This document shows, in pieces, positions 1 through 64,000 of a stretch of DNA of 64,000 nt. Each line of letters begins with the position of its first letter. The stretch's first letter is position 1. Source of the DNA: Acidobacteriota bacterium (lineage in GTDB: Bacteria > Acidobacteriota > Terriglobia > Terriglobales > Acidobacteriaceae); contig QIAU01000133.1 of assembly GCA_003225055.1 (NCBI GenBank), positions 1-64,000 on the forward strand. Direction: 5' to 3'. The notes under the pieces are model-generated. The model worked only from the letters and a program-made list of their open reading frames with translations, made no database searches and had not been told where the DNA came from. The translations under genes and the position numbers were made by a program.

Positions 1-688
1 AGCTGACCGATGTAGTGGGGCTGTACCTTAATCCGCCCGCAAAAGCCCTGGTGTTGTGCGTGGATGAAAAGAGCCAGATTCAAGCTCTGGATCGAACCCA
101 GCCAGGATTGCCGCTAAAAAAAGGCCGCTGCGGAACGATGACGCATGATTACAAACGCAATGGGACTACGACGCTATTGGCCGCGTTGGAAGTGGCCCAA
201 GGCAAAGTGGTCGGTCAGTGCTTCGCCCGGCATCGCAATCGGGAGTTTTTGAAATTTCTGCGACGTTTGGATCAAGAGTTTCCCGGCGATATACCGCTGC
301 ATCTGGTGATGGACAATTACGGTACTCACAAACATCCCAAGGTTCAGGCCTGGTTGAAGAAGCATCCGCGTTTCCTACCACATTATGTTCCGACCAGCTC
401 CAGTTGGTTAAATCTGGTGGAGCGGTGGTTTAGCGAACTGACGAGCAAGCGCCTACGACGTGGAACGTTTCTCAGTGTGCCTGAACTCATCACGGCTATT
501 GAAGAGTTTATGGACACCTGGAATCGGAATCCGAAACCATTTGTCTGGACAGCTACCGTGGATTCGATCGTGGAGAAACTGCAACGGTGCCGGCAAACCC
601 TCGAAAACATCCAGCCGGGGTGCACCCTGCCGCGTTCACGAAAAAGGAGGAAACAATAACTCCAGTCGTTTAAGCGACACTACACTAG
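1..688 (+). mobile_element. IS630-family insertion sequence, right part
   Basis: The transposase gene fills nearly the whole piece. After its stop, the segment 662-688 (GTCGTTTAAGCGACACTACA at its core) looks like the right terminal end, finishing near a CTAG that would hold the TA target expected for IS630 elements. The left end lies outside the window, so the paired inverted repeat and the target duplication could not be checked. The exact right boundary is an inference. Confidence 0.7.
3..659 (+). CDS. IS630 family DDE transposase, 5'-truncated by window edge
   Basis: Catalytic half of an IS630/Tc1-mariner-type transposase, which cuts and joins element ends at TA targets. The frame is open from the first base of the window, so the protein continues upstream; a GTG at 15 is internal. 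Seen: VLCVDEKS, which carries the first catalytic Asp; VMDNYGTHK, with the second Asp; and [15 protein letters not shown], whose Glu completes the DDE set. A Lys/Arg-rich tail ends the protein. The visible 218 residues have no frameshift, so the copy may be intact if its N-terminal helix-turn-helix half is present outside the window. It stands about 100 bp upstream of the next gene and does not appear to disrupt one. Confidence 0.92.
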
Positions 689-765
689 CTGCTGGCCGTT
701 TGTTGCAACAGTTTTCAATCGACCATCTAAAATCTACAATCTACAATTCTCGGAGGTAGCGCGTC

Positions 766-2199
766 TTGGCCTACATCCAATTTCTTGGCGCAGCAGGCGT
801 AGTCACCGGCTCCAAACACCTGATCAATACTGGTTCGGACACGAGCGGAAAGAGGGGATTGCAGGTTTTAATTGATTGCGGACTATTCCAAGGCCAGAAG
901 GAGTGGCGCGAGCGCAATTGGCAGGATACCCCCGTTTCCGCGAACGAGATTGATGCGGTCATCCTGACGCACGCGCACCTTGACCACTCGGGCTGGATTC
1001 CTCGCCTGGTGAAAGCCGGCTTCCAAGGCCCCATCTATGCAACCCCGGCTACCATTGACCTGTGCGGCATTCTGCTGCCCGATTCCGGGCGCCTCCAGGA
1101 AGAAGACGCGGAGTTCTACAACAAAAGGAAACAATCCAAGCACACCCCGGCACTGCCGCTTTATACGTTCGAGGAAGCCCAGTCCTGCTTACGGTACTTC
1201 AAGCCGCTCGAGTTCGATGTCGCAAAACAGCTCAGCCCCGAGCTGTCGTTCCGCTACGTGCGCGCGGCCCATATTCTCGGCTCCTCAATGATAGAAATCA
1301 CGCTGAATACAGACGGGGTCGCGCGACGCTTGCTGTTCACCGGAGACATTGGACGCGTGCGCAACCACGATGTTGCCCCAGGAAAGGTCGTTCACTCGGG
1401 CCCGACCGAAGGCGAGGCCGCCGACCTGGTCGTCATGGAATCCACTTATGGCAACCGAAAGCATCCCACCAGCGACCCGCGTCCTGAACTTGCGTCTTTG
1501 ATTAAGCAAACCGTTCAACGTGGTGGAAGCGTTATCGTGCCAGCCTTCGCCGTGGAGCGTACCCAGAAGGTTCTGTTCCTGCTGAAGGAGCTGATGGAAT
1601 CAGGAGAGATCCCAAGAATTCCAGTCTATTGCGACAGCCCGATGGCCATCAATGCGGTGGAAATCTATTTGAAGTATTCGCAGGAGTACAGCGAGGACGC
1701 GCGCATTTTGATCCAGAAGTATGGTTCGCCGCTGGAGTGGCCGGCTTACACTTTTGCTTCTACACCGGCGGAATCGAAAAAAATCAACGCCTCGCACTTT
1801 CCTTCTATCATCATTTCATCCAGTGGAATGGCGACCGGAGGCCGTATCCTGCATCACCTGGCGCAGCGGCTGCCCGATGCGAAGAACACGGTCATCTTTA
1901 TCGGCTTTCAAGCGCCGGGAACACGAGGGTTCACCATCAAAAGCGGTGCGCAAACAGTCAAGATTTATGGAGAGGAAGTGCCCATCCGCGCCCAAGTAGC
2001 TGCCCTGGAGCAGTTCAGCGACCACGCGGATACCCCCGAGTTACTGCAATGGCTGCATACGTTTTCGACCAAACCAGCCGTGACTTACCTGGTCCACGGC
2101 GAGCCGGCAGCGGCATCCGAGTTGCGGAACGCGATGCAGAAGGAACTGGGCTGGAACGTGCAGGTTGCCGAGTGGATGCAGCGAGTGGACGTGAGGTGA
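766..2199 (+). CDS. MBL-fold/beta-CASP RNA metallo-hydrolase
   Basis: Metallo-beta-lactamase-fold nuclease of the beta-CASP group (RNase J/CPSF73-like family without a KH domain), expected to cut RNA in the cytoplasm. The 477 residues show the zinc ligands HAHLDHSGW near residue 70, LFTGDIG near 190, the beta-CASP signature MESTYGNRKH near 225, SSGMATGGR near 350, FSDHAD near 425 and the final VHGEP His near 445. All metal and beta-CASP motifs look intact. The start is a TTG with GGAGGT eight bases upstream. The gene stands alone; a 16-bp inverted repeat follows it. The RNA substrate cannot be told from sequence. Confidence 0.9.
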   Translation: MAYIQFLGAAGVVTGSKHLINTGSDTSGKRGLQVLIDCGLFQGQKEWRERNWQDTPVSANEIDAVILTHAHLDHSGWIPRLVKAGFQGPIYATPATIDLCGILLPDSGRLQEEDAEFYNKRKQSKHTPALPLYTFEEAQSCLRYFKPLEFDVAKQLSPELSFRYVRAAHILGSSMIEITLNTDGVARRLLFTGDIGRVRNHDVAPGKVVHSGPTEGEAADLVVMESTYGNRKHPTSDPRPELASLIKQTVQRGGSVIVPAFAVERTQKVLFLLKELMESGEIPRIPVYCDSPMAINAVEIYLKYSQEYSEDARILIQKYGSPLEWPAYTFASTPAESKKINASHFPSIIISSSGMATGGRILHHLAQRLPDAKNTVIFIGFQAPGTRGFTIKSGAQTVKIYGEEVPIRAQVAALEQFSDHADTPELLQWLHTFSTKPAVTYLVHGEPAAASELRNAMQKELGWNVQVAEWMQRVDVR

Positions 2200-2202
2200 T
2201 TG

Positions 2203-2250
2203 ACGAATTGTCGAATTGACGACGGAGACGCCTCCAATTCGACAATTCGT
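2203..2250. repeat. Perfect 16-bp inverted repeat between two genes
   Basis: ACGAATTGTCGAATTG (2203-2218) is the exact reverse complement of 2235-2250, with a 16-nt spacer. A shorter third copy of the outer sequence (ATTCGTCAAT) follows near 2262. It lies between the MBL gene and the DinB gene. There is no T-run, so it is not a textbook intrinsic terminator, although an RNA hairpin there would form easily on either strand. Confidence 0.8.
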
Positions 2251-2283
2251 AAATGCTTCCATTCGTCAATCTAAGGAGTTGCC

Positions 2284-2772
2284 ATGACCGAAGTCGAACT
2301 GAAAAAGCATCTTGATGCGGCCGAGAAGAGCCCTACACAGATCGCCGCAGCGGTGTCGGGGCTGCAGGACAATGTGTTGCATTACAAACCTTCGCCAGAC
2401 AAATGGTGCATTCTCGAAATCCTCGCCCATCTTGCGGATATGGAGATCCTATACGCCTACCGCCTCCGGCAGATGCTGGCCGATAAAAAACCGGTAATCG
2501 CCCCCATCGACCAGGATGACTGGGCACGCAACCTGGGCTATATGGAAAGCTCCCCGCCGGAATCGGTCGCGCTGTACGGTCTCAACCGGCATCACAATTT
2601 GCGCCTGCTAAGGCGCCTCAAGCCGGCCGATTTGGAGAAATCAGCTTTTCATCCGGAATACAAGCAGGATATGACGGTGGCCGTAATCGTCGAACGGATG
2701 GGCGCCCATGGCGCCAACCATTTAGCGCAAATCGAGCGGCTGAAGAAGGAAGCCACGACAAAAAATGCATAG
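2284..2772 (+). CDS. DinB family protein (four-helix, metal-binding)
   Basis: DinB/YfiT-like small protein, 162 residues, the usual length of the family. Seen: the helix with KWCILEILAHLADME, whose His is the first metal ligand, and near the C-terminus MGAHGANHLAQIERL with the paired His residues. Family members include thiol-dependent transferases and stress proteins; the reaction here is unknown. The start ATG has AAGGAGT six bases upstream. It is separated from the MBL gene by the 16-bp inverted repeat. About 230 bases after it carry no gene, apart from a degraded repeat near 2940-3016. Confidence 0.85.
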   Translation: MTEVELKKHLDAAEKSPTQIAAAVSGLQDNVLHYKPSPDKWCILEILAHLADMEILYAYRLRQMLADKKPVIAPIDQDDWARNLGYMESSPPESVALYGLNRHHNLRLLRRLKPADLEKSAFHPEYKQDMTVAVIVERMGAHGANHLAQIERLKKEATTKNA

Positions 2773-3002
2773 ATCCGTCGCTGTGCTTCCAATCAACAGA
2801 CTCCGAATACAAGGGCGCCTAAGCCGGGAGGCAGCCGCCAAATCGTTACCGACCACCCACTTGGAACCATGCTCAGAAACCGGCTCTTAAAAGCAGCAAT
2901 GCGGTTGGCCGCCTGCTTCCCCCACCCCGGCTGCGCTATCATACCCTCGCGCACGCTGCCGCTCGTTCATTCCGGTCTTAGCCCGGGCTGCGCGTCGGTC
3001 GC

Positions 3003-4067
3003 TCAGGATGACATCGCACGATGGGCGCTGGTGAAACGGACTAATGCATCCAGTTTCCCGGCGGCGCCACCGGAGTCGATGGACTTAGCAGCCAGGGGAA
3101 GCACTTCGGAAAGGTGATTTGCTCTGCCGGCTGCCACTAGGGCAGCCGCGGCATTCAGTAGAACAATATCTCGCCGGGCAGAGCGCTTTCCACCCAGAAG
3201 TTCCCGAATGATCGCGGCATTGGCTGCGGCGTCTCCACCCGAAATCTCTTCGATCCGTGCGCGCTTGAAGCCAAACTCCTCGGGCGTGACCTCATAGGAG
3301 CGTACAGTTCCCTCACGCACCTCAGCGACGCGCGTCGATGTAGTCACCGTGATTTCGTCCAGCCCATCATTGCCATGGACGACCAAGGCCCGGTGCAGCC
3401 CCAACATGCTGAGCGCCTCGGCCAATGTTTCGACCAGTTCCGCCGAATAAACCCCAACTACCTGGGCGGAAGCACGCGCCGGGTTGGTGAGCGGCCCCAG
3501 CAAATTGAACACCGTTCGCAACCGGAGTTCGCGCCGTGCCGGTTGCACATACTTCATCGCCGAATGCATGGCGGGAGCAAACAGGAACGCGATCCCTATT
3601 TCGTCCAAACAGGCTGCCAGGCGAGCTGGCGGAAGATCGATGTTTACGCCCAGGGCTTCCATGACGTCTGCCGACCCGCACTGTGACGTCACACTGCGAT
3701 TGCCGTGCTTGGCCACGCGTACGCCCGCCCCCGCCACCACCAGAGCCGTGGCGGTTGAAATGTTGAATGTCCCGCTGGCATCGCCGCCGGTTCCACAGGT
3801 GTCAACCAGGGCATCGCGTTCCGTGCCGCTGACGTCCAGGGTAGAATTGCGCCGGATCGGCAGAGGAGCAGCCGCCTGGCGGATGGCCTCGGCGAATCCG
3901 ACAATCTCCTCCACGGTCTCGCCTTTCATGTGCAGACCGACGAGCAGAGCCGCTATCTGCGCATCCGTGCACCCGCCCGCCAACACCTCCGACATCACTC
4001 CGCGGGCCTCTTCGCGCGATAGCGACTGCCGATGGTTTGCGATCCGGTGCAGGACGTCAGTGATCAT
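3003..4067 (-). CDS. trpD: Anthranilate phosphoribosyltransferase
   Basis: Transfers phosphoribosyl from PRPP to anthranilate, second step of tryptophan synthesis from chorismate. The 354 residues contain the glycosyltransferase family 3 core: [17 protein letters not shown] (pyrophosphate/PRPP binding, residues about 88-105), [21 protein letters not shown] (anthranilate site) and the GLDEITVTT segment near 235. Length and motifs are normal. No other trp gene is adjacent, so the pathway is scattered here. The gene is convergent with the DinB gene and divergent from sucC. Its start ATG at 4067 follows GGGTTCCCC with only a weak ribosome-binding site. Confidence 0.95.
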
Positions 4068-4222
4068 GGGGAACCCTCAAGGGTAGCATCTCCGGGCAGG
4101 CTTGACGCTTGTGACGTCCATCGTTTGCCGTAGGTTCAGCCGTTCTATAGAATCGGGAGTTTGTTGCCCAGAATCCTCAGCCGTAAGCCAGCGCATACCC
4201 CAGATAATGAGCAGGAATCATT

Positions 4223-5395
4223 ATGAAAATTCATGAATATCAAGCAAAAGGAATCTTGAAGAAATATGGCGTGGACGTGCCTCGTGGCGAAATGGCTACC
4301 TCGCGCGAAGAGGCAGAAGCCGCTGCCAAAAATCTGTTCGCCGCCGGAGCCTCTGGCGTAGTCGTAAAAGCGCAGATCCATGCTGGAGGCCGCGGCAAAG
4401 GTGGCGGGGTGAAGATCGCCAAGTCGATGAACGAAGCCGGCGAGATCGCGGCCAAGATGCTGGGCATGAAGCTGGTGACGCATCAGACCGGCCCCGAAGG
4501 CCGCATCGTGCGCCGCTTGCTCATCGAAGAGACGCTTCACATCGAGAAGGAGCTGTATTTAGGCATTCTCGTGGATCGCGCCGAGGCCAAGCCGGTGTTC
4601 ATGGCGTCGGCGGCCGGGGGAATGGAAATCGAGCAAGTCGCCGCCGAGAATCCCAATGCCATTCTGAAGCAGCATATCGACCCGGGCATGGGCCTGGAGC
4701 CGTTCCAGGCACGGAAGATTGCATTTCAGCTAGGGCTCAAGCCACAACAGATCAACCCGGCAGTGCAGTTTCTGACTGGCCTCTATCGCGCCTTCCTCGA
4801 TACGGACGCTTCGCTGGTAGAAATCAATCCTTTTATCGCCTGCACGGATGGGCGCCTGTTCGCGCTCGACGCCAAGATCAATTTCGATGACAATGCGCTC
4901 TTCCGCCATTCCGATATTCGCGAGCTGCGCGACATCACCGAAGAAGATCCGCTGGAGGTCGAAGCCTCGAAATACAGTCTGAATTACATCAAGCTGGACG
5001 GCAACGTCGGCTGCATGGTGAACGGCGCCGGCCTGGCCATGGCCACCATGGACATCATCAAATATGCCGGCGGCATGCCTGCAGATTTCCTCGACGTGGG
5101 TGGCGGAGCCAACGCCGAGCAGGTTACGCACGCCTTTGAAATTCTGCTCAGCGATAAGAATGTGAAGGCGGTACTCATTAATATTTTTGGCGGCATCCTT
5201 CGCGTTGACACGCTGGCGACCGGGGTCGTTGCAGCGGCCAAGAAGACGAACATTCAGCTGCCGATTGTGCTGCGGCTGGAAGGCACGAATGTTGAGGCTG
5301 GCCGGGAGATCCTGAAGCAATCAGAACTGAACTTCACCGTGGCCGAGACGATGAAGGACGCCGCCGAAAAGGTGGTAGCGGCAGCGAGGGCATAG
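4223..5395 (+). CDS. sucC: Succinate-CoA ligase (ADP-forming) subunit beta
   Basis: ATP-grasp subunit of succinyl-CoA synthetase, the TCA-cycle step giving ATP or GTP and succinate. 390 residues, normal length. Seen: N-terminal [17 protein letters not shown], nucleotide-binding [16 protein letters not shown] near 50, EINPF near 195 and [13 protein letters not shown] near 290. It heads a co-directional series sucC-sucD-ndk-tautomerase; sucD follows after 88 bases. A clear AGGA-type ribosome-binding site precedes the ATG. Confidence 0.97.
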
Positions 5396-5483
5396 TTTCA
5401 AGGCAGAGACGCCTCGTGCGGCGTCGGGATTCGTAATCGGGATTCGTAATTCACCAAGAAGAGAACTTTCAAAGAGAGTCATC

Positions 5484-6368
5484 ATGGCAATACTGGCTGA
5501 TAAGAACGCGCGATTGATTGTGCAAGGTCTGACCGGGCGAGAAGGCACCTTCCACGCCAAGGCCTGTGCCGATTATGGAACGAAAGTTGTCGGCGGCGTC
5601 ACTCCCGGTAAGGGCGGAAGCACGCACGAGGGCTGGCCTATCTTCAACAGTGTCCAGGAAGCCGTGGACAAGACCGGAGCCAACGCCAGCGTCATTTTTG
5701 TTCCGCCACCATTTGCCGCCGACGCCATCATGGAAGCGGCGGATGCCGAGGTCGAGCTCATCGTGTGCATCACCGAAGGCATTCCCACGCTGGACATGGT
5801 CCGCGCCTGGGAGTTTCTGCAAAACCGTCGTTCGCGCCTGATCGGACCGAACTGTCCGGGGATCATCTCCCCCGGCAAGTGCAAGATTGGCATCATGCCC
5901 GGACACATTCACCGCGAAGGCTCGGTCGGAATTGTCTCGCGTTCTGGCACGCTGACCTACGAAGCGGTATACCAACTCACTACGCGCGGGATCGGCCAGT
6001 CGACTGCGATCGGCATCGGAGGCGATCCAATCATCGGCACGAACTTTGTGGACGCGCTCGAGTTGTTCAATCGCGATCACCAAACCGAAGTTGTGGTGAT
6101 GATCGGAGAAATCGGCGGTGACGCTGAGGAGGCTGCGGCCGACTACATCAGATCTCACATGAAAAAACCAGTCGTCGGCTTTATTGCCGGACAGACCGCG
6201 CCGCCGGGCCGGCGCATGGGACATGCCGGCGCCATCATCTCGGGAGGAAAAGGCACCGCCGCGGAAAAGATCAAGGCCATGGAAGCAGCCGGAATCCGTG
6301 TCGCCAAAACGCCCGCCGCAATCGGCGAAGCTGTAGTCGCAGCTATGGGTGTAGCAGTGCGAGTTTAG
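5484..6368 (+). CDS. sucD: Succinate-CoA ligase (ADP-forming) subunit alpha
   Basis: CoA-binding, phospho-histidine subunit partnered with sucC just upstream. 294 residues. Seen: [13 protein letters not shown] at the N-terminus (CoA-binding Rossmann fold), [11 protein letters not shown] near 125, and [17 protein letters not shown] near 245, which carries the His that is phosphorylated during catalysis. Intact and full length. The start ATG follows AAAGAGAG. The short gap to ndk suggests a shared transcript. Confidence 0.97.
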
Positions 6369-6430
6369 TCGCAGCCACCTGCTTTACCTTGCCAGTAGCC
6401 AACGACCAGCGACCAAGGACAAAAGCCAGA

Positions 6431-6856
6431 ATGAAGACCCTGCAACGCACTCTTACTATTGTTAAGCCCGACGCAGTTCGCAAGAACGCGGTCGGAGACA
6501 TCATTGAACAGTTCGAAAAAAACAGCTTCCGCATTCTGGCGATGAAGATGCTGGAAATTAACAAGCATCAGGCCGAGCAGTTCTATGCGGTACACGCGAG
6601 CCGGCCTTTCTATCACTCGCTGACCGAATTCATGTCCAGTGGCCCCATCGTGGTGCTGGCGCTGGAAAAGGAAAACGCCATCGCCGACCTGCGCGAGTTG
6701 ATGGGAGCAACCAATCCCGCTGGCGCCAAGGAAGGCACGATCCGCAAGAAGTGGGGAAGCAGCATCGAGCACAACGCGATTCACGGCTCCGACGCCGACG
6801 ATACCGCGCGATTCGAGCTGAGTTATTTCTTTGCCGGGTACGAGCTGGCAAAGTGA
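6431..6856 (+). CDS. ndk: Nucleoside diphosphate kinase
   Basis: Moves the gamma-phosphate of ATP to other NDPs through a phospho-histidine; balances NTP and dNTP pools. From ATG 6431 the protein is 141 residues, the normal size, starting [16 protein letters not shown]. The active-site His is in [15 protein letters not shown] near the C-terminus, and the nucleotide-site residues of [14 protein letters not shown] are present. An upstream in-frame start at 6389 would add residues not found in the family. It is third in the sucC-sucD-ndk run. Confidence 0.97.
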
Positions 6857-7039
6857 GTTCGGAATAAGTTCTCAAGTCGTTCTCAGTTGCCGGTTCCCAG
6901 TTGTTCAGCCTCTGCGGCTCCAAAGTTCGTATTCCCTTTGGAAGCATAATCAGGAGAGCTGGTCTTCGTTGTCGACCACGCGAACTGAACTCACGGCTGA
7001 GAACTAAAAACGAAAAACGAAGAACGGAGAGCGGTTCCT

Positions 7040-7231
7040 ATGCCGATGGTTCAAGTAACCATGCTCGAAGGCCGCACGACCGAACAGAAACGCAAGCTCG
7101 CAAAGCGCATTACTGACGCCTTGGTGGAAGAAGCGGCCGCCCGCCGCGAGGCCATCGTTATTGCGTTTCACGATGTAACTAAGGAGAGTTACGCGTCAGG
7201 CGGAGTGCTGATGGCCGACAAAGGGAAATAA
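7040..7231 (+). CDS. 4-oxalocrotonate tautomerase family protein
   Basis: Tiny tautomerase of 63 residues, the classic size for the 4-OT family. The sequence opens Met-Pro, and after Met removal Pro1 would be the catalytic base. LEGRTTEQKRKLAKRITDAL is the family helix, and AIVIAFHDVTKESYASGG the second strand region. The natural substrate is unknown. It is the last gene of the sucC-ndk series, 183 bases after ndk; that gap is built of short degenerate words (CTCAGTT, AAAACGAA) with no gene in it. Confidence 0.87.
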   Translation: MPMVQVTMLEGRTTEQKRKLAKRITDALVEEAAARREAIVIAFHDVTKESYASGGVLMADKGK

Positions 7232-7289
7232 CCGTGTGGCGCAGGTCTGACTCAGGCAGGCCGGACAGAAGACCCGGCTTAGTGACAAC

Positions 7290-7577
7290 CTACCCCAACG
7301 GTTCGTACAGATGCCCTTCCACTCGGTCCGCGATCTTCGGCAATTCCTTGCGAGCAAACTGCAGAAAATGAGAAGCCGCGCGATGGGCTTCGAGCGCGGC
7401 GTCGTCTTTGTATTGTTCGTAAATGAAGAAGCGCCGCGGTTCGGTTTTATGGCGATGCACCTGGTAGGTGACGCAGCCCGGCTCCTTGCGCGATTCTTCC
7501 GTCAATTGGGTAAACAACTTTGCCACTTCCGCTTCGTGTCCTAACTTTGCCATCCACGTCACGGCCAACACAACCAT
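7290..7577 (-). CDS. ABM-domain (antibiotic biosynthesis monooxygenase-like) protein
   Basis: 95-residue ferredoxin-like alpha/beta barrel protein of the ABM superfamily, which acts as cofactor-free monooxygenases or quinone-modifying enzymes. Seen: VVLAVTWMAKLGHEAEVAKLF, the EPGCVTYQVHRHKTEP segment and FFIYEQYKDDAALEAHRAASHF, whose His/Phe pattern is typical. It follows purA by 19 bases on the same strand with its own AAGGAGCG ribosome-binding site, so it may share the purA transcript. The substrate is unknown. Confidence 0.85.
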   Translation of the reverse strand: MVVLAVTWMAKLGHEAEVAKLFTQLTEESRKEPGCVTYQVHRHKTEPRRFFIYEQYKDDAALEAHRAASHFLQFARKELPKIADRVEGHLYEPLG

Positions 7578-7596
7578 CGCTCCGTTCGCTCCTTGG

Positions 7597-8943
7597 TTAG
7601 CTCCGCGCCTGCGCCCTGGTCCTCTGACGCGCTGCTACTTTTAGTTCGGCTGCGAATTCATCGACGCAGATAGTCTGATCGCGATCCGGGCCAGTGGAGA
7701 CCATGCCCACCTTCGCGCCGGTCTCTTTCTCGACGAACTTGAGATACTCACGCGCCGCCTTGGGTAATTTCTCCAGCTTAGTGATTCCCTGAGTCGAAGT
7801 CCCCCAGCCCGGCATCTTCCCATAGACGGGCTGGGTCCTGGCATACCCACTGTCTTGTGCGGGTATGTCCCACGTCTTCTTACCATCGATTTTGTAGCCG
7901 GTGCAGACTGGAATCTCCGCAAGCTCGTCGAGCACGTCCAGCTTGGTGACGACCAGCCAGGAAATTCCGTTAATCATGACAGCGTAGCGCAGCAGTGGCA
8001 AGTCGAGCCATCCGCAGCGCCGTGGGCGCCCGGTCACAGCTCCGAATTCGTTGCCGCGGGCCCGCAGCTGATCGCCCATTTTGTCGCGAGCTTCGCTGGG
8101 AAACGGCCCTTCGCCAACCCGTGTGCAGTAAGCCTTGCTCACGCCAACAACGGTGTCGATGCTCGTAGGTGCAACCCCAGTTCCGGTCACCGCTCCGCCG
8201 GAAGTCGCGCTGGATGAGGTGACAAATGGGTAAGTGCCGTGGTCGATATCGAGCATGGTGCCCTGCGCCCCTTCGAACATCACAGACTCGCCCGCCAGGA
8301 GCGCCTTGTTCAGCAGCGCAGCGGTATCGCAAACCAAGGGCTTGATTTGCTCAGAAGCCTGGGCGTATTCCTGATACATTTTGTCCGCGTCAAGCGGCTC
8401 TGAATTGAACAAGGAGTGCGCGATCATGTTTTTCTCGCGGCACGCATTTTCTATGTGCGTCTTGAGCAGCTTGAGATCGAGCAGATCGGCCACGCGTAAG
8501 CCGCGACGCCCCATCTTGTCTTCGTAAGCGGGACCAATACCCCGCGAGGTGGTGCCGATCTTCACGCGGCCGGGAGCATTCTCGGCCGCCAATTCGATCA
8601 TCCGGTGATAAGGCAGGATCACGTGAGCCCGATTGCTGACGAACAGGTTGCCATCAATATCTATTCCGGCAGCTCGAAGGTTCCCGACCTCTTTCAACAG
8701 TGCCATGGGATCCAGCACAACTCCGTTACCTATGACCCCGCGGCAACCCGGCCGTAGCACGCCTGAAGGCACCAGTTGCAAGATGAATTTCTTTCCATCG
8801 ATGATGACGGTATGGCCGGCATTGTGTCCGCCGGCATAGCGGGCAACAACCGGGAAGCTTTCCGAGAGCACATCGACAATTTTGCCTTTGCCCTCGTCGC
8901 CCCATTGCGCGCCTACGATGACCGCAGTCTTACCTCGTTTCAA
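7597..8943 (-). CDS. purA: Adenylosuccinate synthetase
   Basis: Joins IMP and aspartate with GTP hydrolysis, first committed step to AMP. Seen: P-loop-like VGAQWGDEGKGKIVD at the very N-terminus, AGGHNAGHTV with the catalytic His, GTTSRGIGPAYEDKMGR, EGAQGTMLDIDHGTYPFVTSS, and TRVGEGPFPSE. I chose the TTG at 8943 because a GGAG lies six bases upstream and it puts the start just before the P-loop, as in known PurA; a longer reading from GTG 9003 adds about 20 low-quality residues. 448 residues, slightly longer than usual at the C-terminus (a Lys/Arg/Gln tail). Confidence 0.95.
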   Translation of the reverse strand: MKRGKTAVIVGAQWGDEGKGKIVDVLSESFPVVARYAGGHNAGHTVIIDGKKFILQLVPSGVLRPGCRGVIGNGVVLDPMALLKEVGNLRAAGIDIDGNLFVSNRAHVILPYHRMIELAAENAPGRVKIGTTSRGIGPAYEDKMGRRGLRVADLLDLKLLKTHIENACREKNMIAHSLFNSEPLDADKMYQEYAQASEQIKPLVCDTAALLNKALLAGESVMFEGAQGTMLDIDHGTYPFVTSSSATSGGAVTGTGVAPTSIDTVVGVSKAYCTRVGEGPFPSEARDKMGDQLRARGNEFGAVTGRPRRCGWLDLPLLRYAVMINGISWLVVTKLDVLDELAEIPVCTGYKIDGKKTWDIPAQDSGYARTQPVYGKMPGWGTSTQGITKLEKLPKAAREYLKFVEKETGAKVGMVSTGPDRDQTICVDEFAAELKVAARQRTRAQARS

Positions 8944-9195
8944 AGCCAACTCCGTGGGGAAAAATGGCGGCCGCCCCCGGCCGCATTGCGGGGTCGCACA
9001 CACTCTTGCCCCCGGCCGAAAATCGCAGAATTACTGGGATAAAAGCGGGAACGGTGTGTACGAGACATCATAACGTGAGACGGTGCGGGCGGGCAATCGG
9101 TCACCCATCTTCGGTCGTTAGTCCTTGGTCGGGGACCAGTGTCATCCAGGCGGGGGGCTGACCACTAACGTCCTGCGACTATAGACTGTTCTGTC

Positions 9196-10074
9196 ATGCC
9201 CGAGCTTCCCGAAGTCGAAACCATTGCGCGCGGTCTGGCTAAGCGGGTTACCGGAGACGTGATTGAGTCGGTGTGGCTGGGATCGAAGCCGGAGCCCCTG
9301 AAATGTCCGGCCAAGGATATAGCTGCGACGCTCGAGCACGCCCGCATCGCAGCCGTGCGAAGGATGGGCAAGCACATCGTATTTGATCTCGAGCGCGGGA
9401 AGCGCACCGGAAAGGGTGGGGACGAGGCTTCGCCCCGTCCAGCGCGGGTCAAAGATCGGCGCCCACACGTTACTGGGGCACAGTGGATTGTCCACCTGGG
9501 CATGACCGGGCAATTGCTGTTCTGTTCCCCTGCTGCTGACGTCAAGCGGCACACCCACGCCATTGTGAAGTTGGCATCCGGAAACGAGCTGCGTTTCGTC
9601 GATCCGCGTCGCTTCGGTCGGCTCAGCGTGTCACAAAATGGCGATTTCGAAGCCGTAGGCTCGGAGCCGCTCGAAGTGGAAGTGGAGAAATTTGTTGCCC
9701 TCTTCGGCGGCCGTAAGACACCCATCAAAAGCGCCCTGCTTAACCAGAACCTGCTGCGTGGGGTAGGCAATATCTATGCTGATGAATCCCTGTTCCGGGC
9801 CGGAATCCGCCCGCGACGACGTGCCGCCACTCTGACCCGTGAACGACTACGGAAGCTTTATCTTTCTGTACAGGAGGTCTTGAAGGAAGCTATCGCGCTC
9901 GGCGGCTCCTCGATCTCCGATTACGTTGACGCCGACGGAGAGGAAGGTTTTTTCCAGCTACAACATCGAGTGTACGGCCGCGAGGGAGAGCCCTGCCTGG
10001 TCTGCCAAAAGCCCGTCAAGCGCATCGTGATCGCCGGCAGAAGCAGCCATTACTGCCCGAAGTGCCAGAAGTAA
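9196..10074 (+). CDS. mutM: Formamidopyrimidine-DNA glycosylase (Fpg)
   Basis: Removes 8-oxoguanine and other oxidised purines and nicks the DNA (beta,delta-elimination). 292 residues. Seen: N-terminal MPELPEVETIARGL (Pro2 nucleophile and Glu3), the HLGMTGQLLF segment, FVDPRRFGRL, the helix-two-turn-helix NQNLLRGVGNIYADESLF, and a C-terminal zinc finger with four Cys (CLVCQKP ... YCPKCQK). Intact. It stands alone between divergent purA and the glucokinase gene. Confidence 0.97.
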   Translation: MPELPEVETIARGLAKRVTGDVIESVWLGSKPEPLKCPAKDIAATLEHARIAAVRRMGKHIVFDLERGKRTGKGGDEASPRPARVKDRRPHVTGAQWIVHLGMTGQLLFCSPAADVKRHTHAIVKLASGNELRFVDPRRFGRLSVSQNGDFEAVGSEPLEVEVEKFVALFGGRKTPIKSALLNQNLLRGVGNIYADESLFRAGIRPRRRAATLTRERLRKLYLSVQEVLKEAIALGGSSISDYVDADGEEGFFQLQHRVYGREGEPCLVCQKPVKRIVIAGRSSHYCPKCQK

Positions 10075-10189
10075 GAACTGCCAAATTGCCAATTTCGAGA
10101 CCAGTACTGGGTGCTTTCAATCAGCAATGGAAAATTAACATTCAATCGACAATTCAAAAATCCCAGTGTTACATTTAAACCCTTTCACT

Positions 10190-11221
10190 ATGTCCGACTT
10201 TTCCATTGGTGTAGACCTTGGCGGCACAAACCTGCGCATTGCCGCGGTAGACCAGGACGGCCGCCTGATCGAGAAAGTCACGCTCGGCACCAAGGTCGCG
10301 CTCGGCCGCAGCCGCGTGGTTGATGACATGTGCGATGCCGTTCTCCACATGTCCGAGAAATACTGCAACAGCTCAAATCTCGTGGGCATTGGTATCGGCG
10401 TGCCCGGCATCATCGACATGGAGACCGGCATGGTGCGGGAATCCCCGAATCTCCCAGGCTGGTCCGACTACCCAGTGCGCGCCGAAATTGAGAGCCGGCT
10501 GGGAACGCGGGTCCTTCTTGAAAACGATGCCAATGCAGCCGCCTTCGGCGAGAAATGGCTGGGAGCGGGAAAGCACGTAGATGACATGGCCATGCTGACT
10601 TTAGGCACAGGCGTAGGCGGCGGTCTGGTTCTCGGCGGCCGCGTCTGGCATGGCATGAACGGCATGGCCGGCGAGTTCGGCCACATGACCGTTGAACCAG
10701 AAGGCGCCCGGTGCGGCTGCGGCAATCGCGGGTGTGTCGAGGCCTATGCATCCGCCACGGCCGTTATGCGTATGGCGCGGGAAGCCATTGCCGAGGGACA
10801 CGCGCCGGCCCTGGCCAAAGCCTCCAGCTCCGATCCCGAGTTCAGCGCCAAAGCCGTCTACAACTTGGCGATTCAGGGCGACGAAGAAGCTCGCAGGATT
10901 TTCCGCCGCGTGGGACGCGCTCTGGGCATTGCGCTCTCCGCCTTGGTGAACGCGCTGAATCTGCCGATGTACGTGGTGGGTGGAGGGGTTTCAAGCGCGT
11001 GGGAGGCCTTCGCGCCCAGCAGCTTTGAAGAACTGCGGCAGCGCTGCATGGTCTACGCCGCCACCGCCCCTCCCAGCCACCACGCCACTGGAGAGCAAGG
11101 CGCCTCGGCCCACGTCGAAGCCAAAACCACCAAGAAGACCATCATCACTCGTTCCTTGCTGGGCACGGACGCGGGATTATACGGCGCCGCCCACCTGCCC
11201 ATGGTGAACCACCGCAGCTAA
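10190..11221 (+). CDS. ROK family glucokinase
   Basis: Sugar kinase of the ROK family, probably glucose to glucose-6-phosphate. 343 residues from ATG 10190; a GTG at 10166 is in frame but lacks a ribosome-binding site. Seen: phosphate-binding GVDLGGTNLRIAAVD, ENDANAAAFGE with the catalytic Asp, TLGTGVGGGLVLGG, and the zinc motif CGCGNRGCVE preceded by GEFGHM. There is no DNA-binding domain, so it is an enzyme and not a ROK repressor. It is followed by a 290-base spacer filled with repeats. Confidence 0.9.
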   Translation: MSDFSIGVDLGGTNLRIAAVDQDGRLIEKVTLGTKVALGRSRVVDDMCDAVLHMSEKYCNSSNLVGIGIGVPGIIDMETGMVRESPNLPGWSDYPVRAEIESRLGTRVLLENDANAAAFGEKWLGAGKHVDDMAMLTLGTGVGGGLVLGGRVWHGMNGMAGEFGHMTVEPEGARCGCGNRGCVEAYASATAVMRMAREAIAEGHAPALAKASSSDPEFSAKAVYNLAIQGDEEARRIFRRVGRALGIALSALVNALNLPMYVVGGGVSSAWEAFAPSSFEELRQRCMVYAATAPPSHHATGEQGASAHVEAKTTKKTIITRSLLGTDAGLYGAAHLPMVNHRS

Positions 11222-11244
11222 CGCCTAATTTAATTGCCGTTGTT

Positions 11245-11318
11245 ATCCTGTCAAGCGGCTGATCCGCGAGGCGGGTTAAGACTGGACTGACGAGGTTCAA
11301 ACCGAGCATTGATTCCAT
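11245..11318 (+). repeat. Dispersed repeat, copy 1 (partner at 39522-39606, inverted)
   Basis: The segment running from ATCCTGTCAAGC through CGAGGCGGGTTAAGACTG to ATTGATTCCAT is matched, in opposite orientation, by 39522-39606 with small gaps. It lies between the glucokinase gene and hisC. No reading frame is shared, so it looks like a non-coding mobile or structured repeat. Spotted by eye, so exact ends are approximate. Confidence 0.7.
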
Positions 11319-11348
11319 TGCGGTTAGTGGTCTTTTGTCAGGGGAAGA

Positions 11349-11410
11349 GTTTGTGACTTTTTCGCACGAGTGATGCTGCGGACAAGCTCCGTGCCGGAAA
11401 AATCACAAAC
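11349..11410 (+). repeat. Imperfect inverted repeat flanking hisC, left copy
   Basis: Begins GTTTGTGACTTTTT and ends GCCGGAAAAATCACAAAC. The reverse complement of 12586-12679 has the same beginning, the same middle words (TCGCACG, TGATGCTG, ACAAGC) and the same GCCGGAAAAATC end, with extra insertions. The element also pairs with itself at its tips (GTTTGTGA / TCACAAAC). Confidence 0.7.
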
Positions 11411-11462
11411 GCTGAGCGAAAGCGAAGGGTCTACCCTTGGCTTATGAGGATAGCTGTCTGGC

Positions 11463-11479
11463 ACGGGTCTTTGACCCGT
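11463..11479. repeat. Short palindrome, second copy of the 28750-28778 hairpin core
   Basis: ACGGGTC-TTT-GACCCGT, the same core as the longer hairpin after the superoxide dismutase gene. It lies in the repeat-rich spacer before the end of hisC. Confidence 0.65.
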
Positions 11480-11511
11480 CTAGACCGTTCAGAAACCCGC
11501 CTCCGCATGAA

Positions 11512-12558
11512 TCAGAGACGAATCGGCGCCCGTTCCATGACCCGCTTGAAAGCTGCCAGGAATCTCTGGTTCTGCTCCGGCGTGCCGATGGTTACCCGGA
11601 TTGCCAGCGGCGCACCCCATGCCCCGAGGGCCCGAATAATGACTCCTTCAGCCTGCATCCGCTTGGCGACCGCGCCGGCGTCTTCTCCTACCTCGCAGTA
11701 AACAAAATTGGCCCAGGTCAGAGACGCCCGGTAACCCAGCCCAGACAGTTCTTTGACCAACGACTCTGCGCCGTCTGCGTTATTTTTCAGTGCTAGCTGG
11801 ATGTGCGCGTCGTCATCGAGGGCAGCCAAAGCCGCCGCCTGAGCCGGCACAGAAACAGAAAATGTCGTCCGCAGGCGGCTGAAGTCAGCCATCAGGTCAG
11901 CGGGACCGATCCCATACCCTACACGCAATCCCGCCAAGCCGTGCGCTTTGGAGAACGTGCGCAGCACGACGACCTTCCGCCCGGCGCGCACATAATCGAG
12001 CGAATGCGAATACTGAATTTTTCGCTGCCCCGCGAAGTATTGGGCAAACTCGTAATACGCCTCATCGACAATCACAACCACATACTCGGGAACTCTGGCC
12101 ACAAACCGGTCAAGCGCCGCCGCGTCAAACAGCGTGCCGGTAGGATTGTTAGGATTTGCCAGAAACACGAGGCGAGTTCCGGGTGCGATAGCTGCGGCGA
12201 TGGCTTCCAGATCGAAGCCATCGTCTTTCGTCGGTGCCTCGATGATTTCCCCTCCCGCTGCCTTGGTTGCAATTGGATAGACGATAAAAGAGCGCTGGCT
12301 GGTCACTGCGTTCTGTCCCGGTTTTAGCAACGCCCGGCAGATAATGTCGAGCAGAGAAGTCAAACCTGCCGCGACAAGAACCTGATCCGTTGCCACCCGA
12401 AAGCCCGCTGCCAACTTCTGCCGAAGTTCACGTGCATCATTGTCAGGATAGAAATTGCATTCGGTGATGGCCGCCTCCATGGCCTGGACCGCCTTCGGCG
12501 AAGGCCCGAAGGGATTCTCATTGGAGGCCATCCTGATCGAGTCCGCGCGTCGAATCAT
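11512..12558 (-). CDS. hisC: Histidinol-phosphate aminotransferase
   Basis: PLP-dependent class I/II aminotransferase, histidine pathway (imidazole-acetol-phosphate plus glutamate). 348 residues. Seen: SNENPFGPSPKAV near the N-terminus, FLANPNNPTGT with the cofactor-site Asn, VDEAYYEFA, and RTFSKAHGLAGLRVGYGIG with the PLP Lys. The N-terminus is slightly short compared with many HisC proteins, beginning just before the SNENP motif, so the true start could lie a little upstream. No other his genes are adjacent. It is flanked on both sides by related inverted repeats. HisC-like enzymes may also transaminate aromatic amino acids. Confidence 0.93.
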   Translation of the reverse strand: MIRRADSIRMASNENPFGPSPKAVQAMEAAITECNFYPDNDARELRQKLAAGFRVATDQVLVAAGLTSLLDIICRALLKPGQNAVTSQRSFIVYPIATKAAGGEIIEAPTKDDGFDLEAIAAAIAPGTRLVFLANPNNPTGTLFDAAALDRFVARVPEYVVVIVDEAYYEFAQYFAGQRKIQYSHSLDYVRAGRKVVVLRTFSKAHGLAGLRVGYGIGPADLMADFSRLRTTFSVSVPAQAAALAALDDDAHIQLALKNNADGAESLVKELSGLGYRASLTWANFVYCEVGEDAGAVAKRMQAEGVIIRALGAWGAPLAIRVTIGTPEQNQRFLAAFKRVMERAPIRL

Positions 12559-12585
12559 TCTTGTCTTAGAGCTGGCACACTGAAA

Positions 12586-12679
12586 GTTTGTGATTTTTTC
12601 TGGTTTAGACGATTTTTCCGGCAGGTAAGCTGCTTGTTTTCAGCATCAGTCCGTGCGAGAAAACAAAAAAGTCTCAAAC
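12586..12679 (-). repeat. Imperfect inverted repeat flanking hisC, right copy
   Basis: Inverted counterpart of 11349-11410, about 30 bases longer through insertions. It lies just upstream of the hisC start, so it may hold part of the hisC promoter or leader. Confidence 0.7.
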
Positions 12680-12734
12680 TCCGAGCGGAGCCAGTTTCTT
12701 AGCTTGCCAAGAAACTAGTGCAGTCGAAGGATCC

Positions 12735-13502
12735 CTACCTAAACCTCCGCGCGGTGCTGCCGCAAGGCATTGTTCCCGCCGCTCCCCGAAGCCGCGCGAC
12801 TTCCTGCGGTTTCAGTTGCCGGTATCGTCCGGGAGGCACATCCAATTCCAGCGGACCATAGCGGACACGCTTAATCTTTTCTACGTGATGGCCGACCTGC
12901 TCGAACATCCGCCGGATCTGCCGGTTGCGTCCTTCGATCAACGTTACCTCGTACCAGGGATTGGCGGCATCTTTGATCACCTTTACTTTGGCCGGGGCAG
13001 CTTTCACCCGCCGGCCATCCTCGGTGGGGATGGAAACTCCCGATCGAAGCTTCGCGATCTCCTCTTCGGTCGGTTTACCACTCACTTTCACCAGGTAGGT
13101 CTTGGGAACGTGCGACGCTGCTCTCATGAGCCGCTCTGCGAGTTCGCCATCATTGGTAAGAAGCAGCAACCCTTCGCTGCCGTAGTCGAGCCGCCCCACG
13201 GGATACACCCGCCCTTTCACGCCCGCTAGCAGGTTCATCACCGTGGGACGCCTCTCGGGATCGCTGACCGTGGTGACAAATCCCCTCGGTTTGTTCAGCA
13301 GAAGATAAATGTGCCGTTGCGGCCCGCGCAGCAGCTTCCCGTTTACCCGGATATGGTCGCGCTCGGGATCCGCTTTGGCGCCCAATTCGGTAACAGTTTT
13401 TCCATTTACTGCCACCCGGCCGGAAGTAATCAGCCCTTCAGCCTTACGGCGCGAGGCCACTCCCGCGGCAGCAATGATCTTTTGCAGGCGTTCGGCGGCC
13501 AT
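12735..13502 (-). CDS. rRNA pseudouridine synthase, RsuA/RluB family
   Basis: Isomerises a uridine in ribosomal RNA. 255 residues. An N-terminal S4 RNA-binding domain (LQKIIAAAGVASRRKAEGLI, then GRVAVNGKTV) is followed by the catalytic domain with PVGRLDYGSEGLLLLTNDG, whose Asp is catalytic, and LIEGRNRQIRRMFEQVGH. These suggest the RluB/RluF subgroup over RluA. An Arg-rich tail follows. Which rRNA position is modified is not clear from sequence. Confidence 0.92.
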   Translation of the reverse strand: MAAERLQKIIAAAGVASRRKAEGLITSGRVAVNGKTVTELGAKADPERDHIRVNGKLLRGPQRHIYLLLNKPRGFVTTVSDPERRPTVMNLLAGVKGRVYPVGRLDYGSEGLLLLTNDGELAERLMRAASHVPKTYLVKVSGKPTEEEIAKLRSGVSIPTEDGRRVKAAPAKVKVIKDAANPWYEVTLIEGRNRQIRRMFEQVGHHVEKIKRVRYGPLELDVPPGRYRQLKPQEVARLRGAAGTMPCGSTARRFR

Positions 13503-13688
13503 GCAAAAAGGTTAGCAGATCGAGTTCGGTTACGTTGGTAATCTTTAGCCTGCTTACCCTTGGCTATATCGTCTTAGCAGCGGAAATCCATGTCTCTGAA
13601 TTGATGGCACTTCCCGGTGAGAGCGCCGAAAAAATTCGGGCCGACAGTAGAGTTTGGACGAACTGCAAAAATACTTAAGGATGGCAGC

Positions 13689-15350
13689 ATGAAAAAGCTT
13701 CTGGTTGTGATGGGTGTGACCTTGGCAGCCGCATCTGTTTGGGCTCAACAGGACACGACTCCGGTTGAGCCGATGGATCAAACGCCGATCTTCCGGGTTA
13801 ATGTGGTCTCCCGTACCACCAAGGCCGTCAACTACCGCCATCGCGGGGGCTCGACCACGGTTGATCTCAAAGGAACCAGCCTCATGCCGCAAGCGGGAGG
13901 CAAGGCGAAGGTCGACAGCAAACAGGGGCGGCTGGAAATCAATGCCGGGTTTACCCACCTCGAGCCGGCCACCAAGTTCGGCAGCGAGTACCTGACCTAT
14001 GTGCTGTGGGCGGTCACGCCCGAGGGTCGTCCCGTAAACCTGGGCGAAGTCCTGCTGGACCAGGAGGGGCGTGCCGAGCTGCATGTGACCAGCGACCTGC
14101 AGGCGTTCGGCCTGATTGTCACCGCGGAGCCGTATTTCGCGGTTACGCGGCCCAGCGATCTGGTGGTCGAGGAAAACATCGTCCGCCAGCAAACCCAGGG
14201 CTGGGAAGAATCGATTGACGCCCGGTTCGACATGCTGGAAGGCGGACAGTACACCATCGATCTGAAAGCGCAGCAGCTGCCCTCGGCGACGGGCTCCCCC
14301 AAAACGCCGCTGGATCTGCTGGAGGCGCGCAATGCCGTCGCCATCGCCAAAGCCGCGGGGGCGGCGCAATACGCGGGCGACAGTGTCGCCAAGGCCGAGG
14401 ACTTTCTGGCCCGGGCCGAAGACTACCTTCGCCGCAAGCAGGGCAGAACGCCTATTGGCACGGTATCGCGTGGCGCGACGCAAATGGCGGAAGACGCCCG
14501 TGTGCTGACCCTCCAGAAGAAGCAGGCAGAAAAGGTCGCGGCCGAGAAGCGCGCTATCGAGGAGCGTGCAGAGAAAGCCCGTGCCGAAGCTCAAGCGGCA
14601 GCCGAACGAGAAGCGCAGGCCAAGGCCCAGGCTGAGGAAGATGCGCGCAGGCGTCAGCAAGCAGAAGCTGACCGTGCCGCCGCCGAACAGGCTAAAGCAG
14701 AAGCCGAGCGCATGAAGGCGGAAGCTGAGGCAGCCCGCGCAGCAGCCTTAGCTGAGCAGCAGAAGGCGGAAGCTGAGGCGGGAAAGGCGCGTCTGGCGGC
14801 CGAACAGGCCGAGCGCCAGAAAGAAGAAGCCATTCGTCAGAAGGAAGAAATGCGCGCCCGCCTGCTCAATCAGCTTAATCAGGTCCTGGAAACCAAGGAT
14901 ACCATCCGTGGCCTGGTGGTCAGCATGCCCGACGTGCTCTTTGACACCGGTCAGTACACCTTAAAGTCCGCTGCCCGCGAACGTCTGGCCCGCGTTGCCG
15001 GCATTGTTACCGCCTATCCCGAGCTGAAGTTTGAAATTGAAGGGCACACGGACAGCATTGGGCGCGATGACTTCAACCAATCACTTTCCGAAAAGCGCGC
15101 CGCCACCGTGCGGGATTATCTGGTCGATGCCGGAGTCTCGATTAATAACGTGGTCGAGCGCGGCTTCGGGAAGACCCGTCCCATTGCTGACAACAGTTCA
15201 CCGGCAGGCCGCAAACTGAACCGGCGCGTCGAGATGATTGTTTCCGGCGACGTAATCGGCACCAAGATTGGCTCGGATGCGGAGGCCGATGGCACTAAAG
15301 TGATTCCGCCACAGCCGACGCCGGCCAGCGTGCCCCTGCCTCGGTATTAA
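13689..15350 (+). CDS. OmpA-type peptidoglycan-binding protein with Ala-rich coiled coil
   Basis: Secreted or outer-membrane-associated protein that should anchor to peptidoglycan. From ATG 13689 (553 residues) there is a signal peptide MKKLLVVMGVTLAAASVWAQ. A globular N-terminal part of about 200 residues follows. Next comes a roughly 150-residue Ala/Glu/Lys/Arg-rich heptad-like helix (about 280-430), then an OmpA domain with LFDTGQYTLKSAARERL, EIEGHTDSIG, SLSEKRAATVRDYL and GFGKTRPIADNSS...NRRVEM, the peptidoglycan-binding residues. Longer in-frame upstream starts lack a ribosome-binding site and would bury the signal peptide. No partner gene is adjacent. Confidence 0.9.
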   Translation: MKKLLVVMGVTLAAASVWAQQDTTPVEPMDQTPIFRVNVVSRTTKAVNYRHRGGSTTVDLKGTSLMPQAGGKAKVDSKQGRLEINAGFTHLEPATKFGSEYLTYVLWAVTPEGRPVNLGEVLLDQEGRAELHVTSDLQAFGLIVTAEPYFAVTRPSDLVVEENIVRQQTQGWEESIDARFDMLEGGQYTIDLKAQQLPSATGSPKTPLDLLEARNAVAIAKAAGAAQYAGDSVAKAEDFLARAEDYLRRKQGRTPIGTVSRGATQMAEDARVLTLQKKQAEKVAAEKRAIEERAEKARAEAQAAAEREAQAKAQAEEDARRRQQAEADRAAAEQAKAEAERMKAEAEAARAAALAEQQKAEAEAGKARLAAEQAERQKEEAIRQKEEMRARLLNQLNQVLETKDTIRGLVVSMPDVLFDTGQYTLKSAARERLARVAGIVTAYPELKFEIEGHTDSIGRDDFNQSLSEKRAATVRDYLVDAGVSINNVVERGFGKTRPIADNSSPAGRKLNRRVEMIVSGDVIGTKIGSDAEADGTKVIPPQPTPASVPLPRY

Positions 15351-15376
15351 ATCTTGAAAGATCAGGGGGACGGTCT

Positions 15377-16558
15377 CTAGCTGACGTTCTCCAGCGCCAG
15401 CGCCATCCCCATACCGCCGCTCACGCAAAGCGTAGCCACGCCCCGGCGGGCCTTCCGCTTGAGCATTTCGTGCAGCAAAGTGACGGTAATCCGCGTGCCG
15501 GTGCACCCGATTGGATGCCCCAGAGCAATGGCCCCGCCGTTCACATTGAGCTTGCCGCGATCCAGATGAAGCTCCCGATCGCAGGCCAGAACCTGCGCGG
15601 CGAAGGCTTCATTCAATTCGATCAGATCGAAATCATCGGGCTTGAGGCCCTGCTTCTGCTCGAGTTTGCGCATCGCCGGTACCGGGCCAATGCCCATGGT
15701 CCGAGGGTCCACCCCAGCGGAGGTGACGGCTATGATTCGGGCCAGCGGCTGGAGCCTGTTCTTCTTAACAAAGTCTTCGCTGGCTACTACCACTGCCGCC
15801 GCCCCATCGGTGATGCCGGAGGAGTTTGCCGCGGTTATCGTTCCAGTTTTTGAGAACACCGCTGGCAATCTGGCCATGCTCTCGATGGTTGCCCCGACAT
15901 GCGGATGCTCGTCTTTGGAAAAAACCGTCGTACCGCTCTTGCTTTCGATCGTTACAGGAACTATCTCATCGCGGAACCGTGCCGAGCCAATTGCACTCGC
16001 AGCGCGCGTCTGCGAACACAGAGCGTACTGGTCCTGCTCCTCGCGCGAAATGTGGTATTGCTGCGCTAGAAGTTCAGCCGTTTCGCCCATCACCATCTTG
16101 GCCATGGGGCAGAAAAATCCGTCGCGGTACATGCCGTCGACGAGCTCCTGGTGCCCCATCCGATAACCCCAGCGCGCTCCATCGAGATAGTAGGGAAGGC
16201 GCGACATGGATTCCGTTCCTCCCGCCAGCACGCAATCCAGGTTTTCCACCGCAATCTCCTCGCACCCCAAGGCGATTGCCTTGATCCCGGAGGCGCAGGC
16301 CATGTTTACCGTGTAGGCGGGAACTTCCTGAGGCACGCCGCTGCGAATGGAAATCTGCCGCGCCGGATTGGGTCCGCCGCCGGCTTGGCGCGCATTGCCG
16401 AATATAGTTTCTTCGATCTGCTCAGGCCGCAGCCCCGCTCGGTCCAGGGCGGACTTGGCTGCGACAACGCCCATATCAAGAGCCGTCAGCGACGCGAGCG
16501 ACCCTCCAAATTTGCCGATCGGTGTCCGAACCGCGGAGAGAATAAAGACGTCCCGCAC
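15377..16558 (-). CDS. Acetyl-CoA acetyltransferase (thiolase)
   Basis: Thiolase II-like enzyme: two acetyl-CoA to and from acetoacetyl-CoA, or beta-ketothiolase of fatty-acid breakdown. 393 residues. Seen: NMACASGIKAIALG with the acyl-enzyme Cys, NGGAIALGHPIGCTGTRI with the catalytic His, and CVSGGMGMAL with the second Cys. All three catalytic positions are intact. With scoA-scoB at 47-49 kb it could complete acetoacetate use. It is convergent with the OmpA gene, only 26 bases away. Confidence 0.93.
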   Translation of the reverse strand: MRDVFILSAVRTPIGKFGGSLASLTALDMGVVAAKSALDRAGLRPEQIEETIFGNARQAGGGPNPARQISIRSGVPQEVPAYTVNMACASGIKAIALGCEEIAVENLDCVLAGGTESMSRLPYYLDGARWGYRMGHQELVDGMYRDGFFCPMAKMVMGETAELLAQQYHISREEQDQYALCSQTRAASAIGSARFRDEIVPVTIESKSGTTVFSKDEHPHVGATIESMARLPAVFSKTGTITAANSSGITDGAAAVVVASEDFVKKNRLQPLARIIAVTSAGVDPRTMGIGPVPAMRKLEQKQGLKPDDFDLIELNEAFAAQVLACDRELHLDRGKLNVNGGAIALGHPIGCTGTRITVTLLHEMLKRKARRGVATLCVSGGMGMALALENVS

Positions 16559-16688
16559 AGGTCACCTCAAGAAAGGCAGGCAGAACCCCCAGTCTAACGG
16601 AAAGCTGGAGATCTGTCGCTGGCAAGGCGTTTGGCCGGTTTGGCTTTGCGATCCTGGTGAATTCTTTGCCAGCCTTGCGGTTGAGAGT

Positions 16689-17510
16689 TTATTCGGGAGG
16701 GTCGGCGAGGACCGTTTCTTCCCCCTGCTCCGTCTCCTGCAGCATGAAGCTGAGGACCTGCTGCGGCACAGGAGCATTCCACACCGGAGCAAACGACTGC
16801 CGGTGCAAAGGCGAAGGCCCAAACTCCCGCAGCGCGGCGATATGACGAGGAGTGCTGTAACCCTTATTCGAAGCGAGCCCATAGGCAGGAAAGACCGGAT
16901 CCCACTCTGAAACCATGCGGTCTCGTTCAACTTTCGCCAGGATGGAGGCCGCTGCGATAGAGGCGGAAAGAGCATCACCGTGAATGATGGCGCGCTGCGG
17001 CAGTTCGCACTCGAGCTTCAAGGCATCGATCAGCAGGTAATCGGGCGAGGGCTGTAAGGCGAGAACAGCCTCGCGCATCGCTAATCGGGAAGCATGATAG
17101 ATATTGATCTGATCGATGCGGGCCGCGTCAACAGCCGACACCGAGAAGGCAATCGCGTGTTCCCGGATGCGTTCTGCCAGCTCCTGCCGCCGTTCCGGCA
17201 ACAGGAGTTTCGAATCGCGCAGGCCGCGAATCCTGTACGCAGGGTCGAGGATGACAGCTGCCGCCACCACGGCTCCAAAAAGCGAGCCGCGCCCGACTTC
17301 ATCCACGCCCGCCACCAGACGTGCTCCCGAGCTCCAGGCCTTTTTTTCGTAGCGCAGGGTGCAACGGAGTCGCTTCAAAAGCCGCAGCTTGGCCGCGGAC
17401 GCAGAAAGAGCTTTCTCAGCAGCGGGTTTTGATTTCGACGGCAAAGGAGAAGCCTCATTTTTCATCTTCGCCGAGCCCACGCCCGAAGGCAAGTGCGAAA
17501 ATCCGCGCAT
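16689..17510 (-). CDS. rnhB: Ribonuclease HII
   Basis: Cuts RNA in RNA-DNA hybrids and at single ribonucleotides in DNA. Seen: VAGVDEVGRGSLFGAVVAAAVIL with the catalytic Asp-Glu pair, DSKLL, YLLIDALKLE and AASILAKVERDRMVSEWD with the remaining acidic residues. The 273-residue reading has about 60 Lys/Ala/Ser-rich residues before the catalytic domain; an ATG at 17465 would shorten this. Start choice is uncertain because neither has a strong ribosome-binding site. Confidence 0.93.
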   Translation of the reverse strand: MRGFSHLPSGVGSAKMKNEASPLPSKSKPAAEKALSASAAKLRLLKRLRCTLRYEKKAWSSGARLVAGVDEVGRGSLFGAVVAAAVILDPAYRIRGLRDSKLLLPERRQELAERIREHAIAFSVSAVDAARIDQINIYHASRLAMREAVLALQPSPDYLLIDALKLECELPQRAIIHGDALSASIAAASILAKVERDRMVSEWDPVFPAYGLASNKGYSTPRHIAALREFGPSPLHRQSFAPVWNAPVPQQVLSFMLQETEQGEETVLADPPE

Positions 17511-17641
17511 CCGCTCGCCAGAGCGGTCTTGAAACGGAAGTAACCTTCCTGGCCGGGAAGTAACCTCCGCGAAGGGTACTGCTGGTACATTGAACGTCTT
17601 CTATCTAGCTGCTACTGTGCGCACAAGGCTCGGCAAAAATT

Positions 17642-18409
17642 GTGAGTGACAGCGCCGGCAAATTCGTTGTCCCCGACCGACTGACTAAACGCATCCACGT
17701 AGCGTTGCCGATTCGTGTCACTTGCTGGGACAACCAGCATCAAGCTCACCTGGAAATGGCCTGCACCTACGACATCTCCCAACACGGCGCCCGCATCGTG
17801 GGACTCCGCTCGGCCCAAGAGCCGGGCGAGATTGTCGCGGTCGAGCGTGGCCGCAGCAAAGCCTTCTGCCGCATAGTCTGGGTCGGGGAAAGCAATTCGG
17901 AACTGCGCGGCCAGATCGGGCTCGAGTGCGTGGAAACCGACAAGTCCATGTGGGAATCCGAGCTGCAGGAGATGGTGGAAGCCTACGAGCCAATCCTGCT
18001 TGAAAATCTGCCTTTTCGGCCGGTGCTCGTCGGCCCAGGAGGCGGTGCCGGCCGCCGGCGCACTCCCCGTTTTCCGATCGACGGCTTTGCGGAACTGCTG
18101 CGGGGCGATGGAAACAGCCTGGAAGCCCCGATTAGAGATCTTGGCGAGCTGGGTTGCCTGGTGACCACCCGGCTCAGGTTGGATCCGGGCACCAATCTAA
18201 AGGTCGTGCTGAATGTCGCCAACTGCGACCTCATGCTTCGAGGCGAAGTGCGCCATGCCGCTCAGGATATAGGCCTTGGCATCCAGTTCCACGAAATTCG
18301 CAAAGGGGACCGCTCCGTCCTCCAGTACATCCTGCGAAAACTCGCTGAGCAGGAAGAGGAAAGCAACAGACAGCGGCCGAAGGTCCGGGCGGCTGCGGCT
18401 TCGCTCTAG
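17642..18409 (+). CDS. Tandem PilZ-domain protein
   Basis: Probable cyclic di-GMP receptor. 255 residues with two PilZ modules in a row. The first (about 10-105) has RLTKRIHVALPIRVTC and YDISQHGARIVG. The second (about 137-235) has RRRTPRFPIDGFAELL and IRDLGELGCLVTT, followed by GEVRHAAQDIGLGIQF. In the second module the Arg-rich RxxxR-like stretch and the D-x-(S/G)-x-x-G-like pattern are recognisable but not canonical, so ligand binding is uncertain. GTG start at 17642 with a weak ribosome-binding site. It stands alone. Confidence 0.8.
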   Translation: MSDSAGKFVVPDRLTKRIHVALPIRVTCWDNQHQAHLEMACTYDISQHGARIVGLRSAQEPGEIVAVERGRSKAFCRIVWVGESNSELRGQIGLECVETDKSMWESELQEMVEAYEPILLENLPFRPVLVGPGGGAGRRRTPRFPIDGFAELLRGDGNSLEAPIRDLGELGCLVTTRLRLDPGTNLKVVLNVANCDLMLRGEVRHAAQDIGLGIQFHEIRKGDRSVLQYILRKLAEQEEESNRQRPKVRAAAASL

Positions 18410-18457
18410 TTTTCTACGGGTCATTTCTCACCCAGCGTTTGAGACCGCGTTGGCGCG

Positions 18458-19093
18458 CTAGCCTTCGGGCACTTCGGCCCGCTTGCCAGGAAAGAGAGCC
18501 GGTTTCTTAGATCTAATCAGAGGAACAGACCAGGCCAGGATCCGATATCCCAGCAGCACACCCACCACCGCCGCATAGCGCAACGGTTTCGTCAGGTCGG
18601 CCTTGACCAGCCAGAGGTAGTGAATCACGGCGGCAATGGCACTGACATAAATCAGCCGGTGTAGCAGGTTCCATCGCTTACCGCCCAGGCGCCGAATCCA
18701 GCCGCTGGAGGAAGTAACCGCCAGAGGAACGAGCAGCAAGAAAGCAGTAAATCCCGCAGTGATAAAGGGACGCTTGGATACATCTTTGATCATTTCGTGC
18801 AGGTCGAAGAATTTGTCGAGCCAGATGTAAGTCGTGAAATGGAGCGCAGCGTAGAAAAAGGCAAATAGTCCGAACATCCGCCGCAACCGGATCAGCCAGT
18901 ATTGTTTTGTGAGCCTTCGCAAAGGCGTGACACCGAGGGTCACACACAGAAAGATCAGAGTCCAATCACCCGTGGAATGGGTGATGAACTCAATCGGATT
19001 GGCGCCCAATCCGCCGGAGTATGCTTTCCAGGCGAGCCGGATTAGCGGCCCCAGGCAGGCCAGGAAAATGACGATTTTGAGCCAGCGCATCAT
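18458..19093 (-). CDS. msrQ: Heme-binding membrane subunit MsrQ (YedZ)
   Basis: Integral membrane heme b protein that passes electrons to MsrP for repair of methionine sulfoxide in exported proteins. 211 residues with about six hydrophobic segments. Seen: the ferric-reductase-like His positions in YAALHFTTYIWLD and LLHRLIYVSAIAAVIHYLWL. It starts 3 bases after the msrP stop on the same strand, a tight operon that strongly supports the call. Confidence 0.94.
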   Translation of the reverse strand: MMRWLKIVIFLACLGPLIRLAWKAYSGGLGANPIEFITHSTGDWTLIFLCVTLGVTPLRRLTKQYWLIRLRRMFGLFAFFYAALHFTTYIWLDKFFDLHEMIKDVSKRPFITAGFTAFLLLVPLAVTSSSGWIRRLGGKRWNLLHRLIYVSAIAAVIHYLWLVKADLTKPLRYAAVVGVLLGYRILAWSVPLIRSKKPALFPGKRAEVPEG

Positions 19094-19096
19094 TAC

Positions 19097-20059
19097 TCAG
19101 AAATACCGTTTCAGATCCATTCCGGAGTACAGGCTGGCCACCTGATCTCCATAACCGTTGAACATCAGCGTGGGACGTTTAGAGAATTCTCCCAGCCGCC
19201 GCTCTCGCGCCTGGCTCCAGCGCGGATGATCCACATTGGGGTTCACGTTCGAATAAAAGCCATACTCGTTGGGAGTCGCTTTGTTCCAGGTATTGATGGG
19301 CTGTTTTTCGGTAAACGCGATCTTCACGATTGCCTTCGCACTCTTGAACCCGTACTTCCATGGCACGACCAGGCGCAGAGGCGCCCCGTCCTGATTAGGT
19401 AAGACCTCCCCATACATCCCGAAGCAAAGAAACGTCAGAGGATGCATGGCTTCGTCCAGCCGCAAGCCTTCCACGTACGGCCACTCCAACACTCGCTCCC
19501 GCTGTCCAGGCATCTGGCTCGGGTCGTACACGGTGGTGAACTCCACGAATTTCGCCTTTCCCAGCGGCTCAACTTGCTTCAACAGAGTGCTCAAGGAAAA
19601 TCCTACCCAGGGTACGACGATCGACCAGCCTTCCACGCAGCGGTGCCGGTAAATACGCTCTTCCGGCGAGGCCAGCTTCATGATCGAATCTACATCGAGC
19701 GTCTTCTTCTTGCTTACCAGGCCCTCGATCTTGACGGTCCATGGCCGCGTACGGAAGTTCTTGGCCAGTCCGGCCGGGCCCTCCTTATCGGTGGAGAACT
19801 CGTAATAGTTGTTGTAATGAGTGACGTCCTTGTAAGGCGTGATCTTTTCATTCGTGCTGAAGTTGCTCTTTTGGATGCCATCAATCTTCGTGCCTGCCGA
19901 TGCCTGTTCCCACGGGGAAGCCAGTTTTCCGAGCAATCCGCCGCCAAGCGTTGTCGCGCCGGCAATCGCCGCACCGCGGAGAAAGGCTCTCCGGCTTAAG
20001 TAAAGTCCTCTCGGCGTGATTTCAGACGAAGCTATGTCAGCCGGCTTTTTAATCAACAT
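19097..20059 (-). CDS. msrP: Protein-methionine-sulfoxide reductase catalytic subunit MsrP (YedY)
   Basis: Periplasmic molybdopterin enzyme that reduces methionine sulfoxide in envelope proteins. 320 residues from ATG 20059, chosen for the GGGGA eight bases upstream; a TTG at 20086 is the alternative. Seen: Tat signal [20 protein letters not shown], the Mo-coordinating Cys in [18 protein letters not shown], and [10 protein letters not shown] and [14 protein letters not shown] typical of the sulfite-oxidase fold. It is followed directly by msrQ. Confidence 0.95.
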
Positions 20060-20231
20060 GGAGGGATTCCCCAGATTGAGCTGCAACTATCTTCTTACAA
20101 ATAGGACGCAAGTAGACAGGAAAAGTTGCACCCTTTTGTGACTCTTGGCTGTGCCTAGATCACAGATCTTGGGATTTTGGGCAGCATACGGCTGTAAGGC
20201 GCATTCTGAAGAGCCCGGCAAAATAGCAGGT

Positions 20232-22775
20232 TTAGGTCATCTCCGAGCGCAATACTTCGCGCACCTTGCGTGACAAGTTCTGGAGGGTGAAGGGTTTTTG
20301 CAGGAATGCGGTTCCAGGCTCGAACCCACCCTGATGGACGATTGCGTCCTCGGTATATCCCGAAAGGAACAACACTCTAGTCTGGGGGTGTGTCTCAGAA
20401 AGTTGCTTGGCGAGTTCTCGCCCGCTGATCCCAGGCATGACCACGTCTGTGATCAGCAGGTGGATGGGCTCGGTGTAGGTCGTCGAAATCTTCAGCGCCT
20501 CTTCCCCATTCTCCGCTTCAATGACCTTGTACCCGCGAGACTCAAGCGTCTCTCGCACCAACTGCCTGACCGACTCTTCATCTTCCACCAGCAACACGGT
20601 TTCGTTGCCGTGCATAACGCTGCTGCACGGCGTAACTGTATCGGTTGGCTGGGCAGCCTCTTCCACTCGCGGCAGGTAGATTCGAAAGGTGGTGCCGTGT
20701 CCCACTTCGCTCTGGGCGAAAACGTATCCGCCGCTCTGCTTGACGATCCCGTACACCGTCGACAGCCCGAGGCCCGTGCCTTTGCCTTTTTCCTTGGTGG
20801 TGAAGAAGGGTTCAAAGACTCGTGACAAGGTTTCCTTATCCATGCCGCAACCGGTGTCGCTGACCGAGAGCATCACATAAGGACCGGGATTGATGTACGT
20901 GTGCTCGCGGCGGTAAGAGTCATCCAAGTGAACGTTCGCCGTCTGAATGATGATCTTGCCGCCATTGGATATGGCATCTTTGGCGTTCACCACCAGGTTC
21001 ATGAGCACCTGTTCGATCTGTCCGGCATCAGCGCGCGTACGGCCCACGCCGGCGGCTAGTCTTGTCATCAGCTCAATGTTCTCGCCAATCAGTGGACTCA
21101 GCAGGCGATCCATATCCGACACAATCGTGTTCAAATCGACCACCTTCAATTCCAATAGCTGTTTGCGGCTAAAGGCGAGCAGTTGCCGGGTCAAGGTAGT
21201 CGCCCGGTCGGCGGCCTGTTGAATGGCCTCGGCCTTTTGATGGAGCGGGCTATTCGGGTCCAGTTGCTCCAGCAGAACCTCCGTGTAACCGCTGATTACC
21301 AGAAGCAGGTTGTTGAAATCATGCGCGACGCCGCCCGCCAGCCGTCCCACCGCTTCCATCTTTTGTGCCTGCCGGAACTGGTCTTCGAGCACGCGCTTCT
21401 CGGTGACATCCTCGGCGATAACTTCCAGGAACCCTCCCGGCTCATCTCCACTCGTAACGGCGCGCCCGCTGAGCCGGACCGTGATGAAGGTTAAGTCCTT
21501 CCGTTTCCATTTGATTTCAAAGTTGTCGAGCCGGCCCGCACGCTTGCACTCGCTCATCACGCGGGCCTGCTCCTCAGGGTTGAGGAACACGTCGCTTCGC
21601 GGATCCAGGGCGAGCACCTGCTCTGCCGACTGGTAGCCCAGCATGCTCACCAGCGCGGGGTTCACATCTAGAAATTTGCCCTCGAGATTTGACCGATAGA
21701 TGCCGTACACCGCGCTCTGCACCAGCGACCGGTAACGCGCCTCGGAGCGCCGCAAGGCTTCTTCACTGCGCTTGTGCTCGATTGTGCTCGCCAGTTGTTG
21801 TGAAACCAACGTAAGGATTTCCTTGTCCTTTTCACCATAGCGGACATTCTCGCTGTAGCTCTGGACTGCGACCACGCCCAAGGTGCAGTTGCTTCCCTTG
21901 AGGGGCGCGCCCAGCCAACCCACGGAAAGGGCGCCAATCGGATTCACTTGTCCCTTGCGCGCCAGTTCATCGAAAATCTCCGGCGTAACCAGCTGCGGCT
22001 CGGCGGTGTGCAACACGTATTCCGTCAACCCTCGGGCCAACTTGCGAGGCGCAGGCGGCGTGTCTTCTTCATCCACGAAGTAGGGGAAACTCAGGTATTG
22101 CGTGGCGGGATCATAAAGAGCGATATAGAAGTTCCGCGCATGCATCAGTTCGCCAACAATGCTGTGAATGGCCGCATAGAACCCGCTCAGATCTTCGGCC
22201 GAACTGGTCTTCTCCGCAATGCGGTACAGCGCCGAACTCAGCGCCTCGGCGCGCTTCCGCTCGGAGATATCACGATAGATCGCGTACAGCGCTGCTTGCC
22301 CGCCGCCCACGCCCACCAGAGTCCCTTGAATCGATACGTCTACCAGCGATCCATCTTTCCGCTTTCTCTTGGTTTCCAGGTTCACTTTCTGTCCCGTGGC
22401 CAAGGTTTGCTCCATGGCGTCCGACTCGGCGCGCCGATCCGGCGGAACGATCAGCGCTTCGATTGTTTGGCCCAAAGACTCCGCTGCCGTATAACCGAAC
22501 ATCCGCGTAAATTCGCTGTTGATATGCACCACGCGATAATTCGCGTCCAGGAGCGTGATAGCCTCGGGTGCGCCCTCGACCAGCTGTTCCAGATGCGCGC
22601 GCTGGATCTCAGGGCTATGCCCCCCGCAACTCAGCTCGAACCGTTCGCGCGTTGTGTTTGGTTCCGCGTCGGCGTGGGATAACGACGGAGGCGCACCGCT
22701 TTCCAATGCCGCCTTGAGGAACTTGGCGCGCAAAACGGCGGCATGCTGAGCGGTCTGGGTGATCTTGTCACCCAT
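20232..22775 (-). CDS. Hybrid PAS-GAF-PAS sensor histidine kinase with C-terminal receiver
   Basis: Predicted cytoplasmic two-component hybrid kinase, 847 residues, no membrane segment seen. Domains in order: PAS (about 62-185), GAF (about 190-340), second PAS (about 345-465), HisKA with phospho-acceptor His in GGVAHDFNNLLLVISGY, HATPase with NLVVNAKDAIS, DTGCGMDKETLSRVFEPFF and GTGLGLSTVYGIVK, then REC with VLLVEDEE, ITDVVMPGISG (phospho-Asp) and FLQKPFT. All catalytic residues appear intact. GGAGG precedes the ATG. No separate response regulator is next to it, so phosphotransfer to its own receiver is likely the first step. The signal sensed is unknown. Confidence 0.93.
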   Translation of the reverse strand: MGDKITQTAQHAAVLRAKFLKAALESGAPPSLSHADAEPNTTRERFELSCGGHSPEIQRAHLEQLVEGAPEAITLLDANYRVVHINSEFTRMFGYTAAESLGQTIEALIVPPDRRAESDAMEQTLATGQKVNLETKRKRKDGSLVDVSIQGTLVGVGGGQAALYAIYRDISERKRAEALSSALYRIAEKTSSAEDLSGFYAAIHSIVGELMHARNFYIALYDPATQYLSFPYFVDEEDTPPAPRKLARGLTEYVLHTAEPQLVTPEIFDELARKGQVNPIGALSVGWLGAPLKGSNCTLGVVAVQSYSENVRYGEKDKEILTLVSQQLASTIEHKRSEEALRRSEARYRSLVQSAVYGIYRSNLEGKFLDVNPALVSMLGYQSAEQVLALDPRSDVFLNPEEQARVMSECKRAGRLDNFEIKWKRKDLTFITVRLSGRAVTSGDEPGGFLEVIAEDVTEKRVLEDQFRQAQKMEAVGRLAGGVAHDFNNLLLVISGYTEVLLEQLDPNSPLHQKAEAIQQAADRATTLTRQLLAFSRKQLLELKVVDLNTIVSDMDRLLSPLIGENIELMTRLAAGVGRTRADAGQIEQVLMNLVVNAKDAISNGGKIIIQTANVHLDDSYRREHTYINPGPYVMLSVSDTGCGMDKETLSRVFEPFFTTKEKGKGTGLGLSTVYGIVKQSGGYVFAQSEVGHGTTFRIYLPRVEEAAQPTDTVTPCSSVMHGNETVLLVEDEESVRQLVRETLESRGYKVIEAENGEEALKISTTYTEPIHLLITDVVMPGISGRELAKQLSETHPQTRVLFLSGYTEDAIVHQGGFEPGTAFLQKPFTLQNLSRKVREVLRSEMT

Positions 22776-22954
22776 CAGGGAGTCCTCCGGAATCGGCTGT
22801 CTACGCGATGTTAGCTGCCGTTTTCCACAGTCGAAAGGTTACCGAGGTAATCGCTTCCCCTGATTGGAAATTTGATCGTCCCACGCAAGCAAAAGACTGC
22901 TCTGAGCGATCGGGGCGGTGAGACGTGAGCTATTGCGAGGTGGTCGAGAGCAGA

Positions 22955-23308
22955 CTAGCTGCTGAGTGGCAGGATGCCGCAGGCGCGCCGGATGGCTTCC
23001 CGCTGCATCGCATCCATGGCCAGGAATTCAAGTCCGTATTGAAACCCGTTCTTATACCGCACGATGGCCCGCAGCTTAGTCGGCTGGCGGCTGAGCGGCA
23101 AGGTGAATTCCAGGCCCACCACTTCTCCAACTTCCAGGTCGCCCGTGAGCGTTCCCCCGATGCCTTCCTGACCTATCACGGTCGAGCGTCCCCAGACCGT
23201 GCTGTTCACGCCGGCGCGGAACACGTGCACCACGATACGAATGTCCAGCTGGTACCGCGGGAACCGTCGCCTTGAACGCGAAGATCGTTTTGGCGCCGGG
23301 GCGGTCAT
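22955..23308 (-). CDS. PilZ-domain protein
   Basis: 117-residue single-domain PilZ protein, probable c-di-GMP effector or a degenerate relative. Seen: basic N-terminal SRSRRRFPRYQLDIRI (RxxxR-type motif), IGQEGIGGTL in place of the usual D/N-x-S-x-x-G, and GLEFLAMDAMQREAIRR at the end. ATG 23308 was chosen for the purine-rich GAGAGACGAAAG just upstream; a longer reading would overlap the neighbouring gene. It follows the PstS-like gene on the same strand by about 40 bases. Confidence 0.82.
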   Translation of the reverse strand: MTAPAPKRSSRSRRRFPRYQLDIRIVVHVFRAGVNSTVWGRSTVIGQEGIGGTLTGDLEVGEVVGLEFTLPLSRQPTKLRAIVRYKNGFQYGLEFLAMDAMQREAIRRACGILPLSS

Positions 23309-23348
23309 CTTTCGTCTCTCTCTCTTTCTCTGCTTAGCGGGGGCACGC

Positions 23349-23822
23349 TCAGTTACCGTGCAGGGGGTATCCAGGTTCGAACGGGTTTTTCCCGCCAATC
23401 TTAACTACGGTCACGCCACTAGTAATGGAATATATGTCCACCAGACCGACAGCCCCGGGGATCGACTCCACCTTTCGAACTAGATCCTGTTCTGACGCGG
23501 CGACCACAATTGCCGGATGATTCGCCCTACCATGGTTCGCCGAGGCGATAGTCGCTTTAACCTCGTCCGGTTTCTGTTCATAGACCTTCTGCAAGACGAT
23601 TTTCATCTCGCCGGCGTCCGGGTCGAGGATAACGAGGGTGACCGGCTTGCCGTCTGACCAGCGGCTCATCTGCCCCTTGCAGACCTTCGCCAATTCCGTC
23701 ATCGTGATCGATTGCAGAACGTTGCCCTTGTTCGAAACCAGGGCCACATCTTTGGCTGTCGCAAACCGACTTCCGCCGACCGACAACAACGCGCAAATCA
23801 GGAAAAGGCGACAACCGAACAC
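23349..23822 (-). CDS. Short PstS-like phosphate/anion-binding domain protein, exported
   Basis: Exported protein of 157 residues related to the PBP-like (PstS) fold. From GTG 23822, preceded by GGAGAG, there is a signal peptide RLFLICALLSVGGSRFATA, then KDVALVSNKGNVLQSITMTELAKVCKG, WSDGKPVTLVILDPDAGEMKIVLQKVY and the GLVDIYSITSGVTVVKIGGK end. It is about half the length of a true periplasmic PstS, as seen in small stand-alone domain proteins of this fold. No ABC transporter genes are near, so phosphate transport is unlikely; a ligand sensor or binding role is a guess. Confidence 0.65.
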   Translation of the reverse strand: MFGCRLFLICALLSVGGSRFATAKDVALVSNKGNVLQSITMTELAKVCKGQMSRWSDGKPVTLVILDPDAGEMKIVLQKVYEQKPDEVKATIASANHGRANHPAIVVAASEQDLVRKVESIPGAVGLVDIYSITSGVTVVKIGGKNPFEPGYPLHGN

Positions 23823-24174
23823 ACGACTCTCCGGCCAGCTAAGATCTGGCGCTACCGATTGTCTCGTACCCCCCCGTGCTGCCTCAACGGCAAGGAAGGC
23901 CATGTACCACCAGTGCCAATCCTCACCGGCGCTATATTTACCGAAGCGGAAGCGCGGAACACAACCGAATGTCGTCATCCAAGCGGCCTCGTGGCCGCGA
24001 GCCTGCCCTGAGTGACACCGAGCGCAGCGAGGTGAATCGAAGGGATCTGGCGCGCAGAACCGAGTTTCCACCGATCATCGCGCTTCTTCTTAAACCGACG
24101 ATCAAAAATCAACAACCAACACTGAAAATCCGCGCCTCTCTAGTTAAAATACCCATTCGCCCCGGGAGGGCCTC

Positions 24175-24654
24175 ATGTTCTGCAACAAATGCGGCGCACC
24201 CCTGCAGCCGGATTATCGTGTCTGTCCGAAGTGCGGAAATCCAGTGCAGGGATCGGTGACCATTCCACCGGGACGAGTCGCGCGCCACATCCAGATCCTG
24301 GCGATTCTGTGGATCATTGTGGGCTGTTTCTGGCTGATACCTGCCGCGGGGATGCTGGTGCTGGGCAGCGTAGCTCATAGCTTCATTCCCATGGGAGAAA
24401 CGATGGCGCGCATGCTCGGCCCCTTCCTCTTACACGTATTCGGAGGTATATTCTTGCTGGTAGCCGCAGGCGCCTTCTGTGTTGGCTGGGGCCTTTTCCA
24501 GCGGACTCCCTGGGCCCGCACCGTGACCCTGGTTTTGGGATTCCTAGCGCTCTTCCATCCACCATTCGCGACCGCCCTTGGCATCTACACCCTCTGGGTT
24601 CTGCTGCCGGAGTCATCTCAACGAGAGTACGCCAATATGGCCGCCCAGCCCTGA
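24175..24654 (+). CDS. Zinc-ribbon membrane protein
   Basis: 159 residues. The N-terminus MFCNKCGAPLQPDYRVCPKCG is a four-Cys zinc ribbon; after a short linker there are three hydrophobic segments (about 40-65, 85-108, 115-140), giving an integral membrane protein with a cytoplasmic metal-binding head. A GGGAGGG-type ribosome-binding site is present. Function is unknown; such heads may bind nucleic acid or protein partners. Confidence 0.8.
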   Translation: MFCNKCGAPLQPDYRVCPKCGNPVQGSVTIPPGRVARHIQILAILWIIVGCFWLIPAAGMLVLGSVAHSFIPMGETMARMLGPFLLHVFGGIFLLVAAGAFCVGWGLFQRTPWARTVTLVLGFLALFHPPFATALGIYTLWVLLPESSQREYANMAAQP

Positions 24655-24694
24655 ACTGCCAGGACTGACTTTTACTTCCAGCCACTGACCACTA

Positions 24695-25133
24695 CTTATG
24701 CTGGCCACCGACAGCACATTCCTATCCAGGTTTGAACCATGCGACCTTGTCGCCAGCGGGTGCTGTCCAGATCCCCCCTCCCTGACCTGAACGAAGGCAT
24801 ACTCTCAACAACAACACCCCGTCCGCCAGGCCACCGGACCATCGCTTCGACATCGTCCACTTCCCAACCGAGAGCCGTGTGCTGGGCGGTAAGGAAGCTC
24901 GTGCTTTACGCAATGCGAATTGTGTTCTACCCAGCCCTCATCACCAGGGCAAACTGGCCGTCGCTGACAAAATGGAAACCCAGTTTGCCCTCGTAGAAAG
25001 CTCTGGCTTGTTTAGCGTTCTTGGTGGGAACGAAACCAACTATCTTGGCCGAAGCTAACCTTGGTCCTCCAGTTCTCGGCTTGCGTATATCCGGCATTCC
25101 ATAGCAACCCCGCGACAGTGAGACAATATCCAA
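24695..25133 (-). pseudogene. Decayed glyoxalase/VOC family gene
   Basis: Pieces of a VOC protein lie in different frames on the minus strand. The start portion has KIVGFVPTKNAKQARAFYEG and LGFHFVSDGQFALVMRAG. A second frame gives TALGWEVDDVEAMVRW and GGRGVVVESMPSF. A third gives IWTAPAGDKVAWFKPG, and a DxxxNVLSVA end lies in yet another frame. The order matches a normal VOC domain of about 120 residues, so at least two and probably three frameshifts have broken it. Confidence 0.8.
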
Positions 25134-25145
25134 AGAAGCCGAAAG

Positions 25146-27707
25146 ATGAAATCTTTCCCCACTCTCCTGCCCAGCTATGCGGTCTTACTTCTTTGTGTGT
25201 GCGCTAGAATTAACCTGGCTTTGGCGCAGACCACGAATTCGGCGCCTACCGCAATTTCTCCCCCTGCGCCAACCCTTGCTGTCACGGTCGCTGATGAGAA
25301 CGGTGTCGCGGTTCCTTCGGCGCGTGTTTCCCTGCAACCTTCTCCTGCTGCCGCGGCGGCCTGGTGTGTGACTGATTTCGCAGGCCGGTGCTCGTTCCGC
25401 GGGCTTGCCGCAGGCACCTATCAACTGCGTGTCGAAAAGCAGGGTTTCTATGCTGTGACGGGCCAGAGTGTGGAAGTAGGCGAGGTCCCAACCCTGGATG
25501 TAAAGCTGTTTCACGTTCAGGAAATTCATGAGGTCGTGAACGTGGTCGAATCGCCTCCCGGTATCGACCCCGCGCAGACCGCATCAACCGAGCAGCTGAC
25601 GAATCTGGATGTCCTCAACATTCCTTACCCAGCGACGCATGATTACCGCAACATCCTTAACTTCATACCAGGTGTGGTGCGAGATAACGCAGGTCAGCCC
25701 CATATCGCGGGCGCCCAGACTTACCAGACTCTGACTTTGTTCGATGGCTTCAATCTCACCCAACCGGCCAACGGCCTGTTGCTCCTGCGCGTCAGCACCG
25801 ATGCCATTCGCTCCATCAATACGGAGGACAGTCGCATCTCGGCGGAGAAAGGCAAGGGCTCCGGCGGTGTACTGAGCATCAACACCGGCATTGGCGACGA
25901 TCACTTCCGTTTCACGGCAACCAATTTTCTCCCCTCGGCTCAATTCAAAAAGGGACTGCACTTTGACAATGTTATCCCGCGGGTCACATTTTCCGGCCCT
26001 ATCCGCAAGGGAAGAATCTGGTTTTTTGAGGGTGTCGACGGTGAGTACCAGAACATCATCATTCCCGAACTGCCGAACGGGGCTGATAACGATCATTTCT
26101 GGCGCATCGGCAACATTGCCAAACTTCAGGTCAACCTCGCCGCCGGGAACATCTTGACCGCCAGCTACCTGCTGAATTACCGCCGTGACCAGTATCCGGG
26201 TATCTCGATCTTTACTCCTCCTTCCGCTACGCCCAGAGACACCGAGTCAGGCCACTTCGCGATGGGCAAAGACCAAATCTATTTTTCTGGGGGCCAACTG
26301 TTGGAGCTCGGGTTCAACTTCGACCAGTATGTGTCGGAACTGCTGCCCCGAGGGTCTCAGCCGTATCTGGCCACGGATCACGGCGTACAAGGCAGCTACT
26401 ATCTCACGCTGGACACAACCGCGCGCCGATGGCAGGGGTTGGCCAACCTGTCGCTGGCACCCCATCAATGGCGCGGGCGCCACGAATTCAAGGTCGGCAT
26501 CGACCTCGATCGCCTTGCCTATAATCCGCGAATTCAGAGAAGCCCAATTTCCTTCTTGCCCGCTAAGATACCGCCAAGTCCCGCGCCAAACTGTCTCTCT
26601 GTTCCGTCTCCCTGTTCGCGCTATTCGACTTTCTCCATCGGCCCCCAGCGCGAACTGCACAACGTTGAAGCCGGCAGTTACGCCCAGGATCGCTGGTCCT
26701 TGAGCAAACGTCTGCTGCTGGAGGCCGGGCTACGCTTCGACTGGGACGAAGTTGTTCGTCATCCGGTGCTGTCGCCGCGACTGGCGGGAGCATATGTTCT
26801 GGACGATCAGGGCAACACAAAACTGTCCGCGGGGATTGGCACCTTCTATGACGCGACCAACATGGTGCTCGTTTCCCGTCCTTTCGCTGGTCAGCGCATC
26901 GACTACTTTTTCGACAACAATGGCAAACCCATTGGCGACGACTGTCGTTCCTCGTCTAACCCGTGCCCTATTCCCGTGGCCTTCACGGTGAACCAGCACG
27001 CATTGCACGAACCCCGTTTTCTGAACTGGAGTCTGGCCCTCGAACAAAAGCTGCCCGCCGAGGTTTACTTGAAGGCGGAATATATTCAACGACGCGGGAC
27101 CCAAGGTTTCGTCTTCGACACCCTGCCTGGCTTTAGCGGCTACGTTCTCCAAAATACGCGCCGAGATCACTACGATTCTTTCCAGCTCGGCGCACGCAAG
27201 GCATTCCGCAAAACATACCTGCTGGCTGGCTCCTATATGTATTCCAGGAGCCGCACCAACCAGGTGCTCGACTTTAACGTGGATAATCCGCTTTACGGCC
27301 CACAGCTTCCCGGCCCTTATCAATGGGATGCACCTAACCGTTTTCTGACCACCGGAATGGTGCCTGGCAAGGTCCCCCTTCTGCATCAGATCGATATCGA
27401 ATATTCCGGCGAAGCCCACACCGGCTTTCCCTTTTACATCATAGACAACCAACAGAAGCTGGCCGCGCTTCCCGGATCGCGCTACTTTCTGCGCTTTCCG
27501 CGCTACTTTTCGCTCAACCTTTTCTTGGAAAAAAGATTCAAATTTCGAGGGCGCTATTGGGCGGTTCGTGGAGGCTACACCAACATTACCGGCCGGGCTA
27601 ACCCGGTCGCCGTCAACAACGACAAAGACTCATCTCCCTTCCCAACCTTCGGCGGTTTTACTCGCCGCGCCTTCACCGCGCGCATTCGCTTGCTGGAGCG
27701 CAAATAG
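25146..27707 (+). CDS. TonB-dependent receptor with carboxypeptidase-regulatory-like domain
   Basis: Outer-membrane gated channel, 853 residues. Signal peptide LLPSYAVLLLCVCARINLALAQ. A CarboxypepD_reg-like beta-sandwich (about 40-120) has VADENGVAVPSARVSLQ and GRCSFRGLAAGTYQLRVEKQG. The plug (about 135-240) has IPGVVRDNAGQPHIAG. The rest is a beta-barrel with alternating aromatic strands and a C-terminal strand ending RIRLLERK. This architecture is expanded in Acidobacteriota; this copy is on the short side. Cargo is unknown; polysaccharide, siderophore or peptide are all possible. It begins 13 bases from the decayed VOC gene on the opposite strand. Confidence 0.9.
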   Translation: MKSFPTLLPSYAVLLLCVCARINLALAQTTNSAPTAISPPAPTLAVTVADENGVAVPSARVSLQPSPAAAAAWCVTDFAGRCSFRGLAAGTYQLRVEKQGFYAVTGQSVEVGEVPTLDVKLFHVQEIHEVVNVVESPPGIDPAQTASTEQLTNLDVLNIPYPATHDYRNILNFIPGVVRDNAGQPHIAGAQTYQTLTLFDGFNLTQPANGLLLLRVSTDAIRSINTEDSRISAEKGKGSGGVLSINTGIGDDHFRFTATNFLPSAQFKKGLHFDNVIPRVTFSGPIRKGRIWFFEGVDGEYQNIIIPELPNGADNDHFWRIGNIAKLQVNLAAGNILTASYLLNYRRDQYPGISIFTPPSATPRDTESGHFAMGKDQIYFSGGQLLELGFNFDQYVSELLPRGSQPYLATDHGVQGSYYLTLDTTARRWQGLANLSLAPHQWRGRHEFKVGIDLDRLAYNPRIQRSPISFLPAKIPPSPAPNCLSVPSPCSRYSTFSIGPQRELHNVEAGSYAQDRWSLSKRLLLEAGLRFDWDEVVRHPVLSPRLAGAYVLDDQGNTKLSAGIGTFYDATNMVLVSRPFAGQRIDYFFDNNGKPIGDDCRSSSNPCPIPVAFTVNQHALHEPRFLNWSLALEQKLPAEVYLKAEYIQRRGTQGFVFDTLPGFSGYVLQNTRRDHYDSFQLGARKAFRKTYLLAGSYMYSRSRTNQVLDFNVDNPLYGPQLPGPYQWDAPNRFLTTGMVPGKVPLLHQIDIEYSGEAHTGFPFYIIDNQQKLAALPGSRYFLRFPRYFSLNLFLEKRFKFRGRYWAVRGGYTNITGRANPVAVNNDKDSSPFPTFGGFTRRAFTARIRLLERK

Positions 27708-28099
27708 GTGGGGCCGCGAAGCTACCGCCGGCGACGGTTCTGGCGGCAGGTGCGGGCAGGGTGGTCCCCAAGAATCATCTCTCCCCAGGTACAAGGTTTG
27801 CCCGCACCGCCATATCGAATTGTCCTTCGTCGCGGCTGCCTCGCACCGGAATCGAGAGACCTAGTCTGCCTGACTGGCAGCTTTGATTCTGAGATGATCC
27901 CTCAACCACTGCCGTTGCCGTACTCGGGAGTCTCTACAGCATTTACCCGACCCGGGCGCCGTCAGTTCTGCCCGGCAACGTGACAATCTCCGGCAACTGG
28001 GTTCACAATAGGTAAGACACAAATCGAGGATGGCTAGCTGCTGTTCTCCTGAATCCTTCAACCAATTCCGGTCATCACTTAAACCCTCTGGAGGAACGA

Positions 28100-28741
28100 A
28101 TGGCACACGAACTACCCCCTTTGCCGTATGACTACTCCGCTCTGGAACCCCATATTGACGAAAAGACCATGCACCTGCATCACGACATGCACCATGGGGC
28201 GTACGTCAAAAACCTGAACGCCGCACTGGAAAAATATTCCAACCTGCAGTCAAAGAATGCGGAAGAGTTGCTGCGTGATCTCAACGCAATTCCGGAAGAC
28301 ATCCGCACCACCGTGCGCAACAATGGCGGCGGTCACGTGAATCACACCATGTTCTGGAAGATCATGAAGCCCAAAGGTGGTGGTGACCCCAGCGGTCCCA
28401 TTGCCGACGTGATCAAGAAGACTTTCGGTACGTTCAAAGACTTCCAGGGCAAGTTCAACGATGCCGGTGCCAAGCAATTCGGCAGTGGCTGGGTATGGCT
28501 GGCCGGCAAGCCTAACGGCGATGTGCAGATCATCACCACGCCCAACCAGGACAACCCGCTTTCGCAGGGGCTCTATCCGATCTTCGGCAACGACGTGTGG
28601 GAGCACGCCTACTATCTGAAGTACAACAACCGCCGCCCCGAATATTTGGCTGCGTGGTGGAACGTGGTCAACTGGAGCGAGATCAACAAGCGTTACGAAG
28701 CCTTCAAGTCTGCCAACGAGCCAGCGATGGCCCATCGCTGA
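28100..28741 (+). CDS. sodA: Superoxide dismutase (Fe/Mn)
   Basis: Converts superoxide to oxygen and peroxide in the cytoplasm; no signal peptide. 213 residues. Metal ligands: His in [12 protein letters not shown], His in HVNHTMFW, and Asp and His in [23 protein letters not shown] and the Gly/Gln-type residue pattern suggest Mn or cambialistic use, but metal choice cannot be settled from the text. GGAGG lies before ATG. A strong hairpin (28750-28778) follows the stop. Confidence 0.96.
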
Positions 28742-28749
28742 TTAGGTAT

Positions 28750-28778
28750 GCGGGGACGGGTCTTTGACCCGTCCCCGC
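28750..28778 (+). terminator. 13-bp perfect hairpin after the superoxide dismutase gene
   Basis: GCGGGGACGGGTC, loop TTT, GACCCGTCCCCGC, nine bases after the stop. No T-run follows, so termination is only plausible. The same core is seen at 11463-11479, so it may be a mobile palindrome. From 28779 to about 29260 no convincing gene is seen. Confidence 0.5.
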
Positions 28779-29261
28779 AGCAATCTCTGACAACCTCTGC
28801 TACCGCCCCCCCCGCATCGAACCCCTGATGTCCCGGCTGAGCAAATCAGCCGGCTGTTCGTCCTGGCTACTCCCATTGCCTGCGGGGCTTGGACCCTCGC
28901 CCACGAAAGAGCTCTTCCACGAGCCGCGCGAGTACTCGAGAGCGCAAAGCCAGCGAGCCCCTCGTCTCTCCGGGCGCCAATTCCTCTGCGCCTTTACCTG
29001 CCAGTACTGCCGGAGTCACCACGGTATCATCATTATTTTTCTCGCCATTACTCGCTACAAACTACTGTACTAGGACTGCCGCGGGTACCTGCTCGCACTC
29101 TTTTGCCCCGGTCTGGATGGCCAATCAGTACATGAGCATCTACGCCCGGCTCCGTCTTGACATCAAGCACGAGGGCATCGGAATGAAGGCGCAAGAGCAG
29201 CAAATACAAGAAAGGAAGGCCGCCCCACCTAATCACACAGGGTGGCTGTCTGGAATTGCGC

Positions 29262-29549
29262 TCAGGAGAGCTCCTTTGGCCTCCGGAACACCCATTCCAG
29301 CGCCTGCCGCGCCTGCTTGGCGTCGCGAAACCCAGAGGCCGCCACCGCAGCTTCAATCACTTTCTCTATTTCGTCATCACGCAGAACACCCGTGCAATCC
29401 TCGACTTCCGCGAGAAACAACATGAAGTGCGCCAGCCGCACGGCAAGTTCAGCATCGAGTTTGGGCTCCCGAGCCGCATTCCCGAGTTGCTCGAAACCTT
29501 TACTCCCCAGCACCAGTTGTACGATCTCGTTGCCATGGGTTCTTGCCAT
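29262..29549 (-). CDS. Conserved-looking hypothetical protein
   Basis: 95 residues from ATG 29549; an in-frame ATG at 29633 would give 123. The sequence is mostly helical: IVQLVLGSKGFEQLGNAARE, LAVRLAHFMLFLAEVED and DEIEKVIEAAVAASGFRDA, ending VFRRPKELS. The composition and GC-rich third positions look like real coding sequence. I recognise no family. No close partner on either side. Confidence 0.5.
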   Translation of the reverse strand: MARTHGNEIVQLVLGSKGFEQLGNAAREPKLDAELAVRLAHFMLFLAEVEDCTGVLRDDEIEKVIEAAVAASGFRDAKQARQALEWVFRRPKELS

Positions 29550-29791
29550 AAGAACAGAAACCCCTAACTCGGCCGAAACGTTCGGCGCAATCGATTTTGG
29601 AAAAACTCTCGCGACGCTCTTTACCATGGGCATCCTGGGCAGCTGGTGAGAGCAGGGATTTATCCCAATCCGCCCCTGAATTGGGGCCTGCTACATACGT
29701 TCCAACTGCCCAGGACGTGCTCCGCAATCCCAAGCACACCGCGGAGCAAACTCCGGCTCCGAAAGCCAGAATCACTATGCGGATATGGGCT

Positions 29792-30043
29792 CTAGCAGAG
29801 TCGAGCGCAGACCAGGTCGAGCAGGTTCAAGCACTCCAGCCTGTGGATGGCCAGATCGCTGGAGAAAAGGTGCAGGTTCAGGCGAGTATTACTGTCGAGA
29901 AGAGTGTGGAACACGGGATGGATTACGAAAAAATGGTGCTGCAACACTCCGTCAACGTCATCGGTGGTCTGAGGACTGATAAGGATGGTCGCCACCGACA
30001 CAATGACCAGCAGAGCGACAGCGGTTTTTGCCAAGTTCCCCAC
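29792..30043 (-). CDS. Small exported or membrane-anchored hypothetical protein
   Basis: 83 residues starting MGNLAKTAVALLVIVSVATI, a basic start and a hydrophobic segment that reads as a signal peptide or anchor, then TTDDVDGVL and a short His-rich stretch. Similar short anchor-plus-DDVDGVL proteins are, to my recollection, common in Acidobacteriota. Function is unknown. Confidence 0.5.
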   Translation of the reverse strand: MGNLAKTAVALLVIVSVATILISPQTTDDVDGVLQHHFFVIHPVFHTLLDSNTRLNLHLFSSDLAIHRLECLNLLDLVCARLC

Positions 30044-30166
30044 TCGCGTCTTTGTATAGCGCTGGAAGTGGGCTCATGTCAATACCACCGACTGCCGATA
30101 CTGCCGATTGCCGATACTTACCCAACCCGCTGACCTGCATCAAAAAATCGACGGGTAGGAGATTTT

Positions 30167-30454
30167 ATGGCCGAGCGAAAGAAGAGATGGGTTGCCCGGG
30201 TAAAGACAGATTCCACACATCCCCCGATAGGATTGTTCACCAAGAATGCGGCGACGATTGCCCGCACGTTGGCTTCGAAAAGGGTCTCACCCAAGGGTCC
30301 TGGTTCTGGTATGCGGATGCTCACCTATTTCATCAATCGCGGAGGACGTGGTCTGACTGCCGCGCGCCGTGCTGAGCTGGAAAAAGCGAAGTCCCTGCTC
30401 GCCAAGCGTGTCGAGCAGGAGCGGAGAACCGGTACGCGTAAAGCTGCAGCGTAA
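30167..30454 (+). CDS. DUF3175 family protein
   Basis: 95-residue basic protein. It shows the DUF3175 pattern: FTKNAATIARTLASKRVS, GPGSGMRMLTYFINRGGRGL and RRAELEKAKSLL. AGGAGA precedes the ATG. Function is unknown in the family; the high Lys/Arg content suggests nucleic-acid contact, which is inference. It stands between two minus-strand hypotheticals. Confidence 0.82.
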   Translation: MAERKKRWVARVKTDSTHPPIGLFTKNAATIARTLASKRVSPKGPGSGMRMLTYFINRGGRGLTAARRAELEKAKSLLAKRVEQERRTGTRKAAA

Positions 30455-30467
30455 GCGACGCGGCTGC

Positions 30468-30962
30468 TTACCCGTCTTTGACAGCGCATTGTCTCGTTAA
30501 ACTCATTTCAGCCATAGGCTCGATGTGCTGCCGCTCCTGGTATCCCGCCGCCGCATGGTGACTAAAACCTAGTCTAGTGCGATCAAGGAACTCCTCCGGC
30601 AGTTCCAGCAACTCAAGGTGGCTGAAGACCTCGGGCGGGGGGTCCATTTCCGACCCCCTGTTGATGAACTTCCATAGGTTCTCCTTGGTCAGGATGATGG
30701 CCCACATGAGTTCGGGGCACACCTTGCGACGCCGGCGCTCGCCAATCTCCTCGTGGCGGAGTTCGAGAGCAGTCTCTTTCTCGCCCACCAGCCATTCCCC
30801 AGTCGGGTGATAGATCTGACAAGACTGGCTGCTGTAAATCCTCGGGCGGCACCGGGCAGTATCCGGGGAAGGTGCCGAGTTGCGGACCTTGGCCAAAAGT
30901 CCTGCAGCTGGCGTGTCGGAGTGGGTCTCGATCAGCCGAACGAGTCGATACGTCAGCATCAT
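30468..30962 (-). CDS. RsbRD-N-like four-helix sensor protein, single domain
   Basis: 164 residues. The middle and later part (IYHPTGEWLVGEKETALELRHEEIGERRRR then ELMWAIILTKENLWKFI) resembles the N-terminal helical domain that precedes kinase or STAS modules in RsbRD-type proteins (GEWL...YTEIGxxRxxxG...ELVWAIxLTKExLW). The start MLTYRLVRLIETHSD also fits. Here nothing follows the domain, and a stretch about 30-45 is unusual, so a local frame change is possible. It could be a single-domain stress or signal protein. Confidence 0.55.
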   Translation of the reverse strand: MMLTYRLVRLIETHSDTPAAGLLAKVRNSAPSPDTARCRPRIYSSQSCQIYHPTGEWLVGEKETALELRHEEIGERRRRKVCPELMWAIILTKENLWKFINRGSEMDPPPEVFSHLELLELPEEFLDRTRLGFSHHAAAGYQERQHIEPMAEMSLTRQCAVKDG

Positions 30963-31302
30963 GTCCCCCTCGTTTTCACCCTGGTTCTTGCACCTGATGG
31001 GGCTTAGAGCGAACCTGCCGATGCCGGACCGTTTACCTTATTTTGCAATAACTTACAGGCAGCCACTTGGACAGCCGCACCCGCTCACCGCTGCCCTGCG
31101 CAACAGCTTGCTGCAATTTGCAGCACCCCAGATCGCTGCGCCGGTGGTAACCAGGACTTGCCACTTCCCGCCATCCAAGAGTCCCATAATCCTTCCTTGT
31201 CATCGAGCATCTAATTGATATCCTCGCATCGCAGGAAGCTAATTTGTGCAGTCTGATTCCAGTGCAGCGCCATCGGATGAACCTTGGATTGGAGCGATAA
31301 CT

Positions 31303-31554
31303 ATGGATTGGATCGGCTGGGTGGCAACCGTGGTATTCGCGATCTCGTACCTGTTCCGGGAACCCGCCAAATTGCGCTGGATCCAGGCCGTCGCTGCGCT
31401 CCTTTGGTTGGGCTACGGGCTTGCCATTCACGCGCTCCCGGTGGTCGTGGCCAACGCTATTGTGGCGTCGGCTGCCGTGTACTCCTCATTCCAACTCTTG
31501 CGAGAAAAGAGAAAGCAACCTCTTGTGCCCCAGCGGTCTGGGCATGAGGAATGA
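31303..31554 (+). CDS. Small three-helix membrane protein, YgjV/SemiSWEET-like
   Basis: 83 residues. ATG 31303 has GGAG eight bases upstream; a GTG at 31246 would add a polar N-terminus of 19 residues. Three hydrophobic segments are seen: WIGWVATVVFAISYLFREP, KLRWIQAVAALLWLGYGLA and ALPVVVANAIVASAAVYSSF. This order matches the half-transporter layout of SemiSWEET and the YgjV-type inner-membrane proteins. Transport is only a guess. A basic tail follows. Confidence 0.65.
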   Translation: MDWIGWVATVVFAISYLFREPAKLRWIQAVAALLWLGYGLAIHALPVVVANAIVASAAVYSSFQLLREKRKQPLVPQRSGHEE

Positions 31555-31682
31555 AGCAGTTACCAGCCGATGAATTTCCCCGACTCCTGCTATCTCGTGC
31601 GGGTCGCGCTGTCCGGCCGATTCGTGCTTGGCGGACAGATTGATGCTCAACGAGAGCAACGAGCCTGATCCTGCAGGCAAGA

Positions 31683-31871
31683 CTACTCACTACTTGGCTT
31701 CCTCTGCTCGTATCCCGCGCAGGAAAGCACGGGCAACCGCGGATACTTTTCAAATCGCGGATCAGTGAGCGCGAGCTGGCAGAAATAAAAAACCGAATTG
31801 CGGTCCGAGCGGACCACGCGTGCGTGGATGCAATCGGCGCACAAACCGGGCGAGTTGATTTCCGCAGACAC
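31683..31871 (-). CDS. Small four-Cys protein
   Basis: 62 residues from GTG 31871, with AGG close upstream. CADCIHARVVRSDRNSVFYF, CQLALTDPRFEKYPRLPVL and SCAGYEQ supply a C-x2-C pair and two further Cys, a probable small metal site. I recognise the pattern as a recurrent short hypothetical in Acidobacteriota (recollection, not search). From 31872 to 32322 no gene is seen. Confidence 0.7.
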   Translation of the reverse strand: MSAEINSPGLCADCIHARVVRSDRNSVFYFCQLALTDPRFEKYPRLPVLSCAGYEQRKPSSE

Positions 31872-32322
31872 CTGCCCAGAATAGCACCCTTAATCTTGAA
31901 CCAAGGCCGGAAGTTATGTGCCCACGCCCATATCCTCGCAAAAGGGGCGAAACAGGGGCACCCTGATGTGACGTAGATCACAATGGGCGGAAGTTGTCAT
32001 TGCCATGGAGGCCAGGCTATCTGACGGAGATGCGAACCTCGGCTCACGATGGTCGAATGTACCGGGGCCGTTGTCCGAGCGTGCCGAGTCGCGCACCCCC
32101 GCGGTTGGCTCTGGAACGGCCGTTCAATCTGGAGTTTTAGAGCATGCGGGGACCTTCAACTCACGATTCTTTTTTTTGGAATAAGTTCGGTCAGCCCGGG
32201 CAGGGGCGCGGCTGCCAGTCGTGCCGCCAGCGCGAACAAATGAGGAACAATGACCGATTCTTGAAAAAAAAGACGAGGACCAAAGTGCCCGTGCCACACA
32301 GAACCTTTCGCGCCACCCAATC

Positions 32323-35385
<3,063 letters not shown>

Positions 35386-35465
35386 GACTCGCTCCTAGGA
35401 TTCAGAGTCTTTTTTCGGGTGCTCTGTTCATCGTTCTCCCCTGTCTGGGCCTGCCTTAAGTCTAT

Positions 35466-35981
35466 CTAGAAACCGGCGGGAAATGGCGCGGGGGGCATCA
35501 GTTCCTCACTTTGGGCCTCGATGTCCCTTTCATTCTGGGCAACTTGTATCGTCTGGCCGAGCTCGCCGGTCACGCCAGAGGCGGTCCCCGCCGAAGATGC
35601 CAGCCAGCGCTGAAAAGCCTCGTGCGCGGAATGACGATTGGTTTCATCGTCGATCACCGTATACCGGGCAAAGACGCGTCCATTGTCGATCAGATCCCTC
35701 AGCGAACTGGCGGGAGCAAACAGGCGGCTGATGGCGATAGGCAGATCGTCGGCCTCTGCGACCTCGAACACCGCCAGCATCCGCTTCCCTCCCGGCATTC
35801 CATCCGGTGTGATGATTTCCTCGCCCAAGGCAAACAGGCCCGGCTTGCTGGGCACCAGGAGAAGATTGAAGCTGGTCTCGCAACGGAACCACCGTGACCA
35901 CTGCAGACGGCGGTGGTCCACCGGGGGCTCAAAACCGTGACGCGCCATCGACTCCTCGACCAGTCGGGTCAAACCTTCCAT
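35466..35981 (-). CDS. Hypothetical protein, probable nrdJ operon partner
   Basis: 171 residues, no signal peptide or membrane segment. It begins MEGLTRLVEESMARHGFEPP, then SFNLLLVPSKPGLFALGEEI, RMLAVFEVAEADDLPIAISR and a low-complexity end. AAGGAG precedes the ATG at good spacing. It stops 80 bases before the nrdJ start on the same strand, so both may use the promoter near 36300. I recognise no family; a link to ribonucleotide reduction is from position only. Confidence 0.7.
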   Translation of the reverse strand: MEGLTRLVEESMARHGFEPPVDHRRLQWSRWFRCETSFNLLLVPSKPGLFALGEEIITPDGMPGGKRMLAVFEVAEADDLPIAISRLFAPASSLRDLIDNGRVFARYTVIDDETNRHSAHEAFQRWLASSAGTASGVTGELGQTIQVAQNERDIEAQSEELMPPAPFPAGF

Positions 35982-36147
35982 GGGAGAACTCCTTACAGCA
36001 GACGGACAAGCCCAGTCTCTACCGGTGAGATATTCTCAAGCTTCGTCGTCCCCCGAGGGGATGCCCATGATGGGACCGGGGAACGGCCACCGCACTCTTT
36101 CGGCCCTAGGCTTTCGGCTCTGGGCCTTAGTACCTAGATCCAGATTG

Positions 36148-36237
36148 AAGCTCGGGTTACCTACCAGCGGTAGCCTGAGCTTGGGTTCGATTGACGGGCG
36201 GCGCCCGGTTCACCTCTACCCAGGGCGCCCGCCCCGA
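36148..36237 (+). ncRNA. Candidate structured RNA: two strong hairpins
   Basis: Hairpin 1: 36148-36161 pairs with 36169-36182 (14 pairs, loop TACCAGC); two G-U pairs make it fully paired only if read on the plus strand. Hairpin 2: 36196-36206 pairs with 36223-36234 (GC-rich, one bulge), followed by CGATTTTCC. No coding frame explains it. It could be a small plus-strand RNA or, read on the minus strand, part of the nrd leader. Confidence 0.35.
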
Positions 36238-36293
36238 TTTTCCTTCCCGATTTGCCCACTCGCTCCGGGCAAAATTGCTTGTTCTGGGATGGC

Positions 36294-36345
36294 ACAGTAC
36301 TCCTCTATGTTGCGTCTGTCAAGAGATTACCACAACATATTGTAT
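36294..36345 (-). promoter_or_regulatory. Candidate promoter with two NrdR-like boxes
   Basis: On the minus strand a perfect TTGACA (36317-36322) is followed 17 bases later by TACTGT (36294-36299). One box, CCACAACATATTGTAT (36330-36345), lies just upstream of the -35; another, CTCCTCTATGTTGCGT (36300-36315), fills the spacer. I count about 13 and 11 of 16 matches to the NrdR palindrome as I recall it, and the centres are 30 bases apart, near the 31-32 usual for NrdR. The start of the 35466-35981 gene is about 310 bases downstream. Confidence 0.5.
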
Positions 36346-36513
36346 TTTACTCCCCAATTTGGCCCGATGCACGGCTGGAGAAGAGACCTTTCGGGTGACA
36401 CCGAATTCCGACGCAGAAAAACGCGGCCGGTAGACGCCAGATCCTTGGCGAACTGGTGTTCGCCCAGGATGACGACATCCCCATAGGGCGACTCATGGTT
36501 GGGAGTGGCCACT

Positions 36514-36873
36514 TCAGGCAAGCAACGCCCGGCTGACCACGGGCCGGCGCCGACTTAGGTCAGGGAGTGATTTGCGGCTGGTGGAGGCCGGCCAGTTTTC
36601 GCGGTCGGCCGGTCCCATCGTGACGTAGATGTCCTCAAAAATGTCCTTCGGGGCAATGCGCTGACTGCCATCCGAGGACTCGACTAGATAGTCCCCCTTC
36701 TCACCCTGATGTTCGCGGCCGAGTGCATCAGTGAAGACCAGCGCTTCCGTTAATTGCCTGGCCCTCACCAGAAATCGTGTGCGATAAACCTGCCAATCAG
36801 TCGAAGCTTTCCTCACTTTTGCTAACCTTGGGGGAGGGAGGACATTTTGGGATTTACGAACATAAAAATGCAT
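36514..36873 (-). CDS. Hypothetical protein with basic N-terminus
   Basis: 119 residues from ATG 36873, chosen for GGAGAG seven bases upstream; a longer reading adds 57 low-quality residues. It runs YRTRFLVRARQLTEALVFTD, GEKGDYLVESSDGSQRIAPK, then DIFEDIYVTM and an Arg-rich end. PGDYLV-like words resemble PGYA-type or LPS-core N-terminal beta folds that bind ligands, but this is weak. It stands alone, upstream of the nrd promoter region. Confidence 0.6.
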   Translation of the reverse strand: MHFYVRKSQNVLPPPRLAKVRKASTDWQVYRTRFLVRARQLTEALVFTDALGREHQGEKGDYLVESSDGSQRIAPKDIFEDIYVTMGPADRENWPASTSRKSLPDLSRRRPVVSRALLA

Positions 36874-37295
36874 TCTTCTACTCTCCAGGACCGCCGACGG
36901 GGCTGATGCGCTGACTGTCAAGAATTTGTAATTTGTAAGAGGTGACGAGAATGTACGCGCAGGAAGCGGCGAGGTCAATTCCATAAGTTTGGTGCAGCAG
37001 GTGCAAAAATGGGAAAACGATCGGAATGGGATTCGATGAATCAAGCTTCGTGTGAATGGGGGGCGCTTAAGCTGTGAAGGAACTTACCTTTTCTGTTGAG
37101 CCCGAGAACGCAGAAAAAATCTGTTACACTCGCCCGCCGTATTTTTCCACAACCGGCGCACAGGATAAGAACAGTTGTCGGCAACCGGCACCGAGTACGG
37201 AGTGAGTTCTCAGTCGCCCGTTCTCGGTTCCCAGCTCTCAGTTAGTTTCGAGTTTCAGAGTTTCAAGTTTCAACAGTTCGGGTAAGGAGGCACCC

Positions 37296-38579
37296 GTGCG
37301 ATTTGCAATTCACCTTGCTTTTTCGTGGAGCTTGCTTGTCGGGTTGGTAGCGGGGCTGGGGCAACCCGTGCACATTACGTACATCCAGTGCGGGTCTTTA
37401 ATCGATGGCAAAGCGGATCAGGCGCGGAAGAACGTCGTGATCGTGATTGAGGGCGAGGAGATCAAAGAAGTGGGAGCTGCGAGAACTGGAGGCGAGGTCA
37501 TTGATCTGTCGAGCGAAACGTGTCTTCCAGGGCTGATTGACGCGCATACACACCTGTTCCTTCAGGGGGACATCACGGCGGCCGAGTACGATGTGCAACT
37601 GCTGAAGCAATCGCCGGAGTATCGTACGATCCTGGCGACCGTGAACGCGCGGCGGGCTCTGGAATATGGCTTCACTGCGATTCGCGATGTCGAGACCGAA
37701 GGCGCTGGTTATGCCGATGTGGATCTCCGTAACGCAATCAACCGCGGCGTGGTGCCGGGCCCTCGCATGGAAGTCGCGACGCGGGCGCTGGATGTGACGG
37801 GCGCTTATCCGTTGCTCGGTTATGCACCCAATGTTGCGGTGCCTCATGGCGTGCAGGTAGTGGACGGACCGGACGACGCGCGACGGGCGGTGCGCGAGCA
37901 GATTATGTACGGAGCGGACTGGATCAAGGTGTATTCCGACCGCAGCTACCGGGTACGAAGTGACGGCGTGCTGGACGACATTCCCACCTTTACCATGGAA
38001 GAGTTGCGAGCCGTTGTGGATGAAGCTCATCGTGAGCGGCACAAAGTGGCGTCGCATGCGATGGCACTCAACGGCGTGCACAATTCGGTCGAGGCTGGAG
38101 TGGATTCCATCGAGCACGGGAATTACATCGCAGATGCGGATCTGAAAGCGATGGTTTCGAACGGCATCTACTATGTCCCGACGATTTTTGTAGGCGAGTA
38201 TGTGGCGCAGGGACGAGCCGCAGAGGGCGCAAGGGTGTGGCCTCAAATGCTGAAAATTCATGAGGGCACATTTCGGCGGGCGCTCAAGGCTGGGGTGAAG
38301 ATCGCCTTCGGCACCGATGCCGGCGGATTTGCCTGGACTGAGAATCCGGCGAAGGAGTTTGGCTACATGGTGAGGTGGGGCATGACTCCGGCGCAGGCAA
38401 TTCGCTCCGCCACGTCAGTCGCTTCGGAATTGATGGAGATGCAGGAGAAGATCGGCAGTATCGAAGCAGGAAAGTATGCGGACATCGTCGCCGTACCGGG
38501 AGATCCGCTCGCGGACATAACTGTCTTGGAAAAAGTAAACTTCGTGATGAAGAATGGCGTGGTTTACAAGCATCCTTGA
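37296..38579 (+). CDS. Secreted metal-dependent amidohydrolase (imidazolonepropionase/prolidase-like)
   Basis: 427 residues, GTG start with AAGGAGG six bases upstream. Signal peptide MRFAIHLAFSWSLLVGLVAG. Metal ligands: GLIDAHTHLF near 75, the Lys region DWIKVYSDRSYR near 205, VASHAMALNGVHNSVEAG and DSIEHGNYI near 250-275, and FGTDAGGF near 340. Related exported enzymes hydrolyse X-Pro dipeptides or similar amides, but the substrate cannot be named. The 220 bases before it hold only degenerate words (TTCTCAG, AGTTTCA). Confidence 0.88.
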   Translation: MRFAIHLAFSWSLLVGLVAGLGQPVHITYIQCGSLIDGKADQARKNVVIVIEGEEIKEVGAARTGGEVIDLSSETCLPGLIDAHTHLFLQGDITAAEYDVQLLKQSPEYRTILATVNARRALEYGFTAIRDVETEGAGYADVDLRNAINRGVVPGPRMEVATRALDVTGAYPLLGYAPNVAVPHGVQVVDGPDDARRAVREQIMYGADWIKVYSDRSYRVRSDGVLDDIPTFTMEELRAVVDEAHRERHKVASHAMALNGVHNSVEAGVDSIEHGNYIADADLKAMVSNGIYYVPTIFVGEYVAQGRAAEGARVWPQMLKIHEGTFRRALKAGVKIAFGTDAGGFAWTENPAKEFGYMVRWGMTPAQAIRSATSVASELMEMQEKIGSIEAGKYADIVAVPGDPLADITVLEKVNFVMKNGVVYKHP

Positions 38580-38832
38580 CGGCAGCAATATGCCGCATAA
38601 GAGCCTGCCCCTTCCACTTCGCTCGGGACAGTCGCCAAGAAGCAAGGGGGAGATTCTGCACGCGCCTTCCGATCAACCCCCCAGAACCAGCCGCTAAACA
38701 ATTCGAGGACAATGGTTTGCTACTCGCACTCCGTGCTCTTCCAATTCTTCCAAATAGATGCCCTCCGGCAGGGAACTCGGGTAAAAACCCGACGCGAAGG
38801 AGAGAACATTTCGCTAGCATGTGGGAGAAACC

Positions 38833-39405
38833 ATGCAAAGCAAGCGGCCCACCCCCGAAGATCAGACCCGTAAAGCATCGGTGGACGCGTTGGCGTCGCT
38901 GGCAAAGACGCTGCAGAAAGACCGGGACACCTTGGGTGTCCTGCGGCAGGTCACAAACCAGCTCAAGCAGGAACACGCCCTATTGTTGTCGGTGCTGCAA
39001 CATCTGCCTTGCGGCGTGCTGATCGCCTCGGCTCCTTCCGGAAGACTGATTATGAGCAACCAGGTCATGGAGCAAATCTTCCGGCAACCCTTCGAGACCT
39101 CGAAGGACGTGCTGAGTCACCGGGAATGGAAATTATTCCACGCCAACGGACGGCCCTGCGATCCCAACGAATGGCCGATGAATCGCGCCATCTTTTATGG
39201 CGAGATCGTGACCTGCGAAGTCTTCAAGATCCGGCGCGCCGACCGGAGTTATGGGTACGTGGTCGCCAACGCCGCGCCTCTGCGCGACCATCGAGGGCAA
39301 ATCATTGCCGGAATGCTCACCATGATGGAAATTTCCGGACTGCCGCTGGGGCGAGTGGGGAGTGGCAGAAAGAGCTTCGTCGAACGCCCGCGTCACGCGG
39401 CATAG
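38833..39405 (+). CDS. PAS-domain protein without output domain
   Basis: 190 residues from ATG 38833 (GGGAG upstream). An N-terminal coiled-coil-like helix (about 15-50) leads into one PAS domain (about 50-165): LLSVLQHLPCGVLIASAP, IMSNQVMEQIF, FKIRRADRSYGYVVANAAPL and GQIIAGMLTMMEIS. No kinase, cyclase or DNA-binding part follows before the stop, so it would signal by binding a partner. About 340 bases after it contain a dispersed repeat and a terminator. Confidence 0.8.
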   Translation: MQSKRPTPEDQTRKASVDALASLAKTLQKDRDTLGVLRQVTNQLKQEHALLLSVLQHLPCGVLIASAPSGRLIMSNQVMEQIFRQPFETSKDVLSHREWKLFHANGRPCDPNEWPMNRAIFYGEIVTCEVFKIRRADRSYGYVVANAAPLRDHRGQIIAGMLTMMEISGLPLGRVGSGRKSFVERPRHAA

Positions 39406-39521
39406 CCCAATTCCCCCGTCAATAGATGTTGTCATTTTCAACCGGCTTAGGCCAGCTCGCGAGCACCTGCGAACGCCTCTTGCTTCTGCACGCGGGATCC
39501 TTCGCGGACTCGGCCCACTCC

Positions 39522-39606
39522 ATGGAATCAATACGCGCTTTGGACCCTCTCATTGCAGTCTTAACCCGCCTCGGCGGGCCTCGGCGGGGCCAGTTGCTTG
39601 ACAGGA
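39522..39606 (-). repeat. Dispersed repeat, copy 2 (partner at 11245-11318)
   Basis: Read on the minus strand: ATCCTGTCAAGC, then GAGGCGGGTTAAGACTG, then ATTGATTCCAT, as in copy 1, with about ten extra bases between the first two blocks. It lies in a non-coding spacer. Confidence 0.7.
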
Positions 39607-39657
39607 TGACGACATCCGATCTATTGCGACCGCGCGGGCCGGTACATATTTCATTGA

Positions 39658-39692
39658 CCAAAAAAAGACCCAAACCGCATGGGTTTGGGTCT
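39658..39692 (-). terminator. Intrinsic terminator for the LPATASPLP-tail gene
   Basis: Perfect 11-bp stem AGACCCAAACC (39666-39676) with GGTTTGGGTCT (39682-39692), loop GCATG. On the minus strand it is followed directly by a run of T (the A run 39660-39666). It lies about 50 bases after the minus-strand gene's stop. Confidence 0.85.
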
Positions 39693-39745
39693 TTGGTTAA
39701 TGTCTTTGGTTAATTTTGGTTAATGAAGGAGGAGTGCTAGCGTGC

Positions 39746-40159
39746 TTAGACACGATGTGACTTCAAGGAACGTGACAGCCACAGGCCGGTGCCCAGAAAC
39801 GCTATTCCCAGCAAACTGATTGCCGGAAGAGGCGAGGCCGTTGCCGGCAGATTGCCCTTGTTGCGACCCGTCTTGGCGCCCTTGCTGGTTCCGCTGGTGG
39901 AAGCATTATTGCGCGTGCTCGTCTGGTCATTGCTGCTGGTGGCCGACGAATTGGACTGGTCGCTCGGGTTGCTGCTGCTCGTGCTCGGCTGCGCACTCTG
40001 TTGCGAATTGTCCGGCTGTGAGCTTTGCTGTGAAGAAGTCGCTTGCGAGCCGGATGAGTTCGACGAGCCGGTCTGGCTATTGCTGTTGCTCTGCGTCTGG
40101 GCGGCTGCCCAAAGAGCGCAGCTCAGCAGCACTGCTAGCATTGTCATTTTTGTTCTCAT
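39746..40159 (-). CDS. Ser/Asn/Gln-rich exported protein with LPATASPLP tail
   Basis: 137 residues from ATG 40159, preceded by GGAGGT. Signal peptide MRTKMTMLAVLLSCALWAAAQ; then about 75 residues almost all Ser, Asn, Gln, Thr; a short basic KGAKTGRNKG; and a C-terminal tail LPATASPLP plus a hydrophobic segment AISLLGIAFLGTGLWLS and RSLKSHR. This is the three-part layout of sortase-type or CTERM-type sorting tails. No sortase or exosortase gene is in the window. Confidence 0.75.
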   Translation of the reverse strand: MRTKMTMLAVLLSCALWAAAQTQSNSNSQTGSSNSSGSQATSSQQSSQPDNSQQSAQPSTSSSNPSDQSNSSATSSNDQTSTRNNASTSGTSKGAKTGRNKGNLPATASPLPAISLLGIAFLGTGLWLSRSLKSHRV

Positions 40160-40445
40160 GGATACCTCCGCGCGATGGTTCGCGATACTTGAGACCATAG
40201 TCTCCAGGCTGACAGGCCAGGAAGAAATCGGGCAGACAGGTTAGGGGACCGCGTTGTTTTATGTATAGAACTCTGCTTCCGGGGGTAACTAGGGCAGAAA
40301 TCTGAAGCAATGCATCCGACTAACAGAGGGTTCGAGAAGAGACGACAGGAGAGTTCCCGGCTATGATTTTTTAGATAGAGAGTAGAAGCACGACTCGGAC
40401 CGAGCTTTTCGGCTGGCCAAACATTAAGATTTGAAAAAAGATTTG

Positions 40446-40486
40446 AAAAGGCGCTAGGCGCCGAACTTGCACGTCCAGCGCCTTTT
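40446..40486. terminator. Hairpin with T-run, likely terminator
   Basis: AAAAGGCGCT (40446-40455) pairs with AGCGCCTTTT (40477-40486) around a 21-nt loop that itself contains GGCGCC. It lies in a spacer between the minus-strand LPATASPLP-tail gene and the DoxX relic; on the minus strand it would end transcription from the relic side. Confidence 0.5.
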
Positions 40487-40704
40487 CTTGTACCACAGGT
40501 CTTACGGTACGAACGCCATTATCGCCCGCGTTATAACCCGAGTGTCAAGTCAGGTTTTTACTGTACCTTCTTGCCGGCGTGGAACGCCGGCTCTGCGGCC
40601 AGGGGTCGGCGGAGGAACCCGCGGGCGCGTTCCAGGGCACTTGGCTTCGCAACCGCTAGGCTGGTCGGCCAAGGTTCTTCCACTCCCATGAGGGCGGTGG
40701 CTCC

Positions 40705-40930
40705 CCCCCAAGAAAGCCACATTCTTGGTGAAATTGATCATGTCGTTCATGCGCTGGTTGGGATCTTCCCTGCGCCAGAAGTCATGCATGAGGGGGGAAA
40801 CACCGGCTAGAAAGTCGATAATCGCCGCGGCGCCCAACTTGGGTTTAATATCCCGGAGAATACTGGTTCCACCCACCAACATGGCAACCCGGTGCCGGTC
40901 ACAGCCAAATAGTATTCGGCCCATCAAGGA
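40705..40930 (-). pseudogene. DoxX-family gene relic
   Basis: Translation gives MGRILFG, then LVGGTSILRDIKPKLGAAAI, then SPLMHDFWRREDPNQRMNDM and INFTKNVAFLGG, all recognisable DoxX segments. About 70 residues of the family's middle part are missing between the first two pieces, and both ends run into non-DoxX sequence. It reads as an internally deleted remnant of a small membrane protein gene. Confidence 0.6.
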
Positions 40931-41073
40931 GTCTTCATGGATGTCCTTGGGGAAATTGGCGTTCTTCGATTCGCCCAAGAAGGACAGCGTTGTCCTTTGT
41001 GAGGTCGGCCGTTGGGAAATGCATGCGTAACCTTTTGACGCAGTCATCAGTTTATATAGGTGAGCAGGGGATA

Positions 41074-41634
41074 ATGCCCGTCGGAAAGCCGGCAACGAGG
41101 GGGTCAAGGCAGGAGGCGCGGGAGCGTTTCCTACTCGAAGCTGCACAGAAGGATCCGTCGAGGTTCGCCGAGCTCTACGAGAACAACTTTGAGCGGGTGT
41201 ATGCATTTGTCGCGCGCAGGGTTCGCCAACGACAGGTCGCCGAAGACCTGACCGGCGAGGTTTTCCACAAGGCACTGACGAAACTGTCCGGGTTCGATTG
41301 GCGTGGCATCCCCTTCGCAGCCTGGCTGCTGCGCATCGCAGCCAATGTTGTTAACGACCATTGGAAACGAAGTGCAAGAGAAGAGTTGGTCGAGGATCCA
41401 CCCGAAGCAAGCCATCAGGTTACTCTGGAGGAAGTCGAACGACGGGCGCGGCTCTTTCGCCTGGTCGAAGGCCTCCCCTCGGACCAGCGTCGCGTGATTG
41501 GAATGCGGTTCGCCGAGGGAAAGACGATTCGCGAGATCGCGAGTGAACTCGGGCGCAGCGAGGGCGCGATCAAGCAGCTCCAGTTTCGCGGTCTGGAGAC
41601 GCTACGAACGCAGTTAGGTGAAAAACATGGCTAG
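41074..41634 (+). CDS. ECF-type RNA polymerase sigma factor
   Basis: 186 residues from ATG 41074, with AGGGG upstream. Region 2: FAELYENNFERVYAFVARRV, QVAEDLTGEVFHKALTKL and FAAWLLRIAANVVNDHWKR. Region 4: LPSDQRRVIGMRFAEGKTIR and EIASELGRSEGAIKQL. Full length and intact. Its last bases overlap the start of the next gene by 8 nt, so the two are translated together. No classical anti-sigma factor is next to it. Confidence 0.92.
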   Translation: MPVGKPATRGSRQEARERFLLEAAQKDPSRFAELYENNFERVYAFVARRVRQRQVAEDLTGEVFHKALTKLSGFDWRGIPFAAWLLRIAANVVNDHWKRSAREELVEDPPEASHQVTLEEVERRARLFRLVEGLPSDQRRVIGMRFAEGKTIREIASELGRSEGAIKQLQFRGLETLRTQLGEKHG

Positions 41635-42640
41635 GCAGAGTCTCATCGAACAACTGGATAAGGCGGTGCAGGCGATTCTCGACAAGCCTGACGCACAAGC
41701 ATCCAAGATGGATGCGCGACTGGCCGCCTTAGTGCGAGTCGCCGCCGAGTTGCGCGATTTGCCCCGCCAGGAATTCAAGGCGCATCTGAAAACTGAGCTG
41801 GAGAGGAGAGCAGGCATGAGAAATCAGAACCCTGTCGCTGAGCAAGATCAGAAAAAAGCAGCAGGAATCAGCCCGGTCCCAAGGGGCTATCACACCCTTA
41901 CACCTTACCTGGTCGTTCCGGATGCGCCGGCCCTGATCGACTTCATGAAAAAGACCTTTGGCGCCGAGCAGACTTTTCAGGCGATTGGCTCGGCCGGAGG
42001 AATTCACGCCGAAGTCCGCCTCGGCGATTCCATGCTGATGGTTGGCGGTGGTGGTCCCGGTCTTTCCTGGCGTGGAGAATCGATGGTCACGGGACTTCAC
42101 GTGTACGTGCCGGACACGGATGTGGTCTATCAACGTGCCCTGGAGGCAGGCGGAATCTCCATCGACAAGCCGGTAGACCACGACTACGGCGAGCGCGGCG
42201 CCACCGTAAAAGATCAGGCCGGCAATCATTGGTACCTCGCGACCGCCAAGGGGAAGAACTACATCCCCGAAGGCCTGCGGAACGTCAATATCTACCTGCA
42301 TCCCCGGAAAGCGGAGCCCCTCATTGACTTTCTGAAGCGCGCTTTTGGTGCGGAAGAAGTGGCAAAGCACGCATCACCGGACGGAGTCATTAATCATGCC
42401 GCGGTCAAAATTGGCGACTCCATCCTGGAGATGGGTGAAGCTCACGGACCATACCCGCCCATGCCGACTATGTTCTATCTGTACGTTCCGAATGTTAATG
42501 AGCTGTACCGCCGCGCGATCGAAGCCGGAGGAACCTCCATTAGTGAGCCGACGGATCATCCGTATGGCGATCGAAGCGGCGGCGTTCAAGACGCATTGGG
42601 CAATCAGTGGTACATCGCGACGCACATCAAAGACATTTAG
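41627..42640 (+). CDS. Double VOC (PhnB/glyoxalase-like) protein, sigma-coupled
   Basis: 337 residues. About 65 N-terminal helical residues (LIEQLDKAVQAILDKPDAQA ... LRDLPRQEFKAHLKTELERR) precede two tandem VOC modules. Module 1 (about 90-205) has YLVVPDAPALIDFMKKTFGA and VKDQAGNHWYLAT. Module 2 (about 218-335) has YLHPRKAEPLIDFLKRAFGA and VQDALGNQWYIAT. Metal residues typical of glyoxalase I are not obvious, as in the PhnB subgroup. ATG 41627 lies inside the end of the sigma factor gene. Confidence 0.85.
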   Translation: MARQSLIEQLDKAVQAILDKPDAQASKMDARLAALVRVAAELRDLPRQEFKAHLKTELERRAGMRNQNPVAEQDQKKAAGISPVPRGYHTLTPYLVVPDAPALIDFMKKTFGAEQTFQAIGSAGGIHAEVRLGDSMLMVGGGGPGLSWRGESMVTGLHVYVPDTDVVYQRALEAGGISIDKPVDHDYGERGATVKDQAGNHWYLATAKGKNYIPEGLRNVNIYLHPRKAEPLIDFLKRAFGAEEVAKHASPDGVINHAAVKIGDSILEMGEAHGPYPPMPTMFYLYVPNVNELYRRAIEAGGTSISEPTDHPYGDRSGGVQDALGNQWYIATHIKDI

Positions 42641-42651
42641 ACGGCGACAAG

Positions 42652-42683
42652 CAGTCAGGAGTCAGGCTCCTGACTCCTGACTG
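42652..42683. terminator. 15-bp perfect hairpin between convergent genes
   Basis: CAGTCAGGAGTCAGG, loop CT, CCTGACTCCTGACTG. It sits between the stop of the VOC gene (plus) and the stop of the deacetylase gene (minus), as a two-way terminator would. No T-run on either side. Confidence 0.5.
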
Positions 42684-42696
42684 CCGACTACTAATT

Positions 42697-43677
42697 TCAG
42701 GCTGCCTCCTGCGAGCCCGGAGAAAGTTCTTCTTCACGCGGCGTGATGGCGCTGGCGAGAGCGAAACGTGCGATGTCGTCCTTGCGCATGAAAACCACGC
42801 CCCGACGCCTTTGCGCGTAGATGATGAACTCTTCCAGGACCTTGGCATGCGCGGGCCGGCCGGCAATACCATCGTGGGCGCTGATCGACATCATGCGCCG
42901 TCGGGTCTCCGCCTCCGTATAAAGCATCTCGAATTCGTTTCTAAGTTCGCTGGCGTATTGCTCACTGGTGAATGAGTGGCTTTGACAGGCGACAGGGTCG
43001 TTCATGGGGAATGTATAGGGCACTACTACGAGGGGCTTGCCCCGCACGGACACAAGGAACGGTTCATCGCGGCTCACGTCATCCACGTGGTAAAGAAACC
43101 CAAGCTCCTGCAGGATCTGCAACGTGCGCGAGGAAGGGTAGAGCCCTAAGGTCTGGAAGCCAATCGGACGTGTGCCAGTGACCCGCCTGATACTTTCGAC
43201 GTTCTCCGCATAACAAGCGCGTTCTTTTTCCGGCCTAATGGACGGCTCGGTCACGCCGATCTGGCCTTGACCCGCCGCCTCGTGGCCGCGCTCCGCGATT
43301 TCTCGAGCCAGTTCCGGATGGCGCTCCACGGCTGCGGTTTCCATGTGCGAGGTCACACGCACGCGTCTTCTCTGAAAGATTTCGAGCAAGCGGGGAATGC
43401 CTTCCTTAAGCCGGTATTCGTACAGCTTCTCGGTAGACAAGTCGGAATCCCTGGGGCCGCTGTGTGAAAAAGCGTTGGCGGCGCGCGGCCCGGCTGCTCC
43501 GCTGGCTTCGAACTGCAGCGAAATCGAAATCACCAGCTTCGCTGCCTCGGGCCAGAACTCGCGCGGGGCGCGCGCTCCCGCCCACTTTCGGGCTCCCGGC
43601 AGAGCCTTACTCAGCCGTCGGAAATATCTTGCTGGTCCAAGAGCCGGAGGTTGATTTTCGAAGGGTCGATGGGTCAT
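42697..43677 (-). CDS. Polysaccharide deacetylase/allantoinase-fold protein
   Basis: 326 residues from ATG 43677 (GGAG nine bases upstream; a TTG at 43701 is possible). It has the NodB-like barrel of the PuuE type: LVISISLQFEASG, EYRLKEGIPRLLEIFQRRRV, RVTSHMETAAVERHPELARE and IAERGHEAAGQGQIGVTEPS. Relatives read HEAAAHG where this one reads HEAAGQG, so a metal-binding His is replaced by Gln. Activity is therefore doubtful. Confidence 0.8.
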   Translation of the reverse strand: MTHRPFENQPPALGPARYFRRLSKALPGARKWAGARAPREFWPEAAKLVISISLQFEASGAAGPRAANAFSHSGPRDSDLSTEKLYEYRLKEGIPRLLEIFQRRRVRVTSHMETAAVERHPELAREIAERGHEAAGQGQIGVTEPSIRPEKERACYAENVESIRRVTGTRPIGFQTLGLYPSSRTLQILQELGFLYHVDDVSRDEPFLVSVRGKPLVVVPYTFPMNDPVACQSHSFTSEQYASELRNEFEMLYTEAETRRRMMSISAHDGIAGRPAHAKVLEEFIIYAQRRRGVVFMRKDDIARFALASAITPREEELSPGSQEAA

Positions 43678-44048
43678 TCGAAAGGGCTCCGTGGCGCGCA
43701 AGTATTTGTTTTTTCAACCTCATGGCCAGAATCTTCATCGTGCCCGAGCTCTCGCTCCTGGCAAGTATTCTGAGATGCACTTTCCTGGGCGCGCGGCTGT
43801 TTTCGGATTGCTTCAGTTACTCGGCTTTAGCATACCTTCGTACATCGACCTAATAGTTAATGAGCATTTAGCTTCAGCTTGCCGTGGTCAGCGAATTTTG
43901 CACAATTCCACGCCGCTTACGCCCCCGGGGGGACGCCTTTGATGCTTTCGTCCGCTAGCCACCAGAAAGCGAATATGAAAATCGACCCGGCGCTTTTGCG
44001 CAGCAACTGCATCCGCTCTCGGAGCGCCTGCGGCGCCTGGAACGCAAA

Positions 44049-44372
44049 TTGATATCTCCTGCGACAAAGCCGGCCGGTGGCCACCTGGACGGCCAGCTCG
44101 TGTCGATGGATGAATTCAACGCAGTGCGGGACCAGGCTCGGCACTCGGCAGGGGCGCTGTTGCAGGCATCGGGTGGCTACTCCGGCCATAGGGTTGAGGA
44201 AACTCTGCAGAATTTCCGGATGCAGCGCGCCGTCGGACTCCTGCAGGTCCTGCGCCATGAGGTGGAGTCGCCAACCAGTCCGCCGTCCGCAGCCTCCCCT
44301 GGTTTTCTCGAGGAAGTACAAGTCGTTGCCGAATTAGCCCTGCGCCGGCATAGTGACTCCCGGGATAAGTGA
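44049..44372 (+). CDS. Hypothetical protein, start uncertain
   Basis: 107 residues from TTG 44049. The frame is open back to 43959 with convincing coiled-coil sequence (FAQQLHPLSERLRRLERKL) but no ATG, GTG or TTG before 44049, so the gene may be 5'-damaged. Later parts: MDEFNAVRDQARHSAGALLQ, LQNFRMQRAVGLLQVLRHEV and ELALRRHSDSRDK. Base use looks coding. No family recognised. From about 43700 to 43958 no gene is seen. Confidence 0.4.
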   Translation: MISPATKPAGGHLDGQLVSMDEFNAVRDQARHSAGALLQASGGYSGHRVEETLQNFRMQRAVGLLQVLRHEVESPTSPPSAASPGFLEEVQVVAELALRRHSDSRDK

Positions 44373-44456
44373 GCTTCGTGCCTGGACATCCACTAGCCTA
44401 GCCTAGACTAAGACTAGGACCGCGGGTTGTAAACTAGCCGCGATTTCCTGAGCAAG

Positions 44457-44828
44457 ATGATGAAGCGAGCCTCTACTCTGAGCGGCATTGTTCGGCAGCT
44501 GTGTCCTCGTTGTCGCGTGGGGCGAATTTTCCGGCACTCAATCTTCCGCGGTTTCCCAAAAATGTTCGAGCGCTGCCCGGTCTGCGATCTCAAGTTCGAA
44601 CGTGAAGAGGGTTACTTTCTCGGAGCCATGTACATCAGCTACGGGCTGGCGCTGGTAACGATTATCCTGCTCGTGGCGCTATTGCGATTCTTCACTAACT
44701 GGTCGATCGTCAAAGATCTTGTGTGGGCCATCGTCTTGTTCCTGCCGCTAGCCCCAACACTCACACTGCTGGCGCGTGTGTTGTGGATCTATCTGGATCA
44801 AGCGATTGATCCCCAAGAGCTTCAGTAA
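44457..44828 (+). CDS. DUF983 family membrane protein
   Basis: 123 residues. A four-Cys head, LCPRCRVGRIFRHSIF and FERCPVCDLKFEREEGYFLG, is followed by two membrane segments (ISYGLALVTIILLVALLRFF and VWAIVLFLPLAPTLTLLAR). This is the DUF983 layout: zinc-ribbon-like head plus transmembrane hairpin. Function is unknown; some relatives sit near oxidase genes, which is not the case here. Confidence 0.85.
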   Translation: MMKRASTLSGIVRQLCPRCRVGRIFRHSIFRGFPKMFERCPVCDLKFEREEGYFLGAMYISYGLALVTIILLVALLRFFTNWSIVKDLVWAIVLFLPLAPTLTLLARVLWIYLDQAIDPQELQ

Positions 44829-44924
44829 CGCGCAACGTCTCTGCCGATTTCGCGCCCCCAAATTTAATGCGATGTTCCGCGCAGGAGAACCAAATCCAGC
44901 TCAGCTGACATCTAACCAACGGTG

Positions 44925-45998
44925 ATGTGGGGTCATCAGTCGGAATTCAGTCCACAAAAATTATTTGCAGCCTGGGGCAGAATCCTTAGCGGAAGACTGC
45001 CCATGCTGTCTATCGAGATCACGCGGGAGTGTCCGCTGCGTTGCCCGGGGTGCTATGCCTACGGCGATATGCACCTGGGCGGCCAGACCACGCTGCGCCA
45101 GCTCAGCGACTTGCGCGGACCGGCGCTAGTGGATGGCGTGCTCGAGCTCGTTCGCAAACATCGTCCACTGCAAGTCTCGCTGGTCGGCGGAGAGCCTTTG
45201 GTACGTCACCGCGAGTTGAACCAGATTCTGCCGGCCCTTAGTCAAATGGGTGTGTTCACCATGGTAGTGACCAGTGCGGTCATTCTCATTCCGAAAGAAT
45301 GGATGGAAATCCCACGGCTGATCGTGGCGGTTTCGGTAGACGGTTTGCCGGAACATCACGACGAGCGGCGCAAGCCCGCCACCTATGAACGCATTCTGAA
45401 GAACATCGCCGACCGCCGCGTAAACATTCACTGGACCGTTACCCGGCCCATGCTGGCGCGCGCCGGATACATCGCGGAGTACGTGTCGTTTTGGAATGAC
45501 CGGCCCGCGGTGGACCGCATTTGGGTGAGCCTGTACAGCCCGCAGGTTGAGGAATGCAGCGCAGAAATGCTTACCCCGCAAGATCGTCGTCACTTGATCG
45601 ATGAGTTGTTGCCCTTGCGAACTCGCTTTCCCAAGTTAGTGGTGAACGACGGAATTGCCCGGGCCCTGGAAAATCCACCTCAGAATCCGAATGTCTGCTT
45701 GTTTTCGAAAATGTCAGTGAACTATTCCGCCGACTTGCACACCCGCGTGGAGCCCTGTGTCTTCGGGGGCACTCCCGATTGTAGCCAGTGCGGGTGCGCG
45801 ATCAGCAGCGGATTGCACTGGCTAAAGTCTATTTCTGTGGCGGGCCCGTTGAAGGTCGATCACCTGGTACGAAGTTCCATCGCAATAGGCTCGGTCGTGA
45901 ACCGCCTGCACGCGAAGGCGCCACCGCCTTCGCGTTGGGATCGCGGCTCGCAGGCTCAGGAGCAAGAAGCGGCTCTGGTCGAAATCAGTGGTGATTGA
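44925..45998 (+). CDS. Radical SAM protein
   Basis: 357 residues. The cluster motif is CPLRCPGC (C-x3-C-x2-C) near residue 37, followed by SLVGGEPLVRHRELNQ (SAM-binding GGEP) and a Ser-Val-Asp strand VAVSVDGLPEHHDERR. A C-terminal Cys group, CVFGGTPDCSQCGC, suggests an auxiliary SPASM-like cluster. An in-frame GTG lies one codon upstream. Related enzymes modify peptides or lipids (HpnH-type). No precursor peptide or hopanoid gene is next to it, so the substrate is open. It is separated by about 240 bases from the next small gene. Confidence 0.87.
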   Translation: MWGHQSEFSPQKLFAAWGRILSGRLPMLSIEITRECPLRCPGCYAYGDMHLGGQTTLRQLSDLRGPALVDGVLELVRKHRPLQVSLVGGEPLVRHRELNQILPALSQMGVFTMVVTSAVILIPKEWMEIPRLIVAVSVDGLPEHHDERRKPATYERILKNIADRRVNIHWTVTRPMLARAGYIAEYVSFWNDRPAVDRIWVSLYSPQVEECSAEMLTPQDRRHLIDELLPLRTRFPKLVVNDGIARALENPPQNPNVCLFSKMSVNYSADLHTRVEPCVFGGTPDCSQCGCAISSGLHWLKSISVAGPLKVDHLVRSSIAIGSVVNRLHAKAPPPSRWDRGSQAQEQEAALVEISGD

Positions 45999-46240
45999 GT
46001 TCGGGGTTGTATCTGCAAGTCGCCTACCTGCCATGCTCAATAAATCTACAGTGCGCGCGGTAGGAATTTCTTGCCTCTGCGGTTGAAGACTCTTCAGCGG
46101 CCTGAACCTCATTCTCTGCTAAGCCTCTATCTTTCAACGGCCAGCGTGGTTGGCACCGCAGCTGCAAATATTCCATCGACCGATCCGAGACCGGGACGAG
46201 AGAAGGGCGACGATATTTTTCGTGGTCAGAGCAGGTCAGC

Positions 46241-46423
46241 ATGGATGATACGAAGTGGCGGAATCTTTGCGCACAGATCATGGATGAGAACAGTCCGGAT
46301 AAGTTGTGGGACCTGGTAGATCAGTTGAATAGGACCCTGGACGACAGGGAAAAGGCATTGCGGGGAAAGGAACTGAGCCGGGTTGTGAGCAGCCATGCCC
46401 CAGAGGATTCAACTTATACTTAA
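46241..46423 (+). CDS. Small acidic helical protein
   Basis: 60 residues, ATG 46241 with AGGT upstream. MDDTKWRNLCAQIMDENSPD and KLWDLVDQLNRTLDDREKAL form an amphipathic helix pair. I recall similar short proteins in Acidobacteriota. No function known. It ends 57 bases before tyrA on the same strand. Confidence 0.65.
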   Translation: MDDTKWRNLCAQIMDENSPDKLWDLVDQLNRTLDDREKALRGKELSRVVSSHAPEDSTYT

Positions 46424-46479
46424 CTTAGAATCCTGTCAGGTTGCAAAACGCGTGTGCTCAACGTACTTTGTTGGTTCAC

Positions 46480-47331
46480 GTGCCCATCCGCCAAATTACG
46501 ATCGTCGGTACCGGCCTCATTGGCGGGTCTCTGGGATTGGCACTGAAGGCACGCGGATTTCGTGGAAAAATCGTGGGTTGCGATCGGTTGCCGATCCTGG
46601 AACGGGCTCAAAAGAAAGCCGCCATTGATCACGGCCAAACCAATCCCAACGATGCTGTGCGCGGCAGCCAAGTAGTGGTTCTGGCCACTCCGGTGGGCGC
46701 AATCATTGATCTGATCGACTCGCTGGGCCGGTCTCTCTCGCCCAGAACTCTCCTCACCGATGTAGGTAGTACAAAGACGGAAGTCGTCTCGCGTGCGCGT
46801 ACTGTCTTCGGCAAAACCGTCCCCAAGCGCTTTCTCGCTGGTCATCCGATGGCGGGCAGAGAGCAATGCGGCGTGGAGTTCGCGGACGCGCATCTTTTCC
46901 AAGGTGCAGCCTGGCTGATCACGCCTGTGCCGGGGCAGAATGTAGATGACGGGCTTTGCGGCGACTTTCTGGAGTGGGTGGACAAGATCGGCGCCAAGAT
47001 CGCCACGCTGGAACCGCAAAAGCATGATCGCCTGTGCGCCTGGATCAGCCATCTGCCGCAGATGGTCTCGACTGCTCTCGCTGCCTCTCTGGTAGATGAG
47101 TTCGGAGAAGACGCTCCTCTGCTTCCTGCCGGAGGGCGTGCTCTAAGAGAAATGACACGTATCTCGGCGAGTCCCTATTTGATGTGGCGCGACATCGCCC
47201 TCACCAACAAGAACAACATTCAGGAAGCGCTCCTCAAGCTGGAACAGCGACTGGCGCACATTCGTGAGAATCTCGATACGCGGCGGTTGGCGGAAGAGTT
47301 CGAACGCGCCCATCACCTGAAGAAATCATAG
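46480..47331 (+). CDS. tyrA: Prephenate dehydrogenase
   Basis: NAD-dependent oxidative decarboxylation of prephenate (or arogenate), tyrosine pathway. 283 residues from GTG 46480, which puts the Rossmann motif ITIVGTGLIGGSLGLAL right after the start; a TTG at 46441 is in frame and cannot be excluded. Seen: LLTDVGSTKTEVV, LAGHPMAGREQCGVEFA with the substrate His, and HDRLCAWISHLPQMVSTALA. No chorismate mutase or ACT domain is fused. Confidence 0.93.
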   Translation: MPIRQITIVGTGLIGGSLGLALKARGFRGKIVGCDRLPILERAQKKAAIDHGQTNPNDAVRGSQVVVLATPVGAIIDLIDSLGRSLSPRTLLTDVGSTKTEVVSRARTVFGKTVPKRFLAGHPMAGREQCGVEFADAHLFQGAAWLITPVPGQNVDDGLCGDFLEWVDKIGAKIATLEPQKHDRLCAWISHLPQMVSTALAASLVDEFGEDAPLLPAGGRALREMTRISASPYLMWRDIALTNKNNIQEALLKLEQRLAHIRENLDTRRLAEEFERAHHLKKS

Positions 47332-47395
47332 CCTCGATTGCGGTAGAATCCACCGTTCGGAATTCGACGGCGAAGCTTTCCGTAAGAGGCTGGTC

Positions 47396-48097
47396 ATGAA
47401 CAAAGTCGTGCGCAATGCGGACGAGGCAGTCCACGACATCCCGGATGGCGCCAGCATCATGGTGGGCGGCTTCGGGCTGTGCGGAAATCCCGAGAACCTT
47501 ATTCGGGCTTTGGTGAAAAAGGGCGTCAAGAACCTTACGACCATAAGCAACAATGCGGGGGTGGATGGATTCGGCATCGGGTTGTTGCTCTCCAATGGCC
47601 AGATCCGGAAGCACATTGGCACGTACGTTGGCGAGAACAAGCTCCTCGAGGAAATGGTTCTCCAAGGCCAGATGGAGCTGCAGCTAGTTCCCCAAGGCAC
47701 TTTCTCGGAACGCATCCGCGCGGGAGGCGCCGGCATCCCAGCATTTTTCACACCGACGGGTGTGGGTACTGTAGTGGCCGAAAACAAAGAGACCCGCGAG
47801 TTCGATGGCCGGCTTTATCTGATGGAACACGCGCTGAAGGCGGATTTTGCCCTTATTAAGGCGTGGAAGGGCGACAAGTCGGGCAATCTCGTTTACCGCA
47901 AGACGGCGCGCAACTTCAACCCCATGATGGCGACCGCGGCCAAGGTGACGATTGCCGAGGTAGAACACCTCGTCGAACCCGGCCAGCTCGATCCCGACCT
48001 GGTGCATACGCCCAGCGTCTTCGTGAAGCGCATCTTTCAGGGCGAGTTGTATGAGAAGCGGATCGAGAAGCGCACAGTGAGGAGAGCGAGTACCTAG
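47396..48097 (+). CDS. scoA: 3-oxoacid CoA-transferase subunit A
   Basis: Alpha subunit of succinyl-CoA:3-ketoacid CoA-transferase; swaps CoA between succinyl-CoA and acetoacetate. 233 residues. Seen: [23 protein letters not shown]-like [35 protein letters not shown] and [20 protein letters not shown]. The B subunit follows on the same strand after 64 bases. The CoA-transferase type 1 family includes atoAD and pcaIJ, so the acid substrate is inferred. Confidence 0.93.
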
Positions 48098-48161
48098 CTT
48101 TGACCTAGTACCCAGCGTCCGCGGCCAACGACTAACGACCAACGACGAGAAGAACACTGCT

Positions 48162-48845
48162 ATGGCCACAATATCCAAAGTTGGGAAAGACGTGGAAAAA
48201 CGGGAGCGGATCGTCAAGCGCATCGCGCGCGAGTTGCGGGATGGCTTCTACGTCAACCTGGGGATTGGGATGCCGACTCTGGTGGCGAATCACGTGCCGC
48301 CGGGCATGGATGTCATCCTGCAGAGCGAAAACGGCATGTTGGGAATTGGTCCGTATCCGATTGAAGGCCGCGAGGACGCCGACCTTATTAACGCCGGCAA
48401 AGAAACAGTCACGGAACTGCCGGGCACGGCGTATTTCTCCAGCGCCGATTCGTTCGCGATGATTCGGGGAGGGCACATTGACCTGAGCGTTCTGGGCGCG
48501 ATGGAAGTGGATGAGGAAGGGAACATGGCAAATTGGATGATTCCCGGCAAGATGGTGAAGGGCATGGGTGGCGCGATGGACCTGGTGGCCGGCGCGCGCC
48601 GCGTCATCATCGCCATGGAGCACACCACGCGCGCGGGCCAGCCCAAAATCCTGAACAAGTGCATATTGCCGCTGACCGGTCTAAAGGTCGTGGACACGAT
48701 CGTAACCGAGATGGCTTACATCCGAGTGTCACCTACGGGCTTGGTGCTGCAAGAAATAGCGCCGGGCCTTACTGCCGATGACGTGCAACATGCTACCGAA
48801 CCCACGCTGATCATTAGTCCCAACTTGAAGACGATGGGAGAGTGA
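48162..48845 (+). CDS. scoB: 3-oxoacid CoA-transferase subunit B
   Basis: Beta subunit, carrying the catalytic Glu in [14 protein letters not shown] (residues near 50). 227 residues; [13 protein letters not shown] near the start and [15 protein letters not shown] in the middle. Full length. It pairs with scoA just upstream. The spacer between them is built of repeats of CAACGAC/TAACGAC words. Confidence 0.94.
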
Positions 48846-48873
48846 AAAAGGTCGTCGGTCGTTGGCCCAAAAA

Positions 48874-48940
48874 TTGTCGTTCTGAGTGAACAATCCATGT
48901 CATTTCGTCAGGGATCCTTTCCTTCGCTCAGGATGACGAA
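48874..48940. repeat. Intergenic palindromic repeat (GCGAAG/CTTCGC family), copy 1
   Basis: TTGTCGTTCTGAGTGAAC at the left and GATCCTTTCCTTCGCTCAGGATGACG at the right are imperfect mirror ends. The same end pair is seen at 50334-50418 and, more diverged, at 63067-63183. Confidence 0.75.
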
Positions 48941-48969
48941 TCTCAACTACCCACCTGCCCACTTTTTTC

Positions 48970-49170
48970 TCACAGTCTGAACGGCGCCGACAGCAGCCGT
49001 GCTGGGAGCATAACCGCCGCCCAGACCAGTGCCAGAACGCCATGCACGGCGATTCCCAGAATCCGGAACGGCAAGAGCATTAGCCAGATAAACGGATAAA
49101 GCACGAGCGCCAGCAGGGCCACCGGCCAGCACAGCACAAACAGAAGGCACCAGAGCAGGAATGTGAGCAT
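48970..49170 (-). CDS. Small two-helix membrane protein
   Basis: 66 residues, AGGAGGT before ATG 49170. Almost wholly hydrophobic: MLTFLLWCLLFVLCWPVALL, ALVLYPFIWLMLLPFRILGI and VHGVLALVWAAVMLPARLL. It looks like a two- or three-pass inner-membrane protein. No family function known to me. Confidence 0.7.
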   Translation of the reverse strand: MLTFLLWCLLFVLCWPVALLALVLYPFIWLMLLPFRILGIAVHGVLALVWAAVMLPARLLSAPFRL

Positions 49171-49239
49171 GAGCGGACCTCCTGAGCTTCCGCTCTAGAT
49201 TACGCGCGCTGGCCTCAAGAAGTTCCTCAAGCCTAGAAC

Positions 49240-50298
49240 CTAGAGCCTGGAGCCTGCTCCTGCCGACTGCGCCAGCCGTGCCAGCGACTCCGGATAGGGT
49301 GCGCGCGCAATGCCGCGTTCGGTGATGATGGCGGACACGTATTGCGCGGGAGTTACATCAAAGGCAGGATTCTCCACACTCACTCCTTCCGGCACCATTT
49401 GTCGTCCACCAATGTGGGTTACCTCGCGCGTATTGCGCTGCTCGATGGGAATCTTGGTGCCATCCGGAGTATCGAGATCAACGGTGGAGAACGGCGCGGC
49501 CACGTAGAAGGGAATCTGGTGTTCTTTGGCCAGCACAGCAACCGTGTAGGTGCCGATCTTGTTGGCAACGTCTCCGTTAGCCGCGATCCGGTCAGCGCCC
49601 ACGACGATCGCGCCGATTTTGCCCTGCTTCATCATGGCGCCGGCCATGTTGTCGGAGATCACGGTTGTGGGGATGCCGTCTTTCATCAGCTCCCATGCCG
49701 TCAGGCGAGAGCCTTGCAGAAAAGGCCGGGTCTCGTCGGCATAGACATGAATTTTCTTGCCCTGCTCCACGGCGGCGCGAATTACGCCCAAAGCCGTGCC
49801 ATATCCGCAGGTCGCGAGCGCCCCGGCATTGCAATGGGTGAGCACCCCGCCGGCTGCGGGCATTAGAGTTGCGCCATGATGTCCCATCGCCTTGTTGGCG
49901 GCGATGTCCTCGGCATGCATGTGTTGAGCTTCTTCGATCAAGGCCTGCTTGATCTGCGGAATTGGCCGCACCCGCACGCGGTCAAACTTTTCCGTCATGC
50001 GCCGAATGGCCCAGAACAGATTGATTGCAGTGGGACGGGTTTGACGGATGGCCTCGCCTATCTGGTCGAGGTCTTTCTTCAGTTCGCTGACATTTTCGGC
50101 CTTTGAATTCTGCACGCCGAGCGCGATGCCCATGGCCGCGGCAACGCCAATTGCCGGCGCCCCGCGCACCACCATGTTGCGGATCGCGTCCGCCACCTGC
50201 TGGTAGGTCTTGCAGGTGACATAGGTCTCTTCCGTGGGCAGCTTCGTCTGATCGAGAAAGCGTACGCCGGAGTCGGTCCATTCCAGGGTCTGGATCAA
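49240..50298 (-). CDS. mtnA: S-methyl-5-thioribose-1-phosphate isomerase
   Basis: Aldose-ketose isomerase of the methionine salvage pathway. 352 residues, TTG start. Seen: [20 protein letters not shown] near 45, [20 protein letters not shown] with the catalytic Cys, [20 protein letters not shown], and [19 protein letters not shown] with the catalytic Asp. Intact. No other salvage gene is adjacent; the family's eIF2B-like relatives include ribose-1,5-bisphosphate isomerase, but motifs fit MtnA. Confidence 0.95.
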
Positions 50299-50333
50299 GT
50301 TATCAATTCCCAGTTCTCAGTTCTCAGATACAT

Positions 50334-50418
50334 TTGTCGTTGTGAGCGAAGCGAAGAATCTATGCATTAGTGATGGACAAGCAAGTACGGAGATCCTCCC
50401 CTTCGCTCAAGATGACAA
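50334..50418. repeat. Intergenic palindromic repeat, copy 2
   Basis: TTGTCGTTGTGAGCGAAGCG at the left, CCTTCGCTCAAGATGACAA at the right, imperfect inverted ends around an AT-richer centre. It lies upstream of mtnA, 20 bases before the end of pyrE. Confidence 0.8.
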
Positions 50419-50437
50419 CTTAAGTTTTGACGCCGAC

Positions 50438-51109
50438 CTAAATTTGATGCGCGGCACAGCGATTTCGCGGCACGTTCGTGACCGCGGGGCGCCCGCACAA
50501 TTCGCAACTCGCCGCGATAGCGAAGATCGGCGAAGCATCGCCCGACGGATTCTGTTTCAAGTGCTCCTGTCGGACATCATTGGCCTGAAAGATCGCTACA
50601 AAAGGCGCAGGCGCGGCCGCTTTCTCGACATTGGCGCGACCGTTCGCTTCTTCGCGTTCAACCAGGCACACCACGCCGACGACTTCGAATCCGAAGTCAC
50701 GAGCCGCCTCGATGGCCTGAACCGTGGAAGCGCCGGTCGTGCAAACATCGTCCACAATAACGACGCACGCACCTTTTTCTCGAAAGCCCTCGATTCGCTG
50801 GCCGGTGCCGTGCTGCTTCTCGCTCTTCCTGACCAGAAATCCGTGTAACTCTCTGCTCACCACGGAAACTGCCACCACGATCGGGTCCGCACCCATCGTG
50901 AGACCACCAATCGCCTGCGGTTTCCACTTCCGGGAGCGAATCTCGTCGATAAATACCTGTCCGGTCAGACCAGAGCCCTTTGCATCCAGCGTAGTCGTCC
51001 GGCAATCGATGTAGTAATCGCTGGTCCCGCCCGAAGCCAGCTTGAACTCACCCAGGCGAAAAGATTTTTGGGCGAGCAAGACGAGTAATTCTTTGCGTGC
51101 CGGGGACAT
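50438..51109 (-). CDS. pyrE: Orotate phosphoribosyltransferase
   Basis: Joins orotate and PRPP in pyrimidine synthesis. 223 residues. Seen: KLASGGTSDYYIDCRTTTLD near 25, PQAIGGLTMGADPIVVAV, and the PRPP loop CVVIVDDVCTTGASTVQAIE. The C-terminal 30 residues (CELCGRPAVTNVPRNRCAAH) are an unusual Cys-bearing extension. It stands apart from other pyr genes. Confidence 0.93.
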   Translation of the reverse strand: MSPARKELLVLLAQKSFRLGEFKLASGGTSDYYIDCRTTTLDAKGSGLTGQVFIDEIRSRKWKPQAIGGLTMGADPIVVAVSVVSRELHGFLVRKSEKQHGTGQRIEGFREKGACVVIVDDVCTTGASTVQAIEAARDFGFEVVGVVCLVEREEANGRANVEKAAAPAPFVAIFQANDVRQEHLKQNPSGDASPIFAIAASCELCGRPAVTNVPRNRCAAHQI

Positions 51110-51195
51110 TAGAAATCTACAGTACCACTAAGATCTCAGGTCCAAGGTCTCAGGTCCGGATACCTGGATCTGCAACCTGCGACCTGCAACCTGCA

Positions 51196-52017
51196 CTACT
51201 GATTCAGACGCTCTAGATGCCGGAAGCCTCCCGTCACCACGAACATTAAAAGCGAAAGCATTCCGTTGTAGCCCACGTGCAGGAGGAAACAGGCGGCCAC
51301 GGATTTGGTAACCGCACGCACGGTGGTAAGGGCCAATCCCACGACAAAAATGATCAGCACCGCCCAGGAATATTTCAGCTGAGCCCCGTGCAGGATGGCG
51401 AACGCGGCAGACGTAAGAAGAATTCCCGAGCCAACGCCCAAACGCCGCGCCAGCACCGGGTAGAGGAAACCTCGAAAGAACAGCTCCTCCATCAGCGGGG
51501 CTAGGGTTACGGCGAAGATCGACATGAGGGCGGCCTGGCGGGCATTTTCAAAAAAGCGGTCAATCGGGAGATGCTTGGGAATCGGCAGCAACTGCCCAAT
51601 GCCGGCTAGCATGAAATACAGGACTGCACCGGCCAGGACAAAAGCGCCTCCGGAGCGTCCCTGCCAATTCCAGCGCAGGGGCCGCCAGAATTCGTTTGTG
51701 CGAACTTCTACCACGCGATACATAACCGCGAAAACGACGAAGTAAGTGAGCAACTCGGCGAGGAGAGCGAGTTCAGGCATCCGCGCCAGGTCTGCGAGGG
51801 ATAGCGATTTATAGAGCAGCAGCTTGGCTAATCCGATCACCACAGTTCCAAGAACGAAGCTCGTGCCCACAGTGGCACCTATGATCAACAGCACGTCCCA
51901 GCCAGTCCAGGGTGGATCCTCTGCTTTGGGAACCGGCGATGGAGTCGGCGGAATTACAGGGGAGCTCAAGGGTTCCACCTGGGGAGGGTTCTCCAGCGGA
52001 TTGTGCTGTGAAGACAA
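51196..52017 (-). CDS. CPBP family intramembrane metalloprotease
   Basis: 273 residues, TTG start at 52017. A Pro-rich N-terminal tail is followed by about seven or eight hydrophobic segments. Catalytic motifs: MEELFFRGFLYPVLARRLG (Glu-Glu-x3-Arg), AFAILHGAQLKYSW (His) and CFLLHVGYNG (second His). CPBP (CAAX-protease-related) proteins cleave inside membranes or act in bacteriocin self-immunity; substrate unknown. Confidence 0.9.
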   Translation of the reverse strand: MSSQHNPLENPPQVEPLSSPVIPPTPSPVPKAEDPPWTGWDVLLIIGATVGTSFVLGTVVIGLAKLLLYKSLSLADLARMPELALLAELLTYFVVFAVMYRVVEVRTNEFWRPLRWNWQGRSGGAFVLAGAVLYFMLAGIGQLLPIPKHLPIDRFFENARQAALMSIFAVTLAPLMEELFFRGFLYPVLARRLGVGSGILLTSAAFAILHGAQLKYSWAVLIIFVVGLALTTVRAVTKSVAACFLLHVGYNGMLSLLMFVVTGGFRHLERLNQ

Positions 52018-52150
52018 GCGATTCCCGTATCTCCATTGAATTTACACGATGGGGGCGGATTCCGGGAACCGGAGGCTATCGCGTTCGGAAAAGCTTGGAA
52101 GAGGAGGAACTGATGATGAATTAGCGAAACCTCTTATCGCAATCCAGTGG

Positions 52151-52868
52151 GTGCGAGTGCCACCTGACTAAAGTCGAGCAGACGGGTCAGTATCGAGTCT
52201 TTCGATTCACCGGGTGACTGGTGGGTGTCGAAGCGTAGGCAGAAAGGAAGCAGGCCGCGAAGATCAGCTCCGAAATCGTTTCTTCGTTGCGATGCCGACG
52301 TGCTTAGCCTGGCGGAAGGCAGTATCCGGCAGCGACTGCTATCGCGAGGTCGTGCTGGGGTCGCCGGAGTCCCTAGCCCGGGCATGTTTCCAAAGGGATT
52401 GTCCAGGAACCGAAGAGAGCTCTCGATCTCCTCCTCTACCATGGGAGGTACGTGACCCCAAGGGTTGACCGAAGGGGCACGGACGGATCTTGAGCAGTGG
52501 TAGAAACCAATAATGCCGAAGACGGTGGGGAACCGCAGGGCTCCCGCAAGGGGCGGCCACGGGAGCCACTGGAGGGAAGGGGTTGCCCGAGTGGATGTAT
52601 CGGGCGAGGGAAACATAGTCGAGGCTCAGAACTCGGTTGCTATGTTCCCAAAACTCGACCGACTATCTGCACCGAAGCAGGATGAAGATCCCTGAATCGG
52701 GGTGGTGAATCCGCTTGACGAACCCGCTAGGAGAAATCTGCACGGTGGGTTCTGTGAGGGGGGGAGGCCCCGATGCGCCAGGATGGACCTAAACGGGCAC
52801 GAAGCTGAAAAGGGCGGATACAGCCAAGGAAAGTCTACAGTGCATCAGGGGCCTCCTCCACTCGGCGA
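52151..52868 (+). mobile_element. ORF-less group II intron (degenerate)
   Basis: The segment starts GTGCGAGTGCC, a group II 5' end, and contains the typical D1 text GCGTAGGCAG and GATGCCGACGTGCTTAGCCT. Near its end GAACCC (52720) to GGGTTC is a domain V-like hairpin with a GAAA loop, then GTGAGGGGGGGAGGCCCC paired with GGGGCCTCC (52847-52855), a domain VI-like stem. Its loop is about 75 nt, much longer than usual. No reverse-transcriptase gene is in domain IV. The triad position reads AAC where AGC is normal, so splicing is doubtful. Boundaries by eye. Confidence 0.65.
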
Positions 52869-52875
52869 GTAAAAA

Positions 52876-52896
52876 GGGGCGGGATCATCCCGCCCC
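52876..52896 (-). terminator. Intrinsic terminator for the EXORDIUM-like gene
   Basis: GGGGCGGGA, loop TCA, TCCCGCCCC; on the minus strand it is followed by TTTTT (the A run at 52871-52875). It lies 25 bases after the minus-strand gene's stop and directly beside the 3' end of the intron. Confidence 0.85.
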
Positions 52897-52920
52897 CCTG
52901 CCGATTTTCCTGCTCCTAAC

Positions 52921-53991
52921 TCATTCTCGCGCCGTGCAGGCGTGTTCGAAGTTGTCGTACTCAAGCTGCAACGCGTATTGGCGACGGCCAATTCGTATGG
53001 TGGATGGATCGAAGAAATGGGGGATGACGAACGAGCACTCATCCCCGATTTCTTCTCCCTTCAGCCCGTTATCCATGCTGTTCCACCATCCTGTTCCGTC
53101 GGGATCGGTGATGACTTCGATCAATTCGTGGGAAAGGACATTATTGGTCGAGTCGACAAGCTGTCCGTTGGGAGTGCCTGTCCGCACATGACAGCTGCGG
53201 ACGTTCTGGTAAGGCTCGACGGTGTACAAGACGTGCCCGATATCGGTGAAATCCACGCTCCCATGGTAAGCGCAGAAAACGAAGCTGTTCAAGTTATCCG
53301 GCGAGTAGCAGACCGTGAAGGAAGAATCGAAACACTCGTCGGTGCCCGGCGGGAGAAACACGTGATAGATGTGCGTGTATCCAGTCTCGCCGGTGGCAGA
53401 GGCAACGGCGTGTACTACGGCAAGCATGTCGGCATCGGTAAAAGGAGTACTCGCGAAACCCGGACTCGCCGGCCCCGGCTTGAACTTGAAAGTTGCCCTT
53501 CCACCAACCGTATAGCGGTTATCGGAATTCAGCCCGACGTACTGATCGACAGCGTGGATGAACTCGCTCCGCCCGAGGTCCGTTAGAAAGCCTTCCGGAT
53601 CGCCCCAGCAGCTGGCGATGGTGCAACTCCCGTTCGGGTTGAGGTAGATAGCGTGGGACTCGGTGAACTCCACGACTGCTCCGCCATGGTAGCTCAGATC
53701 GCCGGGAGAGCGCGCCAAAGGAGGACTGGAGGGTGCGGCAGCAGGGGCGGCTGCCGATGCCGGATGCGCAGGCAACGTGCCGGTTCTCGCCGGAGCCAAA
53801 TCAAGGTTCGCCGGTCTTGCATGGCGACTCAGATGTGTGACTTGACGGACTGCGGCGCGGTCGGCGGCAGACGGCCTGACCGCAAGTTCATTTGAGCTTT
53901 GGGCGTGGGATGGAATTAGCGCAAGAGAGCCAAGAAATCCTGCGCACATCGCGATTGACAAGATGCGACGTGAAATGGAAACGGCCAGCAT
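52921..53991 (-). CDS. Secreted EXORDIUM/phi-1-like protein
   Basis: 356 residues. GGAG precedes the ATG. Signal peptide IAMCAGFLGSLALIPSHAQS, then an Ala/Pro-rich linker (about 50-100), then a globular domain with VEFTESHAIYLNPNGSCTIA, YTHIYHVFLPPGTDECFDSS, and LSHELIEVITDPDGTGWWNS. The SHELIE-x-x-TDP pattern, with two possible metal ligands and an Asp, recalls EXORDIUM-type proteins and some secreted proteases. Six or more Cys suggest disulfides. Activity unknown. About 350 bases before the start hold no gene. Confidence 0.65.
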   Translation of the reverse strand: MLAVSISRRILSIAMCAGFLGSLALIPSHAQSSNELAVRPSAADRAAVRQVTHLSRHARPANLDLAPARTGTLPAHPASAAAPAAAPSSPPLARSPGDLSYHGGAVVEFTESHAIYLNPNGSCTIASCWGDPEGFLTDLGRSEFIHAVDQYVGLNSDNRYTVGGRATFKFKPGPASPGFASTPFTDADMLAVVHAVASATGETGYTHIYHVFLPPGTDECFDSSFTVCYSPDNLNSFVFCAYHGSVDFTDIGHVLYTVEPYQNVRSCHVRTGTPNGQLVDSTNNVLSHELIEVITDPDGTGWWNSMDNGLKGEEIGDECSFVIPHFFDPSTIRIGRRQYALQLEYDNFEHACTARE

Positions 53992-54347
53992 AGGGTCTGC
54001 TCCTTTTTTTACTTTTTTGGTTTGGACCGAACCAGCATCTACGAGGCTTTAGGCGTGGCACGACGGCAGCGAACCGGCTCCCTGTTTGTTGATAGCCCCC
54101 CGGAAAAACTAATTCAAAACGCCTGGCTTCGCTCTCGTATCGGTTCTCAGATTCAGGTACCCACAAAAGGCGCTGGCATTGTGTTCTGCAGAGATCCGCC
54201 TGTCAATGTGTGAAAGACTGTAGATTTCGAGGGGGAAACTTGCAAGTGGGCCTCAGGCGGGCGATTCAGAAGGCTGCCCGTTTACCTTCCGAGGTAAAAA
54301 GGACCGACTATTAGCGGGAAAGGAAACGGTAATCAGCATTGTACACG

Positions 54348-57161
54348 CTACGCATTTGCGGGACTCTTGGCCGCATTGACCTGCGCACCATTCGCGAAGA
54401 AGTGAGCCAAGGCCTGTCCTGTGTATGACTTCTTGATGCGGGCCACCTGCTCCGGAGTGCCTTGGGCTACGACCCGGCCGCCGTCTTCTCCACCCTCCGG
54501 GCCGAGGTCAATAATCCAATCGGCGTTGCGAATTACGTCCATGTTGTGCTCGATGATGATGATGGTATTGCCCAAGTCGGTGAGACGGTGCAACACCTCG
54601 AGCAACTTTTTGACATCATCAAAGTGCAGACCGGTTGTGGGCTCATCGAGCAGATAGAGGGTCTTGCCGGTCTGCCGCTTGCTCAGTTCCCGAGCCAGCT
54701 TGATGCGCTGGGCTTCGCCGCCGGAAAGAGTGACGGCGGACTGGCCCAGCTCGATATACCCCAGGCCCACATCCACCAGTGTCTGCAATTTCACTTTCAC
54801 TTGGGGGATGTTTTCGAGAACGGGCAAGGCGTCCGCGACAGGCGTTTCCAGCAGGTCGGCGATGGAATAGTCTTTGTACTTTACAGCGAGCGTTTCGTGG
54901 TTGTAGCGCTTGCCGCCGCACACCTCGCATAGCACGTAAACATCCGGCAAGAAGTTCATTTCGATGCGGCGCTGGCCTTCGCCCTGGCAGGCTTCGCAGC
55001 GCCCGCCGGATACGTTGAAAGAGAAACGGCCGGGCTTGTATCCGCGCTCGCGCGATTCCGGCAGCATGGCGTACAGGTCGCGGATTTGTGTAAACACCCC
55101 GGTGTAGGTAGCGGGATTGGAGCGCGGAGTGCGCCCGATGGGCGACTGGTCGATGCGGATAACCTTGTCAATGTTCTCGGCCCCGGAGATCGCCTTATGC
55201 GCTCCCGGTTCCTCGCGCGAGCGATAAAGCTGCTTGGCGAGTGCGCGGTACAGGATGTCGTTGACGAGCGTGGATTTCCCGGAGCCAGACACGCCGGTGA
55301 TGACAGTCATGACTCCCAACGGAAACGCGACATCAATGTTCTTCAGGTTGTTTTCTCGCGCGCCGAGCACGGCGATGGTATTGCCGTTGGTGTGCCGCCG
55401 CTCGGGACGCATCTCGATCTGCAACTTCCCCGACAGGTAGCCGCCGGTCAGCGATTCGGAGACTTTTACGATCTGATCCGGCGTTCCGGACGCGACCAGA
55501 TTGCCGCCATGACGTCCAGCGCCCGGGCCGAGATCAATCACGTAGTCGGCCCGGCGAATCGTTTCTTCGTCGTGCTCAACTACAAGTACGGTATTCCCTA
55601 AGTCGCGCAGCGACTCGAGTGCCGCCAGTAAGCGATTGTTGTCGCGGTGGTGCAGGCCGATGGACGGTTCATCCAGCACGTAGAGCACCCCCCGTAGTTT
55701 CGATCCAATCTGAGTAGCGAGGCGAATCCGCTGTCCTTCACCACCGGAGAGTGTGGCCGCGGAGCGATCGAGCGAGATGTAACCCAGCCCTACGGCATTG
55801 AGGAATTGCAAGCGTTCAACGATCTCGTGCATCACCCGCCCGGCAACGATTTGTTCGCGCCCCACAAGTTTGATCTTGCCGGCAACTTCCAAAGCGCGCG
55901 AGACCGGCAGAGCCGTGAAGTCGGCGATCGACATGCCGTTGACCTTCACCGCCAGACTTTCTGGGCGCAAGCGTCTGCCGCGGCAAGCTGGGCATTCGGT
56001 GGCGGACATATAGTCGAGCAGATACTCGCGGTAAGTGTCCGAGGTGGATTCCTCGAGGTTCTGTTTTAGCTGGGCAATGATCCCGCGGAAACCGGTTTTG
56101 CCGCCTCTTCCCGATTCGCCATACAAGAGCAGGGTTTGAATTTTGTCCGGCAACTTCCCGAACGGCGTATTCAGGTCGAATCCGTGTGCCGTCGCGGTGA
56201 TCTGAAGCATGTGCACCAGGTTGGAAGATGCAGAGCCTGGGCCAAGGCCGCCATCCAGCAGCGGCTTAGACCAGTCCACAATGATCTTTGCAGGATCGAA
56301 ATCATAGCGGCTGCCCAGGCCGTGACACTCCGGACACGCCCCGTAGGCGCTGTTGAAAGAGAACGAACGCGGCTCGAGTTGGGGGACGCTGATTCCGCAA
56401 TCGGGGCAAGCAAGATTGGCGGAATACATCTGTTCCTCGCCGCCCACCACCACGACCTGTACCAGCCCGCCGGCGAGCTTCATGGCCAGGCCGATAGAGA
56501 GTTCAAGCCGATGTTCGATTCCCGGCTTCACCAAAAGACGGTCGATCACGACCTCGATCGTGTGATTCTTCCGCTTGTCCAGGCGAATCTCGTCTTCCAG
56601 ATTCAGCAATTCGCCGTCAATGCGGGCGCGGGTGAAACCGTGTTGCACCAGCTTCTCCATCTCTTTCTTGAACTCGCCCTTGCGCCCGCGAACGATAGGA
56701 GCCAACACCATCACGCGATCTTCGGGCGTGAGCATCATCACGCGCTGAACGATCTGCTCCGCCGACTGGCGGGCAATCGCGCGGCCACATTTCGGGCAGT
56801 GGGGCACCCCGATCGAGGCGAATAGAAGACGAAGATAGTCGTAGATCTCAGTGATCGTCCCTACGGTCGAGCGCGGGCTGCGGCTGGTGGTCTTCTGTTC
56901 GATGGAGATCGAGGGGCTAAGTCCATCAATTGCATCCACATCAGGCCGTTCCATCTGGTCCAGAAATTGACGCGCATAGGCGGACAGGGTTTCCACATAG
57001 CGGCGCTGGCCCTCTGCGTAAATCGTGTCAAAGGCCAGGGAAGATTTACCCGAGCCGCTGAGACCCGTAATCACGGTCAGGGTGTTCCGGGGAATGACAA
57101 CATCAATGTTTTTAAGGTTATGCTGGCGCGCGCCGCGCACCGTGATGTTGGTAATGGCCAT
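54348..57161 (-). CDS. uvrA: Excinuclease ABC subunit A
   Basis: Damage-recognition ATPase of nucleotide excision repair. 937 residues. Two ABC ATPase halves: Walker [21 protein letters not shown] near 32 and [19 protein letters not shown] near 640; signatures [12 protein letters not shown] and [12 protein letters not shown]; zinc fingers with CPKCG, CPDC...CPEC, and [20 protein letters not shown]...CEVCGG. Complete. uvrB is not in the window. Confidence 0.97.
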
Positions 57162-57384
57162 GCAGGTCTAGCGAGCGATGTCCTTCCGTACTGTGGACGG
57201 ATCCCCAGAAACGTTGGAAAGTGGGACTACGCAGCTCTACTCCGTATCCTATTTGTAAACAGCTGCCATCGTCAACGCGCGTACAGTGAAAAGGTGCGCC
57301 CGGTGCGGTCAAAATCCGAAAAGCAAGCACGGGCCGAAACTGGGCGGGCAGCATCTCAGAAGTGGAAGCAAAGGTGGGCCGAAC

Positions 57385-57567
57385 TTGAACGCTTGGATGA
57401 TTTCCGTGGTGCTTTCTTTTACCGTCTTAATCTCTTTTAGTGTCGGGGTGATCGCCGCCTACGGCCTAGTCAATGGCATCCTGTCCGCGTTCCGCAGCGT
57501 GCAGCCCGAGCCTGATGAAGCAAAGCCTGTACTAATGGCCCGCAACGCCCAGGCAGGCGCCGACTAA
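57385..57567 (+). CDS. Small single-span membrane protein
   Basis: 60 residues from TTG 57385, chosen because AGGTGG lies seven bases upstream; a GTG at 57286 would add a Cys/Lys-rich 33 residues. One strong membrane segment, MISVVLSFTVLISFSVGVIA, is followed by AYGLVNGILSAF and a polar tail. I recall like-sized single-span proteins in Acidobacteriota. Function unknown. From 57568 to 57780 no gene is seen. Confidence 0.6.
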   Translation: MNAWMISVVLSFTVLISFSVGVIAAYGLVNGILSAFRSVQPEPDEAKPVLMARNAQAGAD

Positions 57568-57780
57568 CCTCTCCTGTGGCGCAGACACCCTTGTTCGCGC
57601 GTCCTTTCCCTTTTTTCAATCCGGCTTAAATGTGGCTCGGGTGCGATCTGCATCTCCCTTTTACTTAGCAGCAGAAATCCGGGTGGGCTTGGCCTGCACG
57701 TACCCGCACGGACAAGAGTGTCTGCATCGCAGGAGTTGGTCAGCAGGAGGCGCCCGCGGCCACCTGCCACGATTCCTCAA

Positions 57781-58671
57781 CTATCGAGGTTGAGGTCGCG
57801 AATCGGGCGGCGGAGTGGGAGTAACCGCCTGCGGCTGCTGTTGTTGCTGGCCTGACCGTTGTTGCTGCTGCTGCTGCTGCACCATCTGCTGCTGACGTTG
57901 CAACTCCTGCAGCAATTGCTCCGGAGTTTTCACCACAGGCTGATTGGGATTCTGGCCTTCGGTCCCCTGACCCGGCTCGGGCGCACCTTGGTCGACGCCG
58001 TTGTCAACATTGGTGTCCTGTGATGCGTCTTCCTCCTCCATGCCATCGGAGGAGCCGGGCTCCTCAACCGGCATCTGATTCTGCACCTGCGGCTGAGGAT
58101 ATGGCTGGGGAGCAACCCTCGGTCGTATCGGCAGGCCCGCTGCTTGGCCCGCCTGGACTGTAGGAGGAGTCTCGCCACCAGCTCGAGGCGTCAGGATGAC
58201 CTGGGCGACCGCGTTAGGATCTGCCACTGAGCCTACCATTACGTAGTTGAAGTGCGAGCCGTTGAGCAGGGAAGTGAGAACATCGCGTGCCGGGCCCGGG
58301 CCAAAACTGCTGACCACGCGCTCGTTGGCTCCGGGCGGAATGTCAATATTGGCCCCAGTCTGGTTGTGCACCGCGTGCAGAATGTCGCTAAGCGTCGAAT
58401 TCGGCGCCACGATAGCCAACTGGCCGTTCTCGTAGGTCACAGTGGGAGGTTGAGACGGCAACTGCTCCGGGGTGGGTGGTGGGGGAGCCGCCGGCATAGA
58501 GGCTTGCTCCTCGGATTTTTTCGGCGGTGCCTTACCTGCCGCAGGTTTTCCTTTGTGGTGCGCTACTTTCTTGGTTGACTGCTCGGGTGTCTGCGCTGAA
58601 CTGGGAAGTGGCAGGCACAATCCCGCCGCGAGGATTAGAATGAGTACGAATTGGAATCGGATAAAGCGCAT
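57781..58671 (-). CDS. Exported STN-like domain protein with Gln-rich tail
   Basis: 296 residues from ATG 58671. Signal peptide MRFIRFQFVLILILAAGLCL, then a Lys/Pro/Ala-rich linker. A small domain of about 75 residues (NGQLAIVAPNSTLSDILHAV, HNQTGANIDIPPGANERVVS, FNYVMVGS) matches the STN (secretin/TonB short N-terminal) fold. A long Pro/Gln/Glu tail follows, with eight Gln in a row at one place. No secretin barrel or TonB receptor follows, so the domain stands alone. Function unknown. Confidence 0.7.
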   Translation of the reverse strand: MRFIRFQFVLILILAAGLCLPLPSSAQTPEQSTKKVAHHKGKPAAGKAPPKKSEEQASMPAAPPPPTPEQLPSQPPTVTYENGQLAIVAPNSTLSDILHAVHNQTGANIDIPPGANERVVSSFGPGPARDVLTSLLNGSHFNYVMVGSVADPNAVAQVILTPRAGGETPPTVQAGQAAGLPIRPRVAPQPYPQPQVQNQMPVEEPGSSDGMEEEDASQDTNVDNGVDQGAPEPGQGTEGQNPNQPVVKTPEQLLQELQRQQQMVQQQQQQQRSGQQQQQPQAVTPTPPPDSRPQPR

Positions 58672-58846
58672 GTAAACCAGCTTACCTAGTAGGGGAGTAG
58701 CTTGGCAGATTGCTAGCCTAATTGTAGCACCGTCCCGGAGCCCCGTTAGATCGTCTTGGGCCATGATAATAAGGAACTTACCGTACAGCCCCCGCAGCGT
58801 GAGTAGCGTCGTACGATGTGGGAGAATTAAGAGAGTTGCCTGGCGT

Positions 58847-59893
58847 ATGAGTTCAAAAATTAGTTCCGCATTGGCGATAGAGGACCTCGTCCGATGGCTG
58901 CGCCTGGGGACAGTTGCATGCTGTCTGGCCCTCCTCCTCTTAGATGCGTTTGCCGCCCAGGCGCAAAGTTGTCTGTCGGCGTCGGATATGGATGCGGCAA
59001 CCCGCTCCGCCCTGGAGACCACCGCACACCGCTTCTTCGACATGGCGGCCAAGGCCGATGTGTTCTCCTTGAAACAGAACTCGATTCCGAGCGTGGCCTC
59101 CAATTTCAGCGGCATCGAGTCAGCGGTGGTGGACAACAAACCGGCATTGCAAGGTGCTCAAGCGACACCTCGCCCGCCCTTTCTGTTGCAGGCACAAGGC
59201 AACGCGGCGATCGAACGCGCCGAATTTCTATGCGGCGTGTTTGGGACCCAGGGCCAAACGCACGACAGTGCCGTGTTCGTACTCTCCAATCTGCCCCCGG
59301 CAAACTACGGCATTGTCGTCATGGATGTGAACGGAGCGAAAGGGCCCTACACGCTCTCCCTCGTCCTGCAGCGGCTAGGGAATGACTGGAAGCTGGGCGG
59401 CTTTTACGCCAAATCGGCCCAGGCAGGCGGTCACGACGCGCCCTGGTATCTCGATCACGCGCGCCAGTACAAAGCCAAGGGCCAAGTTCACAACGCGTGG
59501 CTCTATTTTCAGGAAGGCAGGTATCTGATATCGCCAGTCGATTTCATGAGCACTCTGCAGACGGACAAGCTCTACGACGAAGCTCAGTCGGTGTTGCCGC
59601 CTGACTTTCCCGCCAACGGCAACACAGTCAATCTCCTGACAGGGGCAAAAACCTACAAGCTTACCCAGATTTTCCCCTTGGGAGTGGGCAACGATCTGGA
59701 TCTGGTGGTGAAATACCAGTCGGACGATGTCTCCAACAGCACGCAGACTTTTCGGGACAATATGGCAGTCATCAAGGCGCTGGTCGCGAAATATCCAGAA
59801 CTGCGTGAGGCCTTCAGCGCCGTGGTAGCCCGCGCCGTAGAACCCTCCGGCAAGGACTACGGCTCGCTGCTGGCAATGAAAGACATAAAATAG
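58847..59893 (+). CDS. Exported hypothetical protein
   Basis: 348 residues from ATG 58847. A membrane or signal segment, LGTVACCLALLLLDAFAAQA, is followed by QSCLSASDMD. The rest is globular with VLSNLPPANYGIVVMDVNGA, LVLQRLGNDWKLGGFYAKSA, and HARQYKAKGQVHNAWLYFQE, which may be a single TPR-like repeat. Seems conserved in style with secreted acidobacterial proteins; no named family. Upstream 58672-58846 is non-coding. Confidence 0.65.
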   Translation: MSSKISSALAIEDLVRWLRLGTVACCLALLLLDAFAAQAQSCLSASDMDAATRSALETTAHRFFDMAAKADVFSLKQNSIPSVASNFSGIESAVVDNKPALQGAQATPRPPFLLQAQGNAAIERAEFLCGVFGTQGQTHDSAVFVLSNLPPANYGIVVMDVNGAKGPYTLSLVLQRLGNDWKLGGFYAKSAQAGGHDAPWYLDHARQYKAKGQVHNAWLYFQEGRYLISPVDFMSTLQTDKLYDEAQSVLPPDFPANGNTVNLLTGAKTYKLTQIFPLGVGNDLDLVVKYQSDDVSNSTQTFRDNMAVIKALVAKYPELREAFSAVVARAVEPSGKDYGSLLAMKDIK

Positions 59894-59927
59894 CCGTTAG
59901 CTTTTATAACTCTTAGCTGCTAGTGAG

Positions 59928-61784
59928 CTAAGAGCCAACAGCTTCTTCTTCAAACGTACACTCCTTCGGACTCTTGTCCTCCCGTAATCCCAGAAACACC
60001 GGCGCGCGCAGCTTCAGGCCGCCTTCTTTGGTCTCGTGCGTCCATTCGGAAAATTTGATTTCTGCGACCAGTTCGGGCTTTACCCAATGGACTTTCTTTA
60101 GTGCTTCAACGGGTCCGTAGAACGGATTGGTCTTCGTGTCGAGTTTCTTCAGCAGGTTCCAGACAGCTTCCAGGGTTTTGCGGTCGAAGCCGCTACCGGC
60201 TTGGCCGACGTGGATCAGGCGGCCTCGCTTGTCGTAGAGGCCGAGCACAATCGAACCAAAATAGTCGCGGCTGCCCTCAGGTTCGGTATGGCCGCCAATC
60301 ACGGCTTCGATTGTCTTCGTAATTTTGATTTTCAACCACTCGCGCGTGCGTTTCTCCTCGTAACAGCTCTTGCGCCGCTTGGCAACGATGCCCTCCAGTC
60401 CCTGCTGTGCTGCAACCTGGTAGAGCGCTGTGCCTTTTGCAACTTGATGGTCCGAATAACGCAGGCTATCGCCGGGGATGATCACATCGGCCAGCAGTCG
60501 CTTGCGATCCTCGAGGCCCACTTTACGCAGGTCAAGGCCGTCGCGGTAAACCAGATCGAAGGCGTAGTAGAGTACGGGAACGTCGGAACGCCCCGGAGCA
60601 CGGAAGCGTCCGTGACGGATACCGGTTCGCTGCTGCATGAGACTGAACGAAGGGCGGCCTTGCTCGTCTACCGCGACCACTTCGCCATCCAGGACGGCGT
60701 TCTTGGCGCGCACAAAGTTCGGCAGGTCGCCCAGTTCCGGATATTGTGCTGTCAGATCGTTCTGATTGCGCGACACAAGGCGCAGTTTACCGTTCTCCAT
60801 GAACGAGACCGCTCGGTAGCCGTCCCACTTGATTTCAAACAGCCACTCGTCGGAGTCGAAGGGCTCTTCGATCGGCACCGCTAGCATCGGGTGCACTACC
60901 GACGGCATAGATTTGGCCACGGCGCCTTTTGGCGAACTCACCGCCGAGAGCGCCGAACTTGCAGAAGCGGGCTCCTCAACCTCTTCAGGCGGATTTGCCG
61001 GTTTTTTTTTAGATTTAACGACAGCCGGACGAGGGACTTTCTTCTTTGCGGTCTGGGCGCTCTCGGCGGCGAGCTTTTTTTTCTCAGCCTTAGCCAAAGC
61101 TTCGGCCAGCCAGGGGGCCTTTAGCCTCCCGCGCGAAGCAGGCCGGCTGCTCTTCCACTGATCCGACTCCTGATCTCCACCAATTTGCGCCATCGTGCGC
61201 CCGGTCAGGACTGACGTGTCATATTGGTTGATGTCGAAGCCCGGTACCGCATAATCATCGTGCTTCTTGATCAACAACCACTCGGTCCCTTTACTACCTG
61301 GGCGGCGGGAACGGATACGCACCAGCGCAAAGTCCCCTTTGAGGCGCTTACTGCTAAGCCGAAACTTCAGATCGCCTTTCTCCAGCATCTCGCGTGCCTC
61401 GGCATCAGTTCCAGGCACGTACTTCCCGTTCACAGGTTTGGGCGACAGCGGTTGCCAGGTGCCCACGTCCCAGACCATGACCGTACCCGAGCCGTAATTG
61501 CCTTCCGGAATGATTCCCTCGAAATCGAAATAAGAAACGGGATGATCTTCCACGTGCATGGACAGGCGCTTGTCAGCGGGATCGAGCGAAGGGCCTTTAG
61601 GAACCGCCCAGGACTTCAGCACGCCATCCAATTCTAGCCGGAAGTCATAATGCAGGCGCGTAGCGCGATGCTTCTGGACAACAAAGCGATGGCCGGCCCT
61701 CTTCTCGACTTTCGGCGGCGGCTCGGGTGTCGCTTCGAAGCGTCGTTTACGCTGGTATTCTTCCAAGGCCATGCTGGCAGTCAT
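59928..61784 (-). CDS. ligD: LigD-type ATP-dependent DNA ligase with phosphoesterase domain
   Basis: 618 residues. N-terminal 3'-phosphoesterase domain (about 30-190): LHYDFRLELDGVLKSWAVPK, HVEDHPVSYFDFEGIIPEGN and GSGTVMVWD. A Lys/Ala/Pro-rich linker (about 215-300) follows. The ligase domain (about 305-600) has the nucleotidyl Lys in WLFEIKWDGYRAV, VLDGEVVAVDEQG, EGIVAKRRKSCYEEKRTREW and LKIKITKTIEAVIGG. The polymerase/primase domain of full LigD is absent, and no ku gene is nearby. It repairs breaks with end cleaning; a partner polymerase may be elsewhere. Confidence 0.93.
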   Translation of the reverse strand: MTASMALEEYQRKRRFEATPEPPPKVEKRAGHRFVVQKHRATRLHYDFRLELDGVLKSWAVPKGPSLDPADKRLSMHVEDHPVSYFDFEGIIPEGNYGSGTVMVWDVGTWQPLSPKPVNGKYVPGTDAEAREMLEKGDLKFRLSSKRLKGDFALVRIRSRRPGSKGTEWLLIKKHDDYAVPGFDINQYDTSVLTGRTMAQIGGDQESDQWKSSRPASRGRLKAPWLAEALAKAEKKKLAAESAQTAKKKVPRPAVVKSKKKPANPPEEVEEPASASSALSAVSSPKGAVAKSMPSVVHPMLAVPIEEPFDSDEWLFEIKWDGYRAVSFMENGKLRLVSRNQNDLTAQYPELGDLPNFVRAKNAVLDGEVVAVDEQGRPSFSLMQQRTGIRHGRFRAPGRSDVPVLYYAFDLVYRDGLDLRKVGLEDRKRLLADVIIPGDSLRYSDHQVAKGTALYQVAAQQGLEGIVAKRRKSCYEEKRTREWLKIKITKTIEAVIGGHTEPEGSRDYFGSIVLGLYDKRGRLIHVGQAGSGFDRKTLEAVWNLLKKLDTKTNPFYGPVEALKKVHWVKPELVAEIKFSEWTHETKEGGLKLRAPVFLGLREDKSPKECTFEEEAVGS

Positions 61785-62005
61785 TGTAAGACTTCTTTAT
61801 GGAGTGGTGCGTTTTCTGCGACCCCGGCGGTTACATCTTCTCGCGACAACATGAGTCTCACCTGCTCCACGCGAGATCCCTTCGGCTATGCTCGCTGCGC
61901 TCCGATGCTCAGCACAGGCTCTTCGGGACCTGTCGGTCCCTCAGGATTACGAGATGTTAGGCACTGAGATGCAGGTTGGTGTCGGTGGTTTATGAAGAGA
62001 GAAAA

Positions 62006-62028
62006 GCCCCGGCGGAGACAGCCGGGGC
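62006..62028 (-). terminator. Intrinsic terminator for the ABM gene
   Basis: GCCCCGGC (62006-62013) pairs with GCCGGGGC (62021-62028), loop of 7; on the minus strand TTTTCTCTC follows. It lies just after the stop of the ABM gene. The 61785-61995 spacer holds a diverged intergenic repeat and no gene. Confidence 0.8.
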
Positions 62029-62034
62029 AGAGGT

Positions 62035-62358
62035 TCAGGCTGCCCGGCCAGCAGCGATGCGATGGGTAGTGGAAGTATCCACGTTGTAGGTCTCCACCTT
62101 GGGGGTGGTTTTCAGCAACGGTTTCAGCAGGTCCACGATCTGGTTGAAGTGCTCGCGATGATAGCGCTCCGCCTCCTCCCGGGAGTTCCAGAAGCTGATG
62201 GAAACCAGCCGCTCCGGGTTGCTGTCGTGCTGCAATCCGATCAGTTCTACGAACCCCGGCTGCTTCTGGAGGAGGGGAAGCACGTCGGTGCGAATCCGGT
62301 TGCTAAGTTCTTGTCTTTTGTCCGGTTTCACTTGGCATTCCACAATGCGGGTAAACAT
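62035..62358 (-). CDS. ABM-domain protein
   Basis: 107 residues from ATG 62358, with AAGGAG five bases upstream; a longer reading from 62409 is less likely. MFTRIVECQVKPDKRQELSN and GFVELIGLQHDSNPERLVSI, SFWNSREEAERYHREHFNQI match the ABM/dimeric alpha-beta-barrel pattern with the W/H residues. A second such gene lies beside purA at 7290. Function unknown. Confidence 0.82.
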   Translation of the reverse strand: MFTRIVECQVKPDKRQELSNRIRTDVLPLLQKQPGFVELIGLQHDSNPERLVSISFWNSREEAERYHREHFNQIVDLLKPLLKTTPKVETYNVDTSTTHRIAAGRAA

Positions 62359-62635
62359 AGAATCTCCTTTCGCGGTTGTTGGAAGGTGAATGGTCCGGCC
62401 CGCTGTCAATCAGGTCGAGGAACTGCCAGCACAGCGGGGAAAGGTTGGTTGGCTTCTCGATCTACTCGTCGAACGAAGGGCGGCATTATAAGACTTTTTG
62501 GTTGGTGGGTTTTGCACAGATGGGCAATTTACTGCGTTCCAGCAGATATATTTCTTTAGAATCCAACAGATGCGTACGCCGCCTTTTTTACGACAACTAT
62601 GATTTACGCGTTCGTTCATGCGAGCAACATGTTCT

Positions 62636-63079
62636 ATGACTATTAAGCGAGAGTACCCGGAAACTCCGCTCATCGGTGTGGGCGCGATTATCGTCGAGAA
62701 CGGGCGCGTGGTGCTGGTCAAGCGCGGGCATCCGCCGCTTTTGGGTGAATGGTCGATTCCCGGCGGCGTGCTCGAAGTAGGCGAGATGCTGCGCGAGGCG
62801 GCGATTCGCGAGGCCCAGGAAGAAACTGGCCTTAGCGTCGAGGCGGGTGAGATTCTGGGCGTCTACGACCGTATTTTGCGCGAAGGCAACCGGCTGCAGT
62901 ATCACTACGTCCTGATTGATTTTCTGTGTCGGCGTGTCTCCGGCGAAATACGGCCGGGGAGCGACGCCGATGAGGTGCGTTGGTTCAAGCGCGGCGAAAT
63001 CGATGCCCTGAATCTTGCGCCAGAAACAGCTGAAGTCGTACGCAAAGGATTGGACTCCGCAAACATGCCGTCATGCTGA
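62636..63079 (+). CDS. Nudix hydrolase
   Basis: 147 residues from ATG 62636. Complete Nudix box GGVLEVGEMLREAAIREAQE-ETG (G-x5-E-x7-R-E-x2-E-E-x-G). N-terminal PLIGVGAIIVENGRVVLVKR and GEWSIPGG. It resembles the ADP-ribose pyrophosphatase/MutT-like small members. Substrate cannot be named. Its last residues and stop lie inside the left end of an intergenic repeat. Confidence 0.92.
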   Translation: MTIKREYPETPLIGVGAIIVENGRVVLVKRGHPPLLGEWSIPGGVLEVGEMLREAAIREAQEETGLSVEAGEILGVYDRILREGNRLQYHYVLIDFLCRRVSGEIRPGSDADEVRWFKRGEIDALNLAPETAEVVRKGLDSANMPSC

Positions 63080-63183
63080 GGACCGGCAGGTCGCGAGGAA
63101 TCTGGCGTGCAGTGTCGAGGCTCATGGCTGTTTACTTGTTCGCGCGAGATCCTTCGCCCGGCTAACGCCATGCAGGATGACGA
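63067..63183. repeat. Intergenic palindromic repeat, diverged copy 3
   Basis: GCCGTCATGCTGAGGACCGG at left and GATCCTTCGCCCGG...CAGGATGACG at right are the same mirror ends as at 48874 and 50334. It starts within the last codons of the Nudix gene. Confidence 0.6.
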
Positions 63184-63193
63184 CACTGAGAGT

Positions 63194-64000
63194 CTACTTG
63201 CCTGCTGCGTGCACCCTGTTCTTCGCTGCGCGCACTTTCCTCACCAGGGAGAAGTAGGCCGATGCGGCTGTGCCCGGTTGCTCCAGGTGGAGCAGGAACA
63301 GTCCCTTGAGGAACCGCCGGGTCAGGCGGCCTTCCAGATAGGCGTCGTAAAGGTCGCTGCCCAGCATGTAACCAAGCTGTCGCGTGAGGTAGTCGAGTTT
63401 TTCCGCCTCGCAGTGCAAGCCTTCCTGGATGGGCCTGGGCGGCTGGGGGTAGCGACCCGCATTTCGTTCAAAGCCGCGGTGTAGCGCCAGGAAATCTATC
63501 ATGCGGATGAATTCCTGGAACTCGAATGAAGTCTGCTGCTCGACGTCTTCTCGAGTGTAGTCGTAGAGTTCGTAGAGGTCGGACTCGCGGGCTGGGGGCC
63601 GTGCCGGGTACAACACGCGCGAACCAAAATACGCCAGGGCATTTTCCAGAGCACGAGTGTAGAAAACATCCTCTTGGGCCTCGGCGGCGTTTGCGTTTCC
63701 GTTCGCGCGCAGCGGCAATCCGCGGCAGGCATGATGCAGGAAGCGAGCTGCCTCTTCCGCAGCATGCATCATCTGAAACTCGCGAATATAGAACGCGTTG
63801 ACGCGCGGCAGGTAAACGCTCCCGCTCGCTTCCACTCTGGCAAGCATGGTTTTCTTTTCGTGCTCGGTCACACCCTTGCCGGAGAGCAGCTTGCGCAACA
63901 TAGCATCGGAGTTGCGGCAGTACACTTCCGGCAGCGAGTCAACCAGGAACTTCGGTTGGGTAGTGTTGTGAGCTGAATAGAGATTGATTCCAAGGAATCT
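63194..64000 (-). CDS. Hypothetical protein, 5' end beyond window
   Basis: At least 269 residues; the frame is open to the right edge, so the N-terminus lies outside. Visible start: FLGINLYSAHNTTQPKFLVD, then SLPEVYCRNSDAMLRKLLSG. Internal segments include VYLPRVNAFYIREFQMMHAA, DVFYTRALENALAYFGSRVL, and LGYMLGSDLYDAYLEGRLTR; the tail is basic. Mostly helical with many His/Glu; I recognise no family. Its 3' end lies beside the repeat at 63067-63183. Confidence 0.75.
   Translation of the reverse strand, partial: RFLGINLYSAHNTTQPKFLVDSLPEVYCRNSDAMLRKLLSGKGVTEHEKKTMLARVEASGSVYLPRVNAFYIREFQMMHAAEEAARFLHHACRGLPLRANGNANAAEAQEDVFYTRALENALAYFGSRVLYPARPPARESDLYELYDYTREDVEQQTSFEFQEFIRMIDFLALHRGFERNAGRYPQPPRPIQEGLHCEAEKLDYLTRQLGYMLGSDLYDAYLEGRLTRRFLKGLFLLHLEQPGTAASAYFSLVRKVRAAKNRVHAAGK

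Follow-up and report, generated by a model that had tools for sequence, protein, structure and literature searches.

An ORF-less and probably decaying group II intron of a lineage with a UCGCG start, a GM end and an AAC triad

Does a stretch that carries the words of a group II intron and holds no maturase gene represent a dead copy or an intron that still splices, and where does it begin and end? An earlier note had read such an intron, of about 718 bases, at positions 52151-52868 of the window (the whole 64-kb stretch of DNA that was analysed), and had described its altered triad and oversized domain VI (D6) as features of a copy that may be dead or may be spliced with the maturase of another intron. 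Our analysis gives it different borders, 72 nt away at the 5' end and 2 nt away at the 3' end, and points, with a probability of about 0.7, to a 788-nt, ORF-deleted, probably non-splicing and decaying copy of a mobile group II intron from a lineage with UC...GM ends and an AAC triad. Its homology to relatives, its borders, its pairings with the exons and the features that it shares can be read from the sequence.

By homology and by its D1, D5 and D6, compared with the structural definition (D1-D6), the element is an ORF-less group II intron. Its main parts are the following.

52079-52866, + strand: group II intron, ORF-less, 788 nt, 5'-UCGCG...CUCGGC-3', delimited by EBS1-IBS1, EBS3-IBS3 and the borders of its relatives
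52154-52380, + strand: match to Rfam RF02005 (group-II-D1D4-6), 104 bits
52720-52752, + strand: domain V (D5), triad A52721-A52722-C52723, with the middle A facing U52750 and three of four consensus distal pairs broken
52755-52864, + strand: D6, with the branch A at 52860 by position, from the alignment and the covariance model
52768-52849, + strand: arm of D6, its GAAA-capped hairpin altered in the window copy (GCUGAAAAGGGC), from covariation over 12 sequences and private changes

The D1 words noticed earlier do belong to a D1 of group II type, which exceeds the gathering score of RF02005 by a wide margin (104 bits against 49, E 2.5e-28 in the 64-kb window). When the 3' part was checked with covariance models, as the earlier note had advised, the Rfam D5-D6 family RF00029 reported no match in the window even at E up to 1, and a model of 11 relatives, from which the window copy was left out, recovered D5-D6 at 52720-52866 with 117.9 bits (E 1.2e-23) as its sole match in the 64 kb at E up to 1. 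Both exon-binding interactions, EBS1-IBS1 and EBS3-IBS3, are found by sequence pairing. A reverse transcriptase (RT)/maturase in D4, which is usual and not required, is missing from the window copy and present in its own-genome relative C215; one source, in its available text, recognizes introns without an ORF as a subset of the group II introns (PMC4424553).

The start of the intron is set by the pairing of EBS1 with the 5' exon.

52073-52078, + strand: IBS1 AGGCTA, the last six bases of the 5' exon, 6/6 Watson-Crick with EBS1
52305-52310, + strand: EBS1 TAGCCT
52147-52163, + strand: D1 hairpin whose loop holds GTGCG (52151-52155), from sequence and alignment

IBS1 directly abuts TCGCG at 52079, and the likeness to C215 continues for about 72 nt upstream of 52151, to this TCGCG and the six exon bases that precede it. 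TCGCG is common to copies at other sites, and the sequence upstream of it differs among them. IBS1 and EBS1 vary jointly (AGGCTA/TAGCCT, GACGCA/TGCGTC, ATTCTG/CAGAAT, TCATGA/TCATGA, CCTCGA/TCGAGG, ACGTTA/TAACGT). We scanned 66 sources for six bases that abut NNRYG and form at least 5/6 Watson-Crick pairs with the EBS1 position, and obtained a best placement in 40 and none in 26. TCGCG was best in 13 of the 40 (the window, C215, L056-L061, L063, L065, L068, L126 and L131) and TAGCG in one (L067); the outgroup placements fell on GTGCG in 17, GAGCG in four and GTACG in two, and three further placements look spurious. That the intron begins canonically with GUGCG at 52151, as had been read before, is scarcely credible to us: the letters are present, but they lie in the loop of a D1 hairpin (stem GTGG 52147-52150 / CCAC 52160-52163) whose word varies among other copies (GTGCA in C215, L056, L057 and L059, GTGAA or GTGAG in L061 and L063), the hairpin of C215 being similar with other letters, and C215 has its second, lower-ranked placement in the scan at a GTGCG. 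To the eye, or to a word search, the GGTGCRA in the loop of this D1 hairpin can pass for the GUGCG start of an intron.

At the 3' border, a base of D1 pairs with the first base of the 3' exon.

52372, + strand: EBS3 C, the sole alignment column that splits eight introns as IBS3 demands; the same place pairs in canonical relatives
52867, + strand: IBS3 G, the first base of the 3' exon, pairing with EBS3 C52372

With this pair the intron ends at 52866 and not at 52868. We place the 3' end there because the ends of the lineage are fixed by an empty site, by the EBS3 column and by independent 3' ends; both borders together follow from the two exon pairings, the shared TCGCG and the empty site known in the lineage for L059 and L060. 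These two introns interrupt the D1 of a different group II intron, and the empty site is seen in copies of this host that lack the insertion. One such copy, L149, matches the L059 flank at 92% identity (query bases 76-228) and reads GAGCAGGCCTCGA-AAAAACAATTGCAGG, where L059 reads GAGCAGGCCTCGA, then TCGCG...CTCTACTCGGC, then AAAAACAATTGCAGG; each of the nine uninterrupted host loci listed shows GAAA where the flanks join, and 14 nt separate GGCC from G(C/T)(A/G)GG. The joined flanks of L059 and L060 fit both only if the intron is UCGCG...CUCGGC, with the A exonic and the C intronic. The two may derive from a single insertion event. A search of 200 genomes, which had no known positive and is therefore weak, found no empty site for L056.

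The same register was obtained from EBS3. In the alignment of the 5' parts, one column splits the eight two-ended introns as the first 3'-exon base demands, with U opposite A in L056, L057, L059 and L060 and C opposite G in the window, C215, L063 and L065, a match that is conditional on the intron ending CUCGGM. Of 12 canonical sources with a stated exon base, 11 have the corresponding base of D1, which follows GUC, paired with the first base of the 3' exon, and in the twelfth, L109, no motif was found. A script that allowed either A or G as the penultimate base was tried on 23 canonical and nine UC-type sources; it placed 12 of the former, all with GAY, and eight of the latter, all with GGM, while the ninth, L126, received no placement. 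The first and penultimate bases are U/G in the 8/8 placed UC-type introns (of nine tried) and G/A in the 12/12 placed canonical ones (of 23 tried). Second registers also fit in L084 and L099 (one base shorter, with G penultimate) and in L056 (one base longer); a canonical match in L074 was dropped as spurious, and ten other canonical sources had no placement.

Further 3' ends come from L067 and L068, which were not used in forming the idea and have C and T as EBS3 with G and A as first 3'-exon bases, the linkage of their 5' and 3' ends being less sure because a second intron seems nested in each. Ten later loci (L170, L204, L205, L207, L209, L211, L213, L215, L216 and L217), some of them near-identical and all found with a pattern that fixes only CUACUCG or CCACUCG, continue with G(A/C) and then A or G. 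By eye, L126 ends ...CCGCGA|G through an EBS3 C, or alternatively CCGCGAG| by likeness to the canonical CCGCGAC and CCGCGAT. For L148, on a Methylocystis plasmid, an end GGC|G with EBS3 C was read by eye; it was left out of the counts, as its 5' end gave no EBS1 pairing. As for a γ-γ' covariation with the last base, column 520 splits complementarily; we claim nothing from it, as C stands at this column in only two lineages and two other columns split too.

We infer from these alignments that the lineage runs 5'-UCGCG...CUACUCGGM-3', or 5'-UCGCG...CUACUCGG(A/C)-3', in place of GUGYG...AY; the window copy itself reads UCGCG...GC. Could these ends be an artefact, with the real splicing some bases away at a GU-like word? 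There is precedent, since C.te.I1 and fungal rRNA introns are described as splicing away from their own GUGYG word (PMC4424553, in its available text), and L059 and L060 provide one site, maybe from one event. We hold it to be very improbable, given that the joined flanks match 9/9 host introns only with the borders above and that EBS1 and EBS3 independently abut the same ends.

The second peculiarity is the triad. The D5-like hairpin with AAC for AGC had been correctly seen: it has the fixed length (33 nt), the 2-nt bulge and the register of its AGC relatives, and it carries AAC, as its relatives also do, in the place of AGC (or CGC). A strict filter (33 nt, all seven basal pairs verified except at the triad middle, at least 3/4 distal pairs) was passed by 82 distinct D5s, 39 of them with AGC as G.A, 30 with AGC as G.U and 13 with AAC; among the last the opposition was A.G in ten, A.A in two, A.C in one and A-U in none. 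Neither the window D5, whose distal stem departs from the consensus, nor that of some relatives passes this filter. Across the 12 aligned rows the middle A is faced by G in nine and by A in two, and U stands there in the window copy only. A crystal-structure review calls the middle G of the triad (G359) invariant, and its available text states that in Oceanobacillus iheyensis the change G359A makes an A-U pair, blocks the binding of catalytic metal and abolishes activity almost completely (PMC3669008). As far as sequence can tell, the AAC of the lineage is the natural counterpart of G359A, as a rule without the opposing U. In searches of an open-access library we found no description of an AAC triad or of a UC start for group II introns.

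The extra loop of about 75 nt that had been reported in D6 corresponds to an additional arm of about 80 nt (52768-52849). Within D6, a bulged branch A at -7 is predicted by position (CUCCACUCGGC, A52860; relatives have CUCUACUCGGM). Over 12 sequences the D5-D6 structure, arm included, has 94.2% of its cells paired, and two-sided changes occur at 17 of 42 pairs; sliding the partners gives no more than 6, and shuffles average 8.2. The comparison favours the structure, which was drawn from the same 12 sequences. In most rows the tip of the arm is GCYG-GAAA-CGGC. We dropped the idea that the arm is unique to the lineage: our model R1 and a motif search found similar arms in distant introns (L111, L173, L174, L178, L181 and L182 with AGC-type D5, L171 and L172 with other D5), so that we regard it as a wider D6 module and not as a lineage mark. 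The arms of L173, L174, L178 and L181 have the word GGCAC, a hairpin and AACAG, and that of L182 is similar without AACAG; these are perhaps a general D6 module. As to the partner of the arm, our guess would be that its GAAA loop docks or that the maturase grips it. On its own strand the window arm matched no other Rfam family at E up to 1; on the other strand (52843-52894) ROSE_3 scored 17.6 bits, far below its cut-off, and was set aside.

What remains of the coding part, and what lies beyond the 3' end, is given by two features.

52642-52695, + strand: remnant of the start of the maturase ORF (MFPKLDRLSAPKQDEDP, then stop), recognized by likeness to C215
52871-52896, - strand: intrinsic-terminator-like hairpin of the convergent gene 52921-53991 (hairpin 52876-52896, U-tract 52875-52871)

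That there is no maturase gene was borne out for the whole of 52079-52866: the first 17 codons of the ORF are kept, then comes a stop and soon the sequence that precedes D5 (52642-52719), and the intron is about 1.26 kb shorter than that of C215 (788 vs 2045 nt). The 3' end also lies, as had been said, next to the terminator of the neighbouring gene, an inverted repeat with a U-tract on the minus strand behind gene 52921-53991. Class C introns that stand behind terminators have the terminator hairpin in the 5' exon and on the same strand; here the terminator-like hairpin is in the 3' exon and on the opposite strand. The neighbouring gene has matches in 14 of 60 other genomes, two of them strong (59% and 43% identity).

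A maturase-bearing copy, for which the earlier note had suggested a search, does exist in the same genome. The related intron C215:21899-23943 has an open RT/maturase frame of about 436 aa from an MSTDIDRI start, with 340 bits to NCBIfam TIGR04416 (group_II_RT_mat) and 116 bits to Pfam RVT_1. Elsewhere in this genome, C131 holds a copy traced only by its final 42 maturase codons and its D5-D6, and C56 a short match; other group II introns are present too, with 10 RF00029 matches, four above its cut-off. The closest relatives of the C215 maturase are from Acidobacteria, which makes an acidobacterial host likely. Maturase matches spanning 428-437 of 437 residues at 66-87% identity were found at 11 loci (L056-L063, L065, L067 and L068), the frame having been checked as uninterrupted for C215 and being possibly broken in L065. 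AAC and the D6 arm are common to C215 and to relatives in several phyla, which removes them as oddities of one dead copy.

In a maturase tree (n=48), 11 of the 12 included UCGCG/TAGCG introns fall, with L062 and L066, in one 13-row group with support 100/100, whose hosts are Acidobacteriota, Planctomycetota, Candidatus Melainabacteria and Pseudomonadota; L131 was too short and was left out. The twelfth, L126 (Imhoffiella), has UCGCG and AAC with a maturase placed elsewhere in the tree, so that two label changes are forced. We do not count it as an independent origin because its D1 spacing of 234 is like that of the lineage (231-239) and unlike the canonical one (192-217); an exchange of maturase is as likely as an independent origin. 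Behind the U/G vs G/A contrast there is a single clear change, perhaps another in L126, and the ends predicted in print for UHB.I2. Among 4422 plasmid records all relatives were below 60% identity, and the L126 maturase had no match in plasmid records at 1e-150.

Several of these loci have particular surroundings. U-type introns lie precisely at the outer boundary of an insertion sequence or its relic (terminal repeat TAGCCTGGATTTCCACGG) in L063 (2148-2166) and L131 (~2360-2379), and in L061 there is one at each end of an insertion sequence, pointing outward (~381-394, - strand; 673-686, + strand). The 5' flank of L126 (~2300-2375) has motifs by which we take it to resemble an integron attC site. 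A second group II RT sequence lies inside or beside the intron in L067 (2219-4308) and between D1 and the maturase in L065 and L200, as nested introns. In L068, about 0.8 kb between D5 and D6 (2912-3757) begins GTGCAGC, seems to end CCTACGCGAC, and has the appearance of a nested group II intron, ORF-less and placed in J5/6. L216 and L217 (G184, G659) have D6 pieces near-identical to that of L204 and the same 3'-exon start, GACAGG; L216 looks fused to the D5-D6 of another intron.

Is the lineage a working variant, or an RNA that has lost catalysis as a whole? We infer splicing and mobility for it, and lean towards a working lineage in which the triad G has become A (mostly A.G vs G.A or G.U) and the splice-site bases would have been replaced as a set: the first G by U, the second U by C, the penultimate A by G, the last Y by A or C, and the first 3'-exon Y by R. 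A tie between the penultimate and the first base is known from published biochemical work (PMC4238363, PMC3669008, in their available text). The effect of the homologous G359A in O. iheyensis (PMC3669008) would rather suit a lineage of catalytically dead RNA, copied by its RT or merely inherited. This we judge improbable in view of the near-full-length maturase matches at 11 loci, of EBS1 changing with IBS1 across sites and EBS3 with IBS3, and of the two-sided changes in D5-D6. Reverse splicing, moreover, requires the ribozyme. A coupling of AAC with the U start was considered and rejected: the two are separable, since L034 and L039 have AAC with GTGCG (by eye) and canonical ends, and UHB.I2 has a U start with AGC.

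There remains the state of the window copy. We propose that the intron would have entered its site by reverse splicing guided by EBS1-IBS1 and EBS3-IBS3, that about 1.26 kb with most of the maturase gene would have been lost later, or while it was a non-autonomous copy with a C215-like maturase acting on it in trans, and that it is probably decaying now. No other of the 12 sequences has as many private changes at conserved D5-D6 columns: the window copy has 10, and G127/L041, the next, has 8. Of the 10, three break D5 distal consensus pairs (10-22, 11-21, 13-19), two fall in the arm hairpin, whose GAAA loop is gone, and one is compensated (columns 64/117, G-C to A-U). Broken D5-D6 pairs number 6 of 42 in the window copy, 6 in G127/L041, and none in C215 or L056. 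That it still splices with the trans help of a C215-type maturase, the loss of the ORF having made it a non-autonomous intron, appears rather unlikely to us. Such a reading can draw on the related open maturase frame in the genome, on the intact exon pairings, the long stable D6 stem and the compensated change, on a D5 fold of -14.5 kcal/mol (with a shifted distal stem) close to those of C215 (-15.8) and L056 (-14.0), and on the statement, in the available text of PMC4424553, that bacterial ORF-less introns nearly always coexist with a related IEP in the genome. Against it stand the A-U triad, the broken distal pairs and the lost arm loop, and recognition by the C215 maturase is not assured, as the D1 of the window copy is only about 80% identical to that of C215. 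A relic is favoured by the A-U triad, the ORF deletion and the private changes in D5-D6. The dead copy first suspected is thus still the likelier state, on other grounds: what speaks for it is the A-U triad, the changed D5 distal stem and the lost arm tetraloop, and not the AAC or the arm.

If our reading of the lineage is correct, its first and penultimate bases would have covaried in nature, at a contact derived from biochemical experiments (as far as the available sources describe it), and the lineage would show that the active site which group II introns have in common with the spliceosome can also work in a second form. Its cut sites and catalytic letters differ from those that textbooks treat as invariant. 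With a G359A-like change and new splice ends occurring naturally in introns that are apparently mobile, compensation at this active site would become testable by swaps of a few bases, and the lineage could serve to test the workings of this ancestor of our own splicing machinery. A search that depends on GUGYG, AY or AGC would put such introns in the wrong place or overlook them; the silence of RF00029 on the window intron is an example.

Among known systems, the nearest are introns with endonuclease-less maturases about 45% identical to that of C215 (Variovorax L072, Rhizobium L084). They have EBS1 and EBS3 in like places, a D5 of the same length and register (33 nt), the bulged A of D6 and an RT/maturase, but they start with GUGCG (or GAGCG, GUACG), end in GAY and carry AGC (G.A or G.U), where the window lineage has UCGCG...GGM, AAC (mostly A.G) and the D6 arm. 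In related genomes, L034, L038 and L039 have AAC opposed by G, as in the lineage; L034 and L039 start with GTGCG (read by eye), and all three end ...CGCGAT or CGTGAT with a short D6. The predicted ends of UHB.I2, a CL1-class IIB1 intron from a hypersaline metagenome, are UUGCG...GU, with the first U and the penultimate G of the lineage; it differs in its AGC triad and CL1-class IEP, and in the available text its ends are predicted and not treated as a paired change (PMC7923331). RmInt1 also departs from AY at its 3' end (CC), with another base, and in the available text the 3' end alone is named as deviant (PMC4238363). Finally, the G359A mutant of the O. iheyensis IIC intron has an A in the middle of the triad, as in the lineage, and an A-U pair, as in the window copy; there it is a laboratory mutation that abolishes activity (PMC3669008, available text), whereas in the lineage the middle A is the natural state, and the 13 AAC D5s retained by the strict filter oppose it with G, A or C.
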